Assembly (NCBI RefSeq): GCF_036241575.1
Contig: NZ_CP108455.1
Coordinates: 62,001-126,000, forward strand
Source: Streptomyces sp. NBC_01267
GTDB lineage: Bacteria; Actinomycetota; Actinomycetes; Streptomycetales; Streptomycetaceae
Direction of reading: 5' to 3'
DNA length: 64,000 nt
Shown: positions 1 through 64,000 of the stretch, piece after piece
How the letters are laid out: each line of letters begins with the position of its first letter
How positions within the stretch are numbered: position 1 is the first letter of the stretch
The notes under the pieces: model-generated
The model's database searches: none
Seen by the model: only the letters and a program-made list of their open reading frames with translations
What the model was told of the DNA's origin: nothing
Made by a program: the position numbers and the translations under genes

Positions 1-29
1 CACGTATGCCTCCTACTCGCCCGGTGTTT

Positions 30-497
30 TTATGCGTGCTCTTTGGAGAACTTGTTGTGCAAACCTGACATCTGAGGCAGGTTTGACATGTTGAGTAGAA
101 GTAGGTCTCCGTCCGCTTCCCCGTTCTTGAAGTGGTGCACTGACCAGGCTGGTATGAGCATGACGTCGCCCTCGCTCAATTCGACCGTTTCCTGGGTCTC
201 GTCAAATACGACGACCCCCGATCCGGACCGTATGAAATAGAGGTGCCACCAGGAGTGTGAGTGTGGGGTGGTGCTTTCGCCGGGACGGACGGCCTGTAAG
301 GTCATCGATGCGCCCGGGAAGATTTCGTGACTGCCTTCGGGCATGGCCAGGGTGAGCGTTCCGTATTCCGTGTGCTCGGCCACTTCGAGCTCTTTGGCTA
401 GGACCTCCCCCTGCCATACGACCGGGGCCGGCCTGTTCCGCACGTGGAGTTTTCGAAATTCAGGGTACGGAAACTGACTTCCGGTCTGCACCGGCAT
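30..497 (-). CDS. Cupin-domain protein
   Basis: A 155-residue single-domain cupin. Histidines at about 79, 81 and 85 (PHSHSWWH) and a second motif near 116-123 (PAWSVHHF) match the metal-binding positions of the fold, so it is probably a small metal-dependent enzyme or a binding protein. I chose the ATG at 497 because a strong GGGAGGA ribosome site lies just upstream; the frame stays open further upstream, but only through the preceding gene. Its first 38 nt overlap the end of the FAD/NAD(P)-binding gene, which suggests translational coupling and makes it the last gene of the kamA operon. The substrate cannot be read from the sequence. Confidence 0.85.
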   Translation of the reverse strand: MPVQTGSQFPYPEFRKLHVRNRPAPVVWQGEVLAKELEVAEHTEYGTLTLAMPEGSHEIFPGASMTLQAVRPGESTTPHSHSWWHLYFIRSGSGVVVFDETQETVELSEGDVMLIPAWSVHHFKNGEADGDLLLLNMSNLPQMSGLHNKFSKEHA

Positions 498-2328
498 TTT
501 CTTCCTCCCAGGTGACGTCGTGTCGGTGTCGGATGTGCGCGACCATGTCGCGCACGGTGGTGTCGGCATTGAGGGTGAACTGCGAGGCCATTCCCTGTCT
601 GGGCAGCGCGTGGGTGTAGAACTGCGGTCCCTCGACGAGGTATCCGAGCGCCCAGGCGGTGTACAGCGGCTCGCCATCCGACGTGATCGGTCGGCCCCGC
701 CCATCAATGTCGATGCCACCCGGCTTGAATGGGCCGTTCGCGTAGGGACGAATGAGGCCCCGTGCCAGGAGGTTCCCGATCAGCGGCGACCTGTCGCGCT
801 CGGGGTGGAACGCGTCGAGACGGGCGATGACCAGCGTGTCGGCGTAGCGGGTTTCCGGACCGTCGGGATAGTCGGTCCGGATCGCGAACCGTGCCACCTC
901 CCGGTCGAGGACGACCCGGCACCCTGGGCCGCCGGCCAGGTCCACTACCCCGGCCCGGAGCAGCGCGAGGAACTGGTGGTTGCGGTGCCGGGGCGGACCG
1001 AACGAGACCCGGTTCATGACCGGGACGTAGGTTGCGTTGAACTCCTGGTGGGACGTGGGGGTGAGCCGGGAGTATTCGACGGCCTGCCGCAGGCTCGCAC
1101 GGGTGTCGCGGATGACGTCGGTGGCGGCCTTCACGGGACTCGTTGTGTTGCCGAGTTCTGCGTGCTCCAGGTCGTGGGAAACATATTCGACGAAGAACTG
1201 CGTGAACGCGTCCTGGCTCGCGAATTCTCTGCCACGCAGCGGGTCGATGATGTCCTCGATCGCGCGCTGCTCGTCCGGGGTGAGGTCGTACTCCTCGGGG
1301 GGGACGGGGCGCTGTTCCTGCGCCGTGCGATAGGCGTATCCCATTTCCTTCAGCAGCAGTGGAAGGACTTCTCCGGCGAAGTCGAGTCTGGGGTCGTTGC
1401 GGCGGCAGGCCGCCTGCTCCTGGAGGCGCAGCACCGCTTCCTTGGTGAAGAACTGCGGCCGGTGCTGTCCCGTGACACCCTTCTGATTCACCCCCCGGGC
1501 ACTGAACGGCAGGCATTGGCGTGAGAACAGCCGGATATCGGGCTCGCGTCCGGAGGGGCGGTATTCCATGTCCTGGCCGGAACCGTGGAATTCACCGCCG
1601 CGGCCAACGGTGAGTTCGGAAATGACGTCGTGTGCGGTCAGCCCAAACCCCTGTACGGCGACGGACGATCCCGGGGCGATGTCCTGGAGCCGGTGGACCG
1701 GATAAGGGGTGGGACAGTACCTGAGCCGGGGGTTGCGGTCGGCATTCTCCCGGGCGAATTCCTCGTACAGGCGGTCCTCCTCAGTGGGGACCCGTTCGCA
1801 ATGCCCGGTTGCCAGGAAGATATAGTCGCTGGGAAGGACGAAACCCTTCGCCAGGTGGACTGCGAAGCGTCCACCGTCGCTCGTCTCGATGTCCACAGCC
1901 CGATCGCGATGGTGCACGACGCGGATCTGCGGTGGCAGCGACCGAACCGTCCGGTCGAAGACCCAGCTGAGGTAGGCACCGAGTACCTGCCGTGGCAGGT
2001 AGGTGTGTTCCCCCACGGCCTCACCCGCGCCCTGGCCCGTCGGGTAGAACGCGGCGTCGAATTCCCGGTAGCCGATGCCCGCCGCCCATTCGGTGAACGA
2101 GGGTCCCCGGCCGCCGGTGAACATCGTCACCTGGCTCGCAACGGTGTTGGTCAGTAGGTGCGCGGGCTGGCGCGCAGAGTGTGTTCCCTGGCCGCCGTCG
2201 CCCGGGTCGATGAGGTGCACGTCCAGCGAGCATCCCTCGGGCAACTGGTCAGCGAGTTCGGATATCCGCTGGAGGATGCTCAAGCCACGTGGCCCCACGC
2301 CGATGATGGAAACCTGGAGCGCCGTCAT
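460..2328 (-). CDS. FAD/NAD(P)-binding protein (NAD_binding_9 type), paralogue 1
   Basis: A 622-residue soluble flavoprotein-like protein. The N-terminus carries a Rossmann dinucleotide-binding motif (IIGVGPRGLS, residues about 8-17), and a second GxG-type segment (VQGFGLTAHD) lies near the middle. This layout fits the NAD_binding_9 family, whose members occur in secondary metabolism but mostly lack an assigned reaction. Its ATG overlaps the stop of the hydrolase gene (ATGA), showing coupling. A paralogue of similar length with the same motifs is encoded divergently at 4900-6822, so the pathway may need two related oxidoreductases or a heteromer. Substrate unknown. Confidence 0.85.
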   Translation of the reverse strand: MTALQVSIIGVGPRGLSILQRISELADQLPEGCSLDVHLIDPGDGGQGTHSARQPAHLLTNTVASQVTMFTGGRGPSFTEWAAGIGYREFDAAFYPTGQGAGEAVGEHTYLPRQVLGAYLSWVFDRTVRSLPPQIRVVHHRDRAVDIETSDGGRFAVHLAKGFVLPSDYIFLATGHCERVPTEEDRLYEEFARENADRNPRLRYCPTPYPVHRLQDIAPGSSVAVQGFGLTAHDVISELTVGRGGEFHGSGQDMEYRPSGREPDIRLFSRQCLPFSARGVNQKGVTGQHRPQFFTKEAVLRLQEQAACRRNDPRLDFAGEVLPLLLKEMGYAYRTAQEQRPVPPEEYDLTPDEQRAIEDIIDPLRGREFASQDAFTQFFVEYVSHDLEHAELGNTTSPVKAATDVIRDTRASLRQAVEYSRLTPTSHQEFNATYVPVMNRVSFGPPRHRNHQFLALLRAGVVDLAGGPGCRVVLDREVARFAIRTDYPDGPETRYADTLVIARLDAFHPERDRSPLIGNLLARGLIRPYANGPFKPGGIDIDGRGRPITSDGEPLYTAWALGYLVEGPQFYTHALPRQGMASQFTLNADTTVRDMVAHIRHRHDVTWEEENAGADRKSVSVP

Positions 2329-3176
2329 CGCACGACTCCACTCGCCGCAGCAGCGACTGCCTTGCCCCCGAGGGCAGGTTCGTGCAGGCGCACCCAGTCG
2401 GGCGCCCCCTTGACCCGGGGAAACCGCTGCGCCACCTGGGGGTCGTGCCCCGGGATGATGTGGTCGTCTCCGTCTGCCAGGGCCTCGATCGTGTCGTAGC
2501 CCTCCATCATCGGCGTGAGCTGATCGAGGATGGGAAACGGACTGCGTAGGCGGATGTTGGCCCACAGGTGGGTCGCATCGCTGGCCAGCACGACCCAGCC
2601 GCGTGCGGTGCGGACCCGGACCACCTGGGTGCCCGGAGTGTGGCCCGGGACCGGATGCACTGTCACTCCAGGAAGGATCTCGGCCTCACCCCGGTACAGC
2701 ACCAACCGCTGCTCGAACAGCCCCTGGACGGCGGTCTGCACGTTGGTCAGCTCGAAGGGCTTGCGCACAATGTGGTGGCGCATGGCGGGGCCAGCGCAGA
2801 ACCGGAGCTCCTCCTCCTGCAGGTGGATGCGGGCAGCAGGGAAACGATTCAGGTTTCCTGCGTGGTCGTAGTGCATGTGCGTAATCACGACATCCGAGAC
2901 CTCATCGGCCGTGACACCGATGTCAGCCAGCGCTTCGACGGGGCAGCGGAACAGGGTCCGTCCCCGGCGCAGCGCCATCTCCTCGGGGAATCCGGTGTCC
3001 ACCAGCAGCAAGTGCCGATCGTTGCGGATCACCCAGAGGTAGAAGTCCATGGGCATGTCGGAGCCCGGGGTGAACTGGCCCTCATCGGTCAGAAAATTGT
3101 CCCGCGCGGGTCGGTCGGCGTGCGTGCCGAACCGGAGTGCGAGGACTTCGTACGTCGGCTGTGTGACTTCGCCCAT
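2325..3176 (-). CDS. Metallo-beta-lactamase-fold hydrolase, AHL-lactonase-like
   Basis: A 283-residue MBL-fold enzyme. It has the HxHxDH signature at about residues 100-105 (HMHYDH), a PGHTPGTQ motif, an SDATHLW segment and a terminal PGHDP, which together give a complete dinuclear metal site. The best family resemblance is to N-acyl-homoserine lactonase-like hydrolases, so a lactone or ester is the likely substrate. It sits between kamA and the flavoprotein gene in a tightly packed operon. ATG 3176 is used; a GTG at 3185 overlaps the kamA stop (GTGA) and is a real alternative. It could open a lactone intermediate or detoxify the product. Confidence 0.85.
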   Translation of the reverse strand: MGEVTQPTYEVLALRFGTHADRPARDNFLTDEGQFTPGSDMPMDFYLWVIRNDRHLLLVDTGFPEEMALRRGRTLFRCPVEALADIGVTADEVSDVVITHMHYDHAGNLNRFPAARIHLQEEELRFCAGPAMRHHIVRKPFELTNVQTAVQGLFEQRLVLYRGEAEILPGVTVHPVPGHTPGTQVVRVRTARGWVVLASDATHLWANIRLRSPFPILDQLTPMMEGYDTIEALADGDDHIIPGHDPQVAQRFPRVKGAPDWVRLHEPALGGKAVAAAASGVVR

Positions 3177-3181
3177 GTCTG

Positions 3182-4534
3182 TCACGCCCCCACGACGGCA
3201 AGCGGCTCTCCGAGAACGGAGCCTTCGACGCCGGACGGCTCGCTCTCGAAGAAGAAAGCACGTTCTCCGAAGGCTGGGACGAGCTGGTCGAACCAGGTGG
3301 CGGCGGGGTCGAACTTCGCGTAGAAGGGTTGTCGCACGAGGTGACCCTGACGCGCCTGCAGGAGTTGCAGGGCGAAGACTTTTTCGCCTCGGATCGTCGG
3401 CATACCGTCGATGAGCACCTTGCCCGGGAACGCGCTCATCGACGGCCCGCGCACAGTGCGGGACAGGCCGGAGACTGAACTGTAGGCCGTCTGGAAGATG
3501 TCGTAAGCCTTGGCCAGCGGAAGCTCGAAATAGGAGCGTGCGCCGGTATCGCGCTCGACGAACATGTAGTATGGGACGGCACCCAGCTTTACGCCTTGGG
3601 TCCACAGCTCGTGCCAGGCATTCGGGTCGTCATTGATGTGCCGCAGAACGGGGGACTGCATGCGGACGACTGCACCGGTCCCGTTGATGCGCCGCAGGGC
3701 GTTCTGCGCGACGGCAGGGCGTAGCTCGGCAGGATGGTTGTAGTGGCCCATCAGCGCGATGTGCTTTCCCGCTGCCACAAAGCGCTCGAACAGGCGCAGC
3801 AGGTCGTCGGCATCCACGTCGCTGACGAAGCGCTGCGGCCAGTAGCCCACGGCCTTGGTGCCGATCCTGATGTTCTGGACGTGGGCCAGTTCGGGCGACA
3901 GGAGCGGTTCGAGGTACCGCTCCAGAGTGGCCGTCCGCATGATCATAGGATCGCCGCCAGTGATCAGCACGTCGGTGACTTCGGGGTGCTGCTTGAGGTA
4001 GGCGGCCAACCCCGCCGCGTCCCGGGCTGCGAAGTGCAGGTCCTCCTCCCCGACAAACTGCGGCCATCGGAAGCAGAACGTGCAATAGGCGTGGCACGTC
4101 TGGCCGGCGCTCGGAAAGAAGAGAACGGTCTCCGCGTACTTGTGCTGGATTCCGGGGACGACTTCGCCCTCCAGCTCCGGCACGTTGTGTGTCTGCTGGC
4201 CGGCGGGGTGCGGATTCATGCGGGAACGGACCACGTGGATCTGCTTGGCCAGCTGCTGCTTGTCGCCCGACCGCAATAGGTCACGCAGGGTGGTGTAGTC
4301 GCCCGGGTCCAACATCGTCTGGTGCGGGAAGTTGAGACGGAACATCGGGTCGTCGGGTATGCGGTCCCAGTCTATGAGTTCTTCGAGTACGTATTGGTTA
4401 GTCTTGAACGGCAGAACGTGGGACACCACGTCGACCGCCTCACGGAGGTGCTGCGGAATGCGCTCCCACTGGGGTGCCCGTTTTATTGATGAGCGATTGT
4501 AGGGCTTGAATTTGGCAGGGCTGAGGGTGCTCAT
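3182..4534 (-). CDS. KamA-family radical SAM aminomutase
   Basis: A 450-residue radical SAM enzyme related to lysine 2,3-aminomutase. The [4Fe-4S]/SAM cysteines are C147, C151 and C154 (CHAYCTFC). The SAM-binding ITGGDP motif is at about 191-196, and a C-terminal AFPGK (K372) takes the place of the PLP lysine of the family's PGGGGK motif. The family moves an amino group from the alpha to the beta carbon. The segments that hold the two substrate-binding aspartates of lysine 2,3-aminomutase look different here (FVERDTG and VRGPSMSAFPGK), so lysine may not be the substrate. A GAGGAA ribosome site precedes ATG 4534. It is the first gene of a four-gene operon. Confidence 0.88.
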   Translation of the reverse strand: MSTLSPAKFKPYNRSSIKRAPQWERIPQHLREAVDVVSHVLPFKTNQYVLEELIDWDRIPDDPMFRLNFPHQTMLDPGDYTTLRDLLRSGDKQQLAKQIHVVRSRMNPHPAGQQTHNVPELEGEVVPGIQHKYAETVLFFPSAGQTCHAYCTFCFRWPQFVGEEDLHFAARDAAGLAAYLKQHPEVTDVLITGGDPMIMRTATLERYLEPLLSPELAHVQNIRIGTKAVGYWPQRFVSDVDADDLLRLFERFVAAGKHIALMGHYNHPAELRPAVAQNALRRINGTGAVVRMQSPVLRHINDDPNAWHELWTQGVKLGAVPYYMFVERDTGARSYFELPLAKAYDIFQTAYSSVSGLSRTVRGPSMSAFPGKVLIDGMPTIRGEKVFALQLLQARQGHLVRQPFYAKFDPAATWFDQLVPAFGERAFFFESEPSGVEGSVLGEPLAVVGA

Positions 4535-4899
4535 AGGGATTCCTCGTCTGCATTACGGAAATGGGCATCGACGACCGCGGCGAGGCAGCGGCAGAACAGG
4601 ATTGTCTGGCCGCTTGATGGGGTAGCGCAGATTGGCATGGAGACTCCCGCGCATTTCTGCCCCTCCATGCTCACAGGGCCCCGGGGGGCCTGTCTTGCGA
4701 GCTATCCCCACTCGTCTCACCAGAAAGCTAGCCAATGATTCAAGTCATGAGAAATAGATCGACCTGCCCACTTATTCGGTCCATGCATGAATGATTTCTA
4801 TGAGCTCCGTGAATGAATCACGTGTACACAGCATGAGTACCTTCTCTTCTGACTAAGATCGACGGCAGAGTGATCAAAACAGGCAGCGGGGGGCTTTCG
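4535..4899. promoter_or_regulatory. Divergent control region of the kamA and flavoprotein operons
   Basis: About 365 nt lie between the two divergent operons with no convincing gene. Part of it (about 4725-4860) is clearly richer in A+T than its surroundings and contains short repeated words such as AATGATT and palindromes such as CATGCATG. Both promoters should lie here. A TetR gene at 8208-8786 is the nearest candidate regulator. I could not assign -35/-10 boxes with confidence. Confidence 0.5.
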
Positions 4900-6822
4900 T
4901 TGAACAGTCAATTCACCGTCGGCATCGTGGGGATGGGGCCGCGCGGGCTCATCATGCTGGAGCGGCTGTGTGCCAACGCTGCGACAGACCTGGATCGTGA
5001 TCCCACGACCGTGCACGCCATCGACACGGGTCCGGCCGGGGCCGGACGAGTCTGGAGCCCAGATCAATCCATGCACCTGCTGATGAACACAGTCGCGGCC
5101 CAGATAACGATCTTTACTGACGTGAGCGTCTCGTGTGTCGGTCCGGTAGTGCCGGGCCCCAACCTGTACGAGTGGGCGACTCTGCTCACCACCATGGGTG
5201 CAGTCGCGGAATACCCGGACGACGTCCTGAAGCAGGCACGCGACTTGGGCCCGAACTCCTACCCGACGCGCGCCCTTTACGGGCACTACCTACGTTGGGC
5301 CTTCCAGCGCATCATCGAGACCGCGCCACCACACATAACCGTACGCGTCCACCGGGACCTCGCGGTCGAACTGGACGAGCGAGGCGAGAAGCAGATAGTG
5401 CATCTCGCTGGCGGCGACCACCTCGTGCTCGATGCTGTGGTCCTCGCCCAGGGGCATCTACCGACCGCGCTTTCTCCTGCCGGGGCGCCACGAAGCGGCG
5501 CCCGCCATATCGTGCCGGGCAACCCGGCGGACGTGGACCTAGACGCGATCGCCCCAGGGGAGTCTGTGGGCTTGCGCGGCCTCGGGCTCGCCTTCTTCGA
5601 CTACCTGACTCTGCTCACTCAAGGACGCGGCGGCGTGTTCGAGGAGCGTGCGGACGGGCGCATCGAGTATCGCGCCTCGGGGCGGGAGCCACGCCTGTTC
5701 GCAGGCTCCCGCCGCGGCGTCCCTTATCACGCACGCGGTGACAACCAGAAGGGCATGGGTGAACGACATCAGCCCGTCCTACTGACCACGCGGACCATTC
5801 GAACGCTGCGTGAACGCGCCGCATCGCGAGGCGACGTCTGCTTCCGCAAAGACGTGTGGCCGCTAATTGCCCGAGAGGTCGAACTCGTCTACTACCGGGC
5901 GCTGCTTCGCCGCCGTGGTGTAGCGACCGAGACGATAGCGGCCTTCCTGCAGAGCTACCTGCTGTCTCCTGCAGGGAGCCTGCTGGAGGAGCGACTGCTC
6001 CGGCGCCACAGTGTCGCGGAGCGCGACCGCTGGAACTGGCAGACTATCGAGACCCCCTACGACGAACACGCTGTGCGCGGGCCTGCGGAGTTCACACGCT
6101 GGCTCGTGACTCACCTTGAGCGCGACGCCGTTCTCGCACGCGGTGGCAATGTCGACGAGCCGGTTAAAGCCGCACTCGACGCCCTGCGTGACCTGCGCAA
6201 TGAGATCCGCCAGGTTGTCGACCATGGCGGTATAACCGGGCACTCTTACCGCGACGAACTGGCCGGTTGGTATTCCCCGTTCAACGCGGGCCTTTCTATC
6301 GGTCCGCCCAGAGGGCGCATCACGGAGATGGCCGCGCTCATTCGTGCCGGTGTCCTGGAGCCCGTGGGGCCGGGCATGCGTGTTACACCAGTGGCGGACT
6401 CCGGCGGCTTCCTCCTCTCGTCGTCCGTGGTGCCGGGGCCGCCTATCGCGGTCACCACCCTCATCGAGGCGCGCATCCAGGATTCGGACATCCGTGTGAC
6501 CGCTGATCCACTGCTGCGCCGACTCATTGACACCGGCCAAGCGGCCCCGTACCGCATCCCCAACCCGGACGGCAGCCACTACGAGACTGGAGGGCTCGCG
6601 GTGACGGAGCGGTCGAGCCATCTGCTGGACGCCCGCAGGCGGGCCCACCCCCAGCGATTCGCGCTCGGCGTCACCACGGAGGGCGTGCACTGGGCGACAG
6701 CTGCCGGCGTGCGGCCGGGCGTCGACTCTGTGACGCTGAGCGCCGCAGACGCGGTCGCCCGGGCGATGCTCGACCGTAGGGCGAACCGGTCCGCTAAGCG
6801 GGTAGAGACGAATGCCTCGTGA
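4900..6822 (+). CDS. FAD/NAD(P)-binding protein (NAD_binding_9 type), paralogue 2
   Basis: A 640-residue paralogue of the protein at 460-2328. It shares the N-terminal GIVGMGPRGL motif, a downstream LRGLGLAFFD segment, and a conserved block around ASGREP...ARGDNQKG, the counterpart of PSGREP...ARGVNQKG. I prefer the TTG at 4900, which follows a GGGGGG run at good spacing; a GTG at 4870 is also possible. It begins the plus-strand operon and overlaps the MFS gene by GTGA. Two such flavoproteins facing each other across one control region argue that both serve the same pathway. Reaction unknown. Confidence 0.85.
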   Translation: MNSQFTVGIVGMGPRGLIMLERLCANAATDLDRDPTTVHAIDTGPAGAGRVWSPDQSMHLLMNTVAAQITIFTDVSVSCVGPVVPGPNLYEWATLLTTMGAVAEYPDDVLKQARDLGPNSYPTRALYGHYLRWAFQRIIETAPPHITVRVHRDLAVELDERGEKQIVHLAGGDHLVLDAVVLAQGHLPTALSPAGAPRSGARHIVPGNPADVDLDAIAPGESVGLRGLGLAFFDYLTLLTQGRGGVFEERADGRIEYRASGREPRLFAGSRRGVPYHARGDNQKGMGERHQPVLLTTRTIRTLRERAASRGDVCFRKDVWPLIAREVELVYYRALLRRRGVATETIAAFLQSYLLSPAGSLLEERLLRRHSVAERDRWNWQTIETPYDEHAVRGPAEFTRWLVTHLERDAVLARGGNVDEPVKAALDALRDLRNEIRQVVDHGGITGHSYRDELAGWYSPFNAGLSIGPPRGRITEMAALIRAGVLEPVGPGMRVTPVADSGGFLLSSSVVPGPPIAVTTLIEARIQDSDIRVTADPLLRRLIDTGQAAPYRIPNPDGSHYETGGLAVTERSSHLLDARRRAHPQRFALGVTTEGVHWATAAGVRPGVDSVTLSAADAVARAMLDRRANRSAKRVETNAS

Positions 6823-8042
6823 GCACACTTGCCCGTGCCGACCAGCACAGTCCGCTCGGTCTGCCGAGCCGTGATCCCGCGGGCCTGTCCACGGCGGTGG
6901 GAGTCGCGGCGGTCACCGTCCTCACCTCGTTGCCGGTGTTCCTGCCCGGCGCGGCGAACGGCCTGATCTCCGCGGAACTCGGGTGGAGTTCTGCGCGGAT
7001 GGGGGCTGTTCTGGCCGTGTACTGGCTGGCGTCCTTGGCGGGTGCCGTTGCCAGCAAACGGACCGCGCTACCCACGGCGGTTGAACGCACGATGGCCTTT
7101 GCGTTGTGTGCCACCTGCCTCGGGCTGTTCTGTGCGGCGGTGGAACCGGTCGTGGGCCTGTGGGGCAGCTCGGCTGTCGGGGGCTTCACCTACGGTTACA
7201 CCCAACCGCACACAAACGCCCTGCTCATGCGGCGATGCGCGCCACGGTTGCGCGCGCTCGCCTTCGGCCTGAAGCAAGCGGCGGTGCCAGCCGCGACCCT
7301 GCTCGCCAGCATGGCTGTGCCGCTGCTCGCCGGTCCAGCCGGCTGGCGGGTGGTGTTCGCTGGCACGGCGCTGCTGTGCGGCCTGGGCGGTGGTCTTCTC
7401 GCACGGCATGCCATTCCCACCGGGCGGCCCCCAAAGACGGGGCGGGATTGTGGTGAACCGCTGAGCGGGGGTGCCTATCTGATGGCCGTCAGCTGCGCCG
7501 GCTTCTTCGGTGCGATGGTGGGTAACGGCCTAGGCGGCTTCCTGGTGCTTGCGCTGACGACACGGGGCGCCTCGCTGTCGGTCGCCTGTGCTGTGGCGAC
7601 TGCGGGTGCCGCGCTGAACATCGTGGTCCGCCTTGCGGCGGGCTGGATGGTCGGAAGGGCGCCTCGGATCGTGTGGGCGGCCCTAACAGTGCTGTTCGTG
7701 ACCGGTGCCGCAGGCACCCTGCTCCTGACGCACATGACACTCATGTTGAGTGCTATAGGGGCCGTGCTTGCGTACGGTGGCGGCTGGGGCTGGGCGGGGC
7801 TGCTGCACTACGTCATCGGCCTGCCCTACCCCGGCCAAGAGCAACGGGCCACGGCCTACAGCCAGATGGGGGTCTCTTTAGGAGCCGCGACCGGGCCAAT
7901 GGTGTGCGGCCTGCTGTTCACCCTGCGCCCGGACGCCGCCTGGTGGTTGCTGACGGCGGCCGGGGCGGCCGCCGCGGTCTGCATCCTCGTCGCCCGCAGG
8001 TGTGCCCCGACCCGCTCGGACGCTGTGGCACTCGACCGCTGA
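6819..8042 (+). CDS. MFS transporter (probable product exporter)
   Basis: A 407-residue integral membrane protein with about twelve hydrophobic segments and no large soluble domain, typical of the major facilitator superfamily. The GTG start overlaps the stop of the upstream flavoprotein (GTGA), so the two are coupled. By position it most likely exports, or confers self-resistance to, whatever the aminomutase operon makes. An importer role cannot be excluded from sequence alone. Confidence 0.85.
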   Translation: MSTLARADQHSPLGLPSRDPAGLSTAVGVAAVTVLTSLPVFLPGAANGLISAELGWSSARMGAVLAVYWLASLAGAVASKRTALPTAVERTMAFALCATCLGLFCAAVEPVVGLWGSSAVGGFTYGYTQPHTNALLMRRCAPRLRALAFGLKQAAVPAATLLASMAVPLLAGPAGWRVVFAGTALLCGLGGGLLARHAIPTGRPPKTGRDCGEPLSGGAYLMAVSCAGFFGAMVGNGLGGFLVLALTTRGASLSVACAVATAGAALNIVVRLAAGWMVGRAPRIVWAALTVLFVTGAAGTLLLTHMTLMLSAIGAVLAYGGGWGWAGLLHYVIGLPYPGQEQRATAYSQMGVSLGAATGPMVCGLLFTLRPDAAWWLLTAAGAAAAVCILVARRCAPTRSDAVALDR

Positions 8043-8207
8043 TTTCCAGTCGGCCGCACTTCCGCCGTGCGCAACCTGCCCCGTATATGGTGATAAGTCA
8101 CGTACAGGGCAGGGATGCGCCATAACTTGCTCGGCATCGCCAATCGCCCGCCGAACCCGGCACGGGTTTGACAGCAGCAGGCTCACTCGGGTGGTGGTGA
8201 CGGACCA

Positions 8208-8786
8208 TCAGGTCGAACCTGAGTCAATCTTGAGATTCGCCACGACCCGCCTGGCGCCGTCGATTGCCCGGCGAAATGCCGCAGGGTCCTGTTGAGCGCG
8301 AGCCAGAACGTACCCGCCCTGCACTGCCGCAATGATCAGTGAGGCCATCACATCCGGGTCGGTATCGGGCTTGAGCTCGCCACTTCGTACCCCGTCCGCG
8401 AGCACCGCCGACAGTCGTTGGCCGACCCAGATGAAAAAGTTTGCCGCGGGTGCACGTAGGTCATCGTCGGCGACAACGTCGTAGTCCTGAGTCAGGCGTC
8501 CCATGCGGCAGCCCGCCAGCGGGTCGCGTTCCAGGTCGAGGAAAGCATTGACGCGCGCGACGGCCGACTCCTCCACGGCCAGCGCCTCCTCGGCCCTGGA
8601 GCGGAGCTGGTCGCTCATGTGCATCATGGCCGCGACCGCGAGATCCGCCTTCCCGGAGAAGTGGTGATACATGCTCCCCTGTCCCGCGTGTGCGCGTTCA
8701 AGAATCATTGCCGGACTCGTGCCCGTGTATCCCCGCTCCCACAATAGGTCGGCTGTAGCTCGGGTTAGTGCCGCCTTCGTGTTCAT
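8208..8786 (-). CDS. TetR/AcrR-family transcriptional regulator
   Basis: A 192-residue regulator. The N-terminal TetR helix-turn-helix is clear (KAALTRATADLLWERGY, then a recognition region ending in SMYHHFSGKADL, residues about 4-46), followed by a variable all-helical ligand domain. It converges on the MFS gene, with about 165 nt between their ends. By location it is a candidate repressor of the exporter and aminomutase genes. The region just upstream of its ATG is relatively AT-rich and contains an imperfect inverted repeat around 8795-8812, which could be an autoregulatory site. Confidence 0.85.
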   Translation of the reverse strand: MNTKAALTRATADLLWERGYTGTSPAMILERAHAGQGSMYHHFSGKADLAVAAMMHMSDQLRSRAEEALAVEESAVARVNAFLDLERDPLAGCRMGRLTQDYDVVADDDLRAPAANFFIWVGQRLSAVLADGVRSGELKPDTDPDVMASLIIAAVQGGYVLARAQQDPAAFRRAIDGARRVVANLKIDSGST

Positions 8787-8995
8787 GGGATCAGTGTACC
8801 TACCACTCGTTACAACGGAAAGAGGAAGCGGCCCTGGTGCGACGAAGGTGGCCCGGCACCGCAGTGAATCGTCTCGGTGTTAGCTCTGCGCGGTTTTCGA
8901 GTCCGGGACGGGCGAGGTGCTGGTAGGCAGTGCAGTGGGGGTCATGGCTCTAGAGATCAAGGACATATGAGCGACAAGTGGAGGGCTTGGACACC

Positions 8996-9752
8996 ATGAC
9001 CGAGAACACTTCCCGCACCGCGGGCGACGAGGCCGACCGCGGTTCCGGCCCGGCTGATGGGGCTGGCGCGCCGGTCATCCTGAGCAACAAACCGGGCTCG
9101 TTCGCCTGGGGTGTCCTGGCCAAACGCCATCCGGCCATGATCCAGCAGGTACGAGACGCCTTCCCGTACGGTTGCCGACAACACGAGGCCCTCGATGCCC
9201 TGCTGGACGAGATCACCAACGGTGTCATCGAACAGCTCGCTCCTACGGAGCTCGATCACTGGCAGTGGTCAGGCTGGGGGCGGGATTACTTCGGGGGATC
9301 GTGGTTCGATGCCCCGTTCCTGTGGGCGGAAAGCTATTTCTACCGCAGGCTCCTCGGCGCCATCGAGTACTTCGGCACGGGCCCGTGGCGGGGAGTCGAC
9401 CCCTTCGCCCCCTTCACGCAGGCCGAACTGCGCAGCGCGGCGGCGGGCGAGGAGCTCAGGGACGCACTCGCCGACGTGCCGGCCGACGAGCGGTCCACGG
9501 CTGTGCTCCACGCCTCGCTCTGGGGCAACCGCGCTGACCTCGGCTTCCGCGTCACGGCGGGGGAGCCGACCCTCGGCGACGCTGATCCGGGCCTGGTCGC
9601 GGACGACAGCGTCGCGCTGTGGTCACTCCTGCCTCCCGGAGGGCTGAACACCGTCGCCATGGTGGCGGACAACGCGGGACGAGAGCTGATCCCGGACTTG
9701 ATCCTCATCGACCACCTACTTGAGTACCAGCACGCTGAACAGGTCGTACTCC
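8996..9752 (+). pseudogene. DUF89/ARMT1-type damage-control phosphatase, 3' truncated
   Basis: About 252 codons of a DUF89 (ARMT1-like) metal-dependent phosphatase. The diagnostic motifs are present: ASLWGNRADLG near residue 170, and DNAGRELIPDL with LIDHLL near the end. Members hydrolyse damaged phosphometabolites. The frame enters the left end of the ISL3 element exactly where the family would continue, and the remaining C-terminus is not found on the far side. ATG 8996 has a GGAGGG ribosome site; GTG 8978 is an alternative. The gene is therefore truncated, and activity is doubtful because the C-terminal part of the fold is lost. Confidence 0.8.
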
Positions 9753-11381
9753 GGGTCTGTCAAACGAGCGGCTCTGTCTCACATTCGGTGGTGACTCTGT
9801 GTGGCGAGGGTCGTTGATATCGATGTGATGGATGTCAACCAGCTTGTGCAGATGGTCTTTTCGGGGATATCTCCGCTGGTCATTGAGGATGTGGTCGACG
9901 AGGGCGAGCGGGTCGTGGTGAGGGCGCGGACTCCGAAGGAGACCGCGCCCTGCCCGGTGTGTGGGGCGTCGTCGGGGCGCGTTCACGGTTATCACTGGCG
10001 GACAGTGGCCGACGTACCGGTCGACGGCCGACGAGTGGTGGTCTGCGTACGGGTGCGGCGTCTGGTCTGTCCCACACGTGGCTGCCGTCACACCTTCCGT
10101 GAGCAGGTGCCCGGAGTGCTGGAGCGTTATCAGCGACGTACCACCCGTCTGACCGCGCTGGTCAAGGCGGTAGTCAAGGAGTTAGCGGGCCGGGCAGGGG
10201 CACGCGTGCTGGCGATACTCGCGGTAGGTCTGTCGCGCCACACGGCTCTGCGTGCCCTGTTGCGGATCCCGTTGCCCACGGGAGGGGTGCCCCGCGTGAT
10301 CGGCGTCGACGATTTCGCTCTGCGCCGGCGGCACCGCTATGCCACCGTGGTGATCGACGCCGAGACCCATGAGCGGATCGACGTGCTGCCTGGCTGCGCG
10401 AGCATCCGGGCGTCGAGGTCGTGTGCCGTGACGGCTCGGCGACCTACGCCGAGGCCATCCGCCGCGCTCTGCCCGATGCAGTGCAGGTCGGCGACCGCTG
10501 ACATTTGTGGCACAACCTGTGCGAAGCCGCCTCGAGCGAGATCAAGGCGCACAGCACCTGCTGGGCCACCGTGCTGGAGGCGCCCCTGTATGAGGGGCCC
10601 CGTGCACGGACCACCCTGGAACGCTGGCACCAGATCCACGACCTCCTCGACCAGGGCGTGGGCCTCCTCGAATGCGGCCGCCGTCTGCAACTGGCCCTGA
10701 ATACCGTCAAACGCTATGCCCGAGCCGACCGGCCCGAGCGGATGCTCCGCGTCCCGAAATACCGCGCCAGCCTCGTCGATCCCTACCGCGAGCACCTGCG
10801 CAAACGCCGGGCCGACGACCCCGCCGTCCCCGTCCAGCACCTCTTCAAAGAGATCAAGGCCCTTGGCTTCACGGGCTGCCTCAACCTCCTGCACAAGCAA
10901 CCAAGGCCGCGCGGACGCCGACCGCAGCCATATCTCCGCACGCAGACTCGCCCGGATGCTCCTCACCAGGCCCGACAACCTCAAGGCCGAGCACCACGAT
11001 CTCCTGGCCCGGCTCACCGCCGCCTGCCCCGAGTCGACCCAACTGGCAGCCCACATCGAGACCTTCGCCCCACTTCTGAAGCCTCAGCCAGAAAACGCCG
11101 ACACACTCGACCAATGGGTCGCCCAGGTCCGCGCGGCCGATCTGCCGTATCTGCACGCCTTCACCCGCGGTCTCGAGCGAGACCGCGACGCTGTGATCGC
11201 CGCGTTCACACGCCCGTACAGCAACGGCCCGACCGAGGGCGTCAACACCAAGACCAAGCGGATTGCCCGCCAGATGCACGGACGAGCAGGCTTCACCCTC
11301 CTTCGCCACCGCATCCTCCTCGGATAACGCCACACAGAGTCACCACCGAATGTGAGACAGAGCCGAACGATTTACAGACCC
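9753..11381 (+). mobile_element. ISL3-family insertion sequence, decayed
   Basis: A 1.63-kb element bounded by inverted repeats. The inner 37 nt are a perfect inverted repeat (9770-9806 against 11328-11364). The similarity continues outward, with mismatches, to GGGTCTGT at 9753 and ACAGACCC at 11374-11381. The same GGGTCTGT...GGCTCTGTCTCA end occurs again at 63867, which supports these boundaries. No clean 8-bp target duplication is seen, so the element may have been rearranged after insertion. Confidence 0.8.
9801..11326 (+). pseudogene. ISL3-family transposase, multiply disrupted
   Basis: An ISL3 transposase with an N-terminal zinc-binding region (CPVCGASSG...[10 protein letters not shown]), followed by a DDE domain starting at GVDDFALRR. 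The frame is broken at least three times: a deletion/frameshift near 10390, a TGA in place of the tryptophan of the DRWHLWHNL motif near 10501, and another frameshift near 10910. The C-terminal stretch (TEGVNTKTKRIARQMHGRAG) is well preserved. It is not expected to be active. Confidence 0.85.
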
Positions 11382-11729
11382 CGTTACAGCACCCGCCATG
11401 ACGACGGCAGGCCCGACACCGGCCGCACTGTCACCGGTCTCGCCATCAGCGTCCTCGAACCCCGCGAACCACACGCCCCAATCCCCGCCATCTCCCGCGA
11501 CGACCGGAACACCGCCCTCGCCGACCGCCGCCGCCACCGGATCCTTGGCCTGCTCGAAGAAGACCCCACCCGCCTCTGGCGCCCCCGCGACATCGCCTCC
11601 CACTTCGGCGACATCACCATGGAGACCATGTATCGACAGCTCTCCAGATGGGCCGAGACCGGCCTCATCCATAAACTCGGCCCCGGCCTCTACGCCGCCA
11701 CAGCATGGACCCCAACACCCCTTGCGTGA
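11382..11729 (+). pseudogene. Small winged-helix-like protein, probably 5' truncated
   Basis: An open frame that runs out of the right end of the ISL3 element without an internal start codon in its first half. The last 60 residues resemble a small winged-helix DNA-binding protein (RILGLLEEDPTRLWRPRDIA followed by METMYRQLSRWAETGLIH). The N-terminus seems to have been replaced by the IS end. Function not assigned. Confidence 0.45.
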
Positions 11730-11739
11730 CCTGCGAAAA

Positions 11740-12125
11740 CGTTAACTACATCAAGGCCCTGATGGCTCTCCTGGTCGGCCAGGTCATCCGGCCCGCCTAC
11801 CGGCGGCTGCTTGCCCAGCACTTCAACTTCACCCTCGGCCAGGGCCAGACCCGCCTCATGATCGACCCGGACGGCTTCGCCCAGCTGGAAGCGCACTGTG
11901 ACAAGACCGACCGGACCGGGCAGTGCCGCACCGGCGCCATGAACTGCGTCGCGATGATCCTGCTGAACAAAGGCGGCCGGATCGCGGATATCACCGTCGA
12001 CGACTCCGTGGAGTTCGCCGCCGCCATGCGGGTCAGCCACCGCGCCGCCCGCCACGTCACGCTCTTCTACACGCTGCTGTTCGAGATGGGCATCCTCGGC
12101 GACGACGCACCGCCCTCCCTCGCCG
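11740..12125 (+). pseudogene. Relic of a tyrosine recombinase of the 40.8-43.2 kb type
   Basis: The translation (GQVIRPAYRRLLAQ, then IDPDGFAQLEA, then NKGGRIADITVDD) aligns with residues about 125-240 of the 799-residue recombinase encoded at 40766-43165. Only this internal non-catalytic part remains, and it runs directly into an IS1380 fragment. It shows that recombinases of this family were present in more than one place in the region. Confidence 0.65.
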
Positions 12126-12164
12126 CCGCACGATCCCACGGCCAGCGGGCAGGCGGCCCCGAAC

Positions 12165-12400
12165 GCGGGCGGCGAGGTGATCGTGGACATCGACGGGGTC
12201 CTGGTCTCGCGCACTCGCAGAAGGAACACGCGGCCGCGACCTGGCGGAAGGCCTTCGGTCATCACTCGCTGTTCGCGTTCGTCGCCCCCGGCCGGGCAGG
12301 GTCCGGCGAGCCCGTCGGCGCTCTGCTGCGGCCGGGGTCTTGTGGGTGGCCGACGGATGCCGGGCCGGCACGCCAGGTTGGACTTTCGTCGTTGGCCGTC
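12165..12400 (+). pseudogene. IS1380-family transposase fragment
   Basis: Reading GEVIVDIDGVLV and, after a frameshift near 12208, AHSQKEHAAATWRKAFGHH and GEPVGALLRPG, this is an internal piece of an IS1380 transposase including the first DDE aspartate region. Both ends are missing. It is joined directly to the recombinase relic upstream. Confidence 0.7.
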
Positions 12401-12450
12401 GCGACCAATGGCCGGCGCGGAGCAGGTTGAGAGGGGCTTAACGTGACCGG

Positions 12451-14283
12451 GTGACTCGTGTGGAATCTACGGCCCTTAAAGCATCGGCTCGCCAGGCACT
12501 GGCAGCGAGGCTGCGTTCGGCTACCCTGCGGCTGGCTGCCCCGGGCAGCGCTCTCTTGGTTCCCGGAATGTGGTCTCCCTGGCGCATAGTGGGCGAATCG
12601 CTGCTGAGCGTAGCGTTTGGGCTGCTGGGAGCAGGTCTCGCGGCCCTGGACCACGGCGGCACCGTACGGATCGCTGCCGCCGGGCTGGTGATCGCAGCGC
12701 TGTCACTTCTGCGCCGGACGTTGCCCGCGTCCGTGCTGCTGGTGACGGCCGTCGGCTCTGTCCTGTTCGGCGGTCTCGCTCCGTTGGTCCTTGTCGCCGC
12801 GTGGTCGGCGGGGCGGCGGATCGACGGGGTCGGCAGGGCCGTCGGCACCTTCGCCCTCGCATACGTCCTCAACCTCGGCCTGGCAGTCGTGCAGGCGCTG
12901 CCTCACCTCTCACTGCCCCGCTTGGTCTTCGGTGTCCTGTGGCCGCTGGTCGCGATCATCGTTCCCGGCCTGGCCGGCCGCTACCGGTCGCAGCACCATA
13001 CGCTGACCGACACGCTTCGGGAGTACGAGGCCCAGCAGCAACGCGAGCGCGCGATGATCGCCGGACAGGCCCGGGCGCGGGAGCGTCAGCGCATTGCGCA
13101 GGACATGCACGACAGCCTCGGCCATCAGCTGGTGCTCATCTCGGTGCACGCGGGCGCGCTGGAGGTGGACCGCGAGCTGACCGGACGGCAGCGGGAGGCA
13201 GTGGGGGTGCTGCGCGAGGCGTCGGTGGCCGCGATGCATGAGCTGCGCGAGGTGGTACAGGTGATGCGGGACAGCACGGAGGCTCCACACGAGGACCGCA
13301 CCACCCCAGGCGTCGCGGCTGCTGCGGCGGCGGAGGCGGAGGACACCACGGCGCTGTCGCGCGGGGTGGCGGGCATCGAGGGCCTGGTAGGAACGTCCCG
13401 GAGCGTGGGCGCGGCCGTGAAGCTGCGGCACTCCGGCGAGCCGTGCCCGCTCCCCCCGGCCGCCGATCACGCGGCGTACCGCATCGTCCAAGAGGGCTTG
13501 ACCAACGCCCACAAGCACGCCCCGGGCGCCCCGATCACCGTCGAGCTGCGGTATGAGCCGGACTCGCTGGTCGTGGAGGTCGCCAACGGACCTGCAACCA
13601 GGACGACGGACAACGGCCGGGGCGTGGTGAGCGGCGGCCAGGGGCTGACCGGGCTCGGTGAACGGACCCGGTTCATCGGGGGCCTGGCGCACGCGGGCCC
13701 GACGGCGGACGGCGGCTTCCGGCTGGCGGGCGTGCTGCCGTACACATCGCCGGAAGGCGGGATCCCGAGCCCCGAGCCCGGCAACGTGACGACGACGTTC
13801 GTTGATCCAACGAACACCTTTTGGCAGCAGACCCCGGGGGACTCCTTGGACGAGGGTGGTCCCGTCATGAACGGGAACGGTCTGAAGGAGCTGGCCAAGG
13901 CAATGAGCAGGAAGAACGGAAGCGGCATAGCCATCGGCTGCGGGATGGCGGTACTGATTCCTCTGCTGCTGGTGATCGCCGCCCTCGGCGTCGGGGGATA
14001 CTTCCTCCTGAACAAGGCGGAAGAGGCCAGGATCGAGCCGAAGCAGTACGACGCGGTGAAGGTGGGCCAGTCCGAGGCAGAGATCCGCAAGCAGTTGCCC
14101 AAGGAGAACTCCTTGGTGACCGACGGCCTGGAAACGGATGCGCCGCCCGTGCCCAAGGGCGCGAAGTGCCTCAGCCTGACTTCCACGGAGTCCAGCAACA
14201 ATCCGGACAAGGAGCCGGTCTTCCGGTTCTGCTTCAAGGACGGCAAGTTGACCGAGAAGAAGTCTTTCGAGGTGAGGAACTGA
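12451..14283 (+). CDS. Sensor histidine kinase (HisKA_3) fused to a C-terminal membrane module
   Basis: A 610-residue protein starting at GTG 12451. Residues about 45-185 form several membrane segments. The dimerisation/phosphoacceptor region has H220 (RIAQDMHDSLGHQL), and a GHKL ATPase follows (RIVQEGLTNAHKHA, then GQGLTGLGERTRF), ending near residue 430 with VLPYTS as in ordinary NarL-type kinases. The frame continues into an extra part: a linker, one transmembrane helix at about 492-520, and an extracytoplasmic domain starting YDAVKVGQSEAEIRKQLP, which resembles small SmpA/OmlA-like lipoprotein folds. The response regulator follows 74 nt downstream. The extension may be a second sensor, or a separate gene fused by loss of a stop codon. 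Confidence 0.82.
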   Translation: MTRVESTALKASARQALAARLRSATLRLAAPGSALLVPGMWSPWRIVGESLLSVAFGLLGAGLAALDHGGTVRIAAAGLVIAALSLLRRTLPASVLLVTAVGSVLFGGLAPLVLVAAWSAGRRIDGVGRAVGTFALAYVLNLGLAVVQALPHLSLPRLVFGVLWPLVAIIVPGLAGRYRSQHHTLTDTLREYEAQQQRERAMIAGQARARERQRIAQDMHDSLGHQLVLISVHAGALEVDRELTGRQREAVGVLREASVAAMHELREVVQVMRDSTEAPHEDRTTPGVAAAAAAEAEDTTALSRGVAGIEGLVGTSRSVGAAVKLRHSGEPCPLPPAADHAAYRIVQEGLTNAHKHAPGAPITVELRYEPDSLVVEVANGPATRTTDNGRGVVSGGQGLTGLGERTRFIGGLAHAGPTADGGFRLAGVLPYTSPEGGIPSPEPGNVTTTFVDPTNTFWQQTPGDSLDEGGPVMNGNGLKELAKAMSRKNGSGIAIGCGMAVLIPLLLVIAALGVGGYFLLNKAEEARIEPKQYDAVKVGQSEAEIRKQLPKENSLVTDGLETDAPPVPKGAKCLSLTSTESSNNPDKEPVFRFCFKDGKLTEKKSFEVRN

Positions 14284-14357
14284 GGAGTAGCGGGCGCTCG
14301 ATCAGGGATGATGGCGAGTGACCGCAGGTAGACACTCAAGGACCGCGCAGGGGAGTC

Positions 14358-15011
14358 ATGATCAGGGTTCTCGTCACGGATGACGAGCCGCTCATCCGGG
14401 CAGGCGTCAGGATGATCCTCTCCTCCGCCGACGACATCGAAGTCGTCGCCGAGGCGGTGAACGGCCGTGAGGCTGTCGAACTGGCCCAGACCCGCCGCGT
14501 GGACGTCGTGCTGCTCGATATCCAGATGCCGGTCATGGACGGACTGACGGCCCTGGCCGAGCTGCACCGGACCGTGCCTGACACGCGGGTGCTGATCCTG
14601 ACAACCTTCGGGGAACAGCGAAACGTACTGCGCGCACTGACTGGGGGCAGCGTGGGCTTTCTGCTCAAGGACTCGGCGCCCGCGGAACTCATGCGCGCGG
14701 TCCGGGCTGCCGCGGCCGGAGACGCGTACCTGTCGCCGGGTGCCACCCGCCGTGTCGTGGACTCGTTGGCGTCCAGCCAGAGCGCCCACCGTGCTGAGCA
14801 GGCCCGCTGCCGGCTGGACGCGCTGACCAACCGCGAGCTGGAGGTCCTGGCACTGCTGGGTGAGGGCCTGTCCAACGCGGACGCTGGTCAGCGGATCCAT
14901 ATGAGCGAGGCCACGGTCAAATCGTACGTGAGCCGGATCCTGACCAAGCTGGACTGCGAGAACCGAGTGCAGGCCGCACTGCTGGCACGAGACGCCGACC
15001 TGGGAACCTGA
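14358..15011 (+). CDS. NarL/FixJ-family response regulator
   Basis: A 217-residue two-domain regulator. The receiver has an acidic cluster (DDEP) near residue 8, phosphoacceptor D54 (VLLDIQMPVMDG) and a conserved lysine (LLKDSAP). The C-terminal LuxR-type helix-turn-helix is complete (LTNRELEVLALLGEGLSNAD). A GGGGAG ribosome site precedes ATG 14358. It is the partner of the upstream kinase. Target genes are not evident. Confidence 0.9.
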   Translation: MIRVLVTDDEPLIRAGVRMILSSADDIEVVAEAVNGREAVELAQTRRVDVVLLDIQMPVMDGLTALAELHRTVPDTRVLILTTFGEQRNVLRALTGGSVGFLLKDSAPAELMRAVRAAAAGDAYLSPGATRRVVDSLASSQSAHRAEQARCRLDALTNRELEVLALLGEGLSNADAGQRIHMSEATVKSYVSRILTKLDCENRVQAALLARDADLGT

Positions 15012-15024
15012 CCACACCACTCCG

Positions 15025-15273
15025 TCACTGTCGAACCGGGCTGCAAGATCGTTCGATGACCTCCGCTGACGTGGCACTCGGGCTGACATGGGGTGTCGAA
15101 GAGCGATCTTGCAGGCCGAGGTCGCCATGCTGGCGCCAGCGGTTGACCCACTTGGATGTGCAGGCTCGTGAGATTCCCATCTCAGCCGCGACGTGGGCGA
15201 TGGGGCGGCTCTTGCAACGTTCGATCAGTCGTCGTCCTTCAACAGACAAAGAAGCGTTGGCGTGCGTCGTCAT
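15025..15273 (-). pseudogene. IS481-family transposase N-terminal fragment
   Basis: 82 codons starting at ATG 15273 after a good AGAGGTGA ribosome site. It carries the leucine-zipper/helix-turn-helix head of IS481 transposases (HVAAEMGISRACTSKWVNRW followed by GLQDRSSTPHVSPSAT). The DDE core is missing, so the piece is an IS remnant, although the short DNA-binding peptide might still be made. Confidence 0.75.
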
Positions 15274-15469
15274 GACTTCACCTCTGCGCTCTGCTCGCCT
15301 CCGGCCGGAAGGGATGCCATGATCGGGCTTGTGCTCGCCGTCCGCCTGGTCTGGGTCGCGGGCGGCTGGAGGCCGCGGCCCTCCGGGGCCGGGGCGGGGG
15401 AGTCGGTGTGCGCGCATGGGGACCCGCCTCTCCGGCTGGTGGTCCGTCGGTGACTTCGACGCTACGCAG

Positions 15470-16201
15470 CTACGAGGATCCTGTGCGCGTCGGGCTCGTG
15501 CCGGCCCCGTTCGAGGGCTCGGTGGGGGCATGAAGCTCGGCCAGGTCGTGGAACAGCATGTTGTTGAGGTGGAAGACGTGGGTGACCTCGCGGGCGACCC
15601 GGTGGGTCTCGTCCTCGCTCATCGGCAGGGCGTCCAGGGTGGCGCGGTAGCGGCGGCGGTACGCGCTGGGGTTCCGGATGTCGAAGTGGTAGAACAGCGC
15701 GCCTTCGTGGGTGTGGCCCCAGGTCTTGGCGGCGAGGACCCGTACGATCTGGCCGCCGGCCAGGTCGCCCATGTAGCGGGTGTAGTGGTGGGCCGCGTAG
15801 CCGGCCGGCCATGCCCGTGCGACCTCGCGTACCCGCGCGCAGTAGCGGCGGGTCGCCGGGAGCGGAACCAGTCCCTGGGCCCAGTGCGGCCCGTCGAGAT
15901 GCGCCAGGTCGCGCTCCAACGCGGGGACACGCAGCAGCGCGGGGTCCAACAGCGGTCCGACCAGGTGGTGGTTGGCCAGGGACTCGGCGGCGTCCTCCAG
16001 CTCCCGGTAGATGAAACAGAGCTGGCGTGACAATGCGGCGAAGGCTTCCGCCTTCAGGCGGCCGTCGAGCAGGTCGGCCATGAACGGAGATTGTCGAGTG
16101 TTCTCGTGTTCGGCCCGCTTCGCGATCCGCATCCGTTCTGACAGACACGCCGAATCCTCGGCGTGTCCCGTTGCGGGACTCGTCTCCACGGTGACCTCCA
16201 A
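15470..16201 (-). CDS. hmuO: Heme oxygenase (biliverdin-producing)
   Basis: A 243-residue alpha-helical heme oxygenase. The proximal histidine is in RAEHENTRQSPFM near residue 31, and the distal-helix signature HYTRYMGDLAGGQ is present near 140. The reaction opens heme to biliverdin, Fe2+ and CO using O2 and reduced ferredoxin or reductase, for iron recovery or heme detoxification. No heme-uptake genes adjoin it, so it stands alone between an IS481 relic and a non-coding stretch. The family is usually about 215-240 residues, so it appears complete. Confidence 0.9.
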   Translation of the reverse strand: MEVTVETSPATGHAEDSACLSERMRIAKRAEHENTRQSPFMADLLDGRLKAEAFAALSRQLCFIYRELEDAAESLANHHLVGPLLDPALLRVPALERDLAHLDGPHWAQGLVPLPATRRYCARVREVARAWPAGYAAHHYTRYMGDLAGGQIVRVLAAKTWGHTHEGALFYHFDIRNPSAYRRRYRATLDALPMSEDETHRVAREVTHVFHLNNMLFHDLAELHAPTEPSNGAGTSPTRTGSS

Positions 16202-17048
16202 GATCGTCCCACACTGCGGGCCTCGCGCTGGTCCGCGCTCCTTAGTCGTATATCTACGCGGGCCGACGGCTCGGTATTTTCACCCGGTCGGCGGCGTGTC
16301 CGCGCCCCGAGGCGGCGAAACCTCCCCGGTGAGCAAGCAATGCGGTGACCTCGCCCCGGGCCCGTGCGATCCCGACCACTCAGGCCGCCGCCTCCTGTCT
16401 GCGGAACCAGCGCGGGCCCGGGCAGCCTGGCCGAGGCAGTCCTGCCACAACCGGCTCGTTCAGCCGGGTCGCCCGCGTGGCTCGGCGCACGCTGCGTCGG
16501 GGTGGGAGTTCACACACCCCCAGCGGGATGCACCAGAGCCTTGCTCCGGCTCCCTGTATCTGCCCGACCTCAAGAAACGGGGCCCAATGGATCGGCTAGC
16601 TCCTGCTCCCGTTGTGCACCGACAGTCGGCCGGGGCGCTGCTCGCGGGAGGCGCTGGCGGGCCTGAACCGGGACTGACCAGTCGCCCGTCCGCGGGCCGA
16701 GGCGGCCAACCGGCTCCGGGTAGAGGCGATCTTGAGCCTGATGGGGGAACACCTGGTCGTACCGGAACACCTGGATGACTGCGTCTTCGTGACGTTTCGG
16801 CGTCTTCAACAGTTGATAGGGGGGTTCACCATCAACGCGCGTGTTTACGGCGGGAGGGATGCTGTGACCGTGTTAGCTGCCTTTACGCCTCATTGGGTGA
16901 AGCGTTCCGCGACGGATGCCAGAGCCTGTCGATGGCTTTCTGCCTGTCCCGAAAAGCTCGCAGGGCTTGCCCTGTCCGTGCTGCCCGCTTCCGCTCTGTG
17001 GGTATCGCAACCCGCAGGCACGGTGCCGATGTGAAGGAGTGCACTCGT
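16202..17048. other. 847-nt region without a convincing gene
   Basis: Open frames exist on both strands but have shadow-like composition (runs of R, P, S and G), with no recognisable domain or ribosome site. A plus-strand stretch around 16730-16860 reads slightly protein-like (SLMGEHLVVPEHLDDCVFV) but has no homology that I recognise. The region must hold the promoters of heme oxygenase and of the AMP-ligase gene. Confidence 0.5.
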
Positions 17049-18617
17049 ATGACCGGCAGTTCCTCCCCAACGTTCGTCAGCTATGTCGCAGCCATCCTCG
17101 ACGTGCTGTCCGCCACGCCCGGCCGGACCGTCCTCACCGGCGCCGACGGACGGGAGATCACTGCCGGCGAGCTGTGCGACAACACGTATCGGCTGGCCCG
17201 GGAACTGACCGGACGCGGCTTCGGGCCGGGCACGACAGTCTCCCTGCTCACCGGCGACACACCAGAAGCCCTGACGGCCCGCTACGCGGCGCATCTCGCC
17301 GGCGCCCGCATCGTCCACCTCCATGAGGGCATGGCGGCTGCCACCCTCGCCCACATCGCCGACAGCGTCGAGACCACGCTGTTGCTTGTCGACCCCACTC
17401 GGCACCGTGCAGCCGGGGAACTTCTGCCGTTGCCCGGGGCTCCCGCCGTACTCAGTCTGGGGACCAGCCCGTTCGGGGAGGATGTCCTGGCGGCCGCTGC
17501 TCGACACGAACTCCACCCCTTCGCGTCCCCCGTCGGGCCGGGAGACGACTTCGGTATCCGGCACAGCGGGGGAACTACCGGTGTCCCCAAGGGAATCCGC
17601 ACCATTCACGGTCCCTACCGCTGGCGGATCGGCCTCCCTTTCGCCGACGCGGGCGACCCTCCCTGCTACCTCGCCTGCACCCCGCTCGCCCGCTTCTCTG
17701 GCCTTCTTGCCGACAATGCCCTGATGCAGGGCGGTTCTGTTGTCCTGCATCTCTCCTTCGATCCGGGCGCCGTACTCGCGGCCATCGCACGTGAACGGAT
17801 CACCCACGTCTGGCTCCTGCCAACCCTGTTGCACCAGCTCCTCGACCACCCAGCCCTGGCCACGACCGACCTGTCGAGTCTCACCCGTATCACCTACGGT
17901 GGTTTGCCCGCTTCAGCCATCCGCCTGCGCCAAGCCGCCGAGGCCTTCGGCCCGGTCCTGTACGGCGGGTACGCCCAGAGCGAGGCCCCCGCGATCTGTG
18001 AAGCAGCCCCGCACGAGCACTCCATCACCGGGCATGGGGGCCGCATCACCGTCGGCCGTCCACTGCCCGGAGTCGAGGTCGTCATCCGTGACGACGCGGG
18101 CGAAACCCTGCCGCCGGGCGAAACGGGCGAGATTCAGGTGCGAGCCCCCAGCGTCATGCATGGCTACTGGAAACAGCCCCAGCTCACCGCCGAGGTACTG
18201 CGTGAGGGCTGGCTGCGTACCGGCGACCTCGGCTACCTCAACGAAAGCGGCTACCTCTTCGTCGTCGGACGCCGCAAGAACGAAATCCTCGTGGAGGACG
18301 GCATCGTCCACCCCGCCGAAGTGGAAGAACTCCTCCTGACCCACCCAGCCATCGCGCAGTGCACCGTCGTCGGCATCCGGGACCCCGATGAGACCGAACA
18401 CATCCACGCCGCCGTCGTCCCCGCCCCTGGACACCACCCCACCCTCGAAGAGATCCGTGCCTTCGTCACAACCCGCCAAGGATCGATGTACGCGCCCACA
18501 GCACTCCACCTGCTGCCCGAACTCCCCCTCACCCCGGCAGGCAAGCCTGATACGGAGCTGCTACGCACGACCTTGGCAACAGACCCGCGCCGCGAATCCG
18601 CGGCAGCATCACAGTGA
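17049..18617 (+). CDS. AMP-dependent synthetase/ligase (ANL superfamily)
   Basis: A 522-residue acyl-activating enzyme. The P-loop is HSGGTTGVPKG (about residue 178), the A5-like motif YGGYAQSEAP, the A7/A8 region GWLRTGDLGYLNESGYL...GRRKNEI, and the catalytic A10 lysine is kept in LTPAGKPDTELL. It adenylates a carboxylic acid and probably transfers it to CoA or a carrier thiol. ATG 17049 follows AAGGAGT at ideal spacing. No carrier protein or CoA-pathway gene adjoins it, so it may be left over from a larger pathway or work with the PaaK-like ligase at 26.4 kb. Substrate unknown. Confidence 0.87.
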   Translation: MTGSSSPTFVSYVAAILDVLSATPGRTVLTGADGREITAGELCDNTYRLARELTGRGFGPGTTVSLLTGDTPEALTARYAAHLAGARIVHLHEGMAAATLAHIADSVETTLLLVDPTRHRAAGELLPLPGAPAVLSLGTSPFGEDVLAAAARHELHPFASPVGPGDDFGIRHSGGTTGVPKGIRTIHGPYRWRIGLPFADAGDPPCYLACTPLARFSGLLADNALMQGGSVVLHLSFDPGAVLAAIARERITHVWLLPTLLHQLLDHPALATTDLSSLTRITYGGLPASAIRLRQAAEAFGPVLYGGYAQSEAPAICEAAPHEHSITGHGGRITVGRPLPGVEVVIRDDAGETLPPGETGEIQVRAPSVMHGYWKQPQLTAEVLREGWLRTGDLGYLNESGYLFVVGRRKNEILVEDGIVHPAEVEELLLTHPAIAQCTVVGIRDPDETEHIHAAVVPAPGHHPTLEEIRAFVTTRQGSMYAPTALHLLPELPLTPAGKPDTELLRTTLATDPRRESAAASQ

Positions 18618-18800
18618 GCCCAACCCCACCCCTGCAGGCGGCCCGAAGTGCGCCTCGATCGGGTTGGCCCAGGACACGTTGGCCGGAGCGAAACACAGCT
18701 CCACCTTGTTGTTCCCGGCCCACTGGAGGATCCTGGCGCCCTTCTGGGCGGAGAGATTGCCCGTGATCACGTAGATCGGAGCGCCGTCGGGGCGGGGCGG
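18609..18800 (-). pseudogene. IS630-family transposase C-terminal fragment
   Basis: The translation PIYVITGNLSAQKGARILQW followed by NKVELCFAPANVSWANPIEA is the second-aspartate-to-glutamate region of an IS630-type DDE transposase. The usual aspartate of the DNLSA motif is replaced by glycine (TGNLSA). The N-terminal two thirds are missing. It is a relic between the ligase gene and the IS6 element. Confidence 0.7.
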
Positions 18801-19013
18801 CTCGGATGAACTTGAGCGCGGCCCGGGAGGCTCCGTCTGGCGCCCCTCGCGCTGGAGCGACGCATCGCCGCGCTGCACGCCGCTTACCACCACTCTGCGG
18901 CGGCCGCCCGCTGCGGGGCTGCTTGCTCCGTGCCGCCATCCGCCAGGGAGATCGCGGGTGGTGAGGCTTCTCGTTCGGATGAACAGCCCCCTACGGCTTG
19001 GTTGCCCACCGAA

Positions 19014-19862
19014 GGGCGCTGTCACGTTGTTGGGTGTGTGAGTGCCTGATGGTGTGTCGGGTGTGGTGGGGTCGGGTTCCGGCTCCGTGCTCAGGCCGCG
19101 GCGGGCAGGTCGGCGACGCCGGTGGCCTGGTCCCAGATGGCGAAGCGGGTGGTCATCTCGGTGCGGTATTCGGGGGCGGTCATCAGGTGGCGGCGTGGTC
19201 GGAAGTGGGGTGAGATGCCGCTGAACGCGGACAGGAACTGCTGGGCTCCGCCGACGCTACGGAAGCCTTTCATGGCGCGTTCGCGCTGCCGGGTGGGCTG
19301 GTGGCTGTTCTCGGCCCGGTTGTTGAGGCCCTTGTGGGCGCGGTGTTCTACGGAGGGCTTGACCTCGCGGTGGGCCGCGCCGTAGGAGCGGAGCTTGTCG
19401 GTGACGATCACCCTCGGCACCGAGCAGGTTCTCTTGAGCAGTTTGCGGAAGAAGCGCCGGGCCGCGGCCTTGTCCCGGCGGGACTGGACCAGGATGTCGA
19501 GCACGTTGCCGTCGGCGTCAACGGCCCGCCACAGGTACTTCTGCTCTCCGTTGATCTTCACGAAGACCTCGTCCAGGTGCCACTTGTCCCCGGGCCGGGG
19601 CCGGCGGCGGAGCAGGCCGTTGGCGTAGGCCTGCCCGAACTTCGCACACCAGCGGCGGACCGTCCCGTGGGAGACGACCACGCCGCGCTCGACCTCGCGG
19701 AACGACAGCGGGAAGCGGTGGTACAGCCACACACAGTGGGCCATGACCTCGACCGGGTACCGGTGCCCCTTGTACGACGGCGATGCGCTGTCCACGGACG
19801 ACCCCTCCCAGCATGACCAACCAGAAGATCATCCCACCCGGTCAGTCAACGTGACAGTGCCC
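19014..19862 (-). mobile_element. IS6-family insertion sequence
   Basis: An 849-bp element with 16-bp terminal inverted repeats differing at one position (GGGCGCTGTCACGTTG at 19014 against the complement of 19847-19862). It contains one intact transposase. No 8-bp target duplication is visible, as expected for IS6 elements left by replicon fusion or recombination. Confidence 0.85.
19091..19795 (-). CDS. IS6-family transposase
   Basis: A 234-residue transposase of the normal IS6 length. The helix-turn-helix head (GVVVSHGTVRRWCAKFG) is followed by the DDE catalytic set: D in KWHLDEVFVKI, D in VIVTDKLRSYGAA and E in NNRAENSHQPTRQRERAM. All three acidic residues are present and the frame is intact, so the element may be mobile. 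Confidence 0.92.
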   Translation of the reverse strand: MDSASPSYKGHRYPVEVMAHCVWLYHRFPLSFREVERGVVVSHGTVRRWCAKFGQAYANGLLRRRPRPGDKWHLDEVFVKINGEQKYLWRAVDADGNVLDILVQSRRDKAAARRFFRKLLKRTCSVPRVIVTDKLRSYGAAHREVKPSVEHRAHKGLNNRAENSHQPTRQRERAMKGFRSVGGAQQFLSAFSGISPHFRPRRHLMTAPEYRTEMTTRFAIWDQATGVADLPAAA

Positions 19863-19972
19863 CCCCAGCGCGGTGACGACCAGCAACCGGTCTCACGCCA
19901 ACCGAAACGGCGAGGCTAACGCTTGTCCGTAGCGGCTGGTCACCAGCGCCCACCGATCGACAGCGTGGAACG

Positions 19973-20453
19973 ATGGCCACCATGTCCGGTCAAGTCTGGG
20001 TGTCCCTCATATCGTTGGGCGGCGTCGCACTCGGTGGCGCGCTGTCCTTCCTCGTACAGTTCGCGACGCAGCGGTCGGCCGAGCGGACGGAGCAGCGGCG
20101 GCAGCGGACCGAACTGTCCGAGGCCCGGCGTGCGGAGCGGCTCGCGCTGCTGGAGCGGTTCATCGAGGCGGGGGGCGAGGCGGAGCTCGCGGCCTTCAGA
20201 CGACCGCACGAGTGGGACGAAACGACCCCCTGGTTCCTCACGACCCGAGAGTCCATGAACAGACTCTGGGTCGTGGAACGGCTGATCCGTGTCCAGTTTC
20301 CGCCGGCCGTTCACGACGCGGCACGCGCGTACTCCCTCGACCTCAACCGGACCGTGCGTGTGGGAGGGCCTGCCCGACGGAGAGAGCTTGCGCGACCACC
20401 TGGAGGACAACAGGCTGGCCTTTCTCGACGCGGCCCGAGCGGTCATGGGATAG
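19973..20453 (+). pseudogene. Small membrane-anchored protein, frameshifted
   Basis: It begins with one membrane segment (VWVSLISLGGVALGGALSFL) followed by a charged coiled region. The frame holds to about 20358 and then shifts; the other frame continues sensibly (VWEGLPDGESLRDHLEDNRL) to a TAG at 20451. The original protein was about 155-160 residues. ATG 19973 or 19982 may be the start. Function unknown; similar anchored proteins are common Streptomyces hypotheticals. Confidence 0.6.
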
Positions 20454-20565
20454 CCACCGCGGGCCGCGAAGGCCCTCTGCCCCGACGGCGGCCCACAGCG
20501 GCCCGCCCCCCGCTGCACCCGCCCGCCACCGTCGCCGGAGCCGGCGATTTGACTTGCCCCTACAT

Positions 20566-20581
20566 ATCCAGAAAGCTAGAT
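20566..20581. promoter_or_regulatory. Putative ArsR operator upstream of the regulator gene
   Basis: An imperfect palindrome ATCCA-N6-TAGAT. The same word with one change (ATCTA-N6-TAGAT) occurs in front of the downstream MFS gene. A TTGACT hexamer at 20549-20554 suggests that a promoter overlaps this site. Confidence 0.55.
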
Positions 20582-20641
20582 GCGTACCCGGGAGGGCAAG
20601 AGGCCCGAAGGCAGCTCCCAAGGATTCACAGAGAGGCCCCC

Positions 20642-20953
20642 ATGGACCCGCTGGCCGTGCACAAGGCCCTCGCCAACCCCGCCCGTCTGCAGTTCATGCA
20701 GTGGCTGCGCGACCCCGAGAAGTACTTCGACGAGGACTCGTACACGCAGCAGGGGCTGGGCTTCCATATCGGCGTATGCGTGGGTGACATCCAGAAGCGG
20801 GCCGGGCTCGCGCAGTCCGTCGTGTCCGGCTACCTCCAGACCCTCAGGGACGCGGGCCTCCTCACCTCGGAGCGCGTCGGCAAGTGGACGTACTACCGCC
20901 GCAACGAGCCGGTGATCGCCGAGTTCGCCGCCCATGTGCGCGACGAGCTGTAG
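20642..20953 (+). CDS. ArsR-family (winged-helix) transcriptional regulator
   Basis: A 103-residue winged-helix regulator with the ArsR layout: an N-terminal helix (MDPLAVHKALANPARLQFMQ), a recognition helix region (AGLAQSVVSGYLQTLRDAGL) and a wing (LTSERVGKWTYYRRN). It has one cysteine (IGVCVGD) and no obvious metal-binding pair, so it may sense a small molecule rather than a metal. The MFS gene follows after 96 nt and shares an operator-like palindrome, which suggests that the pair forms an exporter and its repressor. Confidence 0.87.
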   Translation: MDPLAVHKALANPARLQFMQWLRDPEKYFDEDSYTQQGLGFHIGVCVGDIQKRAGLAQSVVSGYLQTLRDAGLLTSERVGKWTYYRRNEPVIAEFAAHVRDEL

Positions 20954-21017
20954 CCGCCCCGTCCTCCAGGCGTGACCGCAGAGAGCTGAGCCCCGCACGG
21001 CGCACCCATGTCAACGT

Positions 21018-21033
21018 ATCTACTTTTCTAGAT
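21018..21033. promoter_or_regulatory. Putative ArsR operator upstream of the MFS gene
   Basis: A perfect ATCTA-N6-TAGAT palindrome 17 nt before the ATG of the transporter, in an unusually AT-rich stretch. It matches the site in front of the arsR-like gene at 20566-20581, so one regulator probably binds both. Confidence 0.6.
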
Positions 21034-21049
21034 TTAAAGAAAGATCACC

Positions 21050-22279
21050 ATGAGAAAAACCTCCGCCGCCGTCCTGGTGCTCGCCCTGGGCGTGTTCGGC
21101 ATCATCACCACCGAGATGGGCATCGTCGGGGTACTCCCCCAGCTCTCCGCCGAACTCGGCGTCCCGCCCTCCACCGCCGGCTGGCTCGTCGGGGCGTTCG
21201 CCCTGGTGATCGCCGTGACCGGGCCCTTCACCACACTGCTCGCCTCCGGGATCGACCGCAAGAAGGTCCTCGCCGCCTCGATCGCGGTGTTCGCCCTCTC
21301 CAACGCCGTCTACGCGCTCACCACCCAGTACGAGGTGATGCTCGCCTTCCGCATCATTCCTGCCGTCTTCCACCCGGTGTTCTTCTCGGTCGCGCTGGCC
21401 ACGGCCGCGCGCATGGTCGTGACGAAGGACGGCGAGGACGCGAAGGCCGCCACCCGGGCGACGACGACCGTCTTCGCCGGTGTCACCGTCGGGTTCGCCT
21501 TCGGGGTACCGCTGACCTCGTACCTCGCCGAACACCTCTCGCTCCCTGCCGCGTTCTGGTTCGGCGCGCTCGTCAATCTGATCGCGTTCCTGGGCATCCT
21601 GCGCCTGCTCCCGAGCCTGCCGGTCGGACAACGCGTCTCGTACGGAGCCCAGTTGAGCGTGCTCAGGCAGCCCCGGATGTGGCTGACCATCACGTCCGTC
21701 GTCCTGATCTTCGCGGCGATGTTCTCCGTCTACGGCTACTTCGCCGAGTACCTGGGCCAGGTCACCGACATGGACGGCTCCTGGGTCAGCGCCATGCTGA
21801 TGGCGTTCGGCATCGTGATGATCCTCGGCAACTTCGCCTTCGGCAGCCTGCTCCAGCGGAACCTCGTCCGCACCGCCCTCGCCTATCCGGCCCTCTGCCT
21901 GCTGGTTTACGTACTCGTGTACGCGATCGGGCCACGGTTCGTCCCGATGGTCCTGGGCGTCCTGGTCTGGGGAGCCGTGCACTCCGGCGGGCTCATCGTC
22001 ACCCAGAGCTGGCTGGGCAGGGATGCACGGGACGCACCCGAGTTCGGCAACAGCCTCTTCATCTCCTTCTCCAATCTCGGCATCACCCTCGGCACTGCGG
22101 CCGGCGGGTGGGTCCTGTCCGCCGCGGGAGCCCGCCGGCTGCCGTGGGTCGGAGCCGGGTTCGCCATCGCCGCGCTGGTCGTCATGCTGGTCCGGCTGAG
22201 CCTGGACCGTGCCGGACGGCGGACCCCGCAGTCCGGGGAGGTGGCCGCCTCTCACGCTGCCGTTCGCGCGGCCCCCTGA
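21050..22279 (+). CDS. MFS exporter, DHA1 type
   Basis: A 409-residue transporter with about twelve membrane segments. The N-terminal TTEMGIVGVLPQLS segment and the DRKK loop between helices 2 and 3 fit the DHA1 drug:H+ antiporter / sugar-efflux group. It lies behind an ArsR-type regulator and shares its operator motif, so expression is probably induced by the transported compound. The C-terminus is complete; an ISL3 relic begins about 100 nt downstream. Confidence 0.88.
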   Translation: MRKTSAAVLVLALGVFGIITTEMGIVGVLPQLSAELGVPPSTAGWLVGAFALVIAVTGPFTTLLASGIDRKKVLAASIAVFALSNAVYALTTQYEVMLAFRIIPAVFHPVFFSVALATAARMVVTKDGEDAKAATRATTTVFAGVTVGFAFGVPLTSYLAEHLSLPAAFWFGALVNLIAFLGILRLLPSLPVGQRVSYGAQLSVLRQPRMWLTITSVVLIFAAMFSVYGYFAEYLGQVTDMDGSWVSAMLMAFGIVMILGNFAFGSLLQRNLVRTALAYPALCLLVYVLVYAIGPRFVPMVLGVLVWGAVHSGGLIVTQSWLGRDARDAPEFGNSLFISFSNLGITLGTAAGGWVLSAAGARRLPWVGAGFAIAALVVMLVRLSLDRAGRRTPQSGEVAASHAAVRAAP

Positions 22280-22379
22280 CGGCACGCACCTGTCGGGGCG
22301 GAGCGGAACAGTCCGGTGCCGCTCGGAGTTGGGGGAGGGCGGTCGCTCGCGTGGCTCGTCCAGGGGCAGGCCCCGTCGT

Positions 22380-23431
22380 AGGGGTGCGACGGCCATCTTC
22401 ACGCGCTGGTAAGGGTCCAGGGTGGAGGTCTTGCGTGGCGGGCGGCGCATCACTTCCTGCCAAGTGCCGGCTCGCGCATATTTGCTCACGGTGCGGCGGT
22501 TCAGGCCGAGTTCCCGGGCCACGGAGCTGTGGCTCCGGCCGGTTCGGGTCAGGGCATGCACGTTCTCGAACAGCCTTCGGGCGTGGCGCCCGGCCCGAGT
22601 GTAGGGGGCGGAGTTCTCGGCGGTCTCGCCGACGATTGCGGGGTCGGTCTCGCTGGTCTGGGGCAGTGCTGTGGGCAGACAGCCGCGGTGGGCGGAGGCG
22701 ATGTCCTTAACGCGGCGGGAGAGGCCCTGCCAGAGGTGGAAGCGGTCGCTGACCTGCACGGCATCTGGGGCGCCGGCGGTGATGCCCCGCCGGTAGGCGA
22801 GGGAGCCGTCCCTGCAGGCGATCTCGACTCCTGGGTGCTCGCGGAGCCAGTGACCGAGCTGTTCGGCGTCGCGTCCTTCCCACAGTGTGAGCGGGAGTCG
22901 GGTGGTGGCATCGACCAAGAGGGTGCCGTAGGTGTCGCCGTGGAGCGCGAAGTCGTCCACTCTCAGGACCCGGGGCGTCACCGGTAGCGGAAGCGACACT
23001 CGCATCAGCTGGGACAGAACGGTGCAATGCGAGATTCTGATGTTCAAGATCCGCAGCGTGCGGGAGCTACTTCGTCCGGCCAGCATCACGCCGACGTCCT
23101 CGACCAGGCGCTGCAACTGCGGTGTGTACCGTTGATAGCGCATGGTCAGCCCCGCTATTTGCTCGGCGAAGGTTTTCTTTGGGCAGGCTGGGTTCTCCCA
23201 GTACAGGCGACGCACGGACAAATCGATGTGCAGTGGCCGACCTCCGAGAGCGACGTCGGCGAAGCGGCGCACATAACGGCTGTGGCACCACCCCCTGAGC
23301 TGGCCGCATCCTGTACATCCCGCCGGTTCACCGGATCTCGTACGAGCATGGACCGTCACGACGGCATCGGAGGCATCAACCGATACCACCAGCACGTTTT
23401 GCCAACTGCGGTAACAGACTTGCCAGTTCAA
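22380..23431 (-). pseudogene. ISL3-family transposase, 3' truncated
   Basis: About 350 codons of an ISL3 transposase. The zinc-finger head is CTGCGQLRGWCHSRYVRR, the DDE start is VDDFALHGDTYGTLLVD, and DRFHLWQGLSRRVK follows. The C-terminal catalytic part is absent and the frame runs into unrelated DNA near 22380. It differs from the ISL3 copy at 9.8 kb, so it is a second lineage. Confidence 0.75.
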
Positions 23432-23556
23432 TAGAGCACAACCAAAGGCTGCCCACCGTATGGGTCAACCGATCGCCGCACCGAGATGATCTCCGGCTAC
23501 GAGAATCTTGCCAGAGCCAGACAAGTCGTACACCGACACCACCCAACCCGGCGCCG

Positions 23557-24240
23557 CTAGGAGTTGGCAGCCTTTGCCAGGACGCGGGCGAGTTCACGGG
23601 GGCGGGTGACCATCGGCCAGTGGCCCGAGTCGAGGTCCACGTACTCAAGGTGAGTAGCGCGGGCGAGCTCAGGACTCTCACCGGCGGCGATCCACTCCTC
23701 GGCCTGGGCGGGGGTGAACTCGGGACAGACAACCACAACGGGGACGTCGAAGCGGCGCTCGTCGGTCAACCGTACGACTCCCCTGGCGACCTCCTCGGGG
23801 ACAGGAACGGCGGCGGACGCGAAGCGGTCCCGGGCCTGCTGGTCCAGGTCAGCGGCGTCCGCGCCCTCGAAAAGCTCCCACCCCGGGAAGGGCATGGCGC
23901 CGCCCTCGATCGCGAAGTGATCGGCGTAGACCCGCTCATCGGCGGCGGGGAAGCCGCCGATCAAGGCGACCTTGGCCACCTTCTCCGGTCGTGCGTCGCC
24001 AGCCAGCCAGGCCAGGGTCGATGCTGCGGAGTGCCCTACCACCAGAGGCTTTCCAGGCGCCGCGTCAACCGCGGCAAGCACTGCTGCCATCTGGTCGTCA
24101 AGCGTCGCGGAGGCGGCGCCATCACCCTGGCCCGGGAGGGTGAGCGGCACGGGATGGTGGCCGAGCGCGGTGAGTTCGGGAACGACGTCGTCCCATGCGG
24201 ATCCGTCGAGCCACAAGCCAGCGATGAGCAGGATGTCCAC
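23557..24240 (-). CDS. Alpha/beta-fold hydrolase
   Basis: A 227-residue alpha/beta hydrolase of the small esterase type. The nucleophile serine is in VVGHSAAST near residue 70, an oxyanion segment is in LIAGLWLDGSAWDD at the N-terminus, the catalytic acid is probably in the VCPEFTP region, and the histidine is in DSGHWPM near the end. It starts at GTG 24240 behind GGGAGAA. It stands alone between IS elements, and the substrate is not predictable. Confidence 0.87.
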   Translation of the reverse strand: MDILLIAGLWLDGSAWDDVVPELTALGHHPVPLTLPGQGDGAASATLDDQMAAVLAAVDAAPGKPLVVGHSAASTLAWLAGDARPEKVAKVALIGGFPAADERVYADHFAIEGGAMPFPGWELFEGADAADLDQQARDRFASAAVPVPEEVARGVVRLTDERRFDVPVVVVCPEFTPAQAEEWIAAGESPELARATHLEYVDLDSGHWPMVTRPRELARVLAKAANS

Positions 24241-24380
24241 GGTGGTTCTCCCGGAGAGTCGTCAGATCTGGTTGTCGGCACGCTACCGGGAGGCTCTGAC
24301 ACCGGGCTCGGCCCAGACTGCGATCTTTGAAAACCTCGGCTCGACCCAACCCAACCCGGCGAACCTACGTGGTCACAGCA

Positions 24381-25920
24381 CTAGCGGTGGTTTGTTAAAC
24401 CGGGCAGTAGAGATCAAGCGGGTGGCCTGCGCCGACGGCGTTGATCAGTGCTTGGAGTTCGGGTGGTGGCGGCTCGTTGGTCCAGGCTCGCCAGCAGCGT
24501 TGGAGGGTGGTCCAGGGGTCGAGCCAGGCCCGGACGGCACGGATCGCGCGGGGCCAGCTGGCCGGTTGGGGCTGGTGGGGTCTGTTCGTTCCCCCTCTCA
24601 GTGGGCCCCGCTGGGGTGGAGGCCGGTGGGACTGCTGGGACGACGGCGGGCTCCTGGTCTGGCAGTCGGGCGAACCAGGTGTCCCAACAGAAGGAGAACG
24701 CGCAGGTAACCAGGGTCTGGTGGCGGCGTATGGCGGTGTCGGAGCGGACCTGGAAGTCGGCCCATCCGAGTTCGTCCTTGATCTGTTTGTAGCTTTGCTC
24801 GATCCAGTGTCGAATGCCGTAGATCCGGACGACTTCGTGCAGGTCAGCGGCGGGTTCGGGACTGTCGGCCTCGCGGGGGCCGCCGGGGCGGGGCAGGTCG
24901 GTGGCCAGGTACCAGGTGGACTGCGAGGGCAGCGTAGCCGGATCGGTGGTGGCCACGACCAGGCGGACGTTCCCGTCGGGCCCCCAGAAGCCGAGGGTGG
25001 CGTCGGCGGCCCACCAGGTCTCGGTGCGCCCGTCGCGGAAGGTCCGCTCGACCTGGGTCCAGTCTCCGGGATTCTCGGGGTCTGTCCAGGTCAGGGCCCG
25101 GGCGGCGTGGAGGGGGGTGTAGGCGTCCTTGCCGTAGGCCCAGCTGCCGTGGCTCGGTTTGAGGGCCATGACGAATGGCAGGCCCGCCGCGTAGAGCTCT
25201 CGGCGGAAGCCGTCTTGGTCGCCGTAGGCGCAGTCGGCGGCCACGGCGCGGAAGGCCGTTCCGGCCACCTTGGCGGCGCGGGCGAGTTCGACGGCGATCT
25301 GCAGCTTCGTGCGGAATCCGGGGTCCTTCTTGCCTGTCGGGAAGTGGTGAGCGGGGCTGTAGGGCACGGCGTGGAGCGGGTAGTAGAGGTTCTCGTCGGC
25401 CCAGCAGGTGGTCACGGTGACGATGCCGTTGTCGGTCTTGCCCAGCCGGCCCAGCCGCTGCCGACCGATGTGCGCGGTCGCCTTCCCGTCCTTGCGGTCT
25501 CCCGAGTCGTCGATCACCAGTACCCCGCCCGCGTGCGGCGCGGTCGTCGGGTCGGCCAGCAGTAGTTCCACCCGGCGGGCGTTGACCTGCTCGTGGTCCC
25601 ACGTCGACTCGGACAGAAAGAACTGCAGCCGCTGGACCGCAGCGTGCTGGGCTCCGGCCACCGGCTCGGCGCCGACCAGGCAGGTCAGAGTCTTGTTGCG
25701 GTCCCGCGGCAGCAGCAGTCCCGCGAGGTACTCCCGGAACCCGCGGCGCTGTGCCAGTGTGGAGAAAAGGTCATCGAAGCGTGCGGCGTAGGCTTCCAGC
25801 GGCCCGGAGCGGGCGGACACGGCAGACGACGGGTCATCACAAGCTCCCAGGCAGCGAGGCGACGTTCCTCTGCTACCGGCCTACCGCAGCCCTGACCCGC
25901 CGTCAACAAACCACCGCTAG
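24381..25920 (-). mobile_element. IS701-family insertion sequence
   Basis: Terminal repeats CTAGCGGTGGTTTGTT (24381-24396) and its complement (25905-25920) enclose one transposase. CTAG at each outer edge fits the 4-bp target duplication of IS701, leaving an element of about 24385-25916. The element appears complete. Confidence 0.85.
24414..25820 (-). CDS. IS701-family transposase
   Basis: A 468-residue transposase. The DDE core is recognisable as VLVIDDSGDRKDGKATAHIG (first aspartate), AADCAYGDQDGFRRELY (second aspartate) and YGIRHWIEQSYKQIKDELGW (glutamate). The C-terminal 90 residues are proline- and arginine-rich and unlike the core, which may reflect readthrough to a late stop. Intact frame and intact ends suggest a mobile element. 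Confidence 0.9.
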   Translation of the reverse strand: MSARSGPLEAYAARFDDLFSTLAQRRGFREYLAGLLLPRDRNKTLTCLVGAEPVAGAQHAAVQRLQFFLSESTWDHEQVNARRVELLLADPTTAPHAGGVLVIDDSGDRKDGKATAHIGRQRLGRLGKTDNGIVTVTTCWADENLYYPLHAVPYSPAHHFPTGKKDPGFRTKLQIAVELARAAKVAGTAFRAVAADCAYGDQDGFRRELYAAGLPFVMALKPSHGSWAYGKDAYTPLHAARALTWTDPENPGDWTQVERTFRDGRTETWWAADATLGFWGPDGNVRLVVATTDPATLPSQSTWYLATDLPRPGGPREADSPEPAADLHEVVRIYGIRHWIEQSYKQIKDELGWADFQVRSDTAIRRHQTLVTCAFSFCWDTWFARLPDQEPAVVPAVPPASTPAGPTERGNEQTPPAPTGQLAPRDPCRPGLARPLDHPPTLLASLDQRAATTRTPSTDQRRRRRPPA

Positions 25921-26149
25921 AGGGATTGCAGGGCGGATGTCTGGCACCGCGCCTTGAGAGATGGCAGTACTGATCGCTTGAGGGATGGTGCGCGAGGCGC
26001 GGGCGCCCTGCCGCCGCCTCTGCGCCGTGGCCCCAGTCACGGCGACCCCGAAAACGCTGCGCGCAGCGCCGGCAGAACCCTGCCGTCCGCGCCGAGTGCC
26101 CCTCCCCTCGTGTCGCAGCCCTCAGCTTGTGGCGTTGATCCCCCGTGCT

Positions 26150-26360
26150 GCCCTGCCGTGACCACGATCGGCATAGGCTTCTGACAATGCTCAACGGCCA
26201 AATGCAGCTTGGTGGTGAACTCGCCGCGCGAGCAGGTCACCCTGCTTCCGAGCCTCAGACGCATGCTGATGGGCGCGGCACACCGTGAAGTCCATGCTCA
26301 GGTCCCGCCCGATCACACCCTTCACGTCTGCCAGGGCTTGGAGGAGGGTGAGGACTCCGT
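26150..26360 (-). pseudogene. IS5-family transposase relic
   Basis: Broken reading frames contain LSMDFTVCRAHQHA, corresponding to the SVDSTIVRAHQHA region of IS5-type transposases, and then GEFTTKLHLAVEHCQKPMPI. Frameshifts separate these pieces and both ends are missing. Confidence 0.6.
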
Positions 26361-26426
26361 GTCAGGTGTTGCGGTGTCGTCCCTGCCGTCGCCGAACTCG
26401 GCGTATCGCAGAAGGATCCCGAAGCG

Positions 26427-27734
26427 CTAGGGGTGGCGTTCGTCGATAAGCGGGAGGGCTTTGCCGGTCCGCGGGTGGGTGTCGAGCTGGTCAGGGGTGA
26501 CCCATTCGATGACCAGCCGATGGAGTCGTCCTTCGGTGACTTCTTCGTCGAACGAGGGGTGTGTCGTGTGCAGGTGCGCTTCCAGTGCGCGGTGGTACGC
26601 GGTGGGGTCGGGGGTGCTGCCGACGATGCGTAGGACGAGCTCGTCCATGGTGTCGCGATGGCGCAGGACGGTCTGGAGGGCCACTGGGCCCCCGTTGTTT
26701 GAGAGGGCGTTGATGCAGGAGCGCAGGACGTCCAGGTCGATGGTGGTGGTGCCGACGCGGGCATGTCCGATCGTGCGCCCGAGGAGACGCAGCCGTCGAC
26801 AGCCTGTGTCTGTCCACTGGGCTTGGTCACCGACGGGATAGCGGATGACGGGCATGCGTCGGCGCAGGAGGCTGGTCGCCAGCACGGCGCCGGTTCTCCC
26901 GGGTTCGGTGATGGGTTCGCCGGTGTCCGGATCGACGATTTCGAGGATGGTGTGCGGTTCGGCGGGGCGGTAGTGCACCAGCTCGCCGGCGCCTGGATCG
27001 AGGTCGGGGGTCCCGAGGATGCCGGCGTCGACGCTGACGTAGGCGTACGGGGCGGGGCGTGCGCGAGGGAAGGCCCGGGCGAGCAGGTCTCGCTGGTCGT
27101 GGTGGAGAGCTTCCCCGCCGTACAGGAGCAGCCGCACTCGGGGCAGTTCCCGTCCGTGCCGCGAGAGGTGTGCCGCCAGCGATGCCAGGGCCGAGGCGGT
27201 GCCGATGGCCACCGTCGCGTGGTCGCCTTCCATGATCTGGGCCACCCGGTCGTTGGGAATGTGGCCGCCGACGGGCAGCTCGACCACGGGCAGTGGGCTG
27301 TCGCGCAGAGCGTGGGTGGCATACAGGAAACTCATGTACAAGTCGCCGGCGTAGAGAAGGTTGGCGACCCGGTCACCGGCCCGCAGGCCCGCACGTGTCA
27401 TGCAGGCTGCACTGACCGTGCTGGTCGCGCGGAACTCTTCGCGGGAGTAGGTGGTGCGTTTGGGCTCTCCGGTCGTGCCGCCGGTCGCGAACACGATCCC
27501 GTCGTGGTGCGGGCCGGTGAGAACACCGCTCACCGGCCTGCGGTGTGCGGCCCAGAATGACCGGAGGTCCACGACCGGCATCTCGGCCAGGGCACCGGGG
27601 TGCGCGGGAGCGTCCTGGTACAGATCGCGGTAGTACGGTGAGCGCTCGCGCGCGAACCGCACCAACTCACGCCATTCTCCGTCCTGGGGCGCACGCTCCC
27701 CGAGATGGTCCGAAGCCGAAATGACGGCGCTCAC
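26427..27734 (-). CDS. PaaK-like phenylacetate-CoA ligase family protein
   Basis: A 435-residue acyl-adenylating enzyme of the short PaaK type, without the long C-terminal domain of standard ANL enzymes. The P-loop is FATGGTTGEPK (about residue 95), with downstream motifs LLYGGEAL, YVSVDAGILG and IRYPVGDQAQW. It probably activates an aryl or acyl acid for transfer to CoA. I chose GTG 27734 because AAGGAG lies six bases before it; an ATG further upstream has no ribosome site. It is isolated between an IS5 relic and a ribosome-recycling-factor-like pseudogene, so its pathway context is lost or lies outside the window. Confidence 0.85.
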   Translation of the reverse strand: MSAVISASDHLGERAPQDGEWRELVRFARERSPYYRDLYQDAPAHPGALAEMPVVDLRSFWAAHRRPVSGVLTGPHHDGIVFATGGTTGEPKRTTYSREEFRATSTVSAACMTRAGLRAGDRVANLLYAGDLYMSFLYATHALRDSPLPVVELPVGGHIPNDRVAQIMEGDHATVAIGTASALASLAAHLSRHGRELPRVRLLLYGGEALHHDQRDLLARAFPRARPAPYAYVSVDAGILGTPDLDPGAGELVHYRPAEPHTILEIVDPDTGEPITEPGRTGAVLATSLLRRRMPVIRYPVGDQAQWTDTGCRRLRLLGRTIGHARVGTTTIDLDVLRSCINALSNNGGPVALQTVLRHRDTMDELVLRIVGSTPDPTAYHRALEAHLHTTHPSFDEEVTEGRLHRLVIEWVTPDQLDTHPRTGKALPLIDERHP

Positions 27735-27934
27735 GGGCATCTCCTTCGCCTGTCCGGACTGCGCGGGGGACAACGATCATGAATCCAGCAGCTCTTCCGG
27801 ACCAACGAGCAGCGGCGCCCGGCGACACGCCGTGGGCGCCTCGGCCGGAGTTCGGCCCGGGCGGGTCACACGGGCCGAACTCCGGGCTGGCGGGAAGGTC
27901 CGCCGGGGGCCCGCGGGTGGGCGCGGCGGGACTG

Positions 27935-28318
27935 CTAGGCGCTGAGAGCGGCGGTCAGGGCGTCGGGCGGGGGCGTGTTGCCGGTGGCGAGGTAGGCGCC
28001 GCTCCTGCGCCGTGACCGGAAGATGACTCGCACGAAGCTGGCATCGACGCTCGGGTTCAGCCCGAGACCTGCGTCACGGATGGCCTTGTCGATCACCCGC
28101 AGCTGATCCGCCTGGTACGGCTTGACCAAAACGAGGCGGGGTTCGGGCGAAGTCACCGCCGCCATCTGGCCCAGAGGCGTCGGCATCCCTTAGTAGTCCG
28201 CCTTGATCCCGCTCACCTGCTCGAGCGTGCGGACCTTCTCCAGACCGCTGCGCAACGCCTCGACAATCTTTCCCGTTGCCACGGCGAAGTCCTCCTTGAC
28301 GTCTTCAGCTTTCGACAA
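27935..28318 (-). pseudogene. Ribosome recycling factor-like gene with in-frame stop
   Basis: The second half reads PTPLGQMAAVTSPEPRLVLV and then DKAIRDAGLGLNPSVDASFV, which is the ribosome recycling factor signature. The first half (AEDVKEDFAVATGKIVEAL and onward to GIKADY) is in the same frame but separated by a single TAA at 28190-28192, where the family has DYYG. A possible TTG start at 28318 follows a GAAGGAA sequence. A normal factor is about 185 residues; this would be about 127, so it is a shortened, diverged copy besides the stop. It lies just upstream of the PaaK-like gene on the same strand. Confidence 0.72.
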
Positions 28319-28619
28319 CCGACTCGTTCCTTCCTACTCGATCAACAGGTCTGCACCGGCTACATCGGCCGTCCGACCGGCCACGGAAACCCTGACGGAC
28401 CGACCGTCATCCCAACGAGTGAAACGACACCCACCACCGCCGGGACCACGGCATCGCACTGGCGTTCGCGCAGGGGCCTGGGATCCCGCCAGCGCGTGAA
28501 CGTCATCCACGCGATGATCCGCACCGGGGCCCTCCACCAAACGCGAACCCCGAGCGACATGAACCTCGCCGCCTGACGGCTCCACTCGACACCTGAACAT
28601 CCGGGCGCCCCGCTTCGCG
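28319..28619. other. 301-nt stretch without a recognisable gene
   Basis: No frame here has a ribosome site or a domain that I recognise. A plus-strand frame ending near 28576 is open but looks like a fragment, possibly of transposase origin. Confidence 0.4.
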
Positions 28620-29005
28620 TTTCAGTTGTCGAGTGCAGTGTTGACGAAGTCCACTGCCAGGTCGTGGGTGTCCTGGAACGGCAGGGGTGGGTCTTCGAAC
28701 TAGTCGGCGGTGGCTTCCGGGTGGGGCCCTACGACGGCGACGCGGCCCGCGCCGTAGGAGGTGACGAGGGCGGCGGCCAGGCCGTTCGTGTACCTTGCGC
28801 GGCCGGCCACGCCACTCGACCTCGACCTCGACCTCGACCTCGACCTCGACCTCGACCTCGACCAGGGCGTTGTCCTCGGTGGTGACCGTGGCATCCGGCG
28901 AGGTGATGTACTGGTCGAGATCGCCGGAGAGCAGGCCGAACCCCTCGTACTGTCCGGCGAGGTAGCCGCCAGCGTCCGAACAAAGGCCGGGAAATCCGAC
29001 TGGAT
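28620..29005 (-). pseudogene. BPL_N (biotin-ligase N-terminal-like) domain protein, decayed
   Basis: Read on the minus strand, the pieces are AGGYLAGQYEGFGLLSGDLD, then YITSPDATVTTEDNALVEVE, then YTNGLAAALVTSYGAGRVAV with VGPHPEATAD. This matches the BPL_N glutamine-amidotransferase-like family. The N-terminal third is missing, a segment after WRGRAR is deleted, and a TAG replaces the expected tryptophan before FEDPPLPF. The VE pair is expanded by a hexanucleotide repeat. It is a decaying gene in front of the lanthipeptide cluster. Confidence 0.65.
28815..28862. repeat. Hexanucleotide microsatellite (CTCGAC)x8
   Basis: Eight uninterrupted copies of CTCGAC, 48 bp. In the minus-strand BPL_N frame they encode eight Val-Glu pairs. 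The surrounding family sequence probably had one or two such pairs (NALVEVEWRGR), so the array looks like a replication-slippage expansion. Confidence 0.9.
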
Positions 29006-29307
29006 GGCCGGGTCTTCGTATTCAGCGGTGGTGTGTGCATCCGGGTGGCCCCCGGCCGTCCCTGCCGCCTCTCGCACCCCGCGCTTCATACGCTCGCCCG
29101 GTGCCGGTGCCGGTGCCCGCGTCCCGGGGTAGGGATCCCGCAACTGGCTCCGGATCGTGCGCTGTTCGTGCGCTGAGCGGCGCCGTTCGTCGGGATGTGA
29201 CCCCGGGCGCTCGCTCGTTCAAGTGAACACATCCCTCACTGAGTTGGACGTTCATGAGGCGTGGGCACCGTTCGAACCAGCGGTCCTCACCGTTGGGAGG
29301 CAGACTG

Positions 29308-32088
29308 ATGACGAGCCACGCGACGCAGGTCGAACTAGCCAGCCTTCTCCGTGAAGCGCTGCAATCGGCGGACACGGAAGCACGCTGGATGACCGACACG
29401 GACGAGATGTGGTGCCGCGCCGTACCGACGTCGGCGGCCCCGCGCCTCCAGGGCTGGAAGCTTCACGTATCGGCAACTGTCGCCTCGGCGACCGCAGTTC
29501 TCGCGAAGTCCCTTGCCGTGCTGGTGCGTGAGGAGTCGGCGTTCAAGTTCGCCCGGTCGCTCGACCAGGTGAGTTCGCTCAACTCCCGTGCCACGCCCCG
29601 GGGAAGCTCCGGCAAGTTCATCACCGTCTACCCGCGCTCCGACGCCGACGCGACCCGGATCGCGCGGGAGCTGCACGCGGCCACCGCAGCGTTGACCGGG
29701 CCGCGCATCCTCTCGGATCAGGCGTACGCACCCGACAGCCTGGTGCACTACCGCTACGGCGCCTTCGCCGGACGGCAACGGCTTTCGGACATCGGGCTGC
29801 TGGTCTGGTACATCGAGGATCCCGACGGGAATCCCGTGGAGGACGAGCGCACCGGCCGTTACGCTCCGCCTTCCTGGGCCGTCTCTCCGTTCCCCGCCCC
29901 GGTGCCCGTGCCCCCGCCCGCACCCTCGCGCACGGCGAGCGGTCCGGTGTTGCTCGGTGGTCGGTTCGCGGTGCGGGAGGCGATCCGGCAGACCAACAAG
30001 GGCGGCGTGTACCGGGGGACCGAAGTCGCCACCGGCGCACCCGTGGTGATCAAGGAGACCCGGCCGCACGTGGAAGCCGACGCCACCGGCCGCGACGTCC
30101 GTGACTGGCTGCGCGCCGAGGCCCGCGCGCTGGAGAAACTCACGGGCACGGGGCTGGCCCCGGAACCCCTCGCGCTGTTCGAGCACGGCCGGCATCTGTT
30201 CCTGGCCCAGAGCGAGATTCCGGGCGTGCCGCTGCGGGTCTGGGTCGCCGAACACTTCCGTGACACCGGAGGCGAGCGCTACCGTGCCGATGCGCTGGCT
30301 CAGGTGGCCCGGTTGGTGGAACTGGTCGCGGCGGCGCACGCCCACGGGTGCGTGCTGCGGGACTTCACCCCCGGCAACGTCATGGTCCAGCCCGACGGCG
30401 AACTGCGTCTGATCGACCTCGAACTCGCCGTCACCGAGGACGGCTCCGCTCTGCCGACCCGCGTCGGCACCCCCTGCTTCAGTGCCCCCGAGCGCCTCGA
30501 CGACGCGCCCGTCTCCAGGACGGCCGACTACTACAGCCTCGGCGCCACCGCCTGCTTCGTGCTGGCCGGGAAGGTTCCGAACCTGCTGTCCGAGGAGCCC
30601 GCCGACAGGGCCGACCAGGAGCGGCTCGCCGCGTGGCTGAGCGCCTGCGCCGGATACCTTCAACTGCCCGATGGGCTCGTGGAGATGGTCCTCGGGCTGA
30701 TGCGGGACGATCCCGCCGAACGCTGGGATCCGTCCCGGGCGCGTGACGTGCTCCGGCGGGCCGGAGTCCCGGTCCGTTCAGGAGGCGGAGTTCACGTCCA
30801 GGTCCGTTCAGGAACCCAGACCCCGGACCGACCCGGAGCCCGGACCACCCCCCGCTCCGACTCCCCACGCGACGCGGTGACCGGCCTCGTCGACCACCTG
30901 ATCGACTCGATGAACCCGGCGGACGACCGGCGGCTCTGGCCGGTGTCCACCCGGGCCGGCGAGGCCGATCCCTGCACCGTGCAGCAGGGCGCGGCCGGTG
31001 TCCTGGCCGTCCTGACCCGGTACTTCGAGCTCACCGGAGACCCCCGCCTGCCCGCGCTGCTCTCCACCGCGGGCCACTGGATCGCGGACCGCACCGACAC
31101 CGCCTTCACCCGCCCCGGTCTGCACTTCGGCGGCCGGGGCACCGCCTGGGCGCTGTACGACGCCGGACGTGCCATCGACGACCGCGCGCTCGTCGGCCAC
31201 GCGCTGGCGCTGGCGTCGGCTCCCCAGGAGGTCACCCTCCACCACGACATCACCCACGGCACCGCCGGCAGCGGCACCGCCGCCCTCCACCTGTGGCACC
31301 GCGGCGGCGACCCCCGCTTCGCCGAACTCGCCGTCGACGCGGCCGACCGGCTGACCCGTGCCGCACAGCGCGAGGCGACCGGCGTGAGCTGGCCCGTCCC
31401 CGCCGAAGCCCTCTCCGGCGACGGGAAGTTCGGCAGCACCTACCTCGGTTTCGCGCACGGCGCGGCCGGCATCGGCTGCTTCCTCCTCTCCGCCGCCCTC
31501 GTCTCGCGGCGCCCCGAGCACCTGGAACTGGCCGTGGAGGTCGGCGAACACCTGGTGTCCACCGCCGTCCTCGTCGGCGCCGCCGCCCAGTGGCCCTCCC
31601 AGGCCCTGGACGTCCCCACGGCCCCCTACTGGTGCCACGGCGCGGCCGGCATCGGGACCTTCCTCGTCCGCCTCTGGCAAGTCACCGGGGACGACCGGTT
31701 CGGCGAACTCGCCCGGCGCAGCGCCCAGTCCGTCACGGAACGCGCCTCCCGCGCACCGCTGAGCCAATGCCACGGACTGTCCGGCAACGGTGACTTCCTC
31801 CTCGACCTGGCCGACGCCACGGGTGACCCCGCCTACCACGCGCAGGCCGGCGAACTGGCCCGCCTCATCGTCGCGGAGGGAGCCCGCCGCAACGGCCACA
31901 TGGTCTTCCCCAACGAGTACGGAGACGTCACGACCGGCTGGAGCGACGGATCCGCCGGAACCCTGGCCTTCCTCCTGCGGAGCCTGCACACCGACCCCGG
32001 ACACCAGGACCCCGGACACCGCGACCCGGGACACCGCGACCTCCGTCACACAGACCTCCGGCACTGGATGGTTCAGCTGCCGGACTGA
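29308..32088 (+). CDS. lanL: Class IV lanthipeptide synthetase LanL
   Basis: A 926-residue three-domain synthetase. Residues 1 to about 190 are the phosphoSer/Thr lyase (QGWKLHVSATVASATAVLAK). About 210-480 is a Ser/Thr-kinase-like domain (VVIKETRPHV, LRDFTPGNVM, LIDLELA). About 545-910 is a LanC-like cyclase with intact zinc ligands C776 (YWCHGAAG), C821 and H822 (SQCHGLSGNG), which separates it from class III enzymes. It phosphorylates and eliminates Ser/Thr of the precursor and adds Cys thiols to form lanthionines. ATG 29308 follows GGGAGG. The C-terminus carries a short PGHxD repeat. The precursor gene follows 46 nt downstream. Confidence 0.93.
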   Translation: MTSHATQVELASLLREALQSADTEARWMTDTDEMWCRAVPTSAAPRLQGWKLHVSATVASATAVLAKSLAVLVREESAFKFARSLDQVSSLNSRATPRGSSGKFITVYPRSDADATRIARELHAATAALTGPRILSDQAYAPDSLVHYRYGAFAGRQRLSDIGLLVWYIEDPDGNPVEDERTGRYAPPSWAVSPFPAPVPVPPPAPSRTASGPVLLGGRFAVREAIRQTNKGGVYRGTEVATGAPVVIKETRPHVEADATGRDVRDWLRAEARALEKLTGTGLAPEPLALFEHGRHLFLAQSEIPGVPLRVWVAEHFRDTGGERYRADALAQVARLVELVAAAHAHGCVLRDFTPGNVMVQPDGELRLIDLELAVTEDGSALPTRVGTPCFSAPERLDDAPVSRTADYYSLGATACFVLAGKVPNLLSEEPADRADQERLAAWLSACAGYLQLPDGLVEMVLGLMRDDPAERWDPSRARDVLRRAGVPVRSGGGVHVQVRSGTQTPDRPGARTTPRSDSPRDAVTGLVDHLIDSMNPADDRRLWPVSTRAGEADPCTVQQGAAGVLAVLTRYFELTGDPRLPALLSTAGHWIADRTDTAFTRPGLHFGGRGTAWALYDAGRAIDDRALVGHALALASAPQEVTLHHDITHGTAGSGTAALHLWHRGGDPRFAELAVDAADRLTRAAQREATGVSWPVPAEALSGDGKFGSTYLGFAHGAAGIGCFLLSAALVSRRPEHLELAVEVGEHLVSTAVLVGAAAQWPSQALDVPTAPYWCHGAAGIGTFLVRLWQVTGDDRFGELARRSAQSVTERASRAPLSQCHGLSGNGDFLLDLADATGDPAYHAQAGELARLIVAEGARRNGHMVFPNEYGDVTTGWSDGSAGTLAFLLRSLHTDPGHQDPGHRDPGHRDLRHTDLRHWMVQLPD

Positions 32089-32134
32089 GCGGCAGAGACT
32101 TCTGCCGCCACCGCTCGCAGAAGGAGAAACCCTC

Positions 32135-32290
32135 ATGGACATCGTCGAACTCGAACTGCTGGCCCAGCTGCACGCCCTGCCCGAGACCGACCCCGTCGAC
32201 CTCGACGGGGCCTCGTTCTCCGGGACGTGCGCCTGTACCGGCCTGCTGACCCTCCTCAACACCGTCTGCGTCGGCATCAGCTGCGCCTAA
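32135..32290 (+). CDS. lanA: Class IV lanthipeptide precursor, venezuelin-like
   Basis: A 51-residue peptide starting at ATG 32135 behind AAGGAG. The leader contains the LLAQLHALPETDPV block typical of venezuelin-group precursors. The C-terminal core (about residues 29-51) ends TLLNTVCVGISCA and contains four cysteines (32, 34, 45, 50) and several Ser/Thr (S29, T31, T35, T39, T43, S49), enough for up to four (methyl)lanthionines. From memory, venezuelin shares the LLTLLNTVC-GISCA pattern, so this product should be a close variant with a different N-terminal ring region. The exact leader/core cut site is not determined. Confidence 0.92.
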   Translation: MDIVELELLAQLHALPETDPVDLDGASFSGTCACTGLLTLLNTVCVGISCA

Positions 32291-32307
32291 CAGTGGTGGC
32301 AGGACCT

Positions 32308-32339
32308 GGCTGGAGGCTGTCCTGGGACAGCCTCCAGCC
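32308..32339 (+). terminator. Perfect 15-bp hairpin after lanA
   Basis: GGCTGGAGGCTGTCC and its exact complement are separated by two bases, 18 nt after the lanA stop codon. No T-tract follows. This position is typical of attenuators or mRNA-stabilising hairpins that give a high precursor:transporter ratio in lanthipeptide operons. Confidence 0.8.
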
Positions 32340-32426
32340 GGACAACCGCCCACGGGCCCGACGCGGGCTCGCGCACACGCGCGGAGGCAGCGGACGGCGC
32401 GAAACTCCAGACGAGGACCGGACCAT

Positions 32427-33611
32427 ATGCAGCTTCACACCGGTGACGACGATCTCGCCCGAGCAACTCGCACGACAACGGCCGTCACCAGTGCGGCTGT
32501 TACCGGTACGGCCTCCACCAGTACGGCCGTTACCAGTGGGGAGGTCACCCGCCCCACCCCCACACAGGTCCCCGGGGCCCGAGCCGGAGCCGGGACCATG
32601 CCGGTGCCCGCGCTCGTGTACGCCATCAGGACGCGCGGTCTGACCAAGAGCTACCCCGGCCCGGACGGCACCACCACCCACGCCGTGCAAGGGCTGGACC
32701 TGGCGGTGGAGGAGGGCGAGACCTTCGCGTTCCTCGGCCCCAACGGTGCCGGAAAGTCCACCACCATCGCCATGTTGTGCGCCCTGGCCCGCCCCACCGC
32801 CGGTCACGCCACGGTGGCCGGCGCCGACGTGCGCACCCAGGCCCACCAGGTACGGCGACGGGTCGGCATGCTGTTCCAGCACAGCGCTCTGGAACCCGAC
32901 CTGACGGTCGAGCAGAACCTGCACATCCACGCCCGCCTCTACGGGCTGCGGCGCGACGTCGCGCGCCGCCGGGCCGCCGAGGTGCTCGCGACGGCCGAAC
33001 TGACCAACCGGCGCCGCTCTCCCGTGCGTACACTGTCCGGCGGTATGCGCCGCCGCCTGGAACTCGCCCGCCAACTGCTGCACGCCCCGGCCGTGTTGTT
33101 CCTGGACGAGCCGACCACCGGCCTCGATCCGCACGCCCGCGCGCAGATCTGGGAGCATCTGCTCGCCCTGCGCGAGCGGCACGGCAGCACCCTCTTCGTC
33201 ACCACGCACTACCTCGAAGAGGCCGAGAACTGCGACCGCATCGCCATCATCGACCGCGGCCGACTGGTGGCGCAGGGCACCCCGCGCGCGCTGAAGGTCG
33301 CGATCGGGGACGACCGCGTCGTACTGCGCACCGGCGACGACACCGCCGCCCACCGGATCGTCTGCCGGAGCGCGCCGCCCGGACACCCCGTCACGGTGGA
33401 CGGCGACGGCGTCTGCCTGCGGGTGCCCGACGGCAGCTCCTGGATCCCCCGCCTGTGCGCGGCGCTGGCAGGCCACGGCATCGCCGTGCACGCCGCCTCG
33501 GCCACCCCGCCCACCCTCGACGACGTCTTCTTCCACCACACCGGCCGCAGCATCCACACGGCACCGGCTGCGGAGACGGCCGAGACAGCGGAGACCGGCG
33601 GTGGCGCATGA
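32427..33611 (+). CDS. lanT: ABC transporter ATP-binding protein (lanthipeptide export)
   Basis: A DrrA/CcmA-type ATPase of 394 residues. The Walker A is GPNGAGKST, the signature LSGGMRRRLELARQ, the Walker B VLFLDEPTTGLD and the switch histidine TTHYLEEAE. The first 57 residues are a low-complexity threonine/alanine-rich run, and ATG 32598 (MPVPALVY) is a plausible alternative start. It overlaps the permease gene by ATGA. It should pair with that permease to export the modified peptide or to give immunity. Confidence 0.9.
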   Translation: MQLHTGDDDLARATRTTTAVTSAAVTGTASTSTAVTSGEVTRPTPTQVPGARAGAGTMPVPALVYAIRTRGLTKSYPGPDGTTTHAVQGLDLAVEEGETFAFLGPNGAGKSTTIAMLCALARPTAGHATVAGADVRTQAHQVRRRVGMLFQHSALEPDLTVEQNLHIHARLYGLRRDVARRRAAEVLATAELTNRRRSPVRTLSGGMRRRLELARQLLHAPAVLFLDEPTTGLDPHARAQIWEHLLALRERHGSTLFVTTHYLEEAENCDRIAIIDRGRLVAQGTPRALKVAIGDDRVVLRTGDDTAAHRIVCRSAPPGHPVTVDGDGVCLRVPDGSSWIPRLCAALAGHGIAVHAASATPPTLDDVFFHHTGRSIHTAPAAETAETAETGGGA

Positions 33612-34510
33612 CGACGCTCCCCTTCCACCCCGACACCCCTGCCGCACCCGCACCCGCACAAGCCGCCGTCCCCGCACCCGCCCCGGAACCCGGCGGCGAA
33701 CAGGTGGGCCCGCTGCGGCACGAACTCGGCGCGGTCCAGGGTCTGATCTACCGTGACCTGCTCCGCCTGACCGGCCAGCGCACCCACGTCGCGCTGCTGC
33801 TGCTCAACCCGGTGCTGTACCTCTTCTTCCTCGGCGGCGGACTGGCCGCCCTCATCCCCACCGCGTCCCTGGGCGTCGGCTACCAGACCTACCTCTTCCC
33901 CGGCATGCTGGTGATGACGGTCCAGACCCCGGCCATCATGGTCGGCATCCGCCTGATCCTGGACCGGCAGAGCGGCTACCTCCGGGAACTCCTGATGGCC
34001 CCCGTCCGCCGCGCCACCCTGCTACTGGGCAGCTGCGCCGGCGGCACTGTGGTCGCCACGGTCCAGGGCGCCGTACTGCTCGGCCTGGCCGGCACGGTCG
34101 GCCTGCCCTACGACCCGCTCCTCATGTTGCTGCTGCTCAGCACCATGATCCTGATCTCGTTCACCATCACCTCCCTCGCCCTGGCCCTGGCCGTGAGCCT
34201 GGCCAAGGCCGAGACGTTCAACACGCTGCTCGGCGTGGTGATGACGCCGCTCCTGTTCCTCTCCGGCGGCTTCTTCCCGCTCCAGAGCCTCCCCTCCTGG
34301 GCCCACACCCTGGCCGCCGTCAATCCGATGGCCTACGGAGTGGACCTGCTCCGCCGCTGCATCGCCCTGCGGGTACCGGACAGGGCGGCGATCGGCGGCA
34401 TCGACTGGGCCGGCCGGCAACCCCCCTTCCTGCTCGAAGCCGCGCTCCTCCTCCTCTGCGGCGTGGCGGCGCTGCTGTGGGCCGGCCACCGCTTCAACCG
34501 TCCGGAGTAG
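33608..34510 (+). CDS. lanH: ABC-2 type permease (lanthipeptide export)
   Basis: A 300-residue ABC-2 membrane subunit with six hydrophobic segments after a proline/alanine-rich cytoplasmic N-terminus of about 45 residues. It contains the ABC-2 family's conserved MAPVRRATLLLG segment, and LSGGFFPLQSLPSWAHTLAA near the end. Its ATG overlaps the ATPase stop, so the two are co-translated. It is the last gene of the venezuelin-type set; an IS256 relic starts within a few bases of its stop codon. Confidence 0.9.
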   Translation: MTTLPFHPDTPAAPAPAQAAVPAPAPEPGGEQVGPLRHELGAVQGLIYRDLLRLTGQRTHVALLLLNPVLYLFFLGGGLAALIPTASLGVGYQTYLFPGMLVMTVQTPAIMVGIRLILDRQSGYLRELLMAPVRRATLLLGSCAGGTVVATVQGAVLLGLAGTVGLPYDPLLMLLLLSTMILISFTITSLALALAVSLAKAETFNTLLGVVMTPLLFLSGGFFPLQSLPSWAHTLAAVNPMAYGVDLLRRCIALRVPDRAAIGGIDWAGRQPPFLLEAALLLLCGVAALLWAGHRFNRPE

Positions 34511-34513
34511 CAC

Positions 34514-34715
34514 CCGCTGGAGGCACCATTGGAAGAAGATCCAATCGACGAACCCGTTGGAGCGGATCAACCGCGAAATCAAACGCCGCACCGACGTCGT
34601 CCAGGTCTTCCCCAACGACGACGCGCTCCTGCGACTGGCCACCGCCGTGCTCTTCGAACTCCACGACGAGTGGATCGCCTTCCCCCGCCGCTACCTGCCC
34701 GAGGGCAGCGCCAGA
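34514..34715 (+). pseudogene. IS256-family transposase C-terminal fragment
   Basis: The translation STNPLERINREIKRRTDVVQ followed by FPNDDALLRLATAVLFELHD and RYLPEGS is the end of an IS256 (mutator-type) transposase, including the ER-x-N-x-E segment. Nothing of the N-terminal two thirds is present. It abuts the lanthipeptide permease gene. Confidence 0.75.
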
Positions 34716-34918
34716 CCGTCCTGGACAACCACACCGCCTGGGCGCAGGAACAGCGGGAGGCGAGGGAAGAGCTGCGGGCCGACGTGTGGCTGCCCGCAGA
34801 CGTCAGCCGCCACCTGCGCGCCATCGCGGCCCGCACCCGCCTCACCCCCGAACAAGTACTCACCGAACTCGCCCGCCACGCCCAACTCCACGACGACGGC
34901 ACCCTGACCACCACCAGG
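34716..34918 (+). pseudogene. Fragment of an unrecognised soluble protein
   Basis: An open stretch (DNHTAWAQEQREAREELRAD, then WLPADVSRHLRAIAARTRLT) with helical, charged composition and normal Streptomyces codon bias but no start or stop of its own. It lies between the IS256 relic and the truncated ALF-repeat gene. I do not recognise the family. Confidence 0.35.
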
Positions 34919-36440
34919 CGGAGAAGTCGGCCTGTGCGGCGGACTCGCCGGCAGCGGCGGAGTCCTGCGCAGCGCGATCGGAGGCGGCTCGCGCGGTGGT
35001 GGCGGATGCCTTGGCCTGCTTGGCACTGGTCTCGGCGTGGTCGACAGCGGTATCAGCGGCGGCCGCGTAGCCTTCGGCGTCCTTGGCGCTTCGTTCCGCG
35101 TCCAACTTGGACTGGGCGGCGTCGAAGGCTGCGTTTCCTGCCACCGCGGCGGCCTGCGCTGCGACGGCGCTGTTCTTGCGGGCGGTGGCCGCGATCCCTT
35201 GGCCTTCGGCGATCAGTCGCTGCATCTGTGCAAGGTGGGTGTCGTCGAGGCGGTCCTTCTGGGCGGCCATGTACTGGCCGGCCTCGACGAACTGGTGCAC
35301 CTCGTCGACTGGGCCTGCCAGCGCAATCTTGGCCGCAGACCGGACCTCGGGGCCTCCGTCGTTGTAAAGCTGCGTGGCGGTCACCCGCTCGTCGGCCTGC
35401 TGGCTGGCGTAGCGCCCCTTGTTGAGGAAGTTGACCAGAGCGTTGGTGCTGCCATCCGCGAGCGCCTTCTTGGCGTCGTCCTTGACGCCGGGACCGCCGT
35501 CGTTGGCGAGCTTGGTCACGGCAACGCGGTAGTCGGCTTCGGCGGCCTGGTGCTGGCCGGTGGTGCAGAAATCGAGGATCTCGGTGTCAGTGCCGTCGAG
35601 CGTAGCGTCCGCAGCGGTACGCACGGCCTCGTGCGGGCTGTCTGATGCGAGGTCGGCGACCTGCTGGCGCGTCTCGTCTGCGACGGCCTTGTCCCATCCG
35701 GTGCGCAGGTATTCGGCCACGTGTGCTCGCAAGGCAACGGCGCGGCCCTTGACAGCGAGGGAGGCCTCGTCGGTGTCGGACTTGTTGGCCTTGGCAGTCA
35801 GCGCCTTGGTTTCATCGACGATGGCCTGGCCTTCGATCACCGATCGTGAAACGTCGACGGTGAAGGTGTCACCTGCGGCCTTCTGCGTCATGGCCACCTC
35901 AACACCCGCGTTTGTGCGGGTGTTGAGGTCTTCCGCCTCGGCCTCCCGGGCAATGTTGTAGGTTTTTTGTGCGGTTTCGACCGCCTTGGTGGCGGCGTTG
36001 GCGGCAGTTTTAGCTGCGGTTGCCTGCTTGCCGGCCTCGACTGCCTGATCAGCTGCCTCACCGGCGTGTTTTGCCGCCGATTCGGCGGCGTCTGCGGCCT
36101 TATTCGCGTGGTCAGCAGCTGAGTTGGCCGCGTCCCGGGCCTCGTTGGCAGCTGTGGCCGACTTGCGTGCCAGTGCCTCGGCGGCATTGGCGGCGCGATT
36201 GGCCTCGGCGGCGTGACGGCGGGTCTCCGCGGCTGCAGCCCGGGCTTCAGTCGCGGAGCCTCCTGCTGCTGCCGCATAGTCGGCCGCCTGGTCCGCGGCA
36301 GCGGCCGCCTTGTTGGCGTTTCCGGTGACACTACGAGATGCGGCTGCCGCGTCAGCGGCGGCGAGCGAGGCCTTGCCGGCCTGCTCGGCTGCCTTGGCCG
36401 ACCTCTTGGCCAGCTCGCCTGTGGTGGGTGGGGGGTGAAG
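34919..36440 (-). pseudogene. ALF-repeat protein, truncated at both ends
   Basis: About 500 codons in one frame. The first half is a long alanine-rich coiled coil. The second contains at least three ALF repeats (units ending KLANDGGPGVKDDAKKALAD and QLYNDGGPEVRSAAKIALAG, each followed by a short helix pair such as FLNKGRYASQQADE). Full-length ALF proteins are large secreted proteins, some with C-terminal polymorphic toxin domains. Here the C-terminus stops at the junction near 34919 and the signal-peptide end is scrambled upstream of 36440, so no toxin domain is left. Confidence 0.7.
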
Positions 36441-37017
36441 GAGAAGTAGTCCTGCCGCATGCGGCGGGCTTTGATCTTGTCGCCGCCTGTCAGGAGGCGG
36501 ACGCGGGCCTCGTCGAATCGGCCGTTCGGTTTGAGTTCGCTGCACACGATGAGACGGGCCGTGGAGTTCGGTCGGGTGTCGTGGCCACGACGGCTGGACA
36601 GGCCTACTGTCCGGAGCGGCTCGCCCCGGCCCCCGGTGGGCGGGGCCGGAAACGGGCGTCGGTGAGCCAAGGAGGCTGTTGTGGGTCCTGATGTGCCCGA
36701 CCTTGCGGAGTAACTGGGCGGTGCGTTCCCGGGCGGCGTTGGCGGCTTTCGTCGCGGCGGCGATGGCGTTTTCACCAGCGTCTCGGGCGCAGCCGCCGCC
36801 GTCGGAGCGGTGACCGCCACGTCGGCCACCGCATCCGCACCCACCCACCCGACCGCGTCGGCTACGGCCCGGGACCGACCAGCTGCCGCGGCGGCGGTCG
36901 TCGTAGGGCTCGCGGGGGCTTGGTACGGGCTGGACGCGGTCCCCTGTCGCTGGACGGGCCACTGCATGTTCCGCTGCCCGGCTTCGGGGCCCGGGTACTG
37001 CAGCCGGCGGAGCTACT
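36441..37017 (-). other. Scrambled upstream part of the ALF-repeat locus
   Basis: Protein-like pieces occur in different minus-strand frames: SELKPNGRFDEARVRLLTGG near 36490-36560, and AIAAATKAANAARERTAQLL near 36710-36780, the second resembling ALF-protein coiled coil. No single frame links them. I read this as rearranged remnants of the N-terminal part of the ALF gene plus another fragment. Confidence 0.4.
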
Positions 37018-37904
37018 GAGCTGATTCCAACCTGTCGGCGCTGTCCGTCAGTTGGTTGGCTCTGCAACGCGATGAAGCTCCTGGTAGGAGGTGTCACGAC
37101 CAAGATCCACCGTGTCCCGCCAGGAGCTTCGCGTGCTTGTCTACCCGTCGTCGATTGGTCTGTCCAGCCGCACCTTGCGGTACCTGAGTGCTCGGCTGCA
37201 TGCCCGGCGAGGGGAGATCGGGATGCGCTGGCGGCGTCTGCCCGCAGGACGACAGGCCCTGCTCGCTCTGGCTCACCTGCGGTGCGGTGATACCTATGCC
37301 CAGCTGGCTGCCGGGTTCCGCATCGGCATCGCGACGGTATATCGCTACATACGCGAGGTCATCGACGTCCTGGCCGCCCTCGCCCCGACCCTGACCGAGG
37401 CGATGAAGACCATCCGGACCAAGGCGTTCGTGATCCTGGACGGCACCCTCCTGCCGATCGACCGGATCGCCGCCGACACCCCGTACTACTCCGGGAAACA
37501 CAAGCGTCACGGCATGAACGTTCAGGTCCTCACCGATCCGTTCGGCCGGCTGTTGTGGGCGTCCCCCGCCCTGCCCGGGTCCGTCCACGACCTGACCGCC
37601 GCACGGACGCACGGGATCATCGACGCGCTCGCCGCGACCGAGCTGAAGTGCTGGGCGGACAAGGCGTACCAGGGAGCCGGCCACCCCATCCGCGTCCCGT
37701 TCCGAGGTCGTCGCCTCAAGCGGTGGCAGCGTCGGCACAACAGCACGCACGCCAAGATCCGCTGCCTCGGCGAGCAGGCCATGGCAACTCTGAAGGGCTG
37801 GCGCCTTCTGCGGAAACTCCGCTGTAGCACCACCCGCATCACCGCGATCGTCCAGGCCGTTCTTGTCCTTCACCACGCTTCGGCGTGAGGTTGGAAAAGG
37901 CTCA
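37018..37904 (+). mobile_element. IS5-type insertion sequence (DDE_Tnp_4 transposase)
   Basis: An 887-bp element with 16-bp imperfect inverted repeats ending GAGC...TTCCAACCT (37018-37033 and 37889-37904). A 3-bp ACT directly flanks both ends, consistent with a 3-bp target duplication. It contains one intact transposase and is probably functional. Confidence 0.8.
37091..37888 (+). CDS. IS5-family transposase, DDE_Tnp_4 type
   Basis: A 265-residue transposase starting at GTG 37091 behind TAGGAG. After an N-terminal helix-turn-helix (DTYAQLAAGFRIGIATVYRY), the catalytic residues lie in FVILDGTLLPIDRI, the PGSVHDLTAARTHGII region (second aspartate), and near MATLKGWRLLRKL. The DDE_Tnp_4 (HARBI1-like) fold is typical of this small IS5 group. 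Length and frame are complete. Confidence 0.9.
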   Translation: MSRPRSTVSRQELRVLVYPSSIGLSSRTLRYLSARLHARRGEIGMRWRRLPAGRQALLALAHLRCGDTYAQLAAGFRIGIATVYRYIREVIDVLAALAPTLTEAMKTIRTKAFVILDGTLLPIDRIAADTPYYSGKHKRHGMNVQVLTDPFGRLLWASPALPGSVHDLTAARTHGIIDALAATELKCWADKAYQGAGHPIRVPFRGRRLKRWQRRHNSTHAKIRCLGEQAMATLKGWRLLRKLRCSTTRITAIVQAVLVLHHASA

Positions 37905-37929
37905 CTCTCCCAGGCCAGTTCGCACTCCG

Positions 37930-38300
37930 ATATCAGCGTGACGCTGGGCCTGCGCTGCCTTGCCGTACGGCGACGATGGGCAAGACAGTGGCGTTCGCCG
38001 GGACGTCGAGCTGTCGGGGTGTCGGTCCGGCTGGGGTGGGGTGTCGGCGAGTCTTTCGAGGAGGTGGTCGAGCGCGCTCTGGCCGTCGGTGACGGCTGCT
38101 TGCTCATCCTCGGCGAGTGGGATCGACACGGACATCTTGACCAAGTTGCTTTTGGCTTCCAGCAGTTGGGCTCTCGTGGAGCCCTTGGGGGTGTAGAGGT
38201 CGCAGCGTGCGCAGGCCATGCTTTTCCGGACTACGGGTGCCAGTGATCGTGTGAGGTAGTCGCCTCTGGCGTATGGGGTTTTGATCAGCAATTCTGTGCC
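37930..38300 (-). pseudogene. C-terminal fragment of a tyrosine recombinase
   Basis: The translation (SLAPVVRKSMACARCDLYTP, then LLEAKSNLVKMSVSIPLAED, then GQSALDHLLERLADTP) matches the cysteine-containing tail that follows the catalytic domain in actinobacterial Tn554-like recombinases. The catalytic part is missing. It lies right beside the IS5 element, which may have accompanied the deletion. Confidence 0.65.
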
Positions 38301-38682
38301 CATGTTGCTGCCGCTTGCCCATGACAAGACCGAGTTGATCGAGGTCGTCCGCATCACCGACCCGATGCGTCATCTCAGTGCGGAGGACTTGGTCGGCGAC
38401 GATGTCGCGATCTGGGAGTCGACTCAAGCCAATCAGGTCCTGACGCTGATCAAGGACCTGCCGGACAGCGAGCTGCATCGCTGTTTCATCCCGGGCTGGG
38501 GCATCCGAGCTCACAGCGCCACGGACCTGCTTTTCCAGGTTGCCTTCTGCTTCAGGTGCCATGGTGCCCGCCTGTGGGGACCCAGCGTCCCCGCTGCTCA
38601 GATGGGAATCCACAGTTTCGATCCGGACAGCCCTCCTGCCTGTGAGCTGCTTGAACGGTTCCACGGCTCCCAGTCTGGATAG
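38281..38682 (+). CDS. Hypothetical protein with a CxxC pair
   Basis: A frame of up to 133 residues reading HDKTELIEVVRITDPMRHLS, then IKDLPDSELHRCFIPGWGIR and FCFRCHGARLWGP. Composition and codon bias look like a real protein, and the FCFRC pair might bind metal. The start is uncertain: TTG 38281 or an ATG at 38302. I recognise no family. It points towards the recombinase relic at 38.7-39.0 kb and may itself be a fragment. Confidence 0.5.
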   Translation: MISNSVPMLLPLAHDKTELIEVVRITDPMRHLSAEDLVGDDVAIWESTQANQVLTLIKDLPDSELHRCFIPGWGIRAHSATDLLFQVAFCFRCHGARLWGPSVPAAQMGIHSFDPDSPPACELLERFHGSQSG

Positions 38683-38733
38683 TTCAAAGGGCTGTTCCGG
38701 AGCAGGTGAATGGCGGTTCCAGTGCTGGGTTCG

Positions 38734-38985
38734 TCAGCGCTCCCCGGGGATGATCGGCATGCCGAGGTCGACTGAGGCGCGGGGCCGGTTTCGGGCCAGT
38801 CGGTCGAGCGTGGCGAGCTTGTTGCGTGCAGCCTCGGCGCTGACTTGGAGCCCTTGGACCTCGCCGAGCCAGCCGTTGGCGCGTGCTTCGTCGATGCGGT
38901 CGGTGAGGTTGCGGATGATCTCTTCGAGGCGCCGTCGCTGTGCCGGGTCGACCCGGAGCATCGGACATCGGATACAGGCTTAACC
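38734..38985 (-). pseudogene. C-terminal relic of a trio-type tyrosine recombinase
   Basis: It reads CIRCPMLRVDPAQRRRLEEI, then NGWLGEVQGLQVSAEAARNK, and ends DLGMPIIPG. This is clearly the same tail as the 799-residue recombinase at 40766-43165 ([47 protein letters not shown]). A stop codon lies directly before the fragment. It marks a second, older copy of the same kind of element. Confidence 0.7.
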
Positions 38986-39118
38986 GAACTGATCTTGGTC
39001 GGTCTGCTGGGCCGCAATGCTCACCGAAAGTTGCTGAAAAGAATCTTGCTGCGGCCGTGTATCCGGGCGTGTCGCCGCTGGCGAGAGGCGGCGGAAGGTG
39101 ACGGCTCGATGCGGGCCG

Positions 39119-40282
39119 TCAGCGGAACGGTTGGAAGAAGTCGCGGATGTCGTCGGCGAACAGGTCGGGTTCTTCCATTGCGGCGAAGTGGCCGCCGCGG
39201 TCGAACTCCGACCAGTGGACGATGTTGTGGTCCCGTTCTGCGAGTTGTCGGACGGGGCGGGCCAGGTCGGCCGCGAACACCGCCACGCCGGTCGGCGTTT
39301 CCAACGGCTCAGCGCGTGGTGGACGGGAGGGGTGGAGGGCTTCCCAGTAGTGACGGGCGGATGATCCTGCCGTGGCGGTGAGCCAGTAGAGCATGACGTT
39401 GGTCAGGAGCCGATCACGAGTGACGGCGTCCTCGGGAACGTCGATGCAGTCGGTCCACTCCTTGAACTTCTCAGCGATCCAGGCGAGTTGCCCGACCGGT
39501 GAGTCGGTGAGTGCGTAGGCCAGGGTCTGTGGCCGGGTGCCCTGGATCTTCGCGTAGCCCGACATCTCGGGCTCCGACCTGGTCAGCAGGTCAAGCCGTG
39601 CTTGGTCGTCGGCGGTGAGTTCGGCTGCTTCGGCCGGGTCGCAGGGAGAGGGCGTCAGCAGGGTGTTGAGGTGGATAGCCACGACATGCTCGGTGTCGAT
39701 GGCGGCCAGTTCCCGGGTGATCGCGTGTCCCCAGTCGCCGCCTTGTGCGCCGTAGCGGTGGTAGCCCAAGCGCTGCATCAGCTCGGCCCATGCCTTGGCG
39801 ACGCGGTGCACGTCCCAGCCGCCGTCCTGGGTCGGTCCGGACAGCCCGTATCCGGGGATGGTGGGAATGACCAGGTGGAAGGCGTCGGCCGGGTCGCCGC
39901 CGTGGAGGCCCGGGTCGGTCAGGGGGCCGATGACATCGAGGAACTCCACGATGGATCCGGGCCAGCCGTGGGTGATCAGTAACGGCAGCGCGTCATTCTG
40001 CGCCGAGCGGATGTGCAGGAAATGGATGTTGGTGTTGTCGATCTCGGTTGTGAACTGGGGTAACCGATTCAGATGTGCTTCGTGCTCACGCCAGTTGTAG
40101 GAGGTGCGCCAGTATTCGGTCAGCTCTTTGAGGTAGGCCAGCGGAACTCCTTGGGACCAGCCGGTATCGGGCAGTTCGTCCGGCCACCTGGTGGCGGTCA
40201 GACGGGCGGCCAAGTCGTCAAGGTCCCTCTGTGGGATGTCGAGGGTGAAGGAGTGGATGGCGGCATCGGCGTGCTCAATCAT
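39119..40282 (-). CDS. Epoxide hydrolase (EHN-type alpha/beta hydrolase)
   Basis: A 387-residue enzyme with the epoxide-hydrolase N-terminal domain followed by the alpha/beta fold. The oxyanion motif HGWPGS is near residue 102, the nucleophile aspartate is in GGDWGHA near residue 185, and the catalytic histidine is in RGGHFAAMEEP near the C-terminus. It hydrolyses epoxides to diols, in catabolism or natural-product modification. Its ATG overlaps the stop of the upstream HTH gene (ATGA), so both are made from one mRNA, under the promoter described at 40709-40749. Confidence 0.9.
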   Translation of the reverse strand: MIEHADAAIHSFTLDIPQRDLDDLAARLTATRWPDELPDTGWSQGVPLAYLKELTEYWRTSYNWREHEAHLNRLPQFTTEIDNTNIHFLHIRSAQNDALPLLITHGWPGSIVEFLDVIGPLTDPGLHGGDPADAFHLVIPTIPGYGLSGPTQDGGWDVHRVAKAWAELMQRLGYHRYGAQGGDWGHAITRELAAIDTEHVVAIHLNTLLTPSPCDPAEAAELTADDQARLDLLTRSEPEMSGYAKIQGTRPQTLAYALTDSPVGQLAWIAEKFKEWTDCIDVPEDAVTRDRLLTNVMLYWLTATAGSSARHYWEALHPSRPPRAEPLETPTGVAVFAADLARPVRQLAERDHNIVHWSEFDRGGHFAAMEEPDLFADDIRDFFQPFR

Positions 40283-40701
40283 GGGGTGTCCTCGTCTTCG
40301 GGTTGACCGGCGAGTGTGCGCGCAGCTGCGGTGTCGGTTTCGTCCCAGCCCCAGTGGCCGTCACTCTGCGGCTCGGCTTGTTCGTCGATCCAGCGGCTGT
40401 GGGCCTCCCACGCGGCCTGCTTGCTGGTTCCCAGGGCTGCACCAATCTGCGACCACGAAGCGCCGGCCCTGCGGGCAGAGCGCACCGACAACTGGCGCCC
40501 GTAGCCCGCCTTCCGTGCGATGACTTCACCCAGTGCGAGAAGCTCCAATGCCTCGCCGCGTGCCAGCGGCTCCGTGCCGGGGTCGGGCGGACCATCCTCA
40601 TCGACTGGTGACGCCAACGCGTCGCGGGCCCGTAGCGCGTCATAGCGCGCGGCTGCGGTCAGCAGCGTGAACTGGCGTTCAAGCTCGTCGGGTGTAGGCA
40701 T
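40279..40701 (-). CDS. Small HTH regulator, probably autoregulated
   Basis: A 140-residue protein. Its middle holds a helix-turn-helix of the GASWSQIGAALGTSKQAAWE type (about residues 86-106), flanked by an N-terminal helical region and an acidic tail. ATG 40701 is chosen because a consensus-like promoter places the transcription start at or next to this codon, so the mRNA is probably leaderless. It overlaps the epoxide hydrolase gene by ATGA. Two palindromes lie across its own promoter, so it is likely the repressor of its operon. Confidence 0.8.
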   Translation of the reverse strand: MPTPDELERQFTLLTAAARYDALRARDALASPVDEDGPPDPGTEPLARGEALELLALGEVIARKAGYGRQLSVRSARRAGASWSQIGAALGTSKQAAWEAHSRWIDEQAEPQSDGHWGWDETDTAAARTLAGQPEDEDTP

Positions 40702-40708
40702 GGCACCG

Positions 40709-40749
40709 AGTATTTCGTCAAGCCGCCTTGACGTCAAGACGGCTTGACG
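40709..40749 (-). promoter_or_regulatory. Promoter and double palindromic operator of the HTH-epoxide hydrolase operon
   Basis: The -35 TTGACG (40737-40732), a 17-nt spacer and the -10 AATACT (40714-40709) point left, with seven bases between the -10 and the ATG. Two 18-bp palindromes of the form CGTCAAG-N4-CTTGACG lie at 40716-40733 and 40732-40749, covering the spacer and the -35. A bound repressor would block RNA polymerase. Confidence 0.8.
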
Positions 40750-40765
40750 GGGTCTGGTCTTGGCG

Positions 40766-43165
40766 TCAGCTGCCTGGTGTTCGTCGGCCGACGGATGGGT
40801 GGAAGTCGGGCATGCCGAGGCTGGTGGTGGTGTGCTTGGCGGTCATCTCACGCATCGAGGAGAGCTTGTCTTCAGCGGCGGCCACGCTCGCCTCGATGGC
40901 GGCGACCTCGCCGAGCCATCCCTGGTCCTTTGCTTCCTTCAGGCGGTCGAGGAGGTTGTCGTGGATTTCTTCGAGGCGAGGCATCTGGTCTGGATCGGGC
41001 CGAAGTTGGGGACATCTGACGCACGCGTGTTCATGGACACAGGGGCTGCCGTAGTCGCGGGTGCAGATCCCGAGGGCGACCTTCCGGAGCTCGAAGTGGC
41101 CGAGGAATTCCTGCCATTCATCTGGGGTGAGGCTGCGGTACTCCTCGCCGGGGCGCTCGGCTCTGCGACGTGCGATGAAGGCTCGGTGGTGGGCGATGAC
41201 ATCGTCGGAATAGATCGCCGCATAACCCATCGTGGTGTCGAGAACTTGGTGGCCGCAGATCACGGCGGCGATGTGCGGAGGCAGCCCGGTGCGGATCGCA
41301 TCGGTGATGAACAGCCTGCGGAAATCGTGCGGCGTGAACATCAGCGGCTGGTTGCTGACGTCAGTGAGCGTGGCCGTAGCGAGTGCCCGGATCAGGGAGG
41401 TGCGGACGAAGCTGCGGGTGAGGGCATGGTGCTCGGTTCCGTGGCGGCGCTGGAACAGGAACGGCAGAGGCGGGCTCCAGACCTGTTCGAAGACGTCGTA
41501 GGCGGACACGAGAGGCAGCGCCGCGTGCCCGGCGCGAACCCGGAAGATGATGGCGGTGAGGACTTCCCCGAGTTCCGGGGAGACCAGTAGCAGTCGTTCA
41601 CGGTCGGTCTTCGACGGGGCGATCTGGAGCATGGGCACGACTTCGTCTGTGGTCGGCAAGGTGTAGGCGGCGAAGCTGTGGTGGGTGAGTTCGAGCAGTT
41701 CTTCGATACGGATGCCGGTGTGGCGGAGCACTTCGACGATGGCCCAGGCCCAGAAGGCGACGTCCTCCTCGTGGGTGAGGTCGCGGCGCTTGTCAGTGGC
41801 CAGGTCGCGGACGAAGACCCGGCCGGACTCGCCCGTGCGGCAGCGCGAGAACTCCGATCCGGTCGCGGTGAACAGCGCGTCGGCGGGAGCGCTCTTGGCC
41901 AGGCTCAAGCGCTCTTCGGCGGCTTTGCGGTTGCGCTCGACCGCTCGCACCAGGGCGGGCAAGGCCGGCAGTTGGGCCCTGGTGCGCTGGTCCATCGCGG
42001 CTTTGCGGCGTAGTCGGACCTTCTTCTGGGAGCATTCGTTCGCTTTGATCGGGCAGGGAGCGACCCATGGTCCCCACCGTGCCGGGTCGTCCGCCGCCCA
42101 GCGAGCGATGTCCTGGTAGAAGGCGCGGACGAAGACAAGTTCGTGACGGTAGCCCGCGCGAGGCCGCGTCCCTCCGCCAGGGGTCTGAACGTGCTGGAGC
42201 CGTTCCTTCCATGCCTTCGCAACCTCCGTCGGCAGCCGCAGCGATTCGATGCCCGGGTGGTGGATCTCCAGGTCGCGCCAGAACCGCTTGCAGAGGGTCC
42301 CGGCGATGGAGCGTACGGAATTGTGGTCCAGATCCGCCGAACGTTCGGTGAAGTAGTCGACCAGCAGGTCGCGTACCGGTGTGCAGACGATGCCGTAGCC
42401 GTCGATGATCTGCTCGATGCTTCGCTTGCCGGGCAGTACTGCGGCGCGGAGTCTGGGTGGCGCGTTGGCGGGGAGTACGCCGCTCTCGGCCAGGAGGGCG
42501 TAGAACAGTGGCCTGCCCGCGCTGCCGCGGTAGTGGTGCTGTTCCAGTGCGGCCACAAGCTCAAGGCAGTCGCCCACGGTGATTTCCTCGACGCGGCCGC
42601 CCTTGTGGAGCGCGATCCAGGTGATCCTGTTCAGAGCATCGGTCCGGATGAGGCCAGCGGGGCGAAGGGCCTCAAGGCGGGCGAAGCCGCCCGGGTCGAT
42701 CGCAGCCCTCGCCTCGGCCAGCATCTTCGCTTGCCGTTGGGCTAGCAGCCAGCGGTAGGAGGGGCGGATGACCTGGCCGCAGACCATCAGCAGCACCCCG
42801 GTACTCAAGTCCCCACGGTGGTAGCCGGCCGCATGCGGCTCAAGTGCCCGGTCGGTCCAGTCCCGGCCGGCGTCGTCGGCGCCGCTGGCCAGCCATCGGT
42901 CCTGCCAGGTGGCCCCCGGCTGCTGTTCGAGCCAGTCCAGGAGGCGGTTCAGCCCGCGCCGTCGGACGGTGTCCCGTGGGCGGCCGTGGGCCGGGGCGGT
43001 GAACAGCTCCAGGAGTCGCGCGGTGACCTCCGCGCGATTGAGCGTGGTCTGCGACCACCCCTGTGCCGCAGGCCGAGCAGGCCATGCCTCCGGACGGTTC
43101 TGATTTGGTGGTTGAGCGCGCTCTTCCGCTGACTTTGCGTCCGCGCGCTCCGTGGCGATGCTCAC
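40766..43165 (-). CDS. Tyrosine recombinase, third of a trio
   Basis: A 799-residue tyrosine recombinase starting at GTG 43165. The catalytic domain holds the first arginine in [17 protein letters not shown]-x-x-R in [10 protein letters not shown], and the final histidine and tyrosine in [19 protein letters not shown] cysteine-bearing tail ([20 protein letters not shown]) and a coiled coil follow. The long N-terminal domain has no simple assignment. It overlaps the upstream recombinase by GTGA. Its catalytic set is complete, so it may be active. Relics of relatives occur at 11.7, 38.0 and 38.7 kb. Confidence 0.88.
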
Positions 43166-45081
43166 CTGTTGCCTCCACCAGGGGCTGACGGGCCGAGGAG
43201 CGCTTCAAGCACTTCAGGCCGATAGCCGGGGGCGGGCGGCGCCGGCGGCTTCTCCCGTTCCGCGCGCTGACGCGCGTGATGGGCAAGGATCTGGGCGACG
43301 ACCTCGTCCTGCGCGGGCGAGAGGTAAAGCTCAGTTGTGGTGATGTGGGCATGGCCGAGGACCCACTGGACGTCCGTGAGGGTCAGGTGCGGATCGCGGA
43401 TCATCCTCTTGGCCGCGGAGTGCCGCAGGTCGTGCAGGGTCCAGTTCGAACCGAGCACGGCATTGGCCCGGTTGAAGACCATCCGGGCCGCGTCGTACTC
43501 TAGCTGGCGAAACGGACGTCGAAGCGTCCACCACAGCGGTTCGTCCGGCCCGTCAGGTACCAGCTCGCGCATCTGGTGCTGATAGAGCTTCAGCCAGACG
43601 AACGCGTCTGCCGAGGCCGGCAGGTGCTGAAGTGCCCGGCTGCCTTTGCGGACCACGCCGATGAGCTGGTCTTCCGGAACGGCCAGGCTCCGGGTCGAAC
43701 CGAGCAGCTCGGAGGCCCGGGCGCCGGTCGAGATATAGAACGCGACCAGTGCACGGTCCCGGTGCGACGCGAGACCGGCGAACAGTTCGTTGAACGCCTG
43801 GTCAGGGATGCTGCGTGGAATCCGGCGGGGCTCGCGCGGCTGGTATTCCGCCCGCCTGGACGGTCGGCGGAACGGTTGCATCGGGTTGTGGTGGGCGTTG
43901 ACGTGCTCGTCTTCGGCAGTCCTGGCCTTGGGGAATGGGTTGACCAGCGGGCGACCGTGCATTTCGCGGTGGTACTCGTAGAACGACCGGACGACCGCCC
44001 GCGCGTGTCGTCTGGTCCGGTCGGCGTAGTTCTCGCCGGGCGTCTGCTTGCCCGTGACCGGGTTGGCCGACCCCGGCTTCGGTGCATCGGGCCGGCGTTG
44101 CCTCGGCGGTTTCTTCACGGTCTTCAGCCACAGAGCGAAGTCCCTGGCCTCCGCTCGCCCCGCACGGTCCCACGCAACGTCGATTGCAGCCAAGAACCGA
44201 AACCAGGAGAGCAGTTCATAGGCGTACGAGCGCAGAGAAGCGGGGCTGTCGTCATCGGCGAGCATGTGATGGAGAAACTCGGTGACCGCGTCGACCTCGA
44301 CGCCATCGCTTCCGATCAGCCGGTACGGAAGCAGCGGGTCGCCGGTCTCTTCGACCCTGCCCGTCCTCAGTACCACCAGCGCCGCTATGTCTCGCACCGC
44401 TGCTCCCGCGGAGTCGGCGTCCGGGCGGCGGACGTTCTCCGGCTTCTTGTGCCGGGACTTCGCCATCAGCACCAGCAGGCTCGCACCGGCCTCGCCAAGA
44501 TGGGTCAGGGAGGAATGGCGGCACTCGTGCAGGTCCCCACCGGTGCCCGGCCCCCGTACAGCGGTGTACTCGTCGACCAGGGCGCGGGCCTGCCCGTACG
44601 ACAACCGGGCGAAGCCGGTGTCCGGGCAAACGTCGTGCGGGCCGACAACGTTGCCCGGCCCCGGGCGGCGGTGGGTGACGAACACAGGCCCACGCGTACG
44701 GCCCTTCAGCAGGCGTGGCAGGAGCCGGGCGGTGCCGGCGTCCCAGTAGACGGTCTCCAGCACGAAGTCCTCGCGGACCTGGCCCCGGCGGCGGGCCTTG
44801 GTGCGGGCACCCTTGACCTTGACCGGACAGCGACACCCGGCGAAGTCCAGGTCCTCGATGTTGACTCCCAGGACCTCCTCCGCCCGCCCGGAGGTCTCGT
44901 AGAGCATCCGCCACAGCGTCTTCTCCCGCAGGTGCACCTTCCGGCGGGCGGTGAGCCGGTCGATCGCCATCTTCGAGCGGGCCGGGGTGTCGGAGTCCGG
45001 TACCGCCAGCCGCTTCGCCCAGGCCGGGACCATCGGCCCCTCGTAGCCGCGCGCACAGCACCATCCGAGCCAGGACAGCAC
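43162..45081 (-). CDS. Fused tyrosine recombinases: decayed first module plus intact second module
   Basis: One 639-codon frame holds two recombinase modules. Residues 1 to about 225 are the catalytic half of a first recombinase (arginine in [13 protein letters not shown]-x-x-R in [11 protein letters not shown], then [15 protein letters not shown]); the frame leaves the family just where the catalytic tyrosine should follow. Residues from about 229 on are a complete second recombinase with [23 protein letters not shown] and [17 protein letters not shown] at 44397 behind GGGAG could start the second module alone (411 residues). The join looks like an in-frame deletion. It overlaps the third recombinase by GTGA. 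Confidence 0.82.
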
Positions 45082-45215
45082 CGCCGCCCGGCGGGGAGTT
45101 CAGGTGTTGACCGCCGCGGTTCCCAGAGTAGTTCGAGGGCTTCGCCGATCTCGTCGTCCGCGACCGTCGCAAGGGGACGGTGCTCGCCGAGCCGTTCGGC
45201 CGTCTTGCCCACCCC
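45082..45215 (-). pseudogene. N-terminal remnant of the first recombinase
   Basis: A different minus-strand frame reads PLATVADDEIGEALELLW, then, after a shift, [12 protein letters not shown] continuing into the fused recombinase gene. It is the broken upstream part of the first trio recombinase and is cut off at about 45216 by the IS256 fragment. Confidence 0.55.
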
Positions 45216-45216
45216 G

Positions 45217-45535
45217 AAGTTCCCAAAGGCCGTCGCGAAGATCACCGAGGACCGGGACGAACTGCTCGCGTTCTACGACTTACCTGCCGAGCACTGGATT
45301 TATCTGCGGACCACCGACCCCATCGAGTCGACCTTCTCCACGGTCAAGCTCCGCACCAAGGTCACGCGGGGCGTGGGCAGCCCGGCGGCCGCGCTCGCGA
45401 TGGTGTTCAAGCTGGTCGAGTCCGCTCAGGCACGATGGCGTGCGATCACCCGGAGCCGACCTGGTATCCCTGGTCCGCACGGGCGCACGATTCGAGAACG
45501 GCGTCCTGGTCGAGCGCGAGGAGTTGGCCGCATGA
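45217..45535 (+). pseudogene. IS256-family transposase C-terminal fragment
   Basis: FPKAVAKITEDRDELLAFYD, then LRTTDPIESTFSTVKLRTKV and AMVFKLVESAQARWRAI, identify the mutator-type transposase C-terminus. A frameshift near 45455 moves the ending (LVRTGARFENGVLVEREE) to another frame, which stops at 45535. Most of the transposase is missing. Confidence 0.75.
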
Positions 45536-45999
45536 ACGTCCACGAGTTCCTGCAGAACCCGGACGAGCACGTCCGCTTCGCGGCCTACCTCGACAAGCTG
45601 GGGCACGTTGCCGACCCGGACGAGGCCGACCTGGTCGGCAGCGTGCTCACTGATCCGGACCAGACGATGGCCCGGTCCGCCGTGCTGCGGCATCTGGACC
45701 GTCGAGCCGCCGGCCTCTATCCCGGTCCCGTCTACGAGGGGTGGGCGCAGGCATTGACCCAGGCCACGATCGATCACCCCTTCCTGGCTCAGCGCCTGCG
45801 GGAGTGGTCGCTCTTCCGCGCCGTCACGCTCAAGCTGCCCTGGCAGCCGGACGACCTGCTCGCGGCATCCAACTGGCTCCAGCTCAAGACCGCCGCCGGG
45901 ACGAGCACCAAGGCCATCGAGATCCTCGCCGAAGCCGGCCGCACCAAACGGATCCGCAACACTGCCAGGACCGGCCTCAGCCACCGCAGCGAGAGCTGA
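45532..45999 (+). CDS. Hypothetical protein, 155 residues
   Basis: A soluble, helix-rich protein starting at ATG 45532 behind GAGGAG, with its ATG overlapping the stop of the IS256 fragment (ATGA). It opens MNVHEFLQNPDEHVRFAAYL and contains several W and L heptad-like patterns; no enzyme motif is recognised. Its placement directly after the transposase end suggests that it was an IS passenger or was brought under IS-derived transcription. Confidence 0.65.
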   Translation: MNVHEFLQNPDEHVRFAAYLDKLGHVADPDEADLVGSVLTDPDQTMARSAVLRHLDRRAAGLYPGPVYEGWAQALTQATIDHPFLAQRLREWSLFRAVTLKLPWQPDDLLAASNWLQLKTAAGTSTKAIEILAEAGRTKRIRNTARTGLSHRSES

Positions 46000-46026
46000 A
46001 ATCAACTCACCCACAACTCTTGACTA

Positions 46027-46140
46027 TTACTCTCCTCTTTCGGCGTTGTACGAGTCGGCGTGGGTGACTGCGACGGTGAAGTGCTCCAGGGCTCGGGCCG
46101 GATCGTGCAGGTTCAGAGCGGCGGACGCGGTGCGTTGATC
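46027..46140 (-). pseudogene. Fragment of a TPR-type protein C-terminus
   Basis: A short open stretch (ALNLHDPARALEHFTVAVTH followed by ADSYNAERGE) resembles the last tetratricopeptide unit of actinobacterial XRE-type regulators. Nothing of the rest is present nearby. Low-information fragment. Confidence 0.4.
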
Positions 46141-46144
46141 CAGT

Positions 46145-46396
46145 ACATCGGCGGGAGGTCTTCCCCGGCCGGGATGCCGTTGCCGTAGGCGGCAAGAGCG
46201 TCGTCGATTGGTAGTAGAGCGTGATGTCCTCCGGCGCATGCAACCGCTCCTCCGTACCACCCGCTTCCATCAGCAGCAGATAGCCGGGGGCGAAGGCGGA
46301 GTCCGTGATGATGAAAGGCCCATCGCCGTTCTGTGACCACACCTCGTCCCCGATCCGAACCTCGTTGCCGTCCTTCGTACGAATTCTTAATGCCAT
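46145..46396 (-). pseudogene. Small hypothetical protein with frameshift
   Basis: It starts at ATG 46396 as MALRIRTKDGNEVRIGDEVW and continues to APEDITLYY. Near 46210 the sensible frame changes and continues DDALAAYGNGIPAGEDLPPM. The original was probably about 85-90 residues. No family assigned. Confidence 0.5.
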
Positions 46397-46560
46397 GAAC
46401 TACGGATAGCACTGCAACGTCCCGTGGATCGACGAATCGGATATTCCGTCGCATTGCATCTGGCAAAGGGCTGGCTGACCTGTGGCCGGCCGTGCCGTTG
46501 AGAACGCCAAGGGCCAGTGTTCGCCAACGACATGGCTCGGCCGAAAGCCTCGCGCGAGGG

Positions 46561-46932
46561 TCAGACCCGCCAGGATCGGATGCGGTCGGCTGTGTCGTAT
46601 GCATCGGCGCGGCTGGCGTCGATGTCGCGCGCGAGGTCGGTCAGCGCGCCGTACGGTGCATCGATGCCTTCGCCTGCGGCATTCATGTACGCCACGGCCA
46701 GGCCCGCACCGAACAGGGCATTGCGTGCGGGCAGCGGGCGGAGCCTGATGACCGTATGCATCAGGGTGGCGGCACGCCAGGAGTTGTCGACCACGGCGCC
46801 GACCCTGGGGGTGTTGACGCGGTGCCGGCCTACAACAGCGACCAGGCTGGAGAAGTCGTGAATGTGAGGGTGCTTCGGCAGAACCTCCGCCTGGCGCTCC
46901 AGGAGCCACCGGACATCAACGTAGAGCTCCAC
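46561..46932 (-). CDS. Fic/Doc-like toxin component with degenerate active site
   Basis: A 123-residue protein starting at GTG 46932, one base after the antitoxin stop. The overall pattern (NTPRVGAVVDNSWRAATLMH, then RLRPLPARNALFGAGLAVAY, then a C-terminal helix) follows small Streptomyces proteins annotated as the toxin part of Fic-family modules. The HxFxxGN core of AMPylating Fic/Doc enzymes is not conserved (RPLPARNALFG here), so AMPylation is doubtful; it may be a derived toxin with another activity. The partner antitoxin lies immediately upstream. Confidence 0.65.
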   Translation of the reverse strand: MELYVDVRWLLERQAEVLPKHPHIHDFSSLVAVVGRHRVNTPRVGAVVDNSWRAATLMHTVIRLRPLPARNALFGAGLAVAYMNAAGEGIDAPYGALTDLARDIDASRADAYDTADRIRSWRV

Positions 46933-46933
46933 G

Positions 46934-47182
46934 TCAGGCGGCCCGGCCCGGTGCGTCGAGCCGCGAGGACGCGTCCTCGGGGAATGCTGCGTCGAACGCG
47001 TCGGCGTTGTCGTTGACGAAGGTGCGGAAGACTTCAGCGGCGCCTTCGAGGCGAGGGTCGCGGACAGCGTCGTGTGCGGCGCGGGCGATCAGCGCGGTCA
47101 CCGTGGTCCCCTCGGCTTCAGCACGCTCCTTGAGCATCGCGTGCAACTGGTCATCGACCCGGATCGTCACTGGCTTCGACAT
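46934..47182 (-). CDS. Antitoxin, ribbon-helix-helix-like
   Basis: An 82-residue protein. The N-terminus (KPVTIRVDDQLHAMLKERAE followed by GTTVTALIARAAHDAV) is a ribbon-helix-helix DNA-binding fold, and the acidic C-terminal tail probably wraps the toxin. ATG 47182 is chosen over an upstream start because MSKPVTIRV is the usual beginning of such proteins. It forms a two-gene module with the Fic-like protein and should autorepress it. Confidence 0.8.
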   Translation of the reverse strand: MSKPVTIRVDDQLHAMLKERAEAEGTTVTALIARAAHDAVRDPRLEGAAEVFRTFVNDNADAFDAAFPEDASSRLDAPGRAA

Positions 47183-47422
47183 ACCCCGACCGTACAGCAA
47201 GGCGTACAGCACGGATCGGATTCAGCGAAATCGCCGCGACCCTCCTGCGGCCCTGCCGGTCGCGGAACTCGCCCAGGCTGCCCGTCGTACTTACGTCTCG
47301 GCCGCGTACAAGTGCTCCGCCCTCAGGGCGGGAAGAGCCCCGGGAGTAGCCAGCATCGGAGCGATACGCGGCAACGCCACCATGCCCGACATCCTCGCCA
47401 CCGACGGGTACGCCCGCAGGCA

Positions 47423-48325
47423 TTACGCGCTCTTCGATTTCCCGGCCGCGGTCTTTTTGGTAGTCCGCTTCTTCGTGGCTGTCTTCTTCCCCGGTGTTTT
47501 CTTCGCGGCGTGTTTGATGTCGTGGACTTCGGCGTCCTCGCCGCGGTTCTCCCTGGCCGCGGAAACGGACGCGTTCAGTGCGCTCATGAGGTCCACGAGC
47601 TGGCCGCCCGACGTGTCGGCCTCCGTTTCCGGAACGGCCGGGGCGCGGTCCTGGGACTTGGCCTCGATCAGTTCCTCCATCGCCTCCCGGTAGCGGTCGT
47701 GGAACCCGGAGAGGTCGTCCGCGGCCATCGTCTCCATCAGCTGCACAGCGGCGTCGATCTCGCTGTCCGACAGCTCGACTTCCTTGGGGAGGATCGATTC
47801 CGGGGAGCGGATCTCGTCCGGCCACCGCATGGCGTGCAGCAGGATCGTCTCGTCCTTCACGCGCAGGAGTCCCAGACGCTCACGGTCCCGCATGGAGAAC
47901 TTCGCGATGGCCACCCTGCTGGAGCGCTCCAGCGCTTTCCGGAGCAGGACGTACGGCTTGTGCGCGACCTTCCCGGACGGCTCCAGGTAGTAGCCGCGGC
48001 CGATCCGGATCGGATCGATCGAGGAGGCGGGCACGAACCCGATGACTTCGATGGCCTGCGCGGTCGGCAGAGGCATGTGGTCCAGTTCGTCATCGGTGAC
48101 CTCGACCAGGTCCCCCGCCGCGGTCTCGTACGCACGGCCGATCTCCGCCGAGCTCAGTACTTGTCCATCGATCGCGCAGACTTTCCGGTTACGGACACGG
48201 CCCTGATCCGCCTCGTGATACTGGTGCAGCGCGATCGAACGGTTCTCCGTCGCCGGCCACACACGGCACGGCACCGTCACCAGGCCGAAACTGATCGCAC
48301 CGGTCCACACAGGATGGGGCATCAC
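47423..48325 (-). CDS. ku: Ku protein (non-homologous end joining)
   Basis: A 300-residue bacterial Ku. The core begins PVWTGAISFGLVTVPCRVWP and keeps the family motifs (LHQYHEADQGRVRNRKVCAI, then PYVLLRKALERSSRVAIAKF). The last 40 residues are a lysine-rich tail (AAKKTPGKKTATKKRTTKK) as seen in actinobacterial Ku proteins. It binds broken DNA ends as a homodimer and recruits a LigD-type ligase. No ligase gene is present in this window, so the partner must be elsewhere. It is flanked by toxin-antitoxin modules and may be one of several copies. Confidence 0.93.
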   Translation of the reverse strand: MMPHPVWTGAISFGLVTVPCRVWPATENRSIALHQYHEADQGRVRNRKVCAIDGQVLSSAEIGRAYETAAGDLVEVTDDELDHMPLPTAQAIEVIGFVPASSIDPIRIGRGYYLEPSGKVAHKPYVLLRKALERSSRVAIAKFSMRDRERLGLLRVKDETILLHAMRWPDEIRSPESILPKEVELSDSEIDAAVQLMETMAADDLSGFHDRYREAMEELIEAKSQDRAPAVPETEADTSGGQLVDLMSALNASVSAARENRGEDAEVHDIKHAAKKTPGKKTATKKRTTKKTAAGKSKSA

Positions 48326-48626
48326 TTAACCTCCGCCGCACCTCGCCGGACCTCCAGCCTACGAACGATCAGCGTCCCCGGCATCCGGTGCCCTGCAGCG
48401 TCCCCTGCCGGCCGTACACCCGACCACCGCCAGACGCTGGAAGACAAGACCCGCTCCCAGGGCCGACGGCGTTCGCCGCGCCCCGGCAGCGGGACGTCGA
48501 TGCGAGGTCGTGGTTCTCGGAGGGCGGCAGCTGCGAGCCGCCGCCCTCCGACCATCCCCGAGCTTCAGACGGGACCGGCTCCTACTGTCCGTCGGCCGGA
48601 ATCCCCTGCCGCGACTCGGGCTCCGG
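48326..48626. other. 301-nt gap between ku and the RelE-type toxin gene
   Basis: No supported gene. It should contain the ku promoter; I see no clear boxes. Confidence 0.4.
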
Positions 48627-48872
48627 TCAGATGTACACGGCGCGGACCACCGTGACGACCAGGACGTTCTGGCTGACGTAGTAGCGGATCACGACGCCTG
48701 CGACGGCGGCCTCGCGGCGGTCGTCGTCCTTGCCGACCGGCGCGGAGCCCTGCCCGTAGGGATCGGTGGTGATCCGTCGCATTCCGGTGTCGAAGCGGGT
48801 GCGCAGCGAGGTGTCCATTGCGGCGCGGGCCTGGTCGGCGGGCGGTGCGTACTGGAGACGGTAGCGGCTCAC
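48627..48872 (-). CDS. RelE/ParE-type toxin
   Basis: An 81-residue basic protein starting at GTG 48872 behind GAGGAGG and overlapping the antitoxin stop (GTGA). It opens SRYRLQYAPPADQARAAMD, has a central arginine-rich segment (DPYGQGSAPVGKDDDRREAA) and ends with the beta-strand pair VIRYYVSQNVLVVTVVRAVY typical of the RelE/ParE fold. It likely acts on mRNA at the ribosome or on gyrase; sequence alone does not decide which. Confidence 0.8.
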   Translation of the reverse strand: MSRYRLQYAPPADQARAAMDTSLRTRFDTGMRRITTDPYGQGSAPVGKDDDRREAAVAGVVIRYYVSQNVLVVTVVRAVYI

Positions 48873-49147
48873 GCCTCCTCCGAATCGGTGCCGTCGGTCG
48901 TTCCGGTGGCTCCGATGTCCTCGCCGCGGGCGAGGCGTTCGAAGAGGGCTTCGTCCTCTTCGTCGGCGCCGGTGCCGGCTAGGGCCCAGCGCACGAGGGC
49001 GGCGGGGAGTTCCGCTGCGGGGACGTGCTCGATCTCGCGGTCGAACTCGGTGGCCCGGTCGGTGTCCATGGTGGCGCGGATGGCCGCGATGGTGCCGGGC
49101 AGTTCCACGAGCTCGCCGTCGATGACGGTCTTGAGGGTGGCGTCCAC
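48869..49147 (-). CDS. Antitoxin of the RelE/ParE-type module
   Basis: A 92-residue acidic protein starting at GTG 49147 behind GGAAGGAGG. It reads DATLKTVIDGELVELPGTIA and then a long helix (DREIEHVPAAELPAALVRWA) with a Glu/Asp-rich tail. It precedes and overlaps the toxin gene, the usual order for such modules. The DNA-binding fold is not obvious. Confidence 0.75.
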   Translation of the reverse strand: MDATLKTVIDGELVELPGTIAAIRATMDTDRATEFDREIEHVPAAELPAALVRWALAGTGADEEDEALFERLARGEDIGATGTTDGTDSEEA

Positions 49148-49203
49148 GGTGGGCCTCCTTCCTGCCCCGTACGGTACGCGCGGCCGCTCCGCAGCTGCCG
49201 GGT

Positions 49204-49740
49204 TCAGCGCGTGCGAGTTTCCGCCGGGGTTCCGCCACCGACTCCTTCGCCGTCCAGGCGGCGCGTCAAGTAGACGCGTTCGTCGGGATGGCGGGCGATG
49301 CGGGCGAGTTTCCAGGCGGTGTCGGCGTCCACGCCCGGCTCGGACGCGGCCGCCAGGCGGCGGGCCTGCCACGTCGTACGCGGGGTAAGTACCCACCGCC
49401 ACAGCCAAAGCCGCACCCCGCTCGTACGGGTCCTGGCCGTCGTGCCGGTACCGGGCCTCTCCGCGCCGTCCGTGGCAGGGCGTTCGGGGGTGCTCTCTCT
49501 GATGTCGGCCACTGCGCGAGTCTCACGGCGGCCCCGCACCGCACGGGCACGATCGGACGGTAGCCACCACAACGAGTGAGCCGGTGCCGTACCTGTCAGC
49601 GAAACCCGCACAGGCGCACCGCCAGCCAAGTACTCGTCGGTGGCCGGTGCCAGGCGAGCGGGCCTGTCGTTCACAAGAGCCCGGGGCCCGTTGTAGCGGT
49701 CATACGTTCCAGGATGTGGCGGGTCCATCGAGCCAGGCAC
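49204..49740 (-). CDS. Hypothetical protein
   Basis: An open frame of up to 178 residues; a GTG at 49512 would give 102. The C-terminal part (LWLWRWVLTPRTTWQARRLA, then DADTAWKLARIARHPDERVY) has natural-looking composition and a tryptophan-rich basic patch. No domain is recognised and no good ribosome site marks the start, so the boundary is uncertain. Confidence 0.4.
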   Translation of the reverse strand: MPGSMDPPHPGTYDRYNGPRALVNDRPARLAPATDEYLAGGAPVRVSLTGTAPAHSLWWLPSDRARAVRGRRETRAVADIRESTPERPATDGAERPGTGTTARTRTSGVRLWLWRWVLTPRTTWQARRLAAASEPGVDADTAWKLARIARHPDERVYLTRRLDGEGVGGGTPAETRTR

Positions 49741-50834
49741 GCGTCCCGTCCGGCCCTACAGTGAGCCCGAATCTGTCGAAATCCGGGCTCACCTTGCTCG
49801 TGCCACCAGGAGTACGCGGCCACGCAATGTCCTCTTCCGTGATCGAGGTGGAAGAAGCTTCTCCGCTGGAGACGCCCGCAGCTGGTACGTAGCCACCGTG
49901 CCTGCCGGCTCGTCGAGGTGTTCACGCCTGGGTCCGACGAGTCCCGGAGCGCCGAGCGGCGCCCCTCCCTGGGGAGAGACACCCATGCCGGTCATTCTGT
50001 CGGCTGGCACTGACAATCCCCGGTGGGCGACGTCCTCGGCTCCGGGACACCGACCTCACCCCCCGCAGCTCCCGACCCTGGCCTGCGGGGCATTGTCAGT
50101 GCCCCGTGCCATCGTGGGACTGCCCGGCGGCGCCCATCACCGAAGCCGATGCCACCGCCGGGCGCCAAGTCGCTACTCCCGTACCCTGGTCACGGTGGCC
50201 GTCGCATGCCTGGTGGTACCGGCAAGCACTTCAACGACGAGACCCCGACCGCATGTTGTGTACCGCTCCCTGTCCGGAGCGCGCGCCACCCGGCCTGGAC
50301 CGGAGTCGAGCAGCGCGGGCGCCGCCCGGACCTGGACGCCGATGGTGAGCTGACGAGACAGTGCCACCCTGCCGTCGGGGAGTCGCACGGCGAGATGCTC
50401 CGGCCGGGCCGGCGTCCCCGTGTAACCGACGACCGGACAGTCAACGGTGTCCGAATGCACTGGCGAAGAGAAGGTATTCGATCCATGCACTACTCGCGAC
50501 GATCTGCAGCAGATGGTTCCCACAGCCCGCTGGCTGTGTGGGTAACTGTGGGAGTCACCTTCTGACCGAGTTCGCGATGTCAGTTTGTTTTGACGTCACG
50601 TGAGGGCTTGTGGTGAGAGCGTGAGGTGTGCTTCTGCCGCTGCGAGCCGCAGGGTTGAGGAGCAGCGGACGCGTTCGCCACCGGTCCGTATCGACCGCGA
50701 GTGCTCCGGCTGACACTGGCCGCTCCAACACCGGGCGAACTCAGCGCCGTGCAGCACCAGCTCAGCGCCGGTACCTGCCGGAAGATCATGCTGAGGTCTA
50801 CCGGACGTCACCTGAGCCCAGCACAATCGCCCGT
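49741..50834. other. 1.1-kb region poor in genes
   Basis: No complete gene is supported. A minus-strand stretch at 50173-50400 (RLPDGRVALSRQLTIGVQVR, then GRGLVVEVLAGTTRHATATV) looks like a coding fragment without a recognised family. The inverted repeat pair at 50006-50103 lies in this region. Confidence 0.4.
50006..50103. repeat. Inverted repeat pair, GGCACTGACAAT type
   Basis: GGCACTGACAATCCCC at 50006-50021 is matched by GGGGCATTGTCAGTGCC at 50087-50103 in inverse orientation, 16 matches with one extra base. The enclosed 65 nt have no gene. This is MITE-like or a long hairpin. Confidence 0.65.
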
Positions 50835-51938
50835 ATGACGATCACCACGAGCGCCGCGCCGCCGCCCACGCACAACAGGCCCGTCGCGCTCGCCCGGGGG
50901 TTCCTCACGGGTGGCGTGACGGGGGCGTCCCTGGCGGCCGTCGTCGTCGGGATCGCCATTTCGAACGAGCCGCTGATCGTCGGTGGCGCGTGCCTGCTCG
51001 CGGTCTACGTCCTGATCCGCTACCTCGCCGGCATGCCGAGGCGCGCCCGGGAAGCGGCGATCCCGCCGTACCTGGCCCTCGCGATGATCGAGAGCTTGGC
51101 GGCCGTCGGGGGTGAGACGAGCGACATACCGGTGAAGTTCGACCTCACCGTCGCACCGGATGACGCACCGGCGTACCGCGTCGAGTTCACTCAGGACATC
51201 AACCTCGCCGACCTGCCCGACTACCGGCCGCGCGGCATCCTGGTAGTCCAGTACCCGCCGGACCGGCCGCTGAAGGTGAGGATCGTCAAACGACCGACAC
51301 CGGACTGGGAGGAACGGGCCGCCTCGGCCCGCCTCGACTCGGCACCCGGACCGGCCCGGGCGAGCGACCCTTTGGAAGGCTGCGGTGCCACCCTGGTCGG
51401 GTTCCTCGGTTTGCTGCTCGGCGCGGCCCTGGTCGTCCTGTTGTTCCGCGCGGACCTGTTCGACCAGGACGACTCCGACACCGCGCGGCCGTCGGTCTCC
51501 TCCTCCAGCACCTCCTCGTCGTCCACGACCACCGTGTCGTCGGCGTCCGGCACTGTGGCCCTCGGCCCCGGTCAGTCCTTCCTGGACGAGGGCAGGTTGG
51601 GCCGTTCCGTCGCCGCGCTCGCCAAAGGCGAGGACAAGCAGCGGGCGCTCACCGTCGTCGTACAGGAACGCCTGCTGACGGTCGTCTTCGCCCCCACTGG
51701 CACCCAGGCGGCCTCCCGACTCGACCTGGATTCCCTGCCGTACGACCGTGTTCCGGCCCTGGTGAAGGAGGCCACGACCACGCTCGGCGTCGGCTCCCCG
51801 CGCACCTGGCAGCTCACCGCCGACCGCCTCACCGGCAGGGTGGCCCTCAGCGTATCCGTGACCGGCTCCGAAGGCACCGCCTATCTGGAGGCGGACGGGC
51901 AGGGCAAGGTCGTACGGCGCGTCTCGGCAGGGGGCTGA
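50835..51938 (+). CDS. Transmembrane protein of unknown function
   Basis: 367 residues from ATG 50835. Two N-terminal membrane segments (about 17-38 and 41-55) are followed by a cytoplasmic-type domain, a third hydrophobic segment near 190-208 (LVGFLGLLLGAALVVLLF), a serine/threonine-rich linker and an extracytoplasmic C-terminal domain of about 130 residues. It begins a four-gene operon with a DUF3592-type protein and two small related proteins. No enzymatic motif is seen. Confidence 0.75.
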   Translation: MTITTSAAPPPTHNRPVALARGFLTGGVTGASLAAVVVGIAISNEPLIVGGACLLAVYVLIRYLAGMPRRAREAAIPPYLALAMIESLAAVGGETSDIPVKFDLTVAPDDAPAYRVEFTQDINLADLPDYRPRGILVVQYPPDRPLKVRIVKRPTPDWEERAASARLDSAPGPARASDPLEGCGATLVGFLGLLLGAALVVLLFRADLFDQDDSDTARPSVSSSSTSSSSTTTVSSASGTVALGPGQSFLDEGRLGRSVAALAKGEDKQRALTVVVQERLLTVVFAPTGTQAASRLDLDSLPYDRVPALVKEATTTLGVGSPRTWQLTADRLTGRVALSVSVTGSEGTAYLEADGQGKVVRRVSAGG

Positions 51939-51941
51939 TCC

Positions 51942-52805
51942 ATGGACTGGCATGCGTATCTGGTGCTGTGGTGCGGGGTGTTCGGCGCGTGGGCGCTGGT
52001 CGGATACGGGAGGTCGCTGGCCGGGATGACCCGGGCGCAGCGGACGGTCCGGGCGACGGGACGGATCGAGCGGGTGGACGAGCCCCGACACGGAAGCTCC
52101 CCGAGCGACGGGATAGCCGTGGTCGTCTCCTTCCAGGACCCGTCCACCGGGCAGGAGTTCACCGTCACCAACGAGGGTGAGCGCGGCGAGAGGATCAGCG
52201 TGGCTTGGACGGGCCGGGAGATCGGGGTCCGCTATCCGCGCGGCAGACCTCACGCCTTCCGGTTCGCCACCCACCTCTCCGAAGTCGGGCGCGGCCTCGG
52301 CTGGGCGAACTTCGCGCTCTTCCTCGTCTACGCCGGTCTGGTCGCCGTCGCCGCGATCGACTGGGGCTGGCCGTGGGCGCTGCTCGGCTTCTGCGGGCCC
52401 TGGGCCCTCTCCGGCCTGTACCACCTGCCCGGGAACATCCGCGACAGGAACCGCCGTCTCGGCGCACTGGCCGCCATGGCCGCCGTATCCGGCTGTGTCG
52501 TCGCCGTCCTCAAGAGCGTCACCGTCGACTCCAACGACGGCCACACCCTGACCAACCTGATGCCGGTCGTCACCTTCACCACCCTCGACGGCAGGGAGGT
52601 CACGGCCTACTGCGAGTCCGGAATCCCGGACCCCGCCGGATCACGGGGCCTGGACCTCACGATCCACTACGCCCCCGACGACCCGGCCCTCTTCGTCCTG
52701 GACGTCGAGGCCGAACGCCGCTCCTGGAAACGAGACATGGTCGTCAACGTGGTGGGTGTGCTGGTCGTGGCGGCGGCGGCCGTGGTGGGGGTGGTCGCGC
52801 TGTGA
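51942..52805 (+). CDS. DUF3592-type membrane protein
   Basis: A 287-residue membrane protein with an N-terminal helix, two DUF3592-like beta-rich domains (RATGRIERVDEPRHGSS region, and VVTFTTLDGREVTAYCESGI) and three or four further membrane helices, the last at the C-terminus. It starts three bases after the upstream gene and overlaps the next by GTGA, so it is part of a co-translated group. The family's role is unknown. Confidence 0.78.
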   Translation: MDWHAYLVLWCGVFGAWALVGYGRSLAGMTRAQRTVRATGRIERVDEPRHGSSPSDGIAVVVSFQDPSTGQEFTVTNEGERGERISVAWTGREIGVRYPRGRPHAFRFATHLSEVGRGLGWANFALFLVYAGLVAVAAIDWGWPWALLGFCGPWALSGLYHLPGNIRDRNRRLGALAAMAAVSGCVVAVLKSVTVDSNDGHTLTNLMPVVTFTTLDGREVTAYCESGIPDPAGSRGLDLTIHYAPDDPALFVLDVEAERRSWKRDMVVNVVGVLVVAAAAVVGVVAL

Positions 52806-53152
52806 CCCGGGAGCCGGGCTGTCTTCCCGCCATGGAGCCGCTGACGTTCGACTACGAGAACCTGCATCTGCGCGTGGACCAGGGGGTGTTCGAACTGTTC
52901 ACCATGGGCAGATCCGAGCTCCGGGTGCCGCTGCGGTGGCTCGGGGCACTGGTGCACTACAAGAAGCCCGCCCGGCCCGGCCAGTTGTTCATCGGCACCG
53001 TACGCGATCCGAGCGCCGTGCTCTACGGCACCGAGCAGGCCGCCTTCTGGTACAGCACCTCGCCCGCGTTCCGGGTACTGCCCGGCGACGAGCCGTTGTT
53101 TCGCGCGTACTTCACCGAGGTGGCCGCGCTCGCCGACCGGAGGGTGGTCTGA
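52802..53152 (+). CDS. Small hypothetical protein, paralogue A
   Basis: 116 residues from GTG 52802, overlapping the DUF3592 stop; ATG 52832 is the alternative start. It is beta-rich (LRVDQGVFELFTMGRSELRV, then PLRWLGALVHYKK) and ends with a helix reading PLFRAYFTEVAALADR. A second gene with the same ending (PLYRAFFTELAHLADR) follows, so these are tandem duplicates. The fold may be PH-like; this is a guess. Confidence 0.75.
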   Translation: MTREPGCLPAMEPLTFDYENLHLRVDQGVFELFTMGRSELRVPLRWLGALVHYKKPARPGQLFIGTVRDPSAVLYGTEQAAFWYSTSPAFRVLPGDEPLFRAYFTEVAALADRRVV

Positions 53153-53153
53153 G

Positions 53154-53482
53154 ATGGAAGCGGCGGAGCCGAAGGTCTTCCAGCACGACCGTCTGTACAT
53201 CCAGGTCGACCGGGGATCGGCGAGGTCTTCCGGCGCACCAACGTCATCGGGCCGTACCGCTACCCGCTGGCCTGGGTGACGGTGTACGCCGAGACACGTC
53301 GAGGGGGCCGGACCCGGCTGTGCTTCGGTACCGCCGAGGACCTGGGCGAACCGGTCTACGGGAGCGTGCCGGGCGCCGGACCGGTGTTCTTCCGGCACGA
53401 GATCCCGACCGCATACGAGCCCCTCTACCGCGCCTTCTTCACCGAGCTCGCCCATCTGGCCGACCGCCCGATCGCCTCGTAG
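53154..53482 (+). pseudogene. Small hypothetical protein, paralogue B, frameshifted
   Basis: It begins at ATG 53154 (EPKVFQHDRLYIQVDRG) and changes frame near 53216; the continuing frame reads GEVFRRTNVIGPYRYPLAWV and ends PLYRAFFTELAHLADRPIAS. One base appears to be missing. The intact form would be about 109 residues, the same size as paralogue A. A sequencing error would look the same. Confidence 0.65.
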
Positions 53483-53708
53483 AGTCGAAGCCGGGCAGTC
53501 AACAGCTATGGCCCTGGCTCCGGCTGCCCCAAGCACCGGCTCCCCCGTCCCGGCCCGCACAGCAACGCCGCCCCGGTGGCACCGGGAACACGACGGCTCA
53601 GCTCGACGTAGGCAGAGCCCCAGTAGGCGGACGACTGGCAGGTCCGCCAGCTGCGGCGCGTACGCGAACCCCGCCAGGGTGAGCAGGCCGCCCTGTAGCT
53701 CGGCCCGG

Positions 53709-54527
53709 TCACGTCAGCAACGACACGTATTCGGACCAGTTCTCGCCGACGAGCGTGGCCCAGCGTTCGGCTGTCTTGGGGTGGATGCCGAGCAGGTCAG
53801 CGATGACCATGGGCGGCAGGTCGGCCAGGGAGTCCATCATGGCGGTGTTCCGAGCTGCGCGGGCGGGCAGACCGTGGTGTCTCAGTGTGTCGGCGAGGCC
53901 GAGGGGGTTGCGCGGGCGTCCAGGGCTTTGTCCGGGCAAGAGGTACCTTCGACCAGCCGTGGTGCTATGCCGGGGCGTGCCGTGGCGGAGCTGATCGTCG
54001 ATCAGACGAGCGAGCTTCGGCGGGAGCACGAAGGGGTGCTGATTGACCGCCAAGTAGGTGTGCTTTTTGTCGCGACTGATGTGGTCCTCGGTGAGCTCGA
54101 CGATGCGGGCCAGGGGAAGCGCGTAGAGACGGACGAGAGCGGCCGCGACGCGGACGTCCAAGGGCAACGCGGTGTCATTCAAGCAGCGCAACAGCTCGTC
54201 GCGGGCCACGTCCTCGGCTTGGAAGTGGCCGGGAAGTTGCGAGGCTGGGCGATCGATGACCAGACCGGGCGGGCAGAGGCGTCGTGCAGTGCTCCAGCGG
54301 AGGAAAGGGATGGAACGGGAGCGCAGAGTTGGCCTGTCGTTCGCCCAGGTGTCCAGATGCGGCTGCTGGAGTCGACGGAGGCACAGGTGCTGGGAGTCGA
54401 GCCAGTTCAGGAAGTCGATGGCGGCGGCCACGTTGCCGCAGTCGCCTTTGTGCGCGGCGTAGGTGTAGCAGCCTCGGGTTGAGCGTCGGCGGGCGTCGCG
54501 GATGATGCCGGCAGCCTCCCGCAGCAT
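53709..54527 (-). pseudogene. Recombinase-like protein lacking a catalytic set
   Basis: About 272 codons resembling the core-binding and catalytic folds of actinobacterial tyrosine recombinases (CGNVAAAIDFLNWLDSQHLC, then VAAALVRLYALPLARIVELT, then IADLLGIHPKTAERWATLVG). The arginine, H-x-x-R and tyrosine residues are not seen. The N-terminus is cut, with disordered sequence upstream. It could be a relic or a derived DNA-binding protein. Confidence 0.5.
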
Positions 54528-54577
54528 TCCGGGGCTCCGGGGGCGGGCCGTCCGCACCCGCAGCGGGGCCGGAGCCC

Positions 54578-55225
54578 TCAGGGCTGCTGCGGGTCGTTGG
54601 CGCTGCGGCCGTAGCGGGCGAGCATCGTCGTGACCGCGTCCTCGACGGCGCGGCCGACGTCGGCAGGTGCAGGGCTCCAGTCGGCGAGCAGCATCCGCGG
54701 CCACAGGACGTAGTTGGCGATCATGCCGAGGAACTGGTTGGTGGCGCTCTCCGCGTCGGGTACCACCGCAGTGCCCGCGGCGTGCTGGGCCTCCAGGTAG
54801 TGCTGGACGGAGATGAAGTAGGGCAGCTTGCCCAGCTCGAACTGAGCTCGTCCCAGCTCCGGGAAACGCGGCAGTTCGGCGATGACGATGCGGAAGAGGG
54901 CCGCCATCGCGGGCCGGCCGATCAGGTCGGCGTACTGGCGGCCGATGGCGCTCAGGCCGGCGCGCAGGTCACCGGGCTGCGTCGTGGGGGCCGCCGGGTC
55001 TGGCCCGCCCTTCCAGTACTCGGTGACGATGGCCTCGAAGAGTGCCGCCTTGGTGGGGAACTGTTTGAACAGCGTGGACTTCGAGACGACCGCTTCCTGC
55101 GCGATCTTCGCCAGCGATGTCCCGTCATAGCCCCGTTCCAGGAACAGCTTCGTGGCCGCTGCGGTGATCGCCTCGCGCTTGCGCTGAGCGAGTCGTTGAT
55201 GGTGCGCGGAGAGTCCTGCGGTCAT
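54578..55225 (-). CDS. TetR/AcrR-family repressor of the SDR gene
   Basis: 215 residues from ATG 55225. The helix-turn-helix is typical (REAITAAATKLFLERGYDGT, then VVSKSTLFKQFPTKAALFEA), followed by an AcrR-like ligand domain. It is transcribed divergently from the short-chain dehydrogenase gene, with two GAGTC/GACTC palindromes between them. This layout is the usual one for a repressor that controls itself and its neighbour and responds to the neighbour's substrate. Confidence 0.9.
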   Translation of the reverse strand: MTAGLSAHHQRLAQRKREAITAAATKLFLERGYDGTSLAKIAQEAVVSKSTLFKQFPTKAALFEAIVTEYWKGGPDPAAPTTQPGDLRAGLSAIGRQYADLIGRPAMAALFRIVIAELPRFPELGRAQFELGKLPYFISVQHYLEAQHAAGTAVVPDAESATNQFLGMIANYVLWPRMLLADWSPAPADVGRAVEDAVTTMLARYGRSANDPQQP

Positions 55226-55251
55226 GGGGCCAGTATGACTCATCCCGAGGC

Positions 55252-55315
55252 GAGTCACTTGACTCACCACTGTGCAGATGTTTACGTGGCCAGGGAGGCG
55301 AGTCGAGCGACTCGC
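55252..55315. promoter_or_regulatory. Two palindromic operators between tetR and SDR genes
   Basis: GAGTCA-CT-TGACTC at 55252-55265 and GCGAGTCG-AG-CGACTCGC at 55298-55315 share the GAGTC-N4-GACTC pattern. Both lie in the 151-nt divergent region. The first overlaps a possible -35 (TTGACT, 55259-55264). Confidence 0.75.
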
Positions 55316-55376
55316 ATTCGGTCGGCGGGAGCACTCCCCCGCCGGCATCGTTCCGTTCCCGCAGGGAGAAGCGCTC

Positions 55377-56135
55377 ATGGAGTCAGGCAAGATCGCATTG
55401 GTGACCGGCGGCAATCGCGGGCTGGGCCGGGCTACGGCCCAGGCGCTGGCCCGGCACGGGCTGCGCGTCATCGTGACCTACCGCGGCGACGCGCAGGAGG
55501 CCGAGGAGACGGTCAGGAACGTTCAGGAAACCGGCGCCACCGCTGCCGCGCTGCGGCTGGACGTCAGTGACGTGGCCTCCTTTCCCGCCCTCGTCTCCCA
55601 CCTGGCCGCGCAGCTGGAGCGCTGGGACGCGACCCGGCTGGATGTCCTGGTCAACAATGCCGGGATCGGGCTGTTCGGGCCGTTGGAAGCGGTCACGGTC
55701 GACGACTTCGACGCGGTGATGGACACCAACGTGCGCGGCACGTTCTTCCTCATCCAGGCGCTTGCGCCCGTGCTGGCCGACGGGGGGCGGATCATCAACG
55801 TCTCCTCCTCCCTCAGCCGCCACACCAGTGCCGGTACCTCGGTCTACTCGGCCTCCAAGGCTGCGGTCGAGGTCCTCAGCCGGACCTTGGCCGTGGAGCT
55901 GGGGGCGCGCAAGATCCGCGTCAACGCCATCGCGCCGGGGCCGACCGCCACCGACTTCAACGGCGGTGCCATGCGGGACGATGCGCAGATGCGCGAGGGC
56001 TTGGGCGCGCAGACCGCGCTCGGCCGCGTCGGTGAACCGCAGGAGATCGGCGACGCGATTGCCGCGCTCGCCTCCGAGGACCTGCGATGGGTCACCGGCC
56101 AGCGGCTCGAGGTGTCCGGCGGCGCCCTGTTGTAG
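55377..56135 (+). CDS. Short-chain dehydrogenase/reductase
   Basis: A 252-residue classical SDR from ATG 55377 behind AGGGAGAA. The cofactor motif TGGNRGLG is at about 9-16, NNAGIG near 91, the catalytic serine in INVSSSLS, and the Y-x-x-x-K in VYSASKAA. An arginine in the first beta-alpha unit (VIVTYRGD) suggests NADP(H) use. It probably reduces or oxidises a small carbonyl/alcohol substrate and is controlled by the divergent TetR protein. Confidence 0.92.
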   Translation: MESGKIALVTGGNRGLGRATAQALARHGLRVIVTYRGDAQEAEETVRNVQETGATAAALRLDVSDVASFPALVSHLAAQLERWDATRLDVLVNNAGIGLFGPLEAVTVDDFDAVMDTNVRGTFFLIQALAPVLADGGRIINVSSSLSRHTSAGTSVYSASKAAVEVLSRTLAVELGARKIRVNAIAPGPTATDFNGGAMRDDAQMREGLGAQTALGRVGEPQEIGDAIAALASEDLRWVTGQRLEVSGGALL

Positions 56136-56149
56136 GCCCACACTGTGTG

Positions 56150-56428
56150 CCCCGCCCCTTACCTGGCAGAACCGGGTGATGCCGCGGGTGATGAACGCGA
56201 CTCGGATGATGGGCAGCATGCAGACGGCCTGCATCACGGCGTACCACGGCGGGCAGACACCCGGGATCAGGTCGACGCCGATGATCGCGATCGGCATGAT
56301 GACGGCGAGGGCGCTCCGCGCTCGAAGGTCCGCCGAGATCCCCGGGAAGCAGAGACGGTCATCCGGTAGATCAGCACGGCGACTACAGGCAGCAGGGCTG
56401 CCCGGACCCACATGAACGTGTTCACCAT
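56150..56428 (-). pseudogene. Small membrane protein, frameshifted
   Basis: From ATG 56428: VNTFMWVRAALLPVVAVLIY is a membrane segment, and after a shift near 56320 the frame continues LAVIMPIAIIGVDLIPGVCP with YAVMQAVCMLPIIRVAFITR. A two- to three-helix protein of about 90-95 residues was present originally. No family name can be given. Confidence 0.5.
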
Positions 56429-57061
56429 ATGACCGCTGCTCGACACCACGCGGAGAAGCTGATGGAAACCGACCCTGCCCAGGCCAGGACGCTGATGCGG
56501 GAAGCGCGGGCCGGTGCCACCGCGTCACTGCCCGAGCTCCGCGAACTGGTCCAGGGAATCAACCCGCCCGTGCTGAACGATCGCGGGCTCATCGACGCCG
56601 TTCGCGCTCTTGCCCTGGACAGCCCGATCGAAGCGGCTGTCAGCGCAGACCTTCAACTCAGCCTGGACCCGCCGATCGAGTCCGCCCTGTCCTTCGCCAT
56701 CGCCGAACTGCTGACCAACGCGGTCAAGCACGCCCGTGCGACCCAGGCCCGGATCTCCATCACCCAGGACGACACCGGCATCGTCATCGATGTCGAAGAC
56801 AACGGCCGCGGCGGAGCCGGCCTGCGAGCCGACGGCGGACTCGCAGGGCTGCGCCGCCGCCTCGCGGTCTTCGACGGCGCCCTGGAGATCACCAGCCCGG
56901 AAGGCGGCCCGACCCGGGTGAGGATGATGGTGCCGTGCGAATCGTTGCAGCCGAAGACCTCTGCCTCCTGCGTGACGGGATGGTTCGCCTCATCGAGGCA
57001 TATGGACACCAGGTGGTGGCGACCGCAGCCACCGGACCCGAGACGCTGCACGCGCTGTTGA
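56429..57061 (+). CDS. Sensor histidine kinase, N-terminally truncated
   Basis: A 210-residue remainder of a NarL-type kinase. It starts inside the dimerisation helices (RTLMREARAGATASLPELRE, LVQGINPPVL) and has a full GHKL ATPase (IAELLTNAVKHARATQ, VEDNGRGG, GLAGLRRRLAVFDG). The phosphoacceptor histidine and all sensor segments are missing, lost at the junction near 56429. Its 3' end overlaps the response-regulator gene by 127 nt, longer than normal, because the kinase frame runs past its natural end. It cannot autophosphorylate as encoded. Confidence 0.7.
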   Translation: MTAARHHAEKLMETDPAQARTLMREARAGATASLPELRELVQGINPPVLNDRGLIDAVRALALDSPIEAAVSADLQLSLDPPIESALSFAIAELLTNAVKHARATQARISITQDDTGIVIDVEDNGRGGAGLRADGGLAGLRRRLAVFDGALEITSPEGGPTRVRMMVPCESLQPKTSASCVTGWFASSRHMDTRWWRPQPPDPRRCTRC

Positions 57062-57582
57062 CGTGGCGGCCGGATGTTGCCGTCGTCGACGTCCGCATGC
57101 CACCGACCCAGTCGGACGAGGGCCTGCGGGCGGCTCTTGCCGCCCGCAGCGAACTGCCCGGACTACCGGTCCTCATCCTTTCCCAGTACGTCGAGCAGTT
57201 GTACGCCCGCGAACTCCTGACCGACGGCGCCGGCGGCATCGGCTACTTCCTCAAAGAGAGCGTCTTCGACGCCGATCAGTTCATCGACGCCCTGGAACGC
57301 GTCGTCGCCGGCGGGACCGCCATGGACCCGGCCGTCATCGCCAAACTACTGTCCAGCGGATCCTCGCATCGACGACTCGAACGGCTCACCGAACGCGAAC
57401 ACTCCGTGCTCGGCCTCATGGCCGAAGGACTGTCCAACCAGGCCATCGGCCAACGGCTCTTCCTCAGCGAAAGCGCCATCAGCAAGTACACCACCTCCCT
57501 GTTCGGCAAACTCGGCATCACCGATGACGACAACAACAACCGCCGCGTCCTTGCCGTTCTCACCTACCTGAACAACCCCTGA
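56935..57582 (+). CDS. NarL-type response regulator
   Basis: 215 residues from GTG 56935. The receiver has acidic residues near 7-8 (AAED), phosphoacceptor D52 (VAVVDVRMPP) and a lysine in YFLKESVF. The LuxR-type helix-turn-helix lies at about 145-200 (LTEREHSVLGLMAEGLSNQA). The frame is complete although its cognate kinase is truncated, so it may be orphaned or take phosphate from another source. Confidence 0.88.
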   Translation: MRIVAAEDLCLLRDGMVRLIEAYGHQVVATAATGPETLHALLTWRPDVAVVDVRMPPTQSDEGLRAALAARSELPGLPVLILSQYVEQLYARELLTDGAGGIGYFLKESVFDADQFIDALERVVAGGTAMDPAVIAKLLSSGSSHRRLERLTEREHSVLGLMAEGLSNQAIGQRLFLSESAISKYTTSLFGKLGITDDDNNNRRVLAVLTYLNNP

Positions 57583-57608
57583 CGCGCCTTGGCCCCACCG
57601 CAAGACGG

Positions 57609-57636
57609 TGTTTCATAGGTGGTCGCCTATGAAACA
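57609..57636. repeat. 11-bp perfect inverted repeat
   Basis: TGTTTCATAGG and CCTATGAAACA are separated by six bases, 27 nt after the response-regulator stop. It could be a terminator stem (no T-tract), an operator, or a scar of insertion-sequence ends. Confidence 0.7.
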
Positions 57637-57904
57637 AACCCGGCCCGGGGAGCCTTGCGCTCGCGCTTCGGCTCTCCGGCACCAGCGCCGGGGGCGCTTG
57701 CTGTATTCCGGGAGGGCCCGCCGCACCGGCGTGGCCCGACAGGGAGAGGACTCCGGGGTAGACGAGATCGACCCGTGCGACGACGCAGCGCAGCAGTTGG
57801 CCGCAGCCAGGAACCGAACTGCTGCAGCGCACGTCTCCCGCACCATGATCTCAAGCGAGCGCCAAGAGCACGCGATTTCCACCAGGCTGGTCTCGCCGTC
57901 CGCA

Positions 57905-58633
57905 GTGAGTGTGGATCCGTCGAAGACCAACGACTACAACAGCTTCGCCGAGGCGTACACGGCCGCAAACGAAACCAACCTGGTCAATGCCTACTACGAG
58001 CGGCCCGCGATGCTGGCCCTCGCTGGAGACGTGGCCGGCCGGCGGATCCTCGACGCCGGCTGCGGCTCGGGGGCCCTGTTTGCCGCGCTGCGCGACCGTG
58101 GCGCCATTGTGAGTGGCTTCGACACGAGTGCCGGGATGCTGGAGCTGGCTCGGCAGCGGCTCGGCGACGGTGCGGACCTGCAGGTGGCGGACCTGGGCAG
58201 CCCGCTTCCTTACGCTGATGACACGTTCGACGATGTAGCGGCGTCCCTGGTGCTGCACTACCTGGAGGACTGGGGGCCGGCGCTGGCCGAGCTGCGACGC
58301 ATACTCAGGCCCGGCGGTCGGCTGATCGCGTCTGTCGACCATCCCTTTGCCATCAACCTCATCCACCGCGAGGCCGGTCGCGAGGCCGAGTGCAACTACT
58401 TCGACACCACCAAATGGACCGTAGAGTGGACCGTGGGCGGCCAGACCGCTCTGGTGAGCAGATGGAACAGGCCGCTGCACGCGATGATCGAGGCTTTCAT
58501 CGGGGCCGGTTTCCGGATAACGGTCATCAGTGAGCCGGATCCTGATCCCGCCGCCCGCGAGATGTTCCCCGAGGCCATCGCGGCCGAGCCGCGCTTCCTG
58601 TGCTTCCTGTTCTTCGTCCTGCAGGCCGAGTAG
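57905..58633 (+). CDS. SAM-dependent class I methyltransferase
   Basis: About 242 residues from GTG 57905, or 262 from ATG 57845. The SAM-binding motif ILDAGCGSGALFAAL is near residue 48 from the GTG, with FDTSAGMLELARQRL and the post-motif LVLHYLEDWGPALAELRRIL. This is the Methyltransf_11 pattern for small-molecule methylation. The start is uncertain because neither codon has a strong ribosome site; the conserved sequence begins at VDPSKTNDYNSFAEAYTAAN. No pathway partner adjoins it. Confidence 0.85.
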   Translation: MSVDPSKTNDYNSFAEAYTAANETNLVNAYYERPAMLALAGDVAGRRILDAGCGSGALFAALRDRGAIVSGFDTSAGMLELARQRLGDGADLQVADLGSPLPYADDTFDDVAASLVLHYLEDWGPALAELRRILRPGGRLIASVDHPFAINLIHREAGREAECNYFDTTKWTVEWTVGGQTALVSRWNRPLHAMIEAFIGAGFRITVISEPDPDPAAREMFPEAIAAEPRFLCFLFFVLQAE

Positions 58634-58795
58634 CAACCAGAACGACCTGACCGTTGGGAAGCGGTCAGCTGTTCTCGTCGTCGGCCGCTTTCTCGTCGGT
58701 GCTCGGGTCACGCAGTGGGCACAGCCCGGCCGCCGGCGTGCGGGTGAGGGCGTAGCGGCCGAGGAAGTCCAACGCGACTTCCAACGAGAACTTAC

Positions 58796-59134
58796 CTACG
58801 ACGGGCTCCGGGCCGCCGAAGCCAAGGACAAGAAGGGCGGGCACCGCCCAGCCGTCCCAGCCGACAAGACCGACACCGTCCGCACCGCCTGGCGGACCAC
58901 GGTGGCCGGGTTGTGCGGGCGGCCGGTCTCCCCCAGGACCTGGAGGGTGTCGTTGTAGGTGTTGCGGAGCACGCCCGCGGTGAACTCCAGCTGGTCCGCT
59001 TCCAGGTGCGCCAGGCGTTCGACGATCGCGACGCGGTCCCGGGCCGCGTAGGCGCGCATCAGGTCGAGCGCCCGCCACGCGGCCTCGTTCATCCGGGGGT
59101 CGGTGAGGTCCTGGAAGTCCTGGGTGTTCTTCAT
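58796..59134 (-). CDS. Hypothetical protein, 112 residues
   Basis: Starts at ATG 59134 (MKNTQDFQDLTDPRMNEAAW), overlapping the stop of the upstream gene by ATGA. The first 85 residues are helical and well composed (LAHLEADQLEFTAGVLRNTY); the last 25 look like readthrough, so the 3' end may be altered. It resembles small cargo genes of actinobacterial integrative elements. Function unknown. Confidence 0.6.
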   Translation of the reverse strand: MKNTQDFQDLTDPRMNEAAWRALDLMRAYAARDRVAIVERLAHLEADQLEFTAGVLRNTYNDTLQVLGETGRPHNPATVVRQAVRTVSVLSAGTAGRCPPFLSLASAARSPS

Positions 59135-59577
59135 CGTGTCCCCGTGGCCGATCGGGCGCCGGTGTCCGCCGGTGTTCGGGGGCGGGGCACGGCGGCGACC
59201 GCCCCGAGGTCGAGGTACGCGAGCCGGTGCTCACACTGCGGCATGCGCCTGCGGTGCCTGGCGAGCTGACGCACCGCCCACCGGGCATCCGCCTCGAAGC
59301 CGCTGCCCGGCTCCCAGGCCCCGTCAGGCTGACGTGTCTGGACGACGTACTCGACGGCCGTGATCGTCTCCCGCGGTGCATCCGCAGCAGGGAGAGCAGA
59401 AGGACAGCCGGTGAGCGCGTCCCAGGACTCGCGGGTGTGCTGGAGAGGATCGATCACCCCTGACAGCGGGCCCGGCCACCCGGCGCCCTCCGCTCGGCGT
59501 ACCGCCTCAGCCAGGCTGCTGGCGAAGCGGTTGATCAGCAGACGAGACCCGTAGCTGTCACCGAGCACGAGCAGCAA
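59131..59577 (-). CDS. Hypothetical protein, up to 148 residues
   Basis: A helical, tryptophan-containing protein (LAEAVRRAEGAGWPGPL, then AVEYVVQTRQPDGAWEPG, then ADARWAVRQLARHRRRMPQC). It overlaps the next gene by ATGA. The start is uncertain (TTG 59577 or GTG 59568). This kind of protein is common in phage- or ICE-derived Streptomyces regions. Confidence 0.6.
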   Translation of the reverse strand: MLLVLGDSYGSRLLINRFASSLAEAVRRAEGAGWPGPLSGVIDPLQHTRESWDALTGCPSALPAADAPRETITAVEYVVQTRQPDGAWEPGSGFEADARWAVRQLARHRRRMPQCEHRLAYLDLGAVAAVPRPRTPADTGARSATGTR

Positions 59578-59667
59578 CTACTCGTACGGGCCAGGGCGCT
59601 CCGCCGCCGGGGCGCCGCTCATGTCTGTTCCCCCATCGTCGTACAGCTCGCCATCCGCACCGCGCGC

Positions 59668-59889
59668 TCACGCGCCCTTCACGGGGCGGGCGGTCCAGTC
59701 GCACATCGAACGGTTGCGGTAGGCAAGGCGGGCGGTCCGGGTACGCACGGACCACGTCACAGTGACGAGGCCGCGGCATTCAAGGACCGCGACAGTGGCG
59801 CGGCTGATGCCGTTGTAGGCGAATTCCTCACCCTTGGCACGAATCTGACGCAGGGCTCGGTCCTGAGCGGGCGTCAACTGCTTCGACAT
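59668..59889 (-). CDS. Small hypothetical protein, 73 residues
   Basis: Starts at ATG 59889 behind GGGGAGG (MSKQLTPAQDRALRQIRAKG). A winged-helix-like pattern (FAYNGISRATVAVLECRGLV, TVTWSVRTRTARLAY) suggests a small DNA-binding protein. It is transcribed divergently from the gene at 60010, from a good promoter (-35 TTGACA 59956-59951, -10 CATTCT 59933-59928). Confidence 0.65.
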   Translation of the reverse strand: MSKQLTPAQDRALRQIRAKGEEFAYNGISRATVAVLECRGLVTVTWSVRTRTARLAYRNRSMCDWTARPVKGA

Positions 59890-59918
59890 TTAGACCTCCC
59901 CTGTCCGTCAGCTGTTTT

Positions 59919-59993
59919 TGTACCTACAGAATGCATTCACAATTGGACCCTGTCAACCGATCCGGGCAGATAATGCTAGTTTCTGTACCTACA
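59919..59993. promoter_or_regulatory. Divergent promoter region with repeated TGTACCTACA box
   Basis: TGTACCTACA occurs at 59919-59928 and 59984-59993 as direct repeats. The first overlaps the -10 and start region of the leftward promoter (TTGACA, 17 nt, CATTCT). The second lies between a GATAAT (59969-59974) and the ribosome site of the rightward gene. They look like operator sites for one regulator. Confidence 0.65.
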
Positions 59994-60009
59994 CAACAGA
60001 GGAGGAGAG

Positions 60010-60222
60010 ATGGCCAGGCCAGCCACCGGCAAGACACCACTGCGGAACATCCGCGTACCCGACCAGCTCTGGGACGACGCGAAGGCGGAAGCGAAAGAGG
60101 AAGGGCGCTCGCTGACCGACGTCATCGTGGGCGACCTGCACCGCTACGTGAACCGGCGACGCCGCGAACGAGGCGCAGCAGACAGCGAGCCGCAGCGAGA
60201 GTCGGACAACCACCCCGAATAG
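60010..60222 (+). CDS. Ribbon-helix-helix-like small protein
   Basis: 70 residues behind an excellent GGAGGAG ribosome site. The N-terminus (RNIRVPDQLWDDAKAEAKEE followed by GRSLTDVIVGDLHRYV) fits a ribbon-helix-helix fold, and the tail is charged. It may bind the TGTACCTACA boxes upstream and control both divergent genes. Confidence 0.75.
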   Translation: MARPATGKTPLRNIRVPDQLWDDAKAEAKEEGRSLTDVIVGDLHRYVNRRRRERGAADSEPQRESDNHPE

Positions 60223-60267
60223 TTCCCGCGCGCTGCACACTCCCACCGGAACCCGACGCGCAGCCCG

Positions 60268-60807
60268 TCAGGAAAGCGACGTGGGATTCCGCGGGGACGG
60301 GACCGCTCGCAGGAGCTCCCACAGAGGGCGCTGCCCGCCCGCCCAGGCGGACAGGGTCTGGCGGTCCACCAGGTGCAGGCGCTGGGACCGGGCGAACTCC
60401 TGGGCGGGCCGGGAGAAGCGGCCGTTGGTGACCAGCACGACTACGTCGCCCCGGTGAACGGGACGGCCGGTGCCGTTGAGGACGTGAAGGTCCGGAGTCC
60501 CCACCGCGGCCCCGGCAATCCCCGCCTTACGGTGCTTGCACTGCAACACCCAGCGGCGACCGAAGGGATCGGTCGCCTTCACGTCAGCGCCGTTGTCCCC
60601 CGCTCCCACCTGAACCGCGCCAGAACAGCCATCGCGGAACATCAAGTCACGCACCGCGTACTCGAACTCACGGTGATGCAGCCGGTCCAGGTGCTCCACC
60701 GAGTAGCGCAGCGCCTGGACAGCCTCCCGCCCCTGGCGGAACCGCGCGTTGCGGCAGAAGTGCCACAGCACACCCCCCACAGCCGCGGCAGCAAGAACGG
60801 TGGGCAC
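60268..60807 (-). CDS. Membrane-anchored Mrr-like restriction endonuclease, IS-interrupted at the 5' end
   Basis: 179 residues from GTG 60807. One N-terminal membrane helix (TVLAAAAVGGVLWHF) precedes a restriction-endonuclease-type nuclease domain with FEYAVRDLMFRDGCSGAV, the catalytic aspartate in GAGDNGADVKATD and the Q-x-K in WVLQCKH. The family normally has two membrane helices; the first is found on the far side of the IS5 element in the same frame. The downstream nuclease domain is intact and might still be translated from the GTG. Confidence 0.75.
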   Translation of the reverse strand: MPTVLAAAAVGGVLWHFCRNARFRQGREAVQALRYSVEHLDRLHHREFEYAVRDLMFRDGCSGAVQVGAGDNGADVKATDPFGRRWVLQCKHRKAGIAGAAVGTPDLHVLNGTGRPVHRGDVVVLVTNGRFSRPAQEFARSQRLHLVDRQTLSAWAGGQRPLWELLRAVPSPRNPTSLS

Positions 60808-60831
60808 GATCCACGGATTCGCGGCGATCTA

Positions 60832-61835
60832 GGCACTGTTTCTCGGATCATGTTCGGAGCCAGATGACGAGGGCTGCGAGTGTGACGGTGCCGAGGTAGA
60901 TGTAGGCGCGTTTCTCGTAGCGGGTGGCGACGGCGCGGAAGCCTTTCAGACGGTTGATTGCGCGTTCGACGGTGTTGCGTTTCTTGTATCGCTCGCTGTC
61001 GAAACCGGTGGGACGGCCGCCTCGGGAACCGCGATTCTTGCGGTGTCTCTGCTGGTCGAGGCGTTCGGGGATGGTGTGCCGGATTCCGCGTCGTCGCAGG
61101 TAACGCCGGGTTTTCCGAGAGGTGTAGGCCTTGTCCGCGAGGACATGGTCGGGCCGGGTCCGGGGCCGGCCGACTCCGGTTCGGGGCACGGAGACCTGCT
61201 CCAGTACTCGCTCGAACTGGGGGCCGTCACCGTAGTGTCCGGGTGTCAGGACGAGGGCGAGTGGCCGGCATCGCCCATCGGCGGCAAGGTGGATTTTGGT
61301 GGTGAATCCGCCGCGGGAACGTCCCAGACACTCGCCGATCTGACCACTTCCTCCAGCCGGACTGCCAGTTTCCTCAACACCGGATCGACCTGGTTCGTCC
61401 CCCCAGCGATCCCCCTTTGAGGGACCGCGACCGCCGGCGCCTTCCTCGCGCCAGCGGCGTGCTGGTGGGCCCGCACAACTGTCGAGTCCACCGACACATC
61501 CCAGTCGATCCCGCCCACCGCGTCCTCGGCCGACTGGATGCGGGACAGCAGCATCGCCCATGTCCCATCCGCTGACCAGCGGCGATGTCGTTTATAGACC
61601 GTCTCCCACGGCCCGAACCGCTCCGGCAGATCCCGCCACTGCACACCGGTCCGCACCCGGTAGAGAACCCCGTTGATCACCCGACGGTGGTCGCTCCACC
61701 GACCACCACGCGCACCACCAGGAGGTAAGAACGACCCCAGCCGATCCCACTCCGCATTCGTCAGATCCCCACGGCCCATACAGCCACCCTCGCCCCAACA
61801 CCCCACCCACGTCAGGAGATCCGAGAAACAGTGCC
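60832..61835 (-). mobile_element. IS5-family insertion sequence (two-frame transposase)
   Basis: 1.0 kb with perfect 18-bp terminal inverted repeats (GGCACTGTTTCTCGGATC at 60832-60849 and its complement at 61818-61835). CTAG or TA is duplicated at the edges (60829-60832 and 61835-61838). It is inserted in the 5' part of the endonuclease gene. Perfect ends suggest recent arrival. Confidence 0.88.
60848..61779 (-). CDS. IS5-family transposase, two overlapping frames
   Basis: The first frame starts at ATG 61779 (GRGDLTNAEWDRLGSFLPPG) and carries the DUF4096-type head and first catalytic aspartate (DVSVDSTVVRAHQHAAGARK). The second frame, ending at 60848, carries GRSRGGFTTKIHLAADGRCR, the second aspartate in VLADKAYTSRKTRRYLRRRG and the glutamate in KKRNTVERAINRLKGFRAVA. 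The frames overlap at 61246-61561, so a full transposase of about 290 residues needs a ribosomal frameshift, as is usual for this group. Confidence 0.85.
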
Positions 61836-61995
61836 TAGGCCAGCAGCCGCCCCGCCACCCACAGAACGACAGCAACGAGCAACAGAACCGTCGAAGCCCC
61901 CCACTGCCGCCGCTTGCGGGAACGGGCAGTTCGACGTCGCCACAGCACGACGCGAAGCCGGGCGACGGCGCGGGACAGAGCGGCGGCGCGGCCGG
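61836..61995 (-). pseudogene. Severed 5' part of the Mrr-like endonuclease gene
   Basis: A frame reading RRQWGASTVLLLVAVVLWVA with GRLLA is the missing first membrane helix of the endonuclease. It ends at a TAG formed by the IS target site. Joined without the IS, the two parts are in the same frame with that TAG between them. Confidence 0.6.
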
Positions 61996-62027
61996 AGGCG
62001 GGTGGTCATCGGACAGCCCCCGCCGCG

Positions 62028-62237
62028 TCAGCGGCCGGAATCAGAGATACCGGAGACGAGCTGGCCCAGAAAACTCATGATCCCCTGGCCCACCGGAGTA
62101 GGAGCGATGACCAGGCCCAGGGCGAGAACGATGACGACGGTGAACTTCTCGTCGACCCTGCTACGAGCCTCGGTCCGGCGGCGCAGCCGGAAGAAAACGA
62201 CGACAGCGAGCAGCAGTCCCACATTGATCGTCAGCAT
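62028..62237 (-). CDS. Small membrane protein, 69 residues
   Basis: Two hydrophobic segments (TINVGLLLAVVVFFRL and FTVVIVLALGLVIA) flank a charged loop, and it ends GIMSFLGQLVSGISDSG. Such small two-helix proteins accompany transfer genes in actinobacterial integrative elements. It sits directly upstream of the split endonuclease gene on the same strand. Confidence 0.7.
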   Translation of the reverse strand: MLTINVGLLLAVVVFFRLRRRTEARSRVDEKFTVVIVLALGLVIAPTPVGQGIMSFLGQLVSGISDSGR

Positions 62238-62434
62238 CCCGCCCAGCCCCCGGTCAGACCCACGCCCGGCCCGCGCACGGACGGGCTCCTCAGCCCCCTG
62301 TGTATCCCGAACCCCTCACCCACACCGCTCAGTTACCAAGTGATGGCGCAAAGTGATCTGCTGGCCTGAATGGATCAAGAACACACAGCAAGTCCCGGAC
62401 CGACACCGCTCTCTCAGTCCAGTAGTCGGCAAGC

Positions 62435-62749
62435 TCACTGAACGGTGGCGTACCAGGTGATGTCGTCGGCGTACACGCGGTCGCCCAGCCGGGAGATGCT
62501 GATGTCCTGGGCCGGGTCGTATTTCTCCTGCTGAAGGATCCGAAGCCATTCGTGAGCCTGCTGCACGTTGAAGGCGAGCAGGTCTTCCGCGGCTTGGCGC
62601 CAACGGTCCCAGTCCTCGGCCGATCCTGTCTCCAGGCGGGCGATGTCCGTGATGCGCAAGTGGTAGTGCCTGCCGGAGTCGACCGCCAGGGGGCGAACGC
62701 TCCGCAGCTGCTCGGAATGCTGCCCGAGGAGGGCGGCGACGTCGGCCAT
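62435..62749 (-). CDS. Hypothetical protein, 104 residues
   Basis: From ATG 62749 (MADVAALLGQHSEQLRSVRP). It is a soluble mixed helical/beta protein with several tryptophans (EDWDRWRQAAEDLLAFNVQQ, then HEWLRILQQEKYDPAQ). No family recognised. The frame has natural composition, but the ribosome site is weak, so it might be a fragment of something longer. Confidence 0.55.
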   Translation of the reverse strand: MADVAALLGQHSEQLRSVRPLAVDSGRHYHLRITDIARLETGSAEDWDRWRQAAEDLLAFNVQQAHEWLRILQQEKYDPAQDISISRLGDRVYADDITWYATVQ

Positions 62750-63176
62750 CGGCAGCCGGCGGACGCGACGGCCAGGCGGCGGTCATCGACTACGCCCTCG
62801 CCTGACGGCCTGGACTGTCTACCGCGCCGACGGCGACGCCGAAGCCGTCCAGGCGGACCTCTTCCACGTGGGCGCCCAACCCGCGGAGTGGCTGCGGCCC
62901 TTGCTGAACCGGCCCCACGGCCTCCTGCGGTGCGAGAACATCGTCCTGTTGGGCGAAGTGCCCGGCACACCAGCCGGAGACCGCCCGCCGGTGACCACCA
63001 GCAGCAACGGCGCTGCCGCCCGCAGCAGGCTGGCCGGCGGTCTCCTGGCACAGGGCCACGTAGGCGGGGGTGCCGAGCTGCTCGTGCCACGCCTTGTCCA
63101 CGGCCGGGGAGAACATCTGGGTGTGAGGGCTGGGGGCGGTACTGTTGCTTCCCCACAACTGACGGATTGGGGTGGG
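62750..63176. other. Gap with gene fragments on both strands
   Basis: No complete gene. A minus-strand stretch near 63060-63130 (PAVDKAWHEQLGTPAYVALC) resembles glycine-rich-domain hypotheticals, and a plus-strand stretch near 62815-62960 (ADLFHVGAQPAEWLRPLL) also looks like coding debris. Confidence 0.35.
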
Positions 63177-63863
63177 GTGTTGGAATACGTGGTGGCCCTG
63201 TTGGGCTTAGTTGTTGCCTCCGCCGTGGCGATTGTGATCGGGTTTGTTGTCCGCAAGACCTTGGAGCGCGACCGGGAGAAGGTGGCGTCGAGGCTGCGAG
63301 TTGCCGTGAACACCGCCTCCGAGAGCATCTCTGCAACTGGGGTGGGATCGGAACCCGTCGGCGTTCTGGAAGCGCAAGTTGAAGGCGCTGCACGAGAGCG
63401 CTCCTTGTCAGCTCAACAGCGGGTTGACGACGACCGTTTCGCCGAGCTACTCGTGCAGCGTTATGCATACGGTCTGACGCAGTCACAACGAAGCTTCATC
63501 ACAAGTCAGGTTTTCTCAGCACTCGGCGGCGCTGTGCTGCTGCTCGGGGTTGGGCTTGCGATCTGGCGGGCTGAGACGCACGGCAATCTGGATGCATCCA
63601 TCGTGACGACGTCTGCTGGGGTCGTGACCACAGTGATCGGGCGTCTGTTTCATCGTGAGTCGGACAAGGCTTTGAACCACATGGCGTCGGAGACGGATGG
63701 GCTTCGGGATGACATGCGCGCCGAACGGTCGACAGAGCAAGCGATCTCGCTTCTCTCCGAGGTTAACGATCCGAAGATCAAGGCGCGGCTGCAGGCCGGT
63801 CTGATCATGAGGTTCGCAGGCTCGGAGATGCCGATGGTTCACAATGATCAAGTTTCATCCTGA
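63177..63863 (+). CDS. TRADD-N-associated membrane domain protein
   Basis: A 228-residue protein from GTG 63177 (or TTG 63180). An N-terminal membrane helix (YVVALLGLVVASAVAIVIGF) is followed by a cytoplasmic coiled region and then RFAELLVQRYAYGLTQSQRS with two membrane helices (VFSALGGAVLLLGVGLAIW, and VTTSAGVVTTVIGRLF) and a helical tail. This two-helix module is the TRADD-N-associated membrane domain described from conflict-system surveys (CATRA). Such proteins are thought to act as effectors near the membrane in bacterial immunity. No partner nuclease or NTPase gene is visible before the window ends. Confidence 0.75.
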   Translation: MLEYVVALLGLVVASAVAIVIGFVVRKTLERDREKVASRLRVAVNTASESISATGVGSEPVGVLEAQVEGAARERSLSAQQRVDDDRFAELLVQRYAYGLTQSQRSFITSQVFSALGGAVLLLGVGLAIWRAETHGNLDASIVTTSAGVVTTVIGRLFHRESDKALNHMASETDGLRDDMRAERSTEQAISLLSEVNDPKIKARLQAGLIMRFAGSEMPMVHNDQVSS

Positions 63864-63866
63864 AAT

Positions 63867-64000
63867 GGGTCTGTACAGCGAGTGGCTCTGTCTCATAATC
63901 GGTGGTAGCGAATAGTGAGCGTTTTCAGCGTTTGCCTCTCCAGGGTGAGGACGGCTGCGGCGATTGACGTCATGCGATTGGGGCTTACGCGGGACCGGCG
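63867..64000. mobile_element. End of an ISL3-type element, running off the window
   Basis: GGGTCTGT at 63867 followed by AGTGGCTCTGTCTCA and TCGGTGGTAGC closely matches the left end of the ISL3 element at 9753 (GGGTCTGT...GGCTCTGTCTCACATTCGGTGG). It starts four bases after the stop of the TRADD-N-associated gene. The rest lies outside the window. Confidence 0.7.

Follow-up and report, generated by a model that had tools for sequence, protein, structure and literature searches.

What does a cluster make in which a KamA-type radical SAM aminomutase stands beside two related flavoproteins, an MBL-fold hydrolase, a cupin and a transporter? The question is raised by positions 30..8786 of our window, the whole 64,000-nucleotide stretch of Streptomyces sp. 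NBC_01267 DNA that was analysed. A sequence-only reading had seen here an unassigned biosynthetic-type locus of two divergent operons lacking NRPS and PKS genes, and all seven genes that it named are indeed open frames in the arrangement it gave: KamA, the MBL hydrolase, one flavoprotein (FAD2) and a cupin (cupin1) form one tightly packed operon, and the other flavoprotein (FAD1) and an MFS gene form a second, divergent from the first. No NRPS/PKS adenylation, ketosynthase or carrier domain was found in the seven window genes or in the scanned flanks (VOC, second cupin, LysR, DHA2). Genes were called from ORF length, third-position GC and homology, an approach that small or atypical genes can escape, and the features are as follows.

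1..3, minus strand: first codon of a VOC/glyoxalase-like gene (Pfam Glyoxalase_4), the remainder left of the window at L004:15602-16003
30..497, minus strand: cupin1, 155 aa, Cupin_2, with HxHxxxH and a fourth His; relative of gentisate/5-nitrosalicylate dioxygenases
460..2328, minus strand: FAD2, 622 aa, NAD_binding_9 flavoprotein (PF13454) of the aspartate N-hydroxylase family (8CP2 match)
2325..3176, minus strand: MBL-fold hydrolase, 283 aa, lactonase-like (Lactamase_B)
3182..4534, minus strand: KamA-type radical SAM, PLP aminomutase, 450 aa (TIGR00238, below cut-off; PDB 2A5H)
4535..4869, no strand: putative divergent promoter region, intergenic from KamA start to FAD1 start
4870..6822, plus strand: FAD1, 650 aa (or 640 aa from TTG 4900), predicted L-aspartate N-hydroxylase (8CP2 match)
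6819..8042, plus strand: MFS transporter (MFS_1), presumably an exporter, its start overlapping the FAD1 stop
8208..8786, minus strand: TetR-family regulator, closest to an NCBIfam ScbR-type model at a score below cut-off

The longest cupin1 frame opens at 719, but translation probably begins at ATG 497, which follows a Shine-Dalgarno-like stretch; FAD2 likely starts at ATG 2328, overlapping the MBL stop. The core of the locus is as the earlier reading described it, but its boundaries and unity are not: the two operons prove separable, and the window edge cuts the cluster, with the VOC gene, a DHA2-type MFS, a second cupin and a LysR regulator lying directly to the left (L004). These left-side genes are conserved with the remaining cluster genes in L005, L006, L007, L099, L100 and L104, of which L007 and L100 have identical coordinates and were treated as one genome. 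A TetR relative (77-79% identity) is present in L005, L099 and L104 and was not found in L006 or L007/L100.

Conservation shows that the core genes form a unit. Of 295 genomes from the genus to which the window belongs, seven carry FAD2 (E<=1e-100), precisely the seven whose KamA is 71% or more identical, and in 7/7 the two genes lie on the same strand, one gene's length (the MBL gene) apart, so that across these 295 genomes their association is more than chance. The KamA-MBL-FAD2 order recurs in Burkholderiales, Pantoea/Rahnella and Billgrantia; the gene set is common to Streptomyces and distant soil and plant bacteria, and its genes are real and belong together. Among the best 80 of 584 KamA relatives, counts that are biased toward close relatives by that choice, 20 loci bear FAD2, 18 of them ordered KamA>MBL>FAD2 and the other two KamA>FAD2; the remaining 60, L084 included, carry a same-subfamily KamA and no FAD2 in the fetched stretch, some stretches being short. 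In 16 of 22 whole genomes with such a FAD2-less KamA locus, no FAD2 was found at E<=1e-40, and in the other six it stands elsewhere, at a locus that has neither KamA nor MBL. Two pairs of loci (L062/L066 and L069/L073) are near-identical, and L118 and L059 are two copies from a single genome. Of the co-occurrence of KamA with two NAD_binding_9 proteins that was earlier envisaged, the part with FAD2 recurs, and FAD1 was found in one of two Streptomyces clades. The earlier reading named rare co-occurrence outside this strain as what would refute it; the core genes instead co-occur in two phyla.

Around this core the accessory genes vary. The MBL gene is absent in L069/L073, and cupin1 is not universal, since 5 of 17 proteobacterial loci have a different cupin near KamA and two short ones show none. 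VOC is present in 11/11 other actinobacterial cassette loci; clade A has it directly beside cupin1, clade B one gene farther off. The Pantoea/Rahnella version adds an ATP-grasp protein and a second KamA; a single Pantoea ATP-grasp query found no match in the Streptomyces cassette loci. Some of these neighbours, namely the LysR regulators, a MaiA-like GST, a GFA protein and the gentisate-dioxygenase-like cupin, recall degradation operons, as does the class III aminotransferase downstream of the FAD2-less KamA in L074, and the cluster could in principle break down or detoxify an amino compound. We consider this very improbable: sporadic occurrence (7/295 in the genus, and 1/396 genomes sampled across the phylum, the one being the window's own), a location flanked by transposase and resolvase genes, 62-71 kb inward of the end of a contig of 7.86 Mb, the cost of N-oxygenation in O2 and NADPH, and the ATP-grasp and second KamA of the Pantoea/Rahnella version all fit biosynthesis better.

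The reading that we prefer, with a probability of roughly 0.6, is that the core operon (KamA-MBL-FAD2-cupin1, together with the VOC and MFS genes on its left) encodes synthesis and export of a small metabolite of the N-oxygenated beta-amino-acid type, no assembly line being involved. Its entry enzyme, KamA, matches lysine 2,3-aminomutase (PDB 2A5H) at E=1.5e-21 and falls far under the curated cut-offs (TIGR00238, 125.4 vs 199.2 bits; TIGR03820, 110.1 vs 525.4). The CxxxCxxC cysteines (Cys147/151/154), Arg156 and the PLP lysine, Lys372, are present in 97/97 aligned rows, window included; this count and the KamA tree omit L005, L006 and L073, which were assumed to be near-duplicates and left unchecked. 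KamA is the likely source of a beta-amino acid, in agreement with the earlier suggestion that it makes such a compound and that the product is probably a small modified amino acid.

Which amino acid KamA rearranges is less clear. The positions of Asp293 and Asp330 of lysine aminomutase, whose roles we take to bear on the substrate, hold Arg and Ser in the window KamA, and the Arg (Arg328) replaces Asp293 in 99/99 homologues. Conceivably KamA instead converts glutamate to beta-glutamate, from which FAD2 would form an N-oxidised 3-aminoglutarate, the MaiA-like GST or VOC acting on a cis-unsaturated dicarboxylate. The Arg substitution, a Pantoea GST above the maiA equivalog cut-off (176.4 vs 171.05) and the relationship of FAD2 to a dicarboxylate enzyme (8CP2) would suit this version, as would the aspartate aminotransferase of type Ic (NCBIfam) between regulator and KamA in L103 and its 75% identical homologue in the same place in L008. 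However, Arg328 is also found in 11/11 outgroup KamAs, two of which, in streptothricin-like clusters, would be expected to use lysine, and an acidic residue at FAD2 position 413 in Proteobacteria should keep a dicarboxylate away, the effect that N413E has in the aspartate enzyme. We dropped Arg328 as proof of an acidic substrate because the KamAs of streptothricin-like clusters share it, and we hold the glutamate version to be unlikely. KamA relatives do occur in two such clusters, named from their gene content, where beta-lysine is expected. The L103/L008 aminotransferase, for its part, counts against lysine and favours an acidic amino acid.

For the second enzyme of the proposed route, the earlier reading recognised both paralogous flavoproteins but missed that they belong to an amino-acid N-oxygenase family. 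FAD2 matches the aspartate N-hydroxylase 8CP2 over residues 8-598 (E=4.8e-71). In a comparison restricted to matches longer than 450 residues, from which L041 and L056 are missing, FAD2 proteins retain R13, N62, R266, R409, R412 and R577 in 34/34 rows and R276 in 16/34 (Gln in the window), and Asn413 is found in 0/34, 26 of these rows being KamA-linked. Position 413 is Glu or Asp in 14/14 proteobacterial cassette rows; the 12 actinobacterial rows have Ala (10), Gln (1) and Glu (1), the window protein having Ala. Judged by sequence, FAD2 is a separate subfamily within the aspartate N-hydroxylase superfamily, not classed as an aspartate N-hydroxylase, and is predicted to be a beta-amino-acid N-oxygenase. 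The N413E variant of the aspartate enzyme lost hydroxylation, according to PMC10404684, and proteobacterial FAD2s with Glu/Asp413 should therefore not be aspartate enzymes. An acid at this position fits a positively charged substrate, for example beta-lysine, an argument from charge that does not apply to the window protein with its Ala413.

Gene fusions and a replacement point in the same functional direction. FAD2 is naturally fused to the MBL protein in L080 and L083 and to cupin1 in P0162, and in Trinickia terrae (L084) an AurF N-oxygenase (PF11583, 142 bits; PDB AurF 3chh, E=5.7e-61) takes the place of FAD2 between KamA and MBL-cupin1-MFS-GST, a non-homologous replacement of FAD2. Among the 120 of 777 FAD2 matches listed, relatives are named "FAD/NAD(P)-binding protein", "YdhS", "hypothetical" and, once, urate hydroxylase; with such uninformative names and no assembly line, searches by name would miss the locus.

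The MBL protein keeps HxHxDH in 26/26 homologous loci, a count distinct from the MBL alignment, which comprises 18 of 25 loci plus the window. Its model (pLDDT 87) matches the AHL lactonase 8x78 best in Foldseek, at TM 0.80-0.85 and 22-23% identity. A quorum-quenching role was rejected on NCBIfam scores, the best being 79.9 bits against an AHL-lactonase cut-off of 360. Cupin1 finds gentisate dioxygenases by sequence in the PDB and has 8ch4 as its best Foldseek match (model pLDDT 77), with His79, 81, 85 and 121 invariant in 17/17 rows (the window and 16 loci out of 21 listed). Lactonase-like and dioxygenase-like roles for these two proteins, read from fold and motif, are speculative.

How does the divergent operon relate to this route? 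FAD1 residues 16-634 align to residues 4-596 of the 8CP2 chain at E=1.7e-170, the nine tested residues are identical to 8CP2 in 7/7 FAD1 rows (L007 and L100 being one genome), and the aspartate contacts R13, R276, N413, R416 and R577 are all present in 7/7. FAD1 is a predicted L-aspartate N-hydroxylase yielding nitrosuccinate, and the MFS gene is kept behind it in L005-L007, L099, L100 and L104. No CreD/FzmL-type lyase lies beside it, the genome's four PF00206 genes all being more than 600 kb away, and for want of a nearby lyase we rejected the classical nitrite pathway; nitrosuccinate without a partner lyase decarboxylates to 3-nitropropionate, as described in PMC10404684. The operons might accordingly be unrelated neighbours, FAD1-MFS making and exporting 3-nitropropionate and the KamA operon having its own product. 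Full retention of the tested aspartate-site residues and the lyase-less fate of nitrosuccinate favour this, as do a FAD2-like protein paired with an MFS on a Vibrio plasmid (L091) and the patchiness that makes the operons separable: FAD1-MFS is present in one of two Streptomyces clades, missing from clade B and not found in any of 17 proteobacterial loci compared. Nevertheless, FAD1 of at least 65% identity occurs in 4/295 genus genomes, each time divergent from a KamA cassette, which suggests shared use and makes mere adjacency somewhat doubtful.

The end product could instead contain an N-N bond, FAD1 supplying nitrite or nitrosuccinate and the cupin coupling its nitrogen to an N-hydroxylated amine. 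Such chemistry has parallels in the literature, where FzmM/CreE enzymes provide the nitrite for N-N bond formation (PMC11705231, PMC7347517), a MetRS/cupin fusion joins N6-hydroxylysine and glycine to a hydrazine inside cells (PMC13061610) and the negamycin cluster pairs beta-lysine formation with a KinJ-type nitrite enzyme (PMC12154649). The missing lyase and the absence of FAD1 from clade B and the proteobacterial loci speak against it, as do conserved cluster genes that include no ligase, MetRS or SidA; a hydrazine-synthetase-type cupin1 was rejected, the Rhodococcus hydrazine-type cupin being matched only over 71 residues at 31%. An N-N product is distinctly unlikely.

Returning to the N-oxygenated beta-amino acid, we propose that KamA, by analogy with its family, would shift an alpha-amino group to the beta carbon, most likely turning lysine into beta-lysine, with beta-glutamate from glutamate as the main alternative. 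FAD2, judging from its family, the fusions and the AurF replacement, would then use NADPH and O2 to oxidise one amino group of the KamA product to a hydroxylamine, oxime or nitro group. More speculatively, the MBL protein may open or close the isoxazolidin-5-one (five-membered N-O lactone) of an N-hydroxy-beta-amino acid, and the dioxygenase-like cupin may oxidise or rearrange the N-O group. The MFS protein would export the product, and VOC (Streptomyces) or GST (many Proteobacteria) may isomerise or quench a reactive intermediate; in one Streptomyces clade, FAD1-MFS would add chemistry from L-aspartate to nitrosuccinate or 3-nitropropionate. We found no literature description of a small exported compound from such a gene set. 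More tentatively, at somewhat less than even odds, FAD2 founds a new flavin N-oxygenase subfamily for a radical-SAM-made beta-amino acid, replaceable by AurF, and the cluster gives Actinobacteria and Proteobacteria alike a minimal way, free of assembly lines, to a new class of small exported molecules with a beta N-O function (nitro, oxime or isoxazolidin-5-one). If our reading is right, four enzymes with small substrates make up a pathway open to direct testing, the FzmM/CreE family gains a branch with a new substrate, and the same chemistry can be traced through bacterial genomes of two phyla.

The cluster resembles several known systems and departs from each. FAD1 shares all nine tested residues with the L-aspartate N-hydroxylases FzmM, CreE and that of Streptomyces sp. 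V2 (8CP2, 8CP5), and FAD2 matches them over nearly its full length with six residues always kept; unlike them, FAD2 never has Asn413 (Glu/Asp in proteobacterial cassettes, Ala in the window), and the window cluster has no CreD/FzmL-type lyase. KamA has the CxxxCxxC motif, the Arg two residues after it and the PLP lysine equally spaced as in lysine 2,3-aminomutase 2A5H, but it lies far below the NCBIfam cut-offs and differs at the Asp293/Asp330 positions. The KamAs of L109 and L110, clusters that we call streptothricin-like from their gene content, are 54-55% identical and carry the R328 signature, but have Ala or Val where the window KamA has Ser365, and neighbours that are A domains, a NodU-type carbamoyltransferase and a GntC-like PLP enzyme. 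The N-N clusters of negamycin, fosfazinomycin and kinamycin are similar in using an FzmM-type enzyme, or in combining nitrite chemistry with the making of beta-lysine, whereas the conserved genes here include neither lyase nor amide-forming ligase. The MBL protein has the fold and metal motif of AHL lactonases and 4-pyridoxolactonase, but is only about 22% identical to the best-matching structure, and its scores fall well short of the cut-offs set for the lactonase models that it matched. Finally, AurF p-aminobenzoate N-oxygenase is a diiron enzyme unrelated to FAD2, and the L084 protein reaches 230 bits where the cut-off of the NCBIfam AurF model is 620, yet it sits in FAD2's own slot in the operon.

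The gene cluster at the left edge of the window encodes a conserved, assembly-line-free and apparently undescribed pathway, and its best-supported logic is that the radical SAM aminomutase KamA would make a beta-amino acid that is then N-oxygenated. The window covers bases 62,001-126,000 of contig 1 (7.86 Mb, in a genome of 8.07 Mb whose closest named loci come from Streptomyces and Kitasatospora), and the cluster is laid out as follows:

4534-3182, minus strand: KamA, radical SAM aminomutase
3176-2325, minus strand: MBL, lactonase-like metallo-hydrolase
2328-460, minus strand: FAD2, NAD_binding_9 flavoprotein
497-30, minus strand: cupin1, dioxygenase-like cupin
4870-6822, plus strand: FAD1, NAD_binding_9 flavoprotein
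6819-8042, plus strand: MFS gene, overlapping FAD1
8786-8208, minus strand: TetR gene, after the FAD1-MFS pair
Left of the window, in the flanking stretch L004: VOC gene, DHA2-type MFS gene, second cupin gene (cupin2), LysR gene

Neighboring genes from KamA to cupin1 overlap or lie a few bases apart. Cupin2 scores 137.7 against the (R)-mandelonitrile lyase model, below its cut-off of 140. Left of the cluster, a Mutator-family transposase (L004:6591-7709) and a serine resolvase (L004:10357-11313) are consistent with a mobile setting. At window positions 8978-11333, an ARMT1-like damage-control phosphatase gene is interrupted at the start of an ISL3-type transposase region, the transposase itself being seemingly split over more than one frame.

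Within the genus, FAD2 (E ≤ 1e-100) and KamA (at least 71% identity) are found in the same seven of 295 genomes, on the same strand and one gene's length apart in all seven, and KamA relatives of 42-58% identity are found in 48 further genomes of this set. One group of loci, clade A (the window, L005-L007, L099/L100 and L104), carries KamA, MBL, FAD2, cupin1, VOC, DHA2, cupin2 and LysR genes plus the divergent FAD1-MFS pair; a TetR relative is present in the window, L005, L099 and L104, and a search for one in L006 and L007/L100 found none. Near its right end, where a short contig stops, L104 carries DHA2-cupin2-LysR in two tandem copies, possibly an assembly artefact. Clade B (L008, L009, L101-L103) combines a LuxR-like gene with KamA, MBL, FAD2, cupin1, MFS and VOC genes. 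The sole match among 396 genomes sampled from the phylum (E ≤ 1e-120) was the window's own genome; because known carriers, among them the Kitasatospora of L008, fell outside this sample, we consider the cassette rare rather than absent in the phylum. Among the best 80 of 584 KamA relatives in the genome collection, 20 loci carry FAD2, 18 in the order KamA-MBL-FAD2 and two (L069 and L073) as KamA-FAD2, and these come from Streptomyces, Kitasatospora, Burkholderiales (including Ramlibacter, Comamonas and Acidovorax), Rahnella, Pantoea, Billgrantia and one unplaced gammaproteobacterium.

By sequence, both flavoproteins match the structures 8CP2/8CP5, which PMC10404684 identifies as L-aspartate N-hydroxylase. 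At nine residue positions named in that paper, FAD1 equals 8CP2 throughout (7/7 rows). FAD2 retains R13, N62, R266, R409, R412 and R577 in 34/34 rows, R276 in 16 and R416 in 28, and never N413, which is replaced by Ala (16), Glu (14), Asp (3) or Gln (1). Among the 26 rows linked to KamA, the proteobacterial ones have Glu (13) or Asp (1) at this position and the actinobacterial ones Ala (10), Gln (1) or Glu (1). The text of PMC10404684 reports that N413E abolishes aspartate hydroxylation while NADPH oxidation is kept, although its Table 2 gives this row as N413A. FAD2 and FAD1 also differ at 41 positions that are fixed in FAD1 (7 sequences) and reach a conservation of 90% or more in FAD2 (23 sequences). 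FAD1-like enzymes are common in the genus (144/295 genomes at E ≤ 1e-150); the type of at least 65% identity occurs in only four, all with the cassette. A third NAD_binding_9 protein in the window's own genome (L002, G000:C1:1447217-1447699; 34% to FAD1) lacks most of the aspartate-site residues.

Links among the cassette proteins come from natural MBL-FAD2 fusions (L080, L083) and a FAD2-cupin1 fusion (P0162). In Trinickia terrae (L084), an Ldh_2 protein, a class IV aminotransferase, an AurF N-oxygenase and, in our reading, a putative TauD-type dioxygenase-like segment lie between KamA and MBL-cupin1-MFS-GST, and a search of this genome at E ≤ 1e-40 found no FAD2. The unrelated N-oxygenase AurF at FAD2's place is the strongest sign, from one genome, that the FAD2 step is an N-oxygenation.

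FAD2-like genes also occur outside the cassette. On the Vibrio crassostreae conjugative plasmid p1 (L091), one (32%, Asp at 413) forms a two-gene pair with a YbfB-type MFS gene, without KamA. On the Burkholderia stagnalis plasmid plas1 (L085), another (42%, Asp at 413) lies near putative adenylation-type and phytanoyl-type dioxygenase genes in a stretch without KamA. In Duganella/Rugamonas (L112-L117) such genes adjoin neither KamA nor MBL, and in L113 and L116 they follow a putative RND efflux gene; their products, a separate branch, have Gln for Arg416 in 6/6.

The proteobacterial cassettes vary in content. Across 17 loci (15 of the 20 FAD2-bearing KamA loci, L084, and L118, a second copy in the genome of L059), no VOC match was found; GST is present in ten; cupin1 lies within the operon region in eight and on the opposite strand, some 8 kb off, in two; a different cupin occurs in five; and no cupin was found in two, both short stretches. 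The Pantoea/Rahnella version adds a second KamA, an ATP-grasp protein, a 2-hydroxyacid dehydrogenase and, as we read it, a putative flippase-like gene. The enlarged clusters of L062 (Rahnella) and L066 (Pantoea), with the second KamA and ATP-grasp genes, are near-identical (95-98%) in the two genera, which suggests that transfer was recent and that the product resembles a peptide.

KamA conserves Cys147/151/154, Arg156 and Lys372 in 97/97 aligned rows and Arg328 in 99/99 homologues; these positions were aligned with residues of lysine aminomutase. The window's genome has one KamA-family match. In the KamA tree, actinobacterial and proteobacterial cassettes fall into separate clades (0.99 for both); L084 branches close to the base on the proteobacterial side, and some inner supports are poor (0.28). 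Two outgroup KamAs sit beside A domains, a NodU-type carbamoyltransferase and a GntC/VioD-like PLP enzyme, a gene content that we read as that of streptothricin-like clusters and that suggests that the wider family acts on lysine. This kinship, with Glu/Asp413 of proteobacterial FAD2, would favor beta-lysine as the intermediate; an aspartate aminotransferase occurs in L103/L008, and it and the MaiA-like GST would instead favor beta-glutamate.

FAD2 is missing from the fetched stretch, in some cases only 3-6 kb, at 60 of these best 80 KamA loci, L084 included; neighbors there include MFS, ferredoxin (L010) and class III aminotransferase (L074) genes. Whole-genome searches of 22 such genomes found no FAD2 in 16 (E ≤ 1e-40), and the other six have it elsewhere, without adjoining KamA or MBL. 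The KamA subfamily is therefore active in another setting too. On the Mycetohabitans rhizoxinica megaplasmid (L086), a KamA of the window's subfamily (~67%) directly adjoins a giant NRPS/PKS gene, whose A-domain code might disclose the KamA product. On Rhodococcus sp. DK176 plasmid pDK3 (L089), KamA accompanies a cupin, a MupA-type luciferase monooxygenase, a SidA-type hydroxylase, and class I tRNA ligase-like and ATP-grasp genes; the set resembles a hydrazine-type cluster and could couple hydrazinoacetate to beta-lysine in a negamycin-like manner.

Cupin1 has four invariant His residues (17/17 rows), and its predicted structure (pLDDT 77) is closest to 5-nitrosalicylate and gentisate/salicylate dioxygenases. 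MBL has the HxHxDH motif at 26/26 loci, and its predicted structure (pLDDT 87) is closest to AHL lactonases, methyl parathion hydrolase and 4-pyridoxolactonase. On chemical grounds, we expect that ring closure of an N-hydroxy-beta-amino acid could give a five-membered isoxazolidin-5-one, a ring of the size found in homoserine lactones.

Among the open PMC papers listed in literature searches, and in passages of PMC10404684, PMC13061610, PMC11705231, PMC12154649, PMC7347517 and PMC12159101, we found KamA nowhere described together with an FzmM-type or AurF enzyme in a cluster of this kind. The closest precedent found there for beta-lysine combined with nitrite chemistry is negamycin (PMC12154649).
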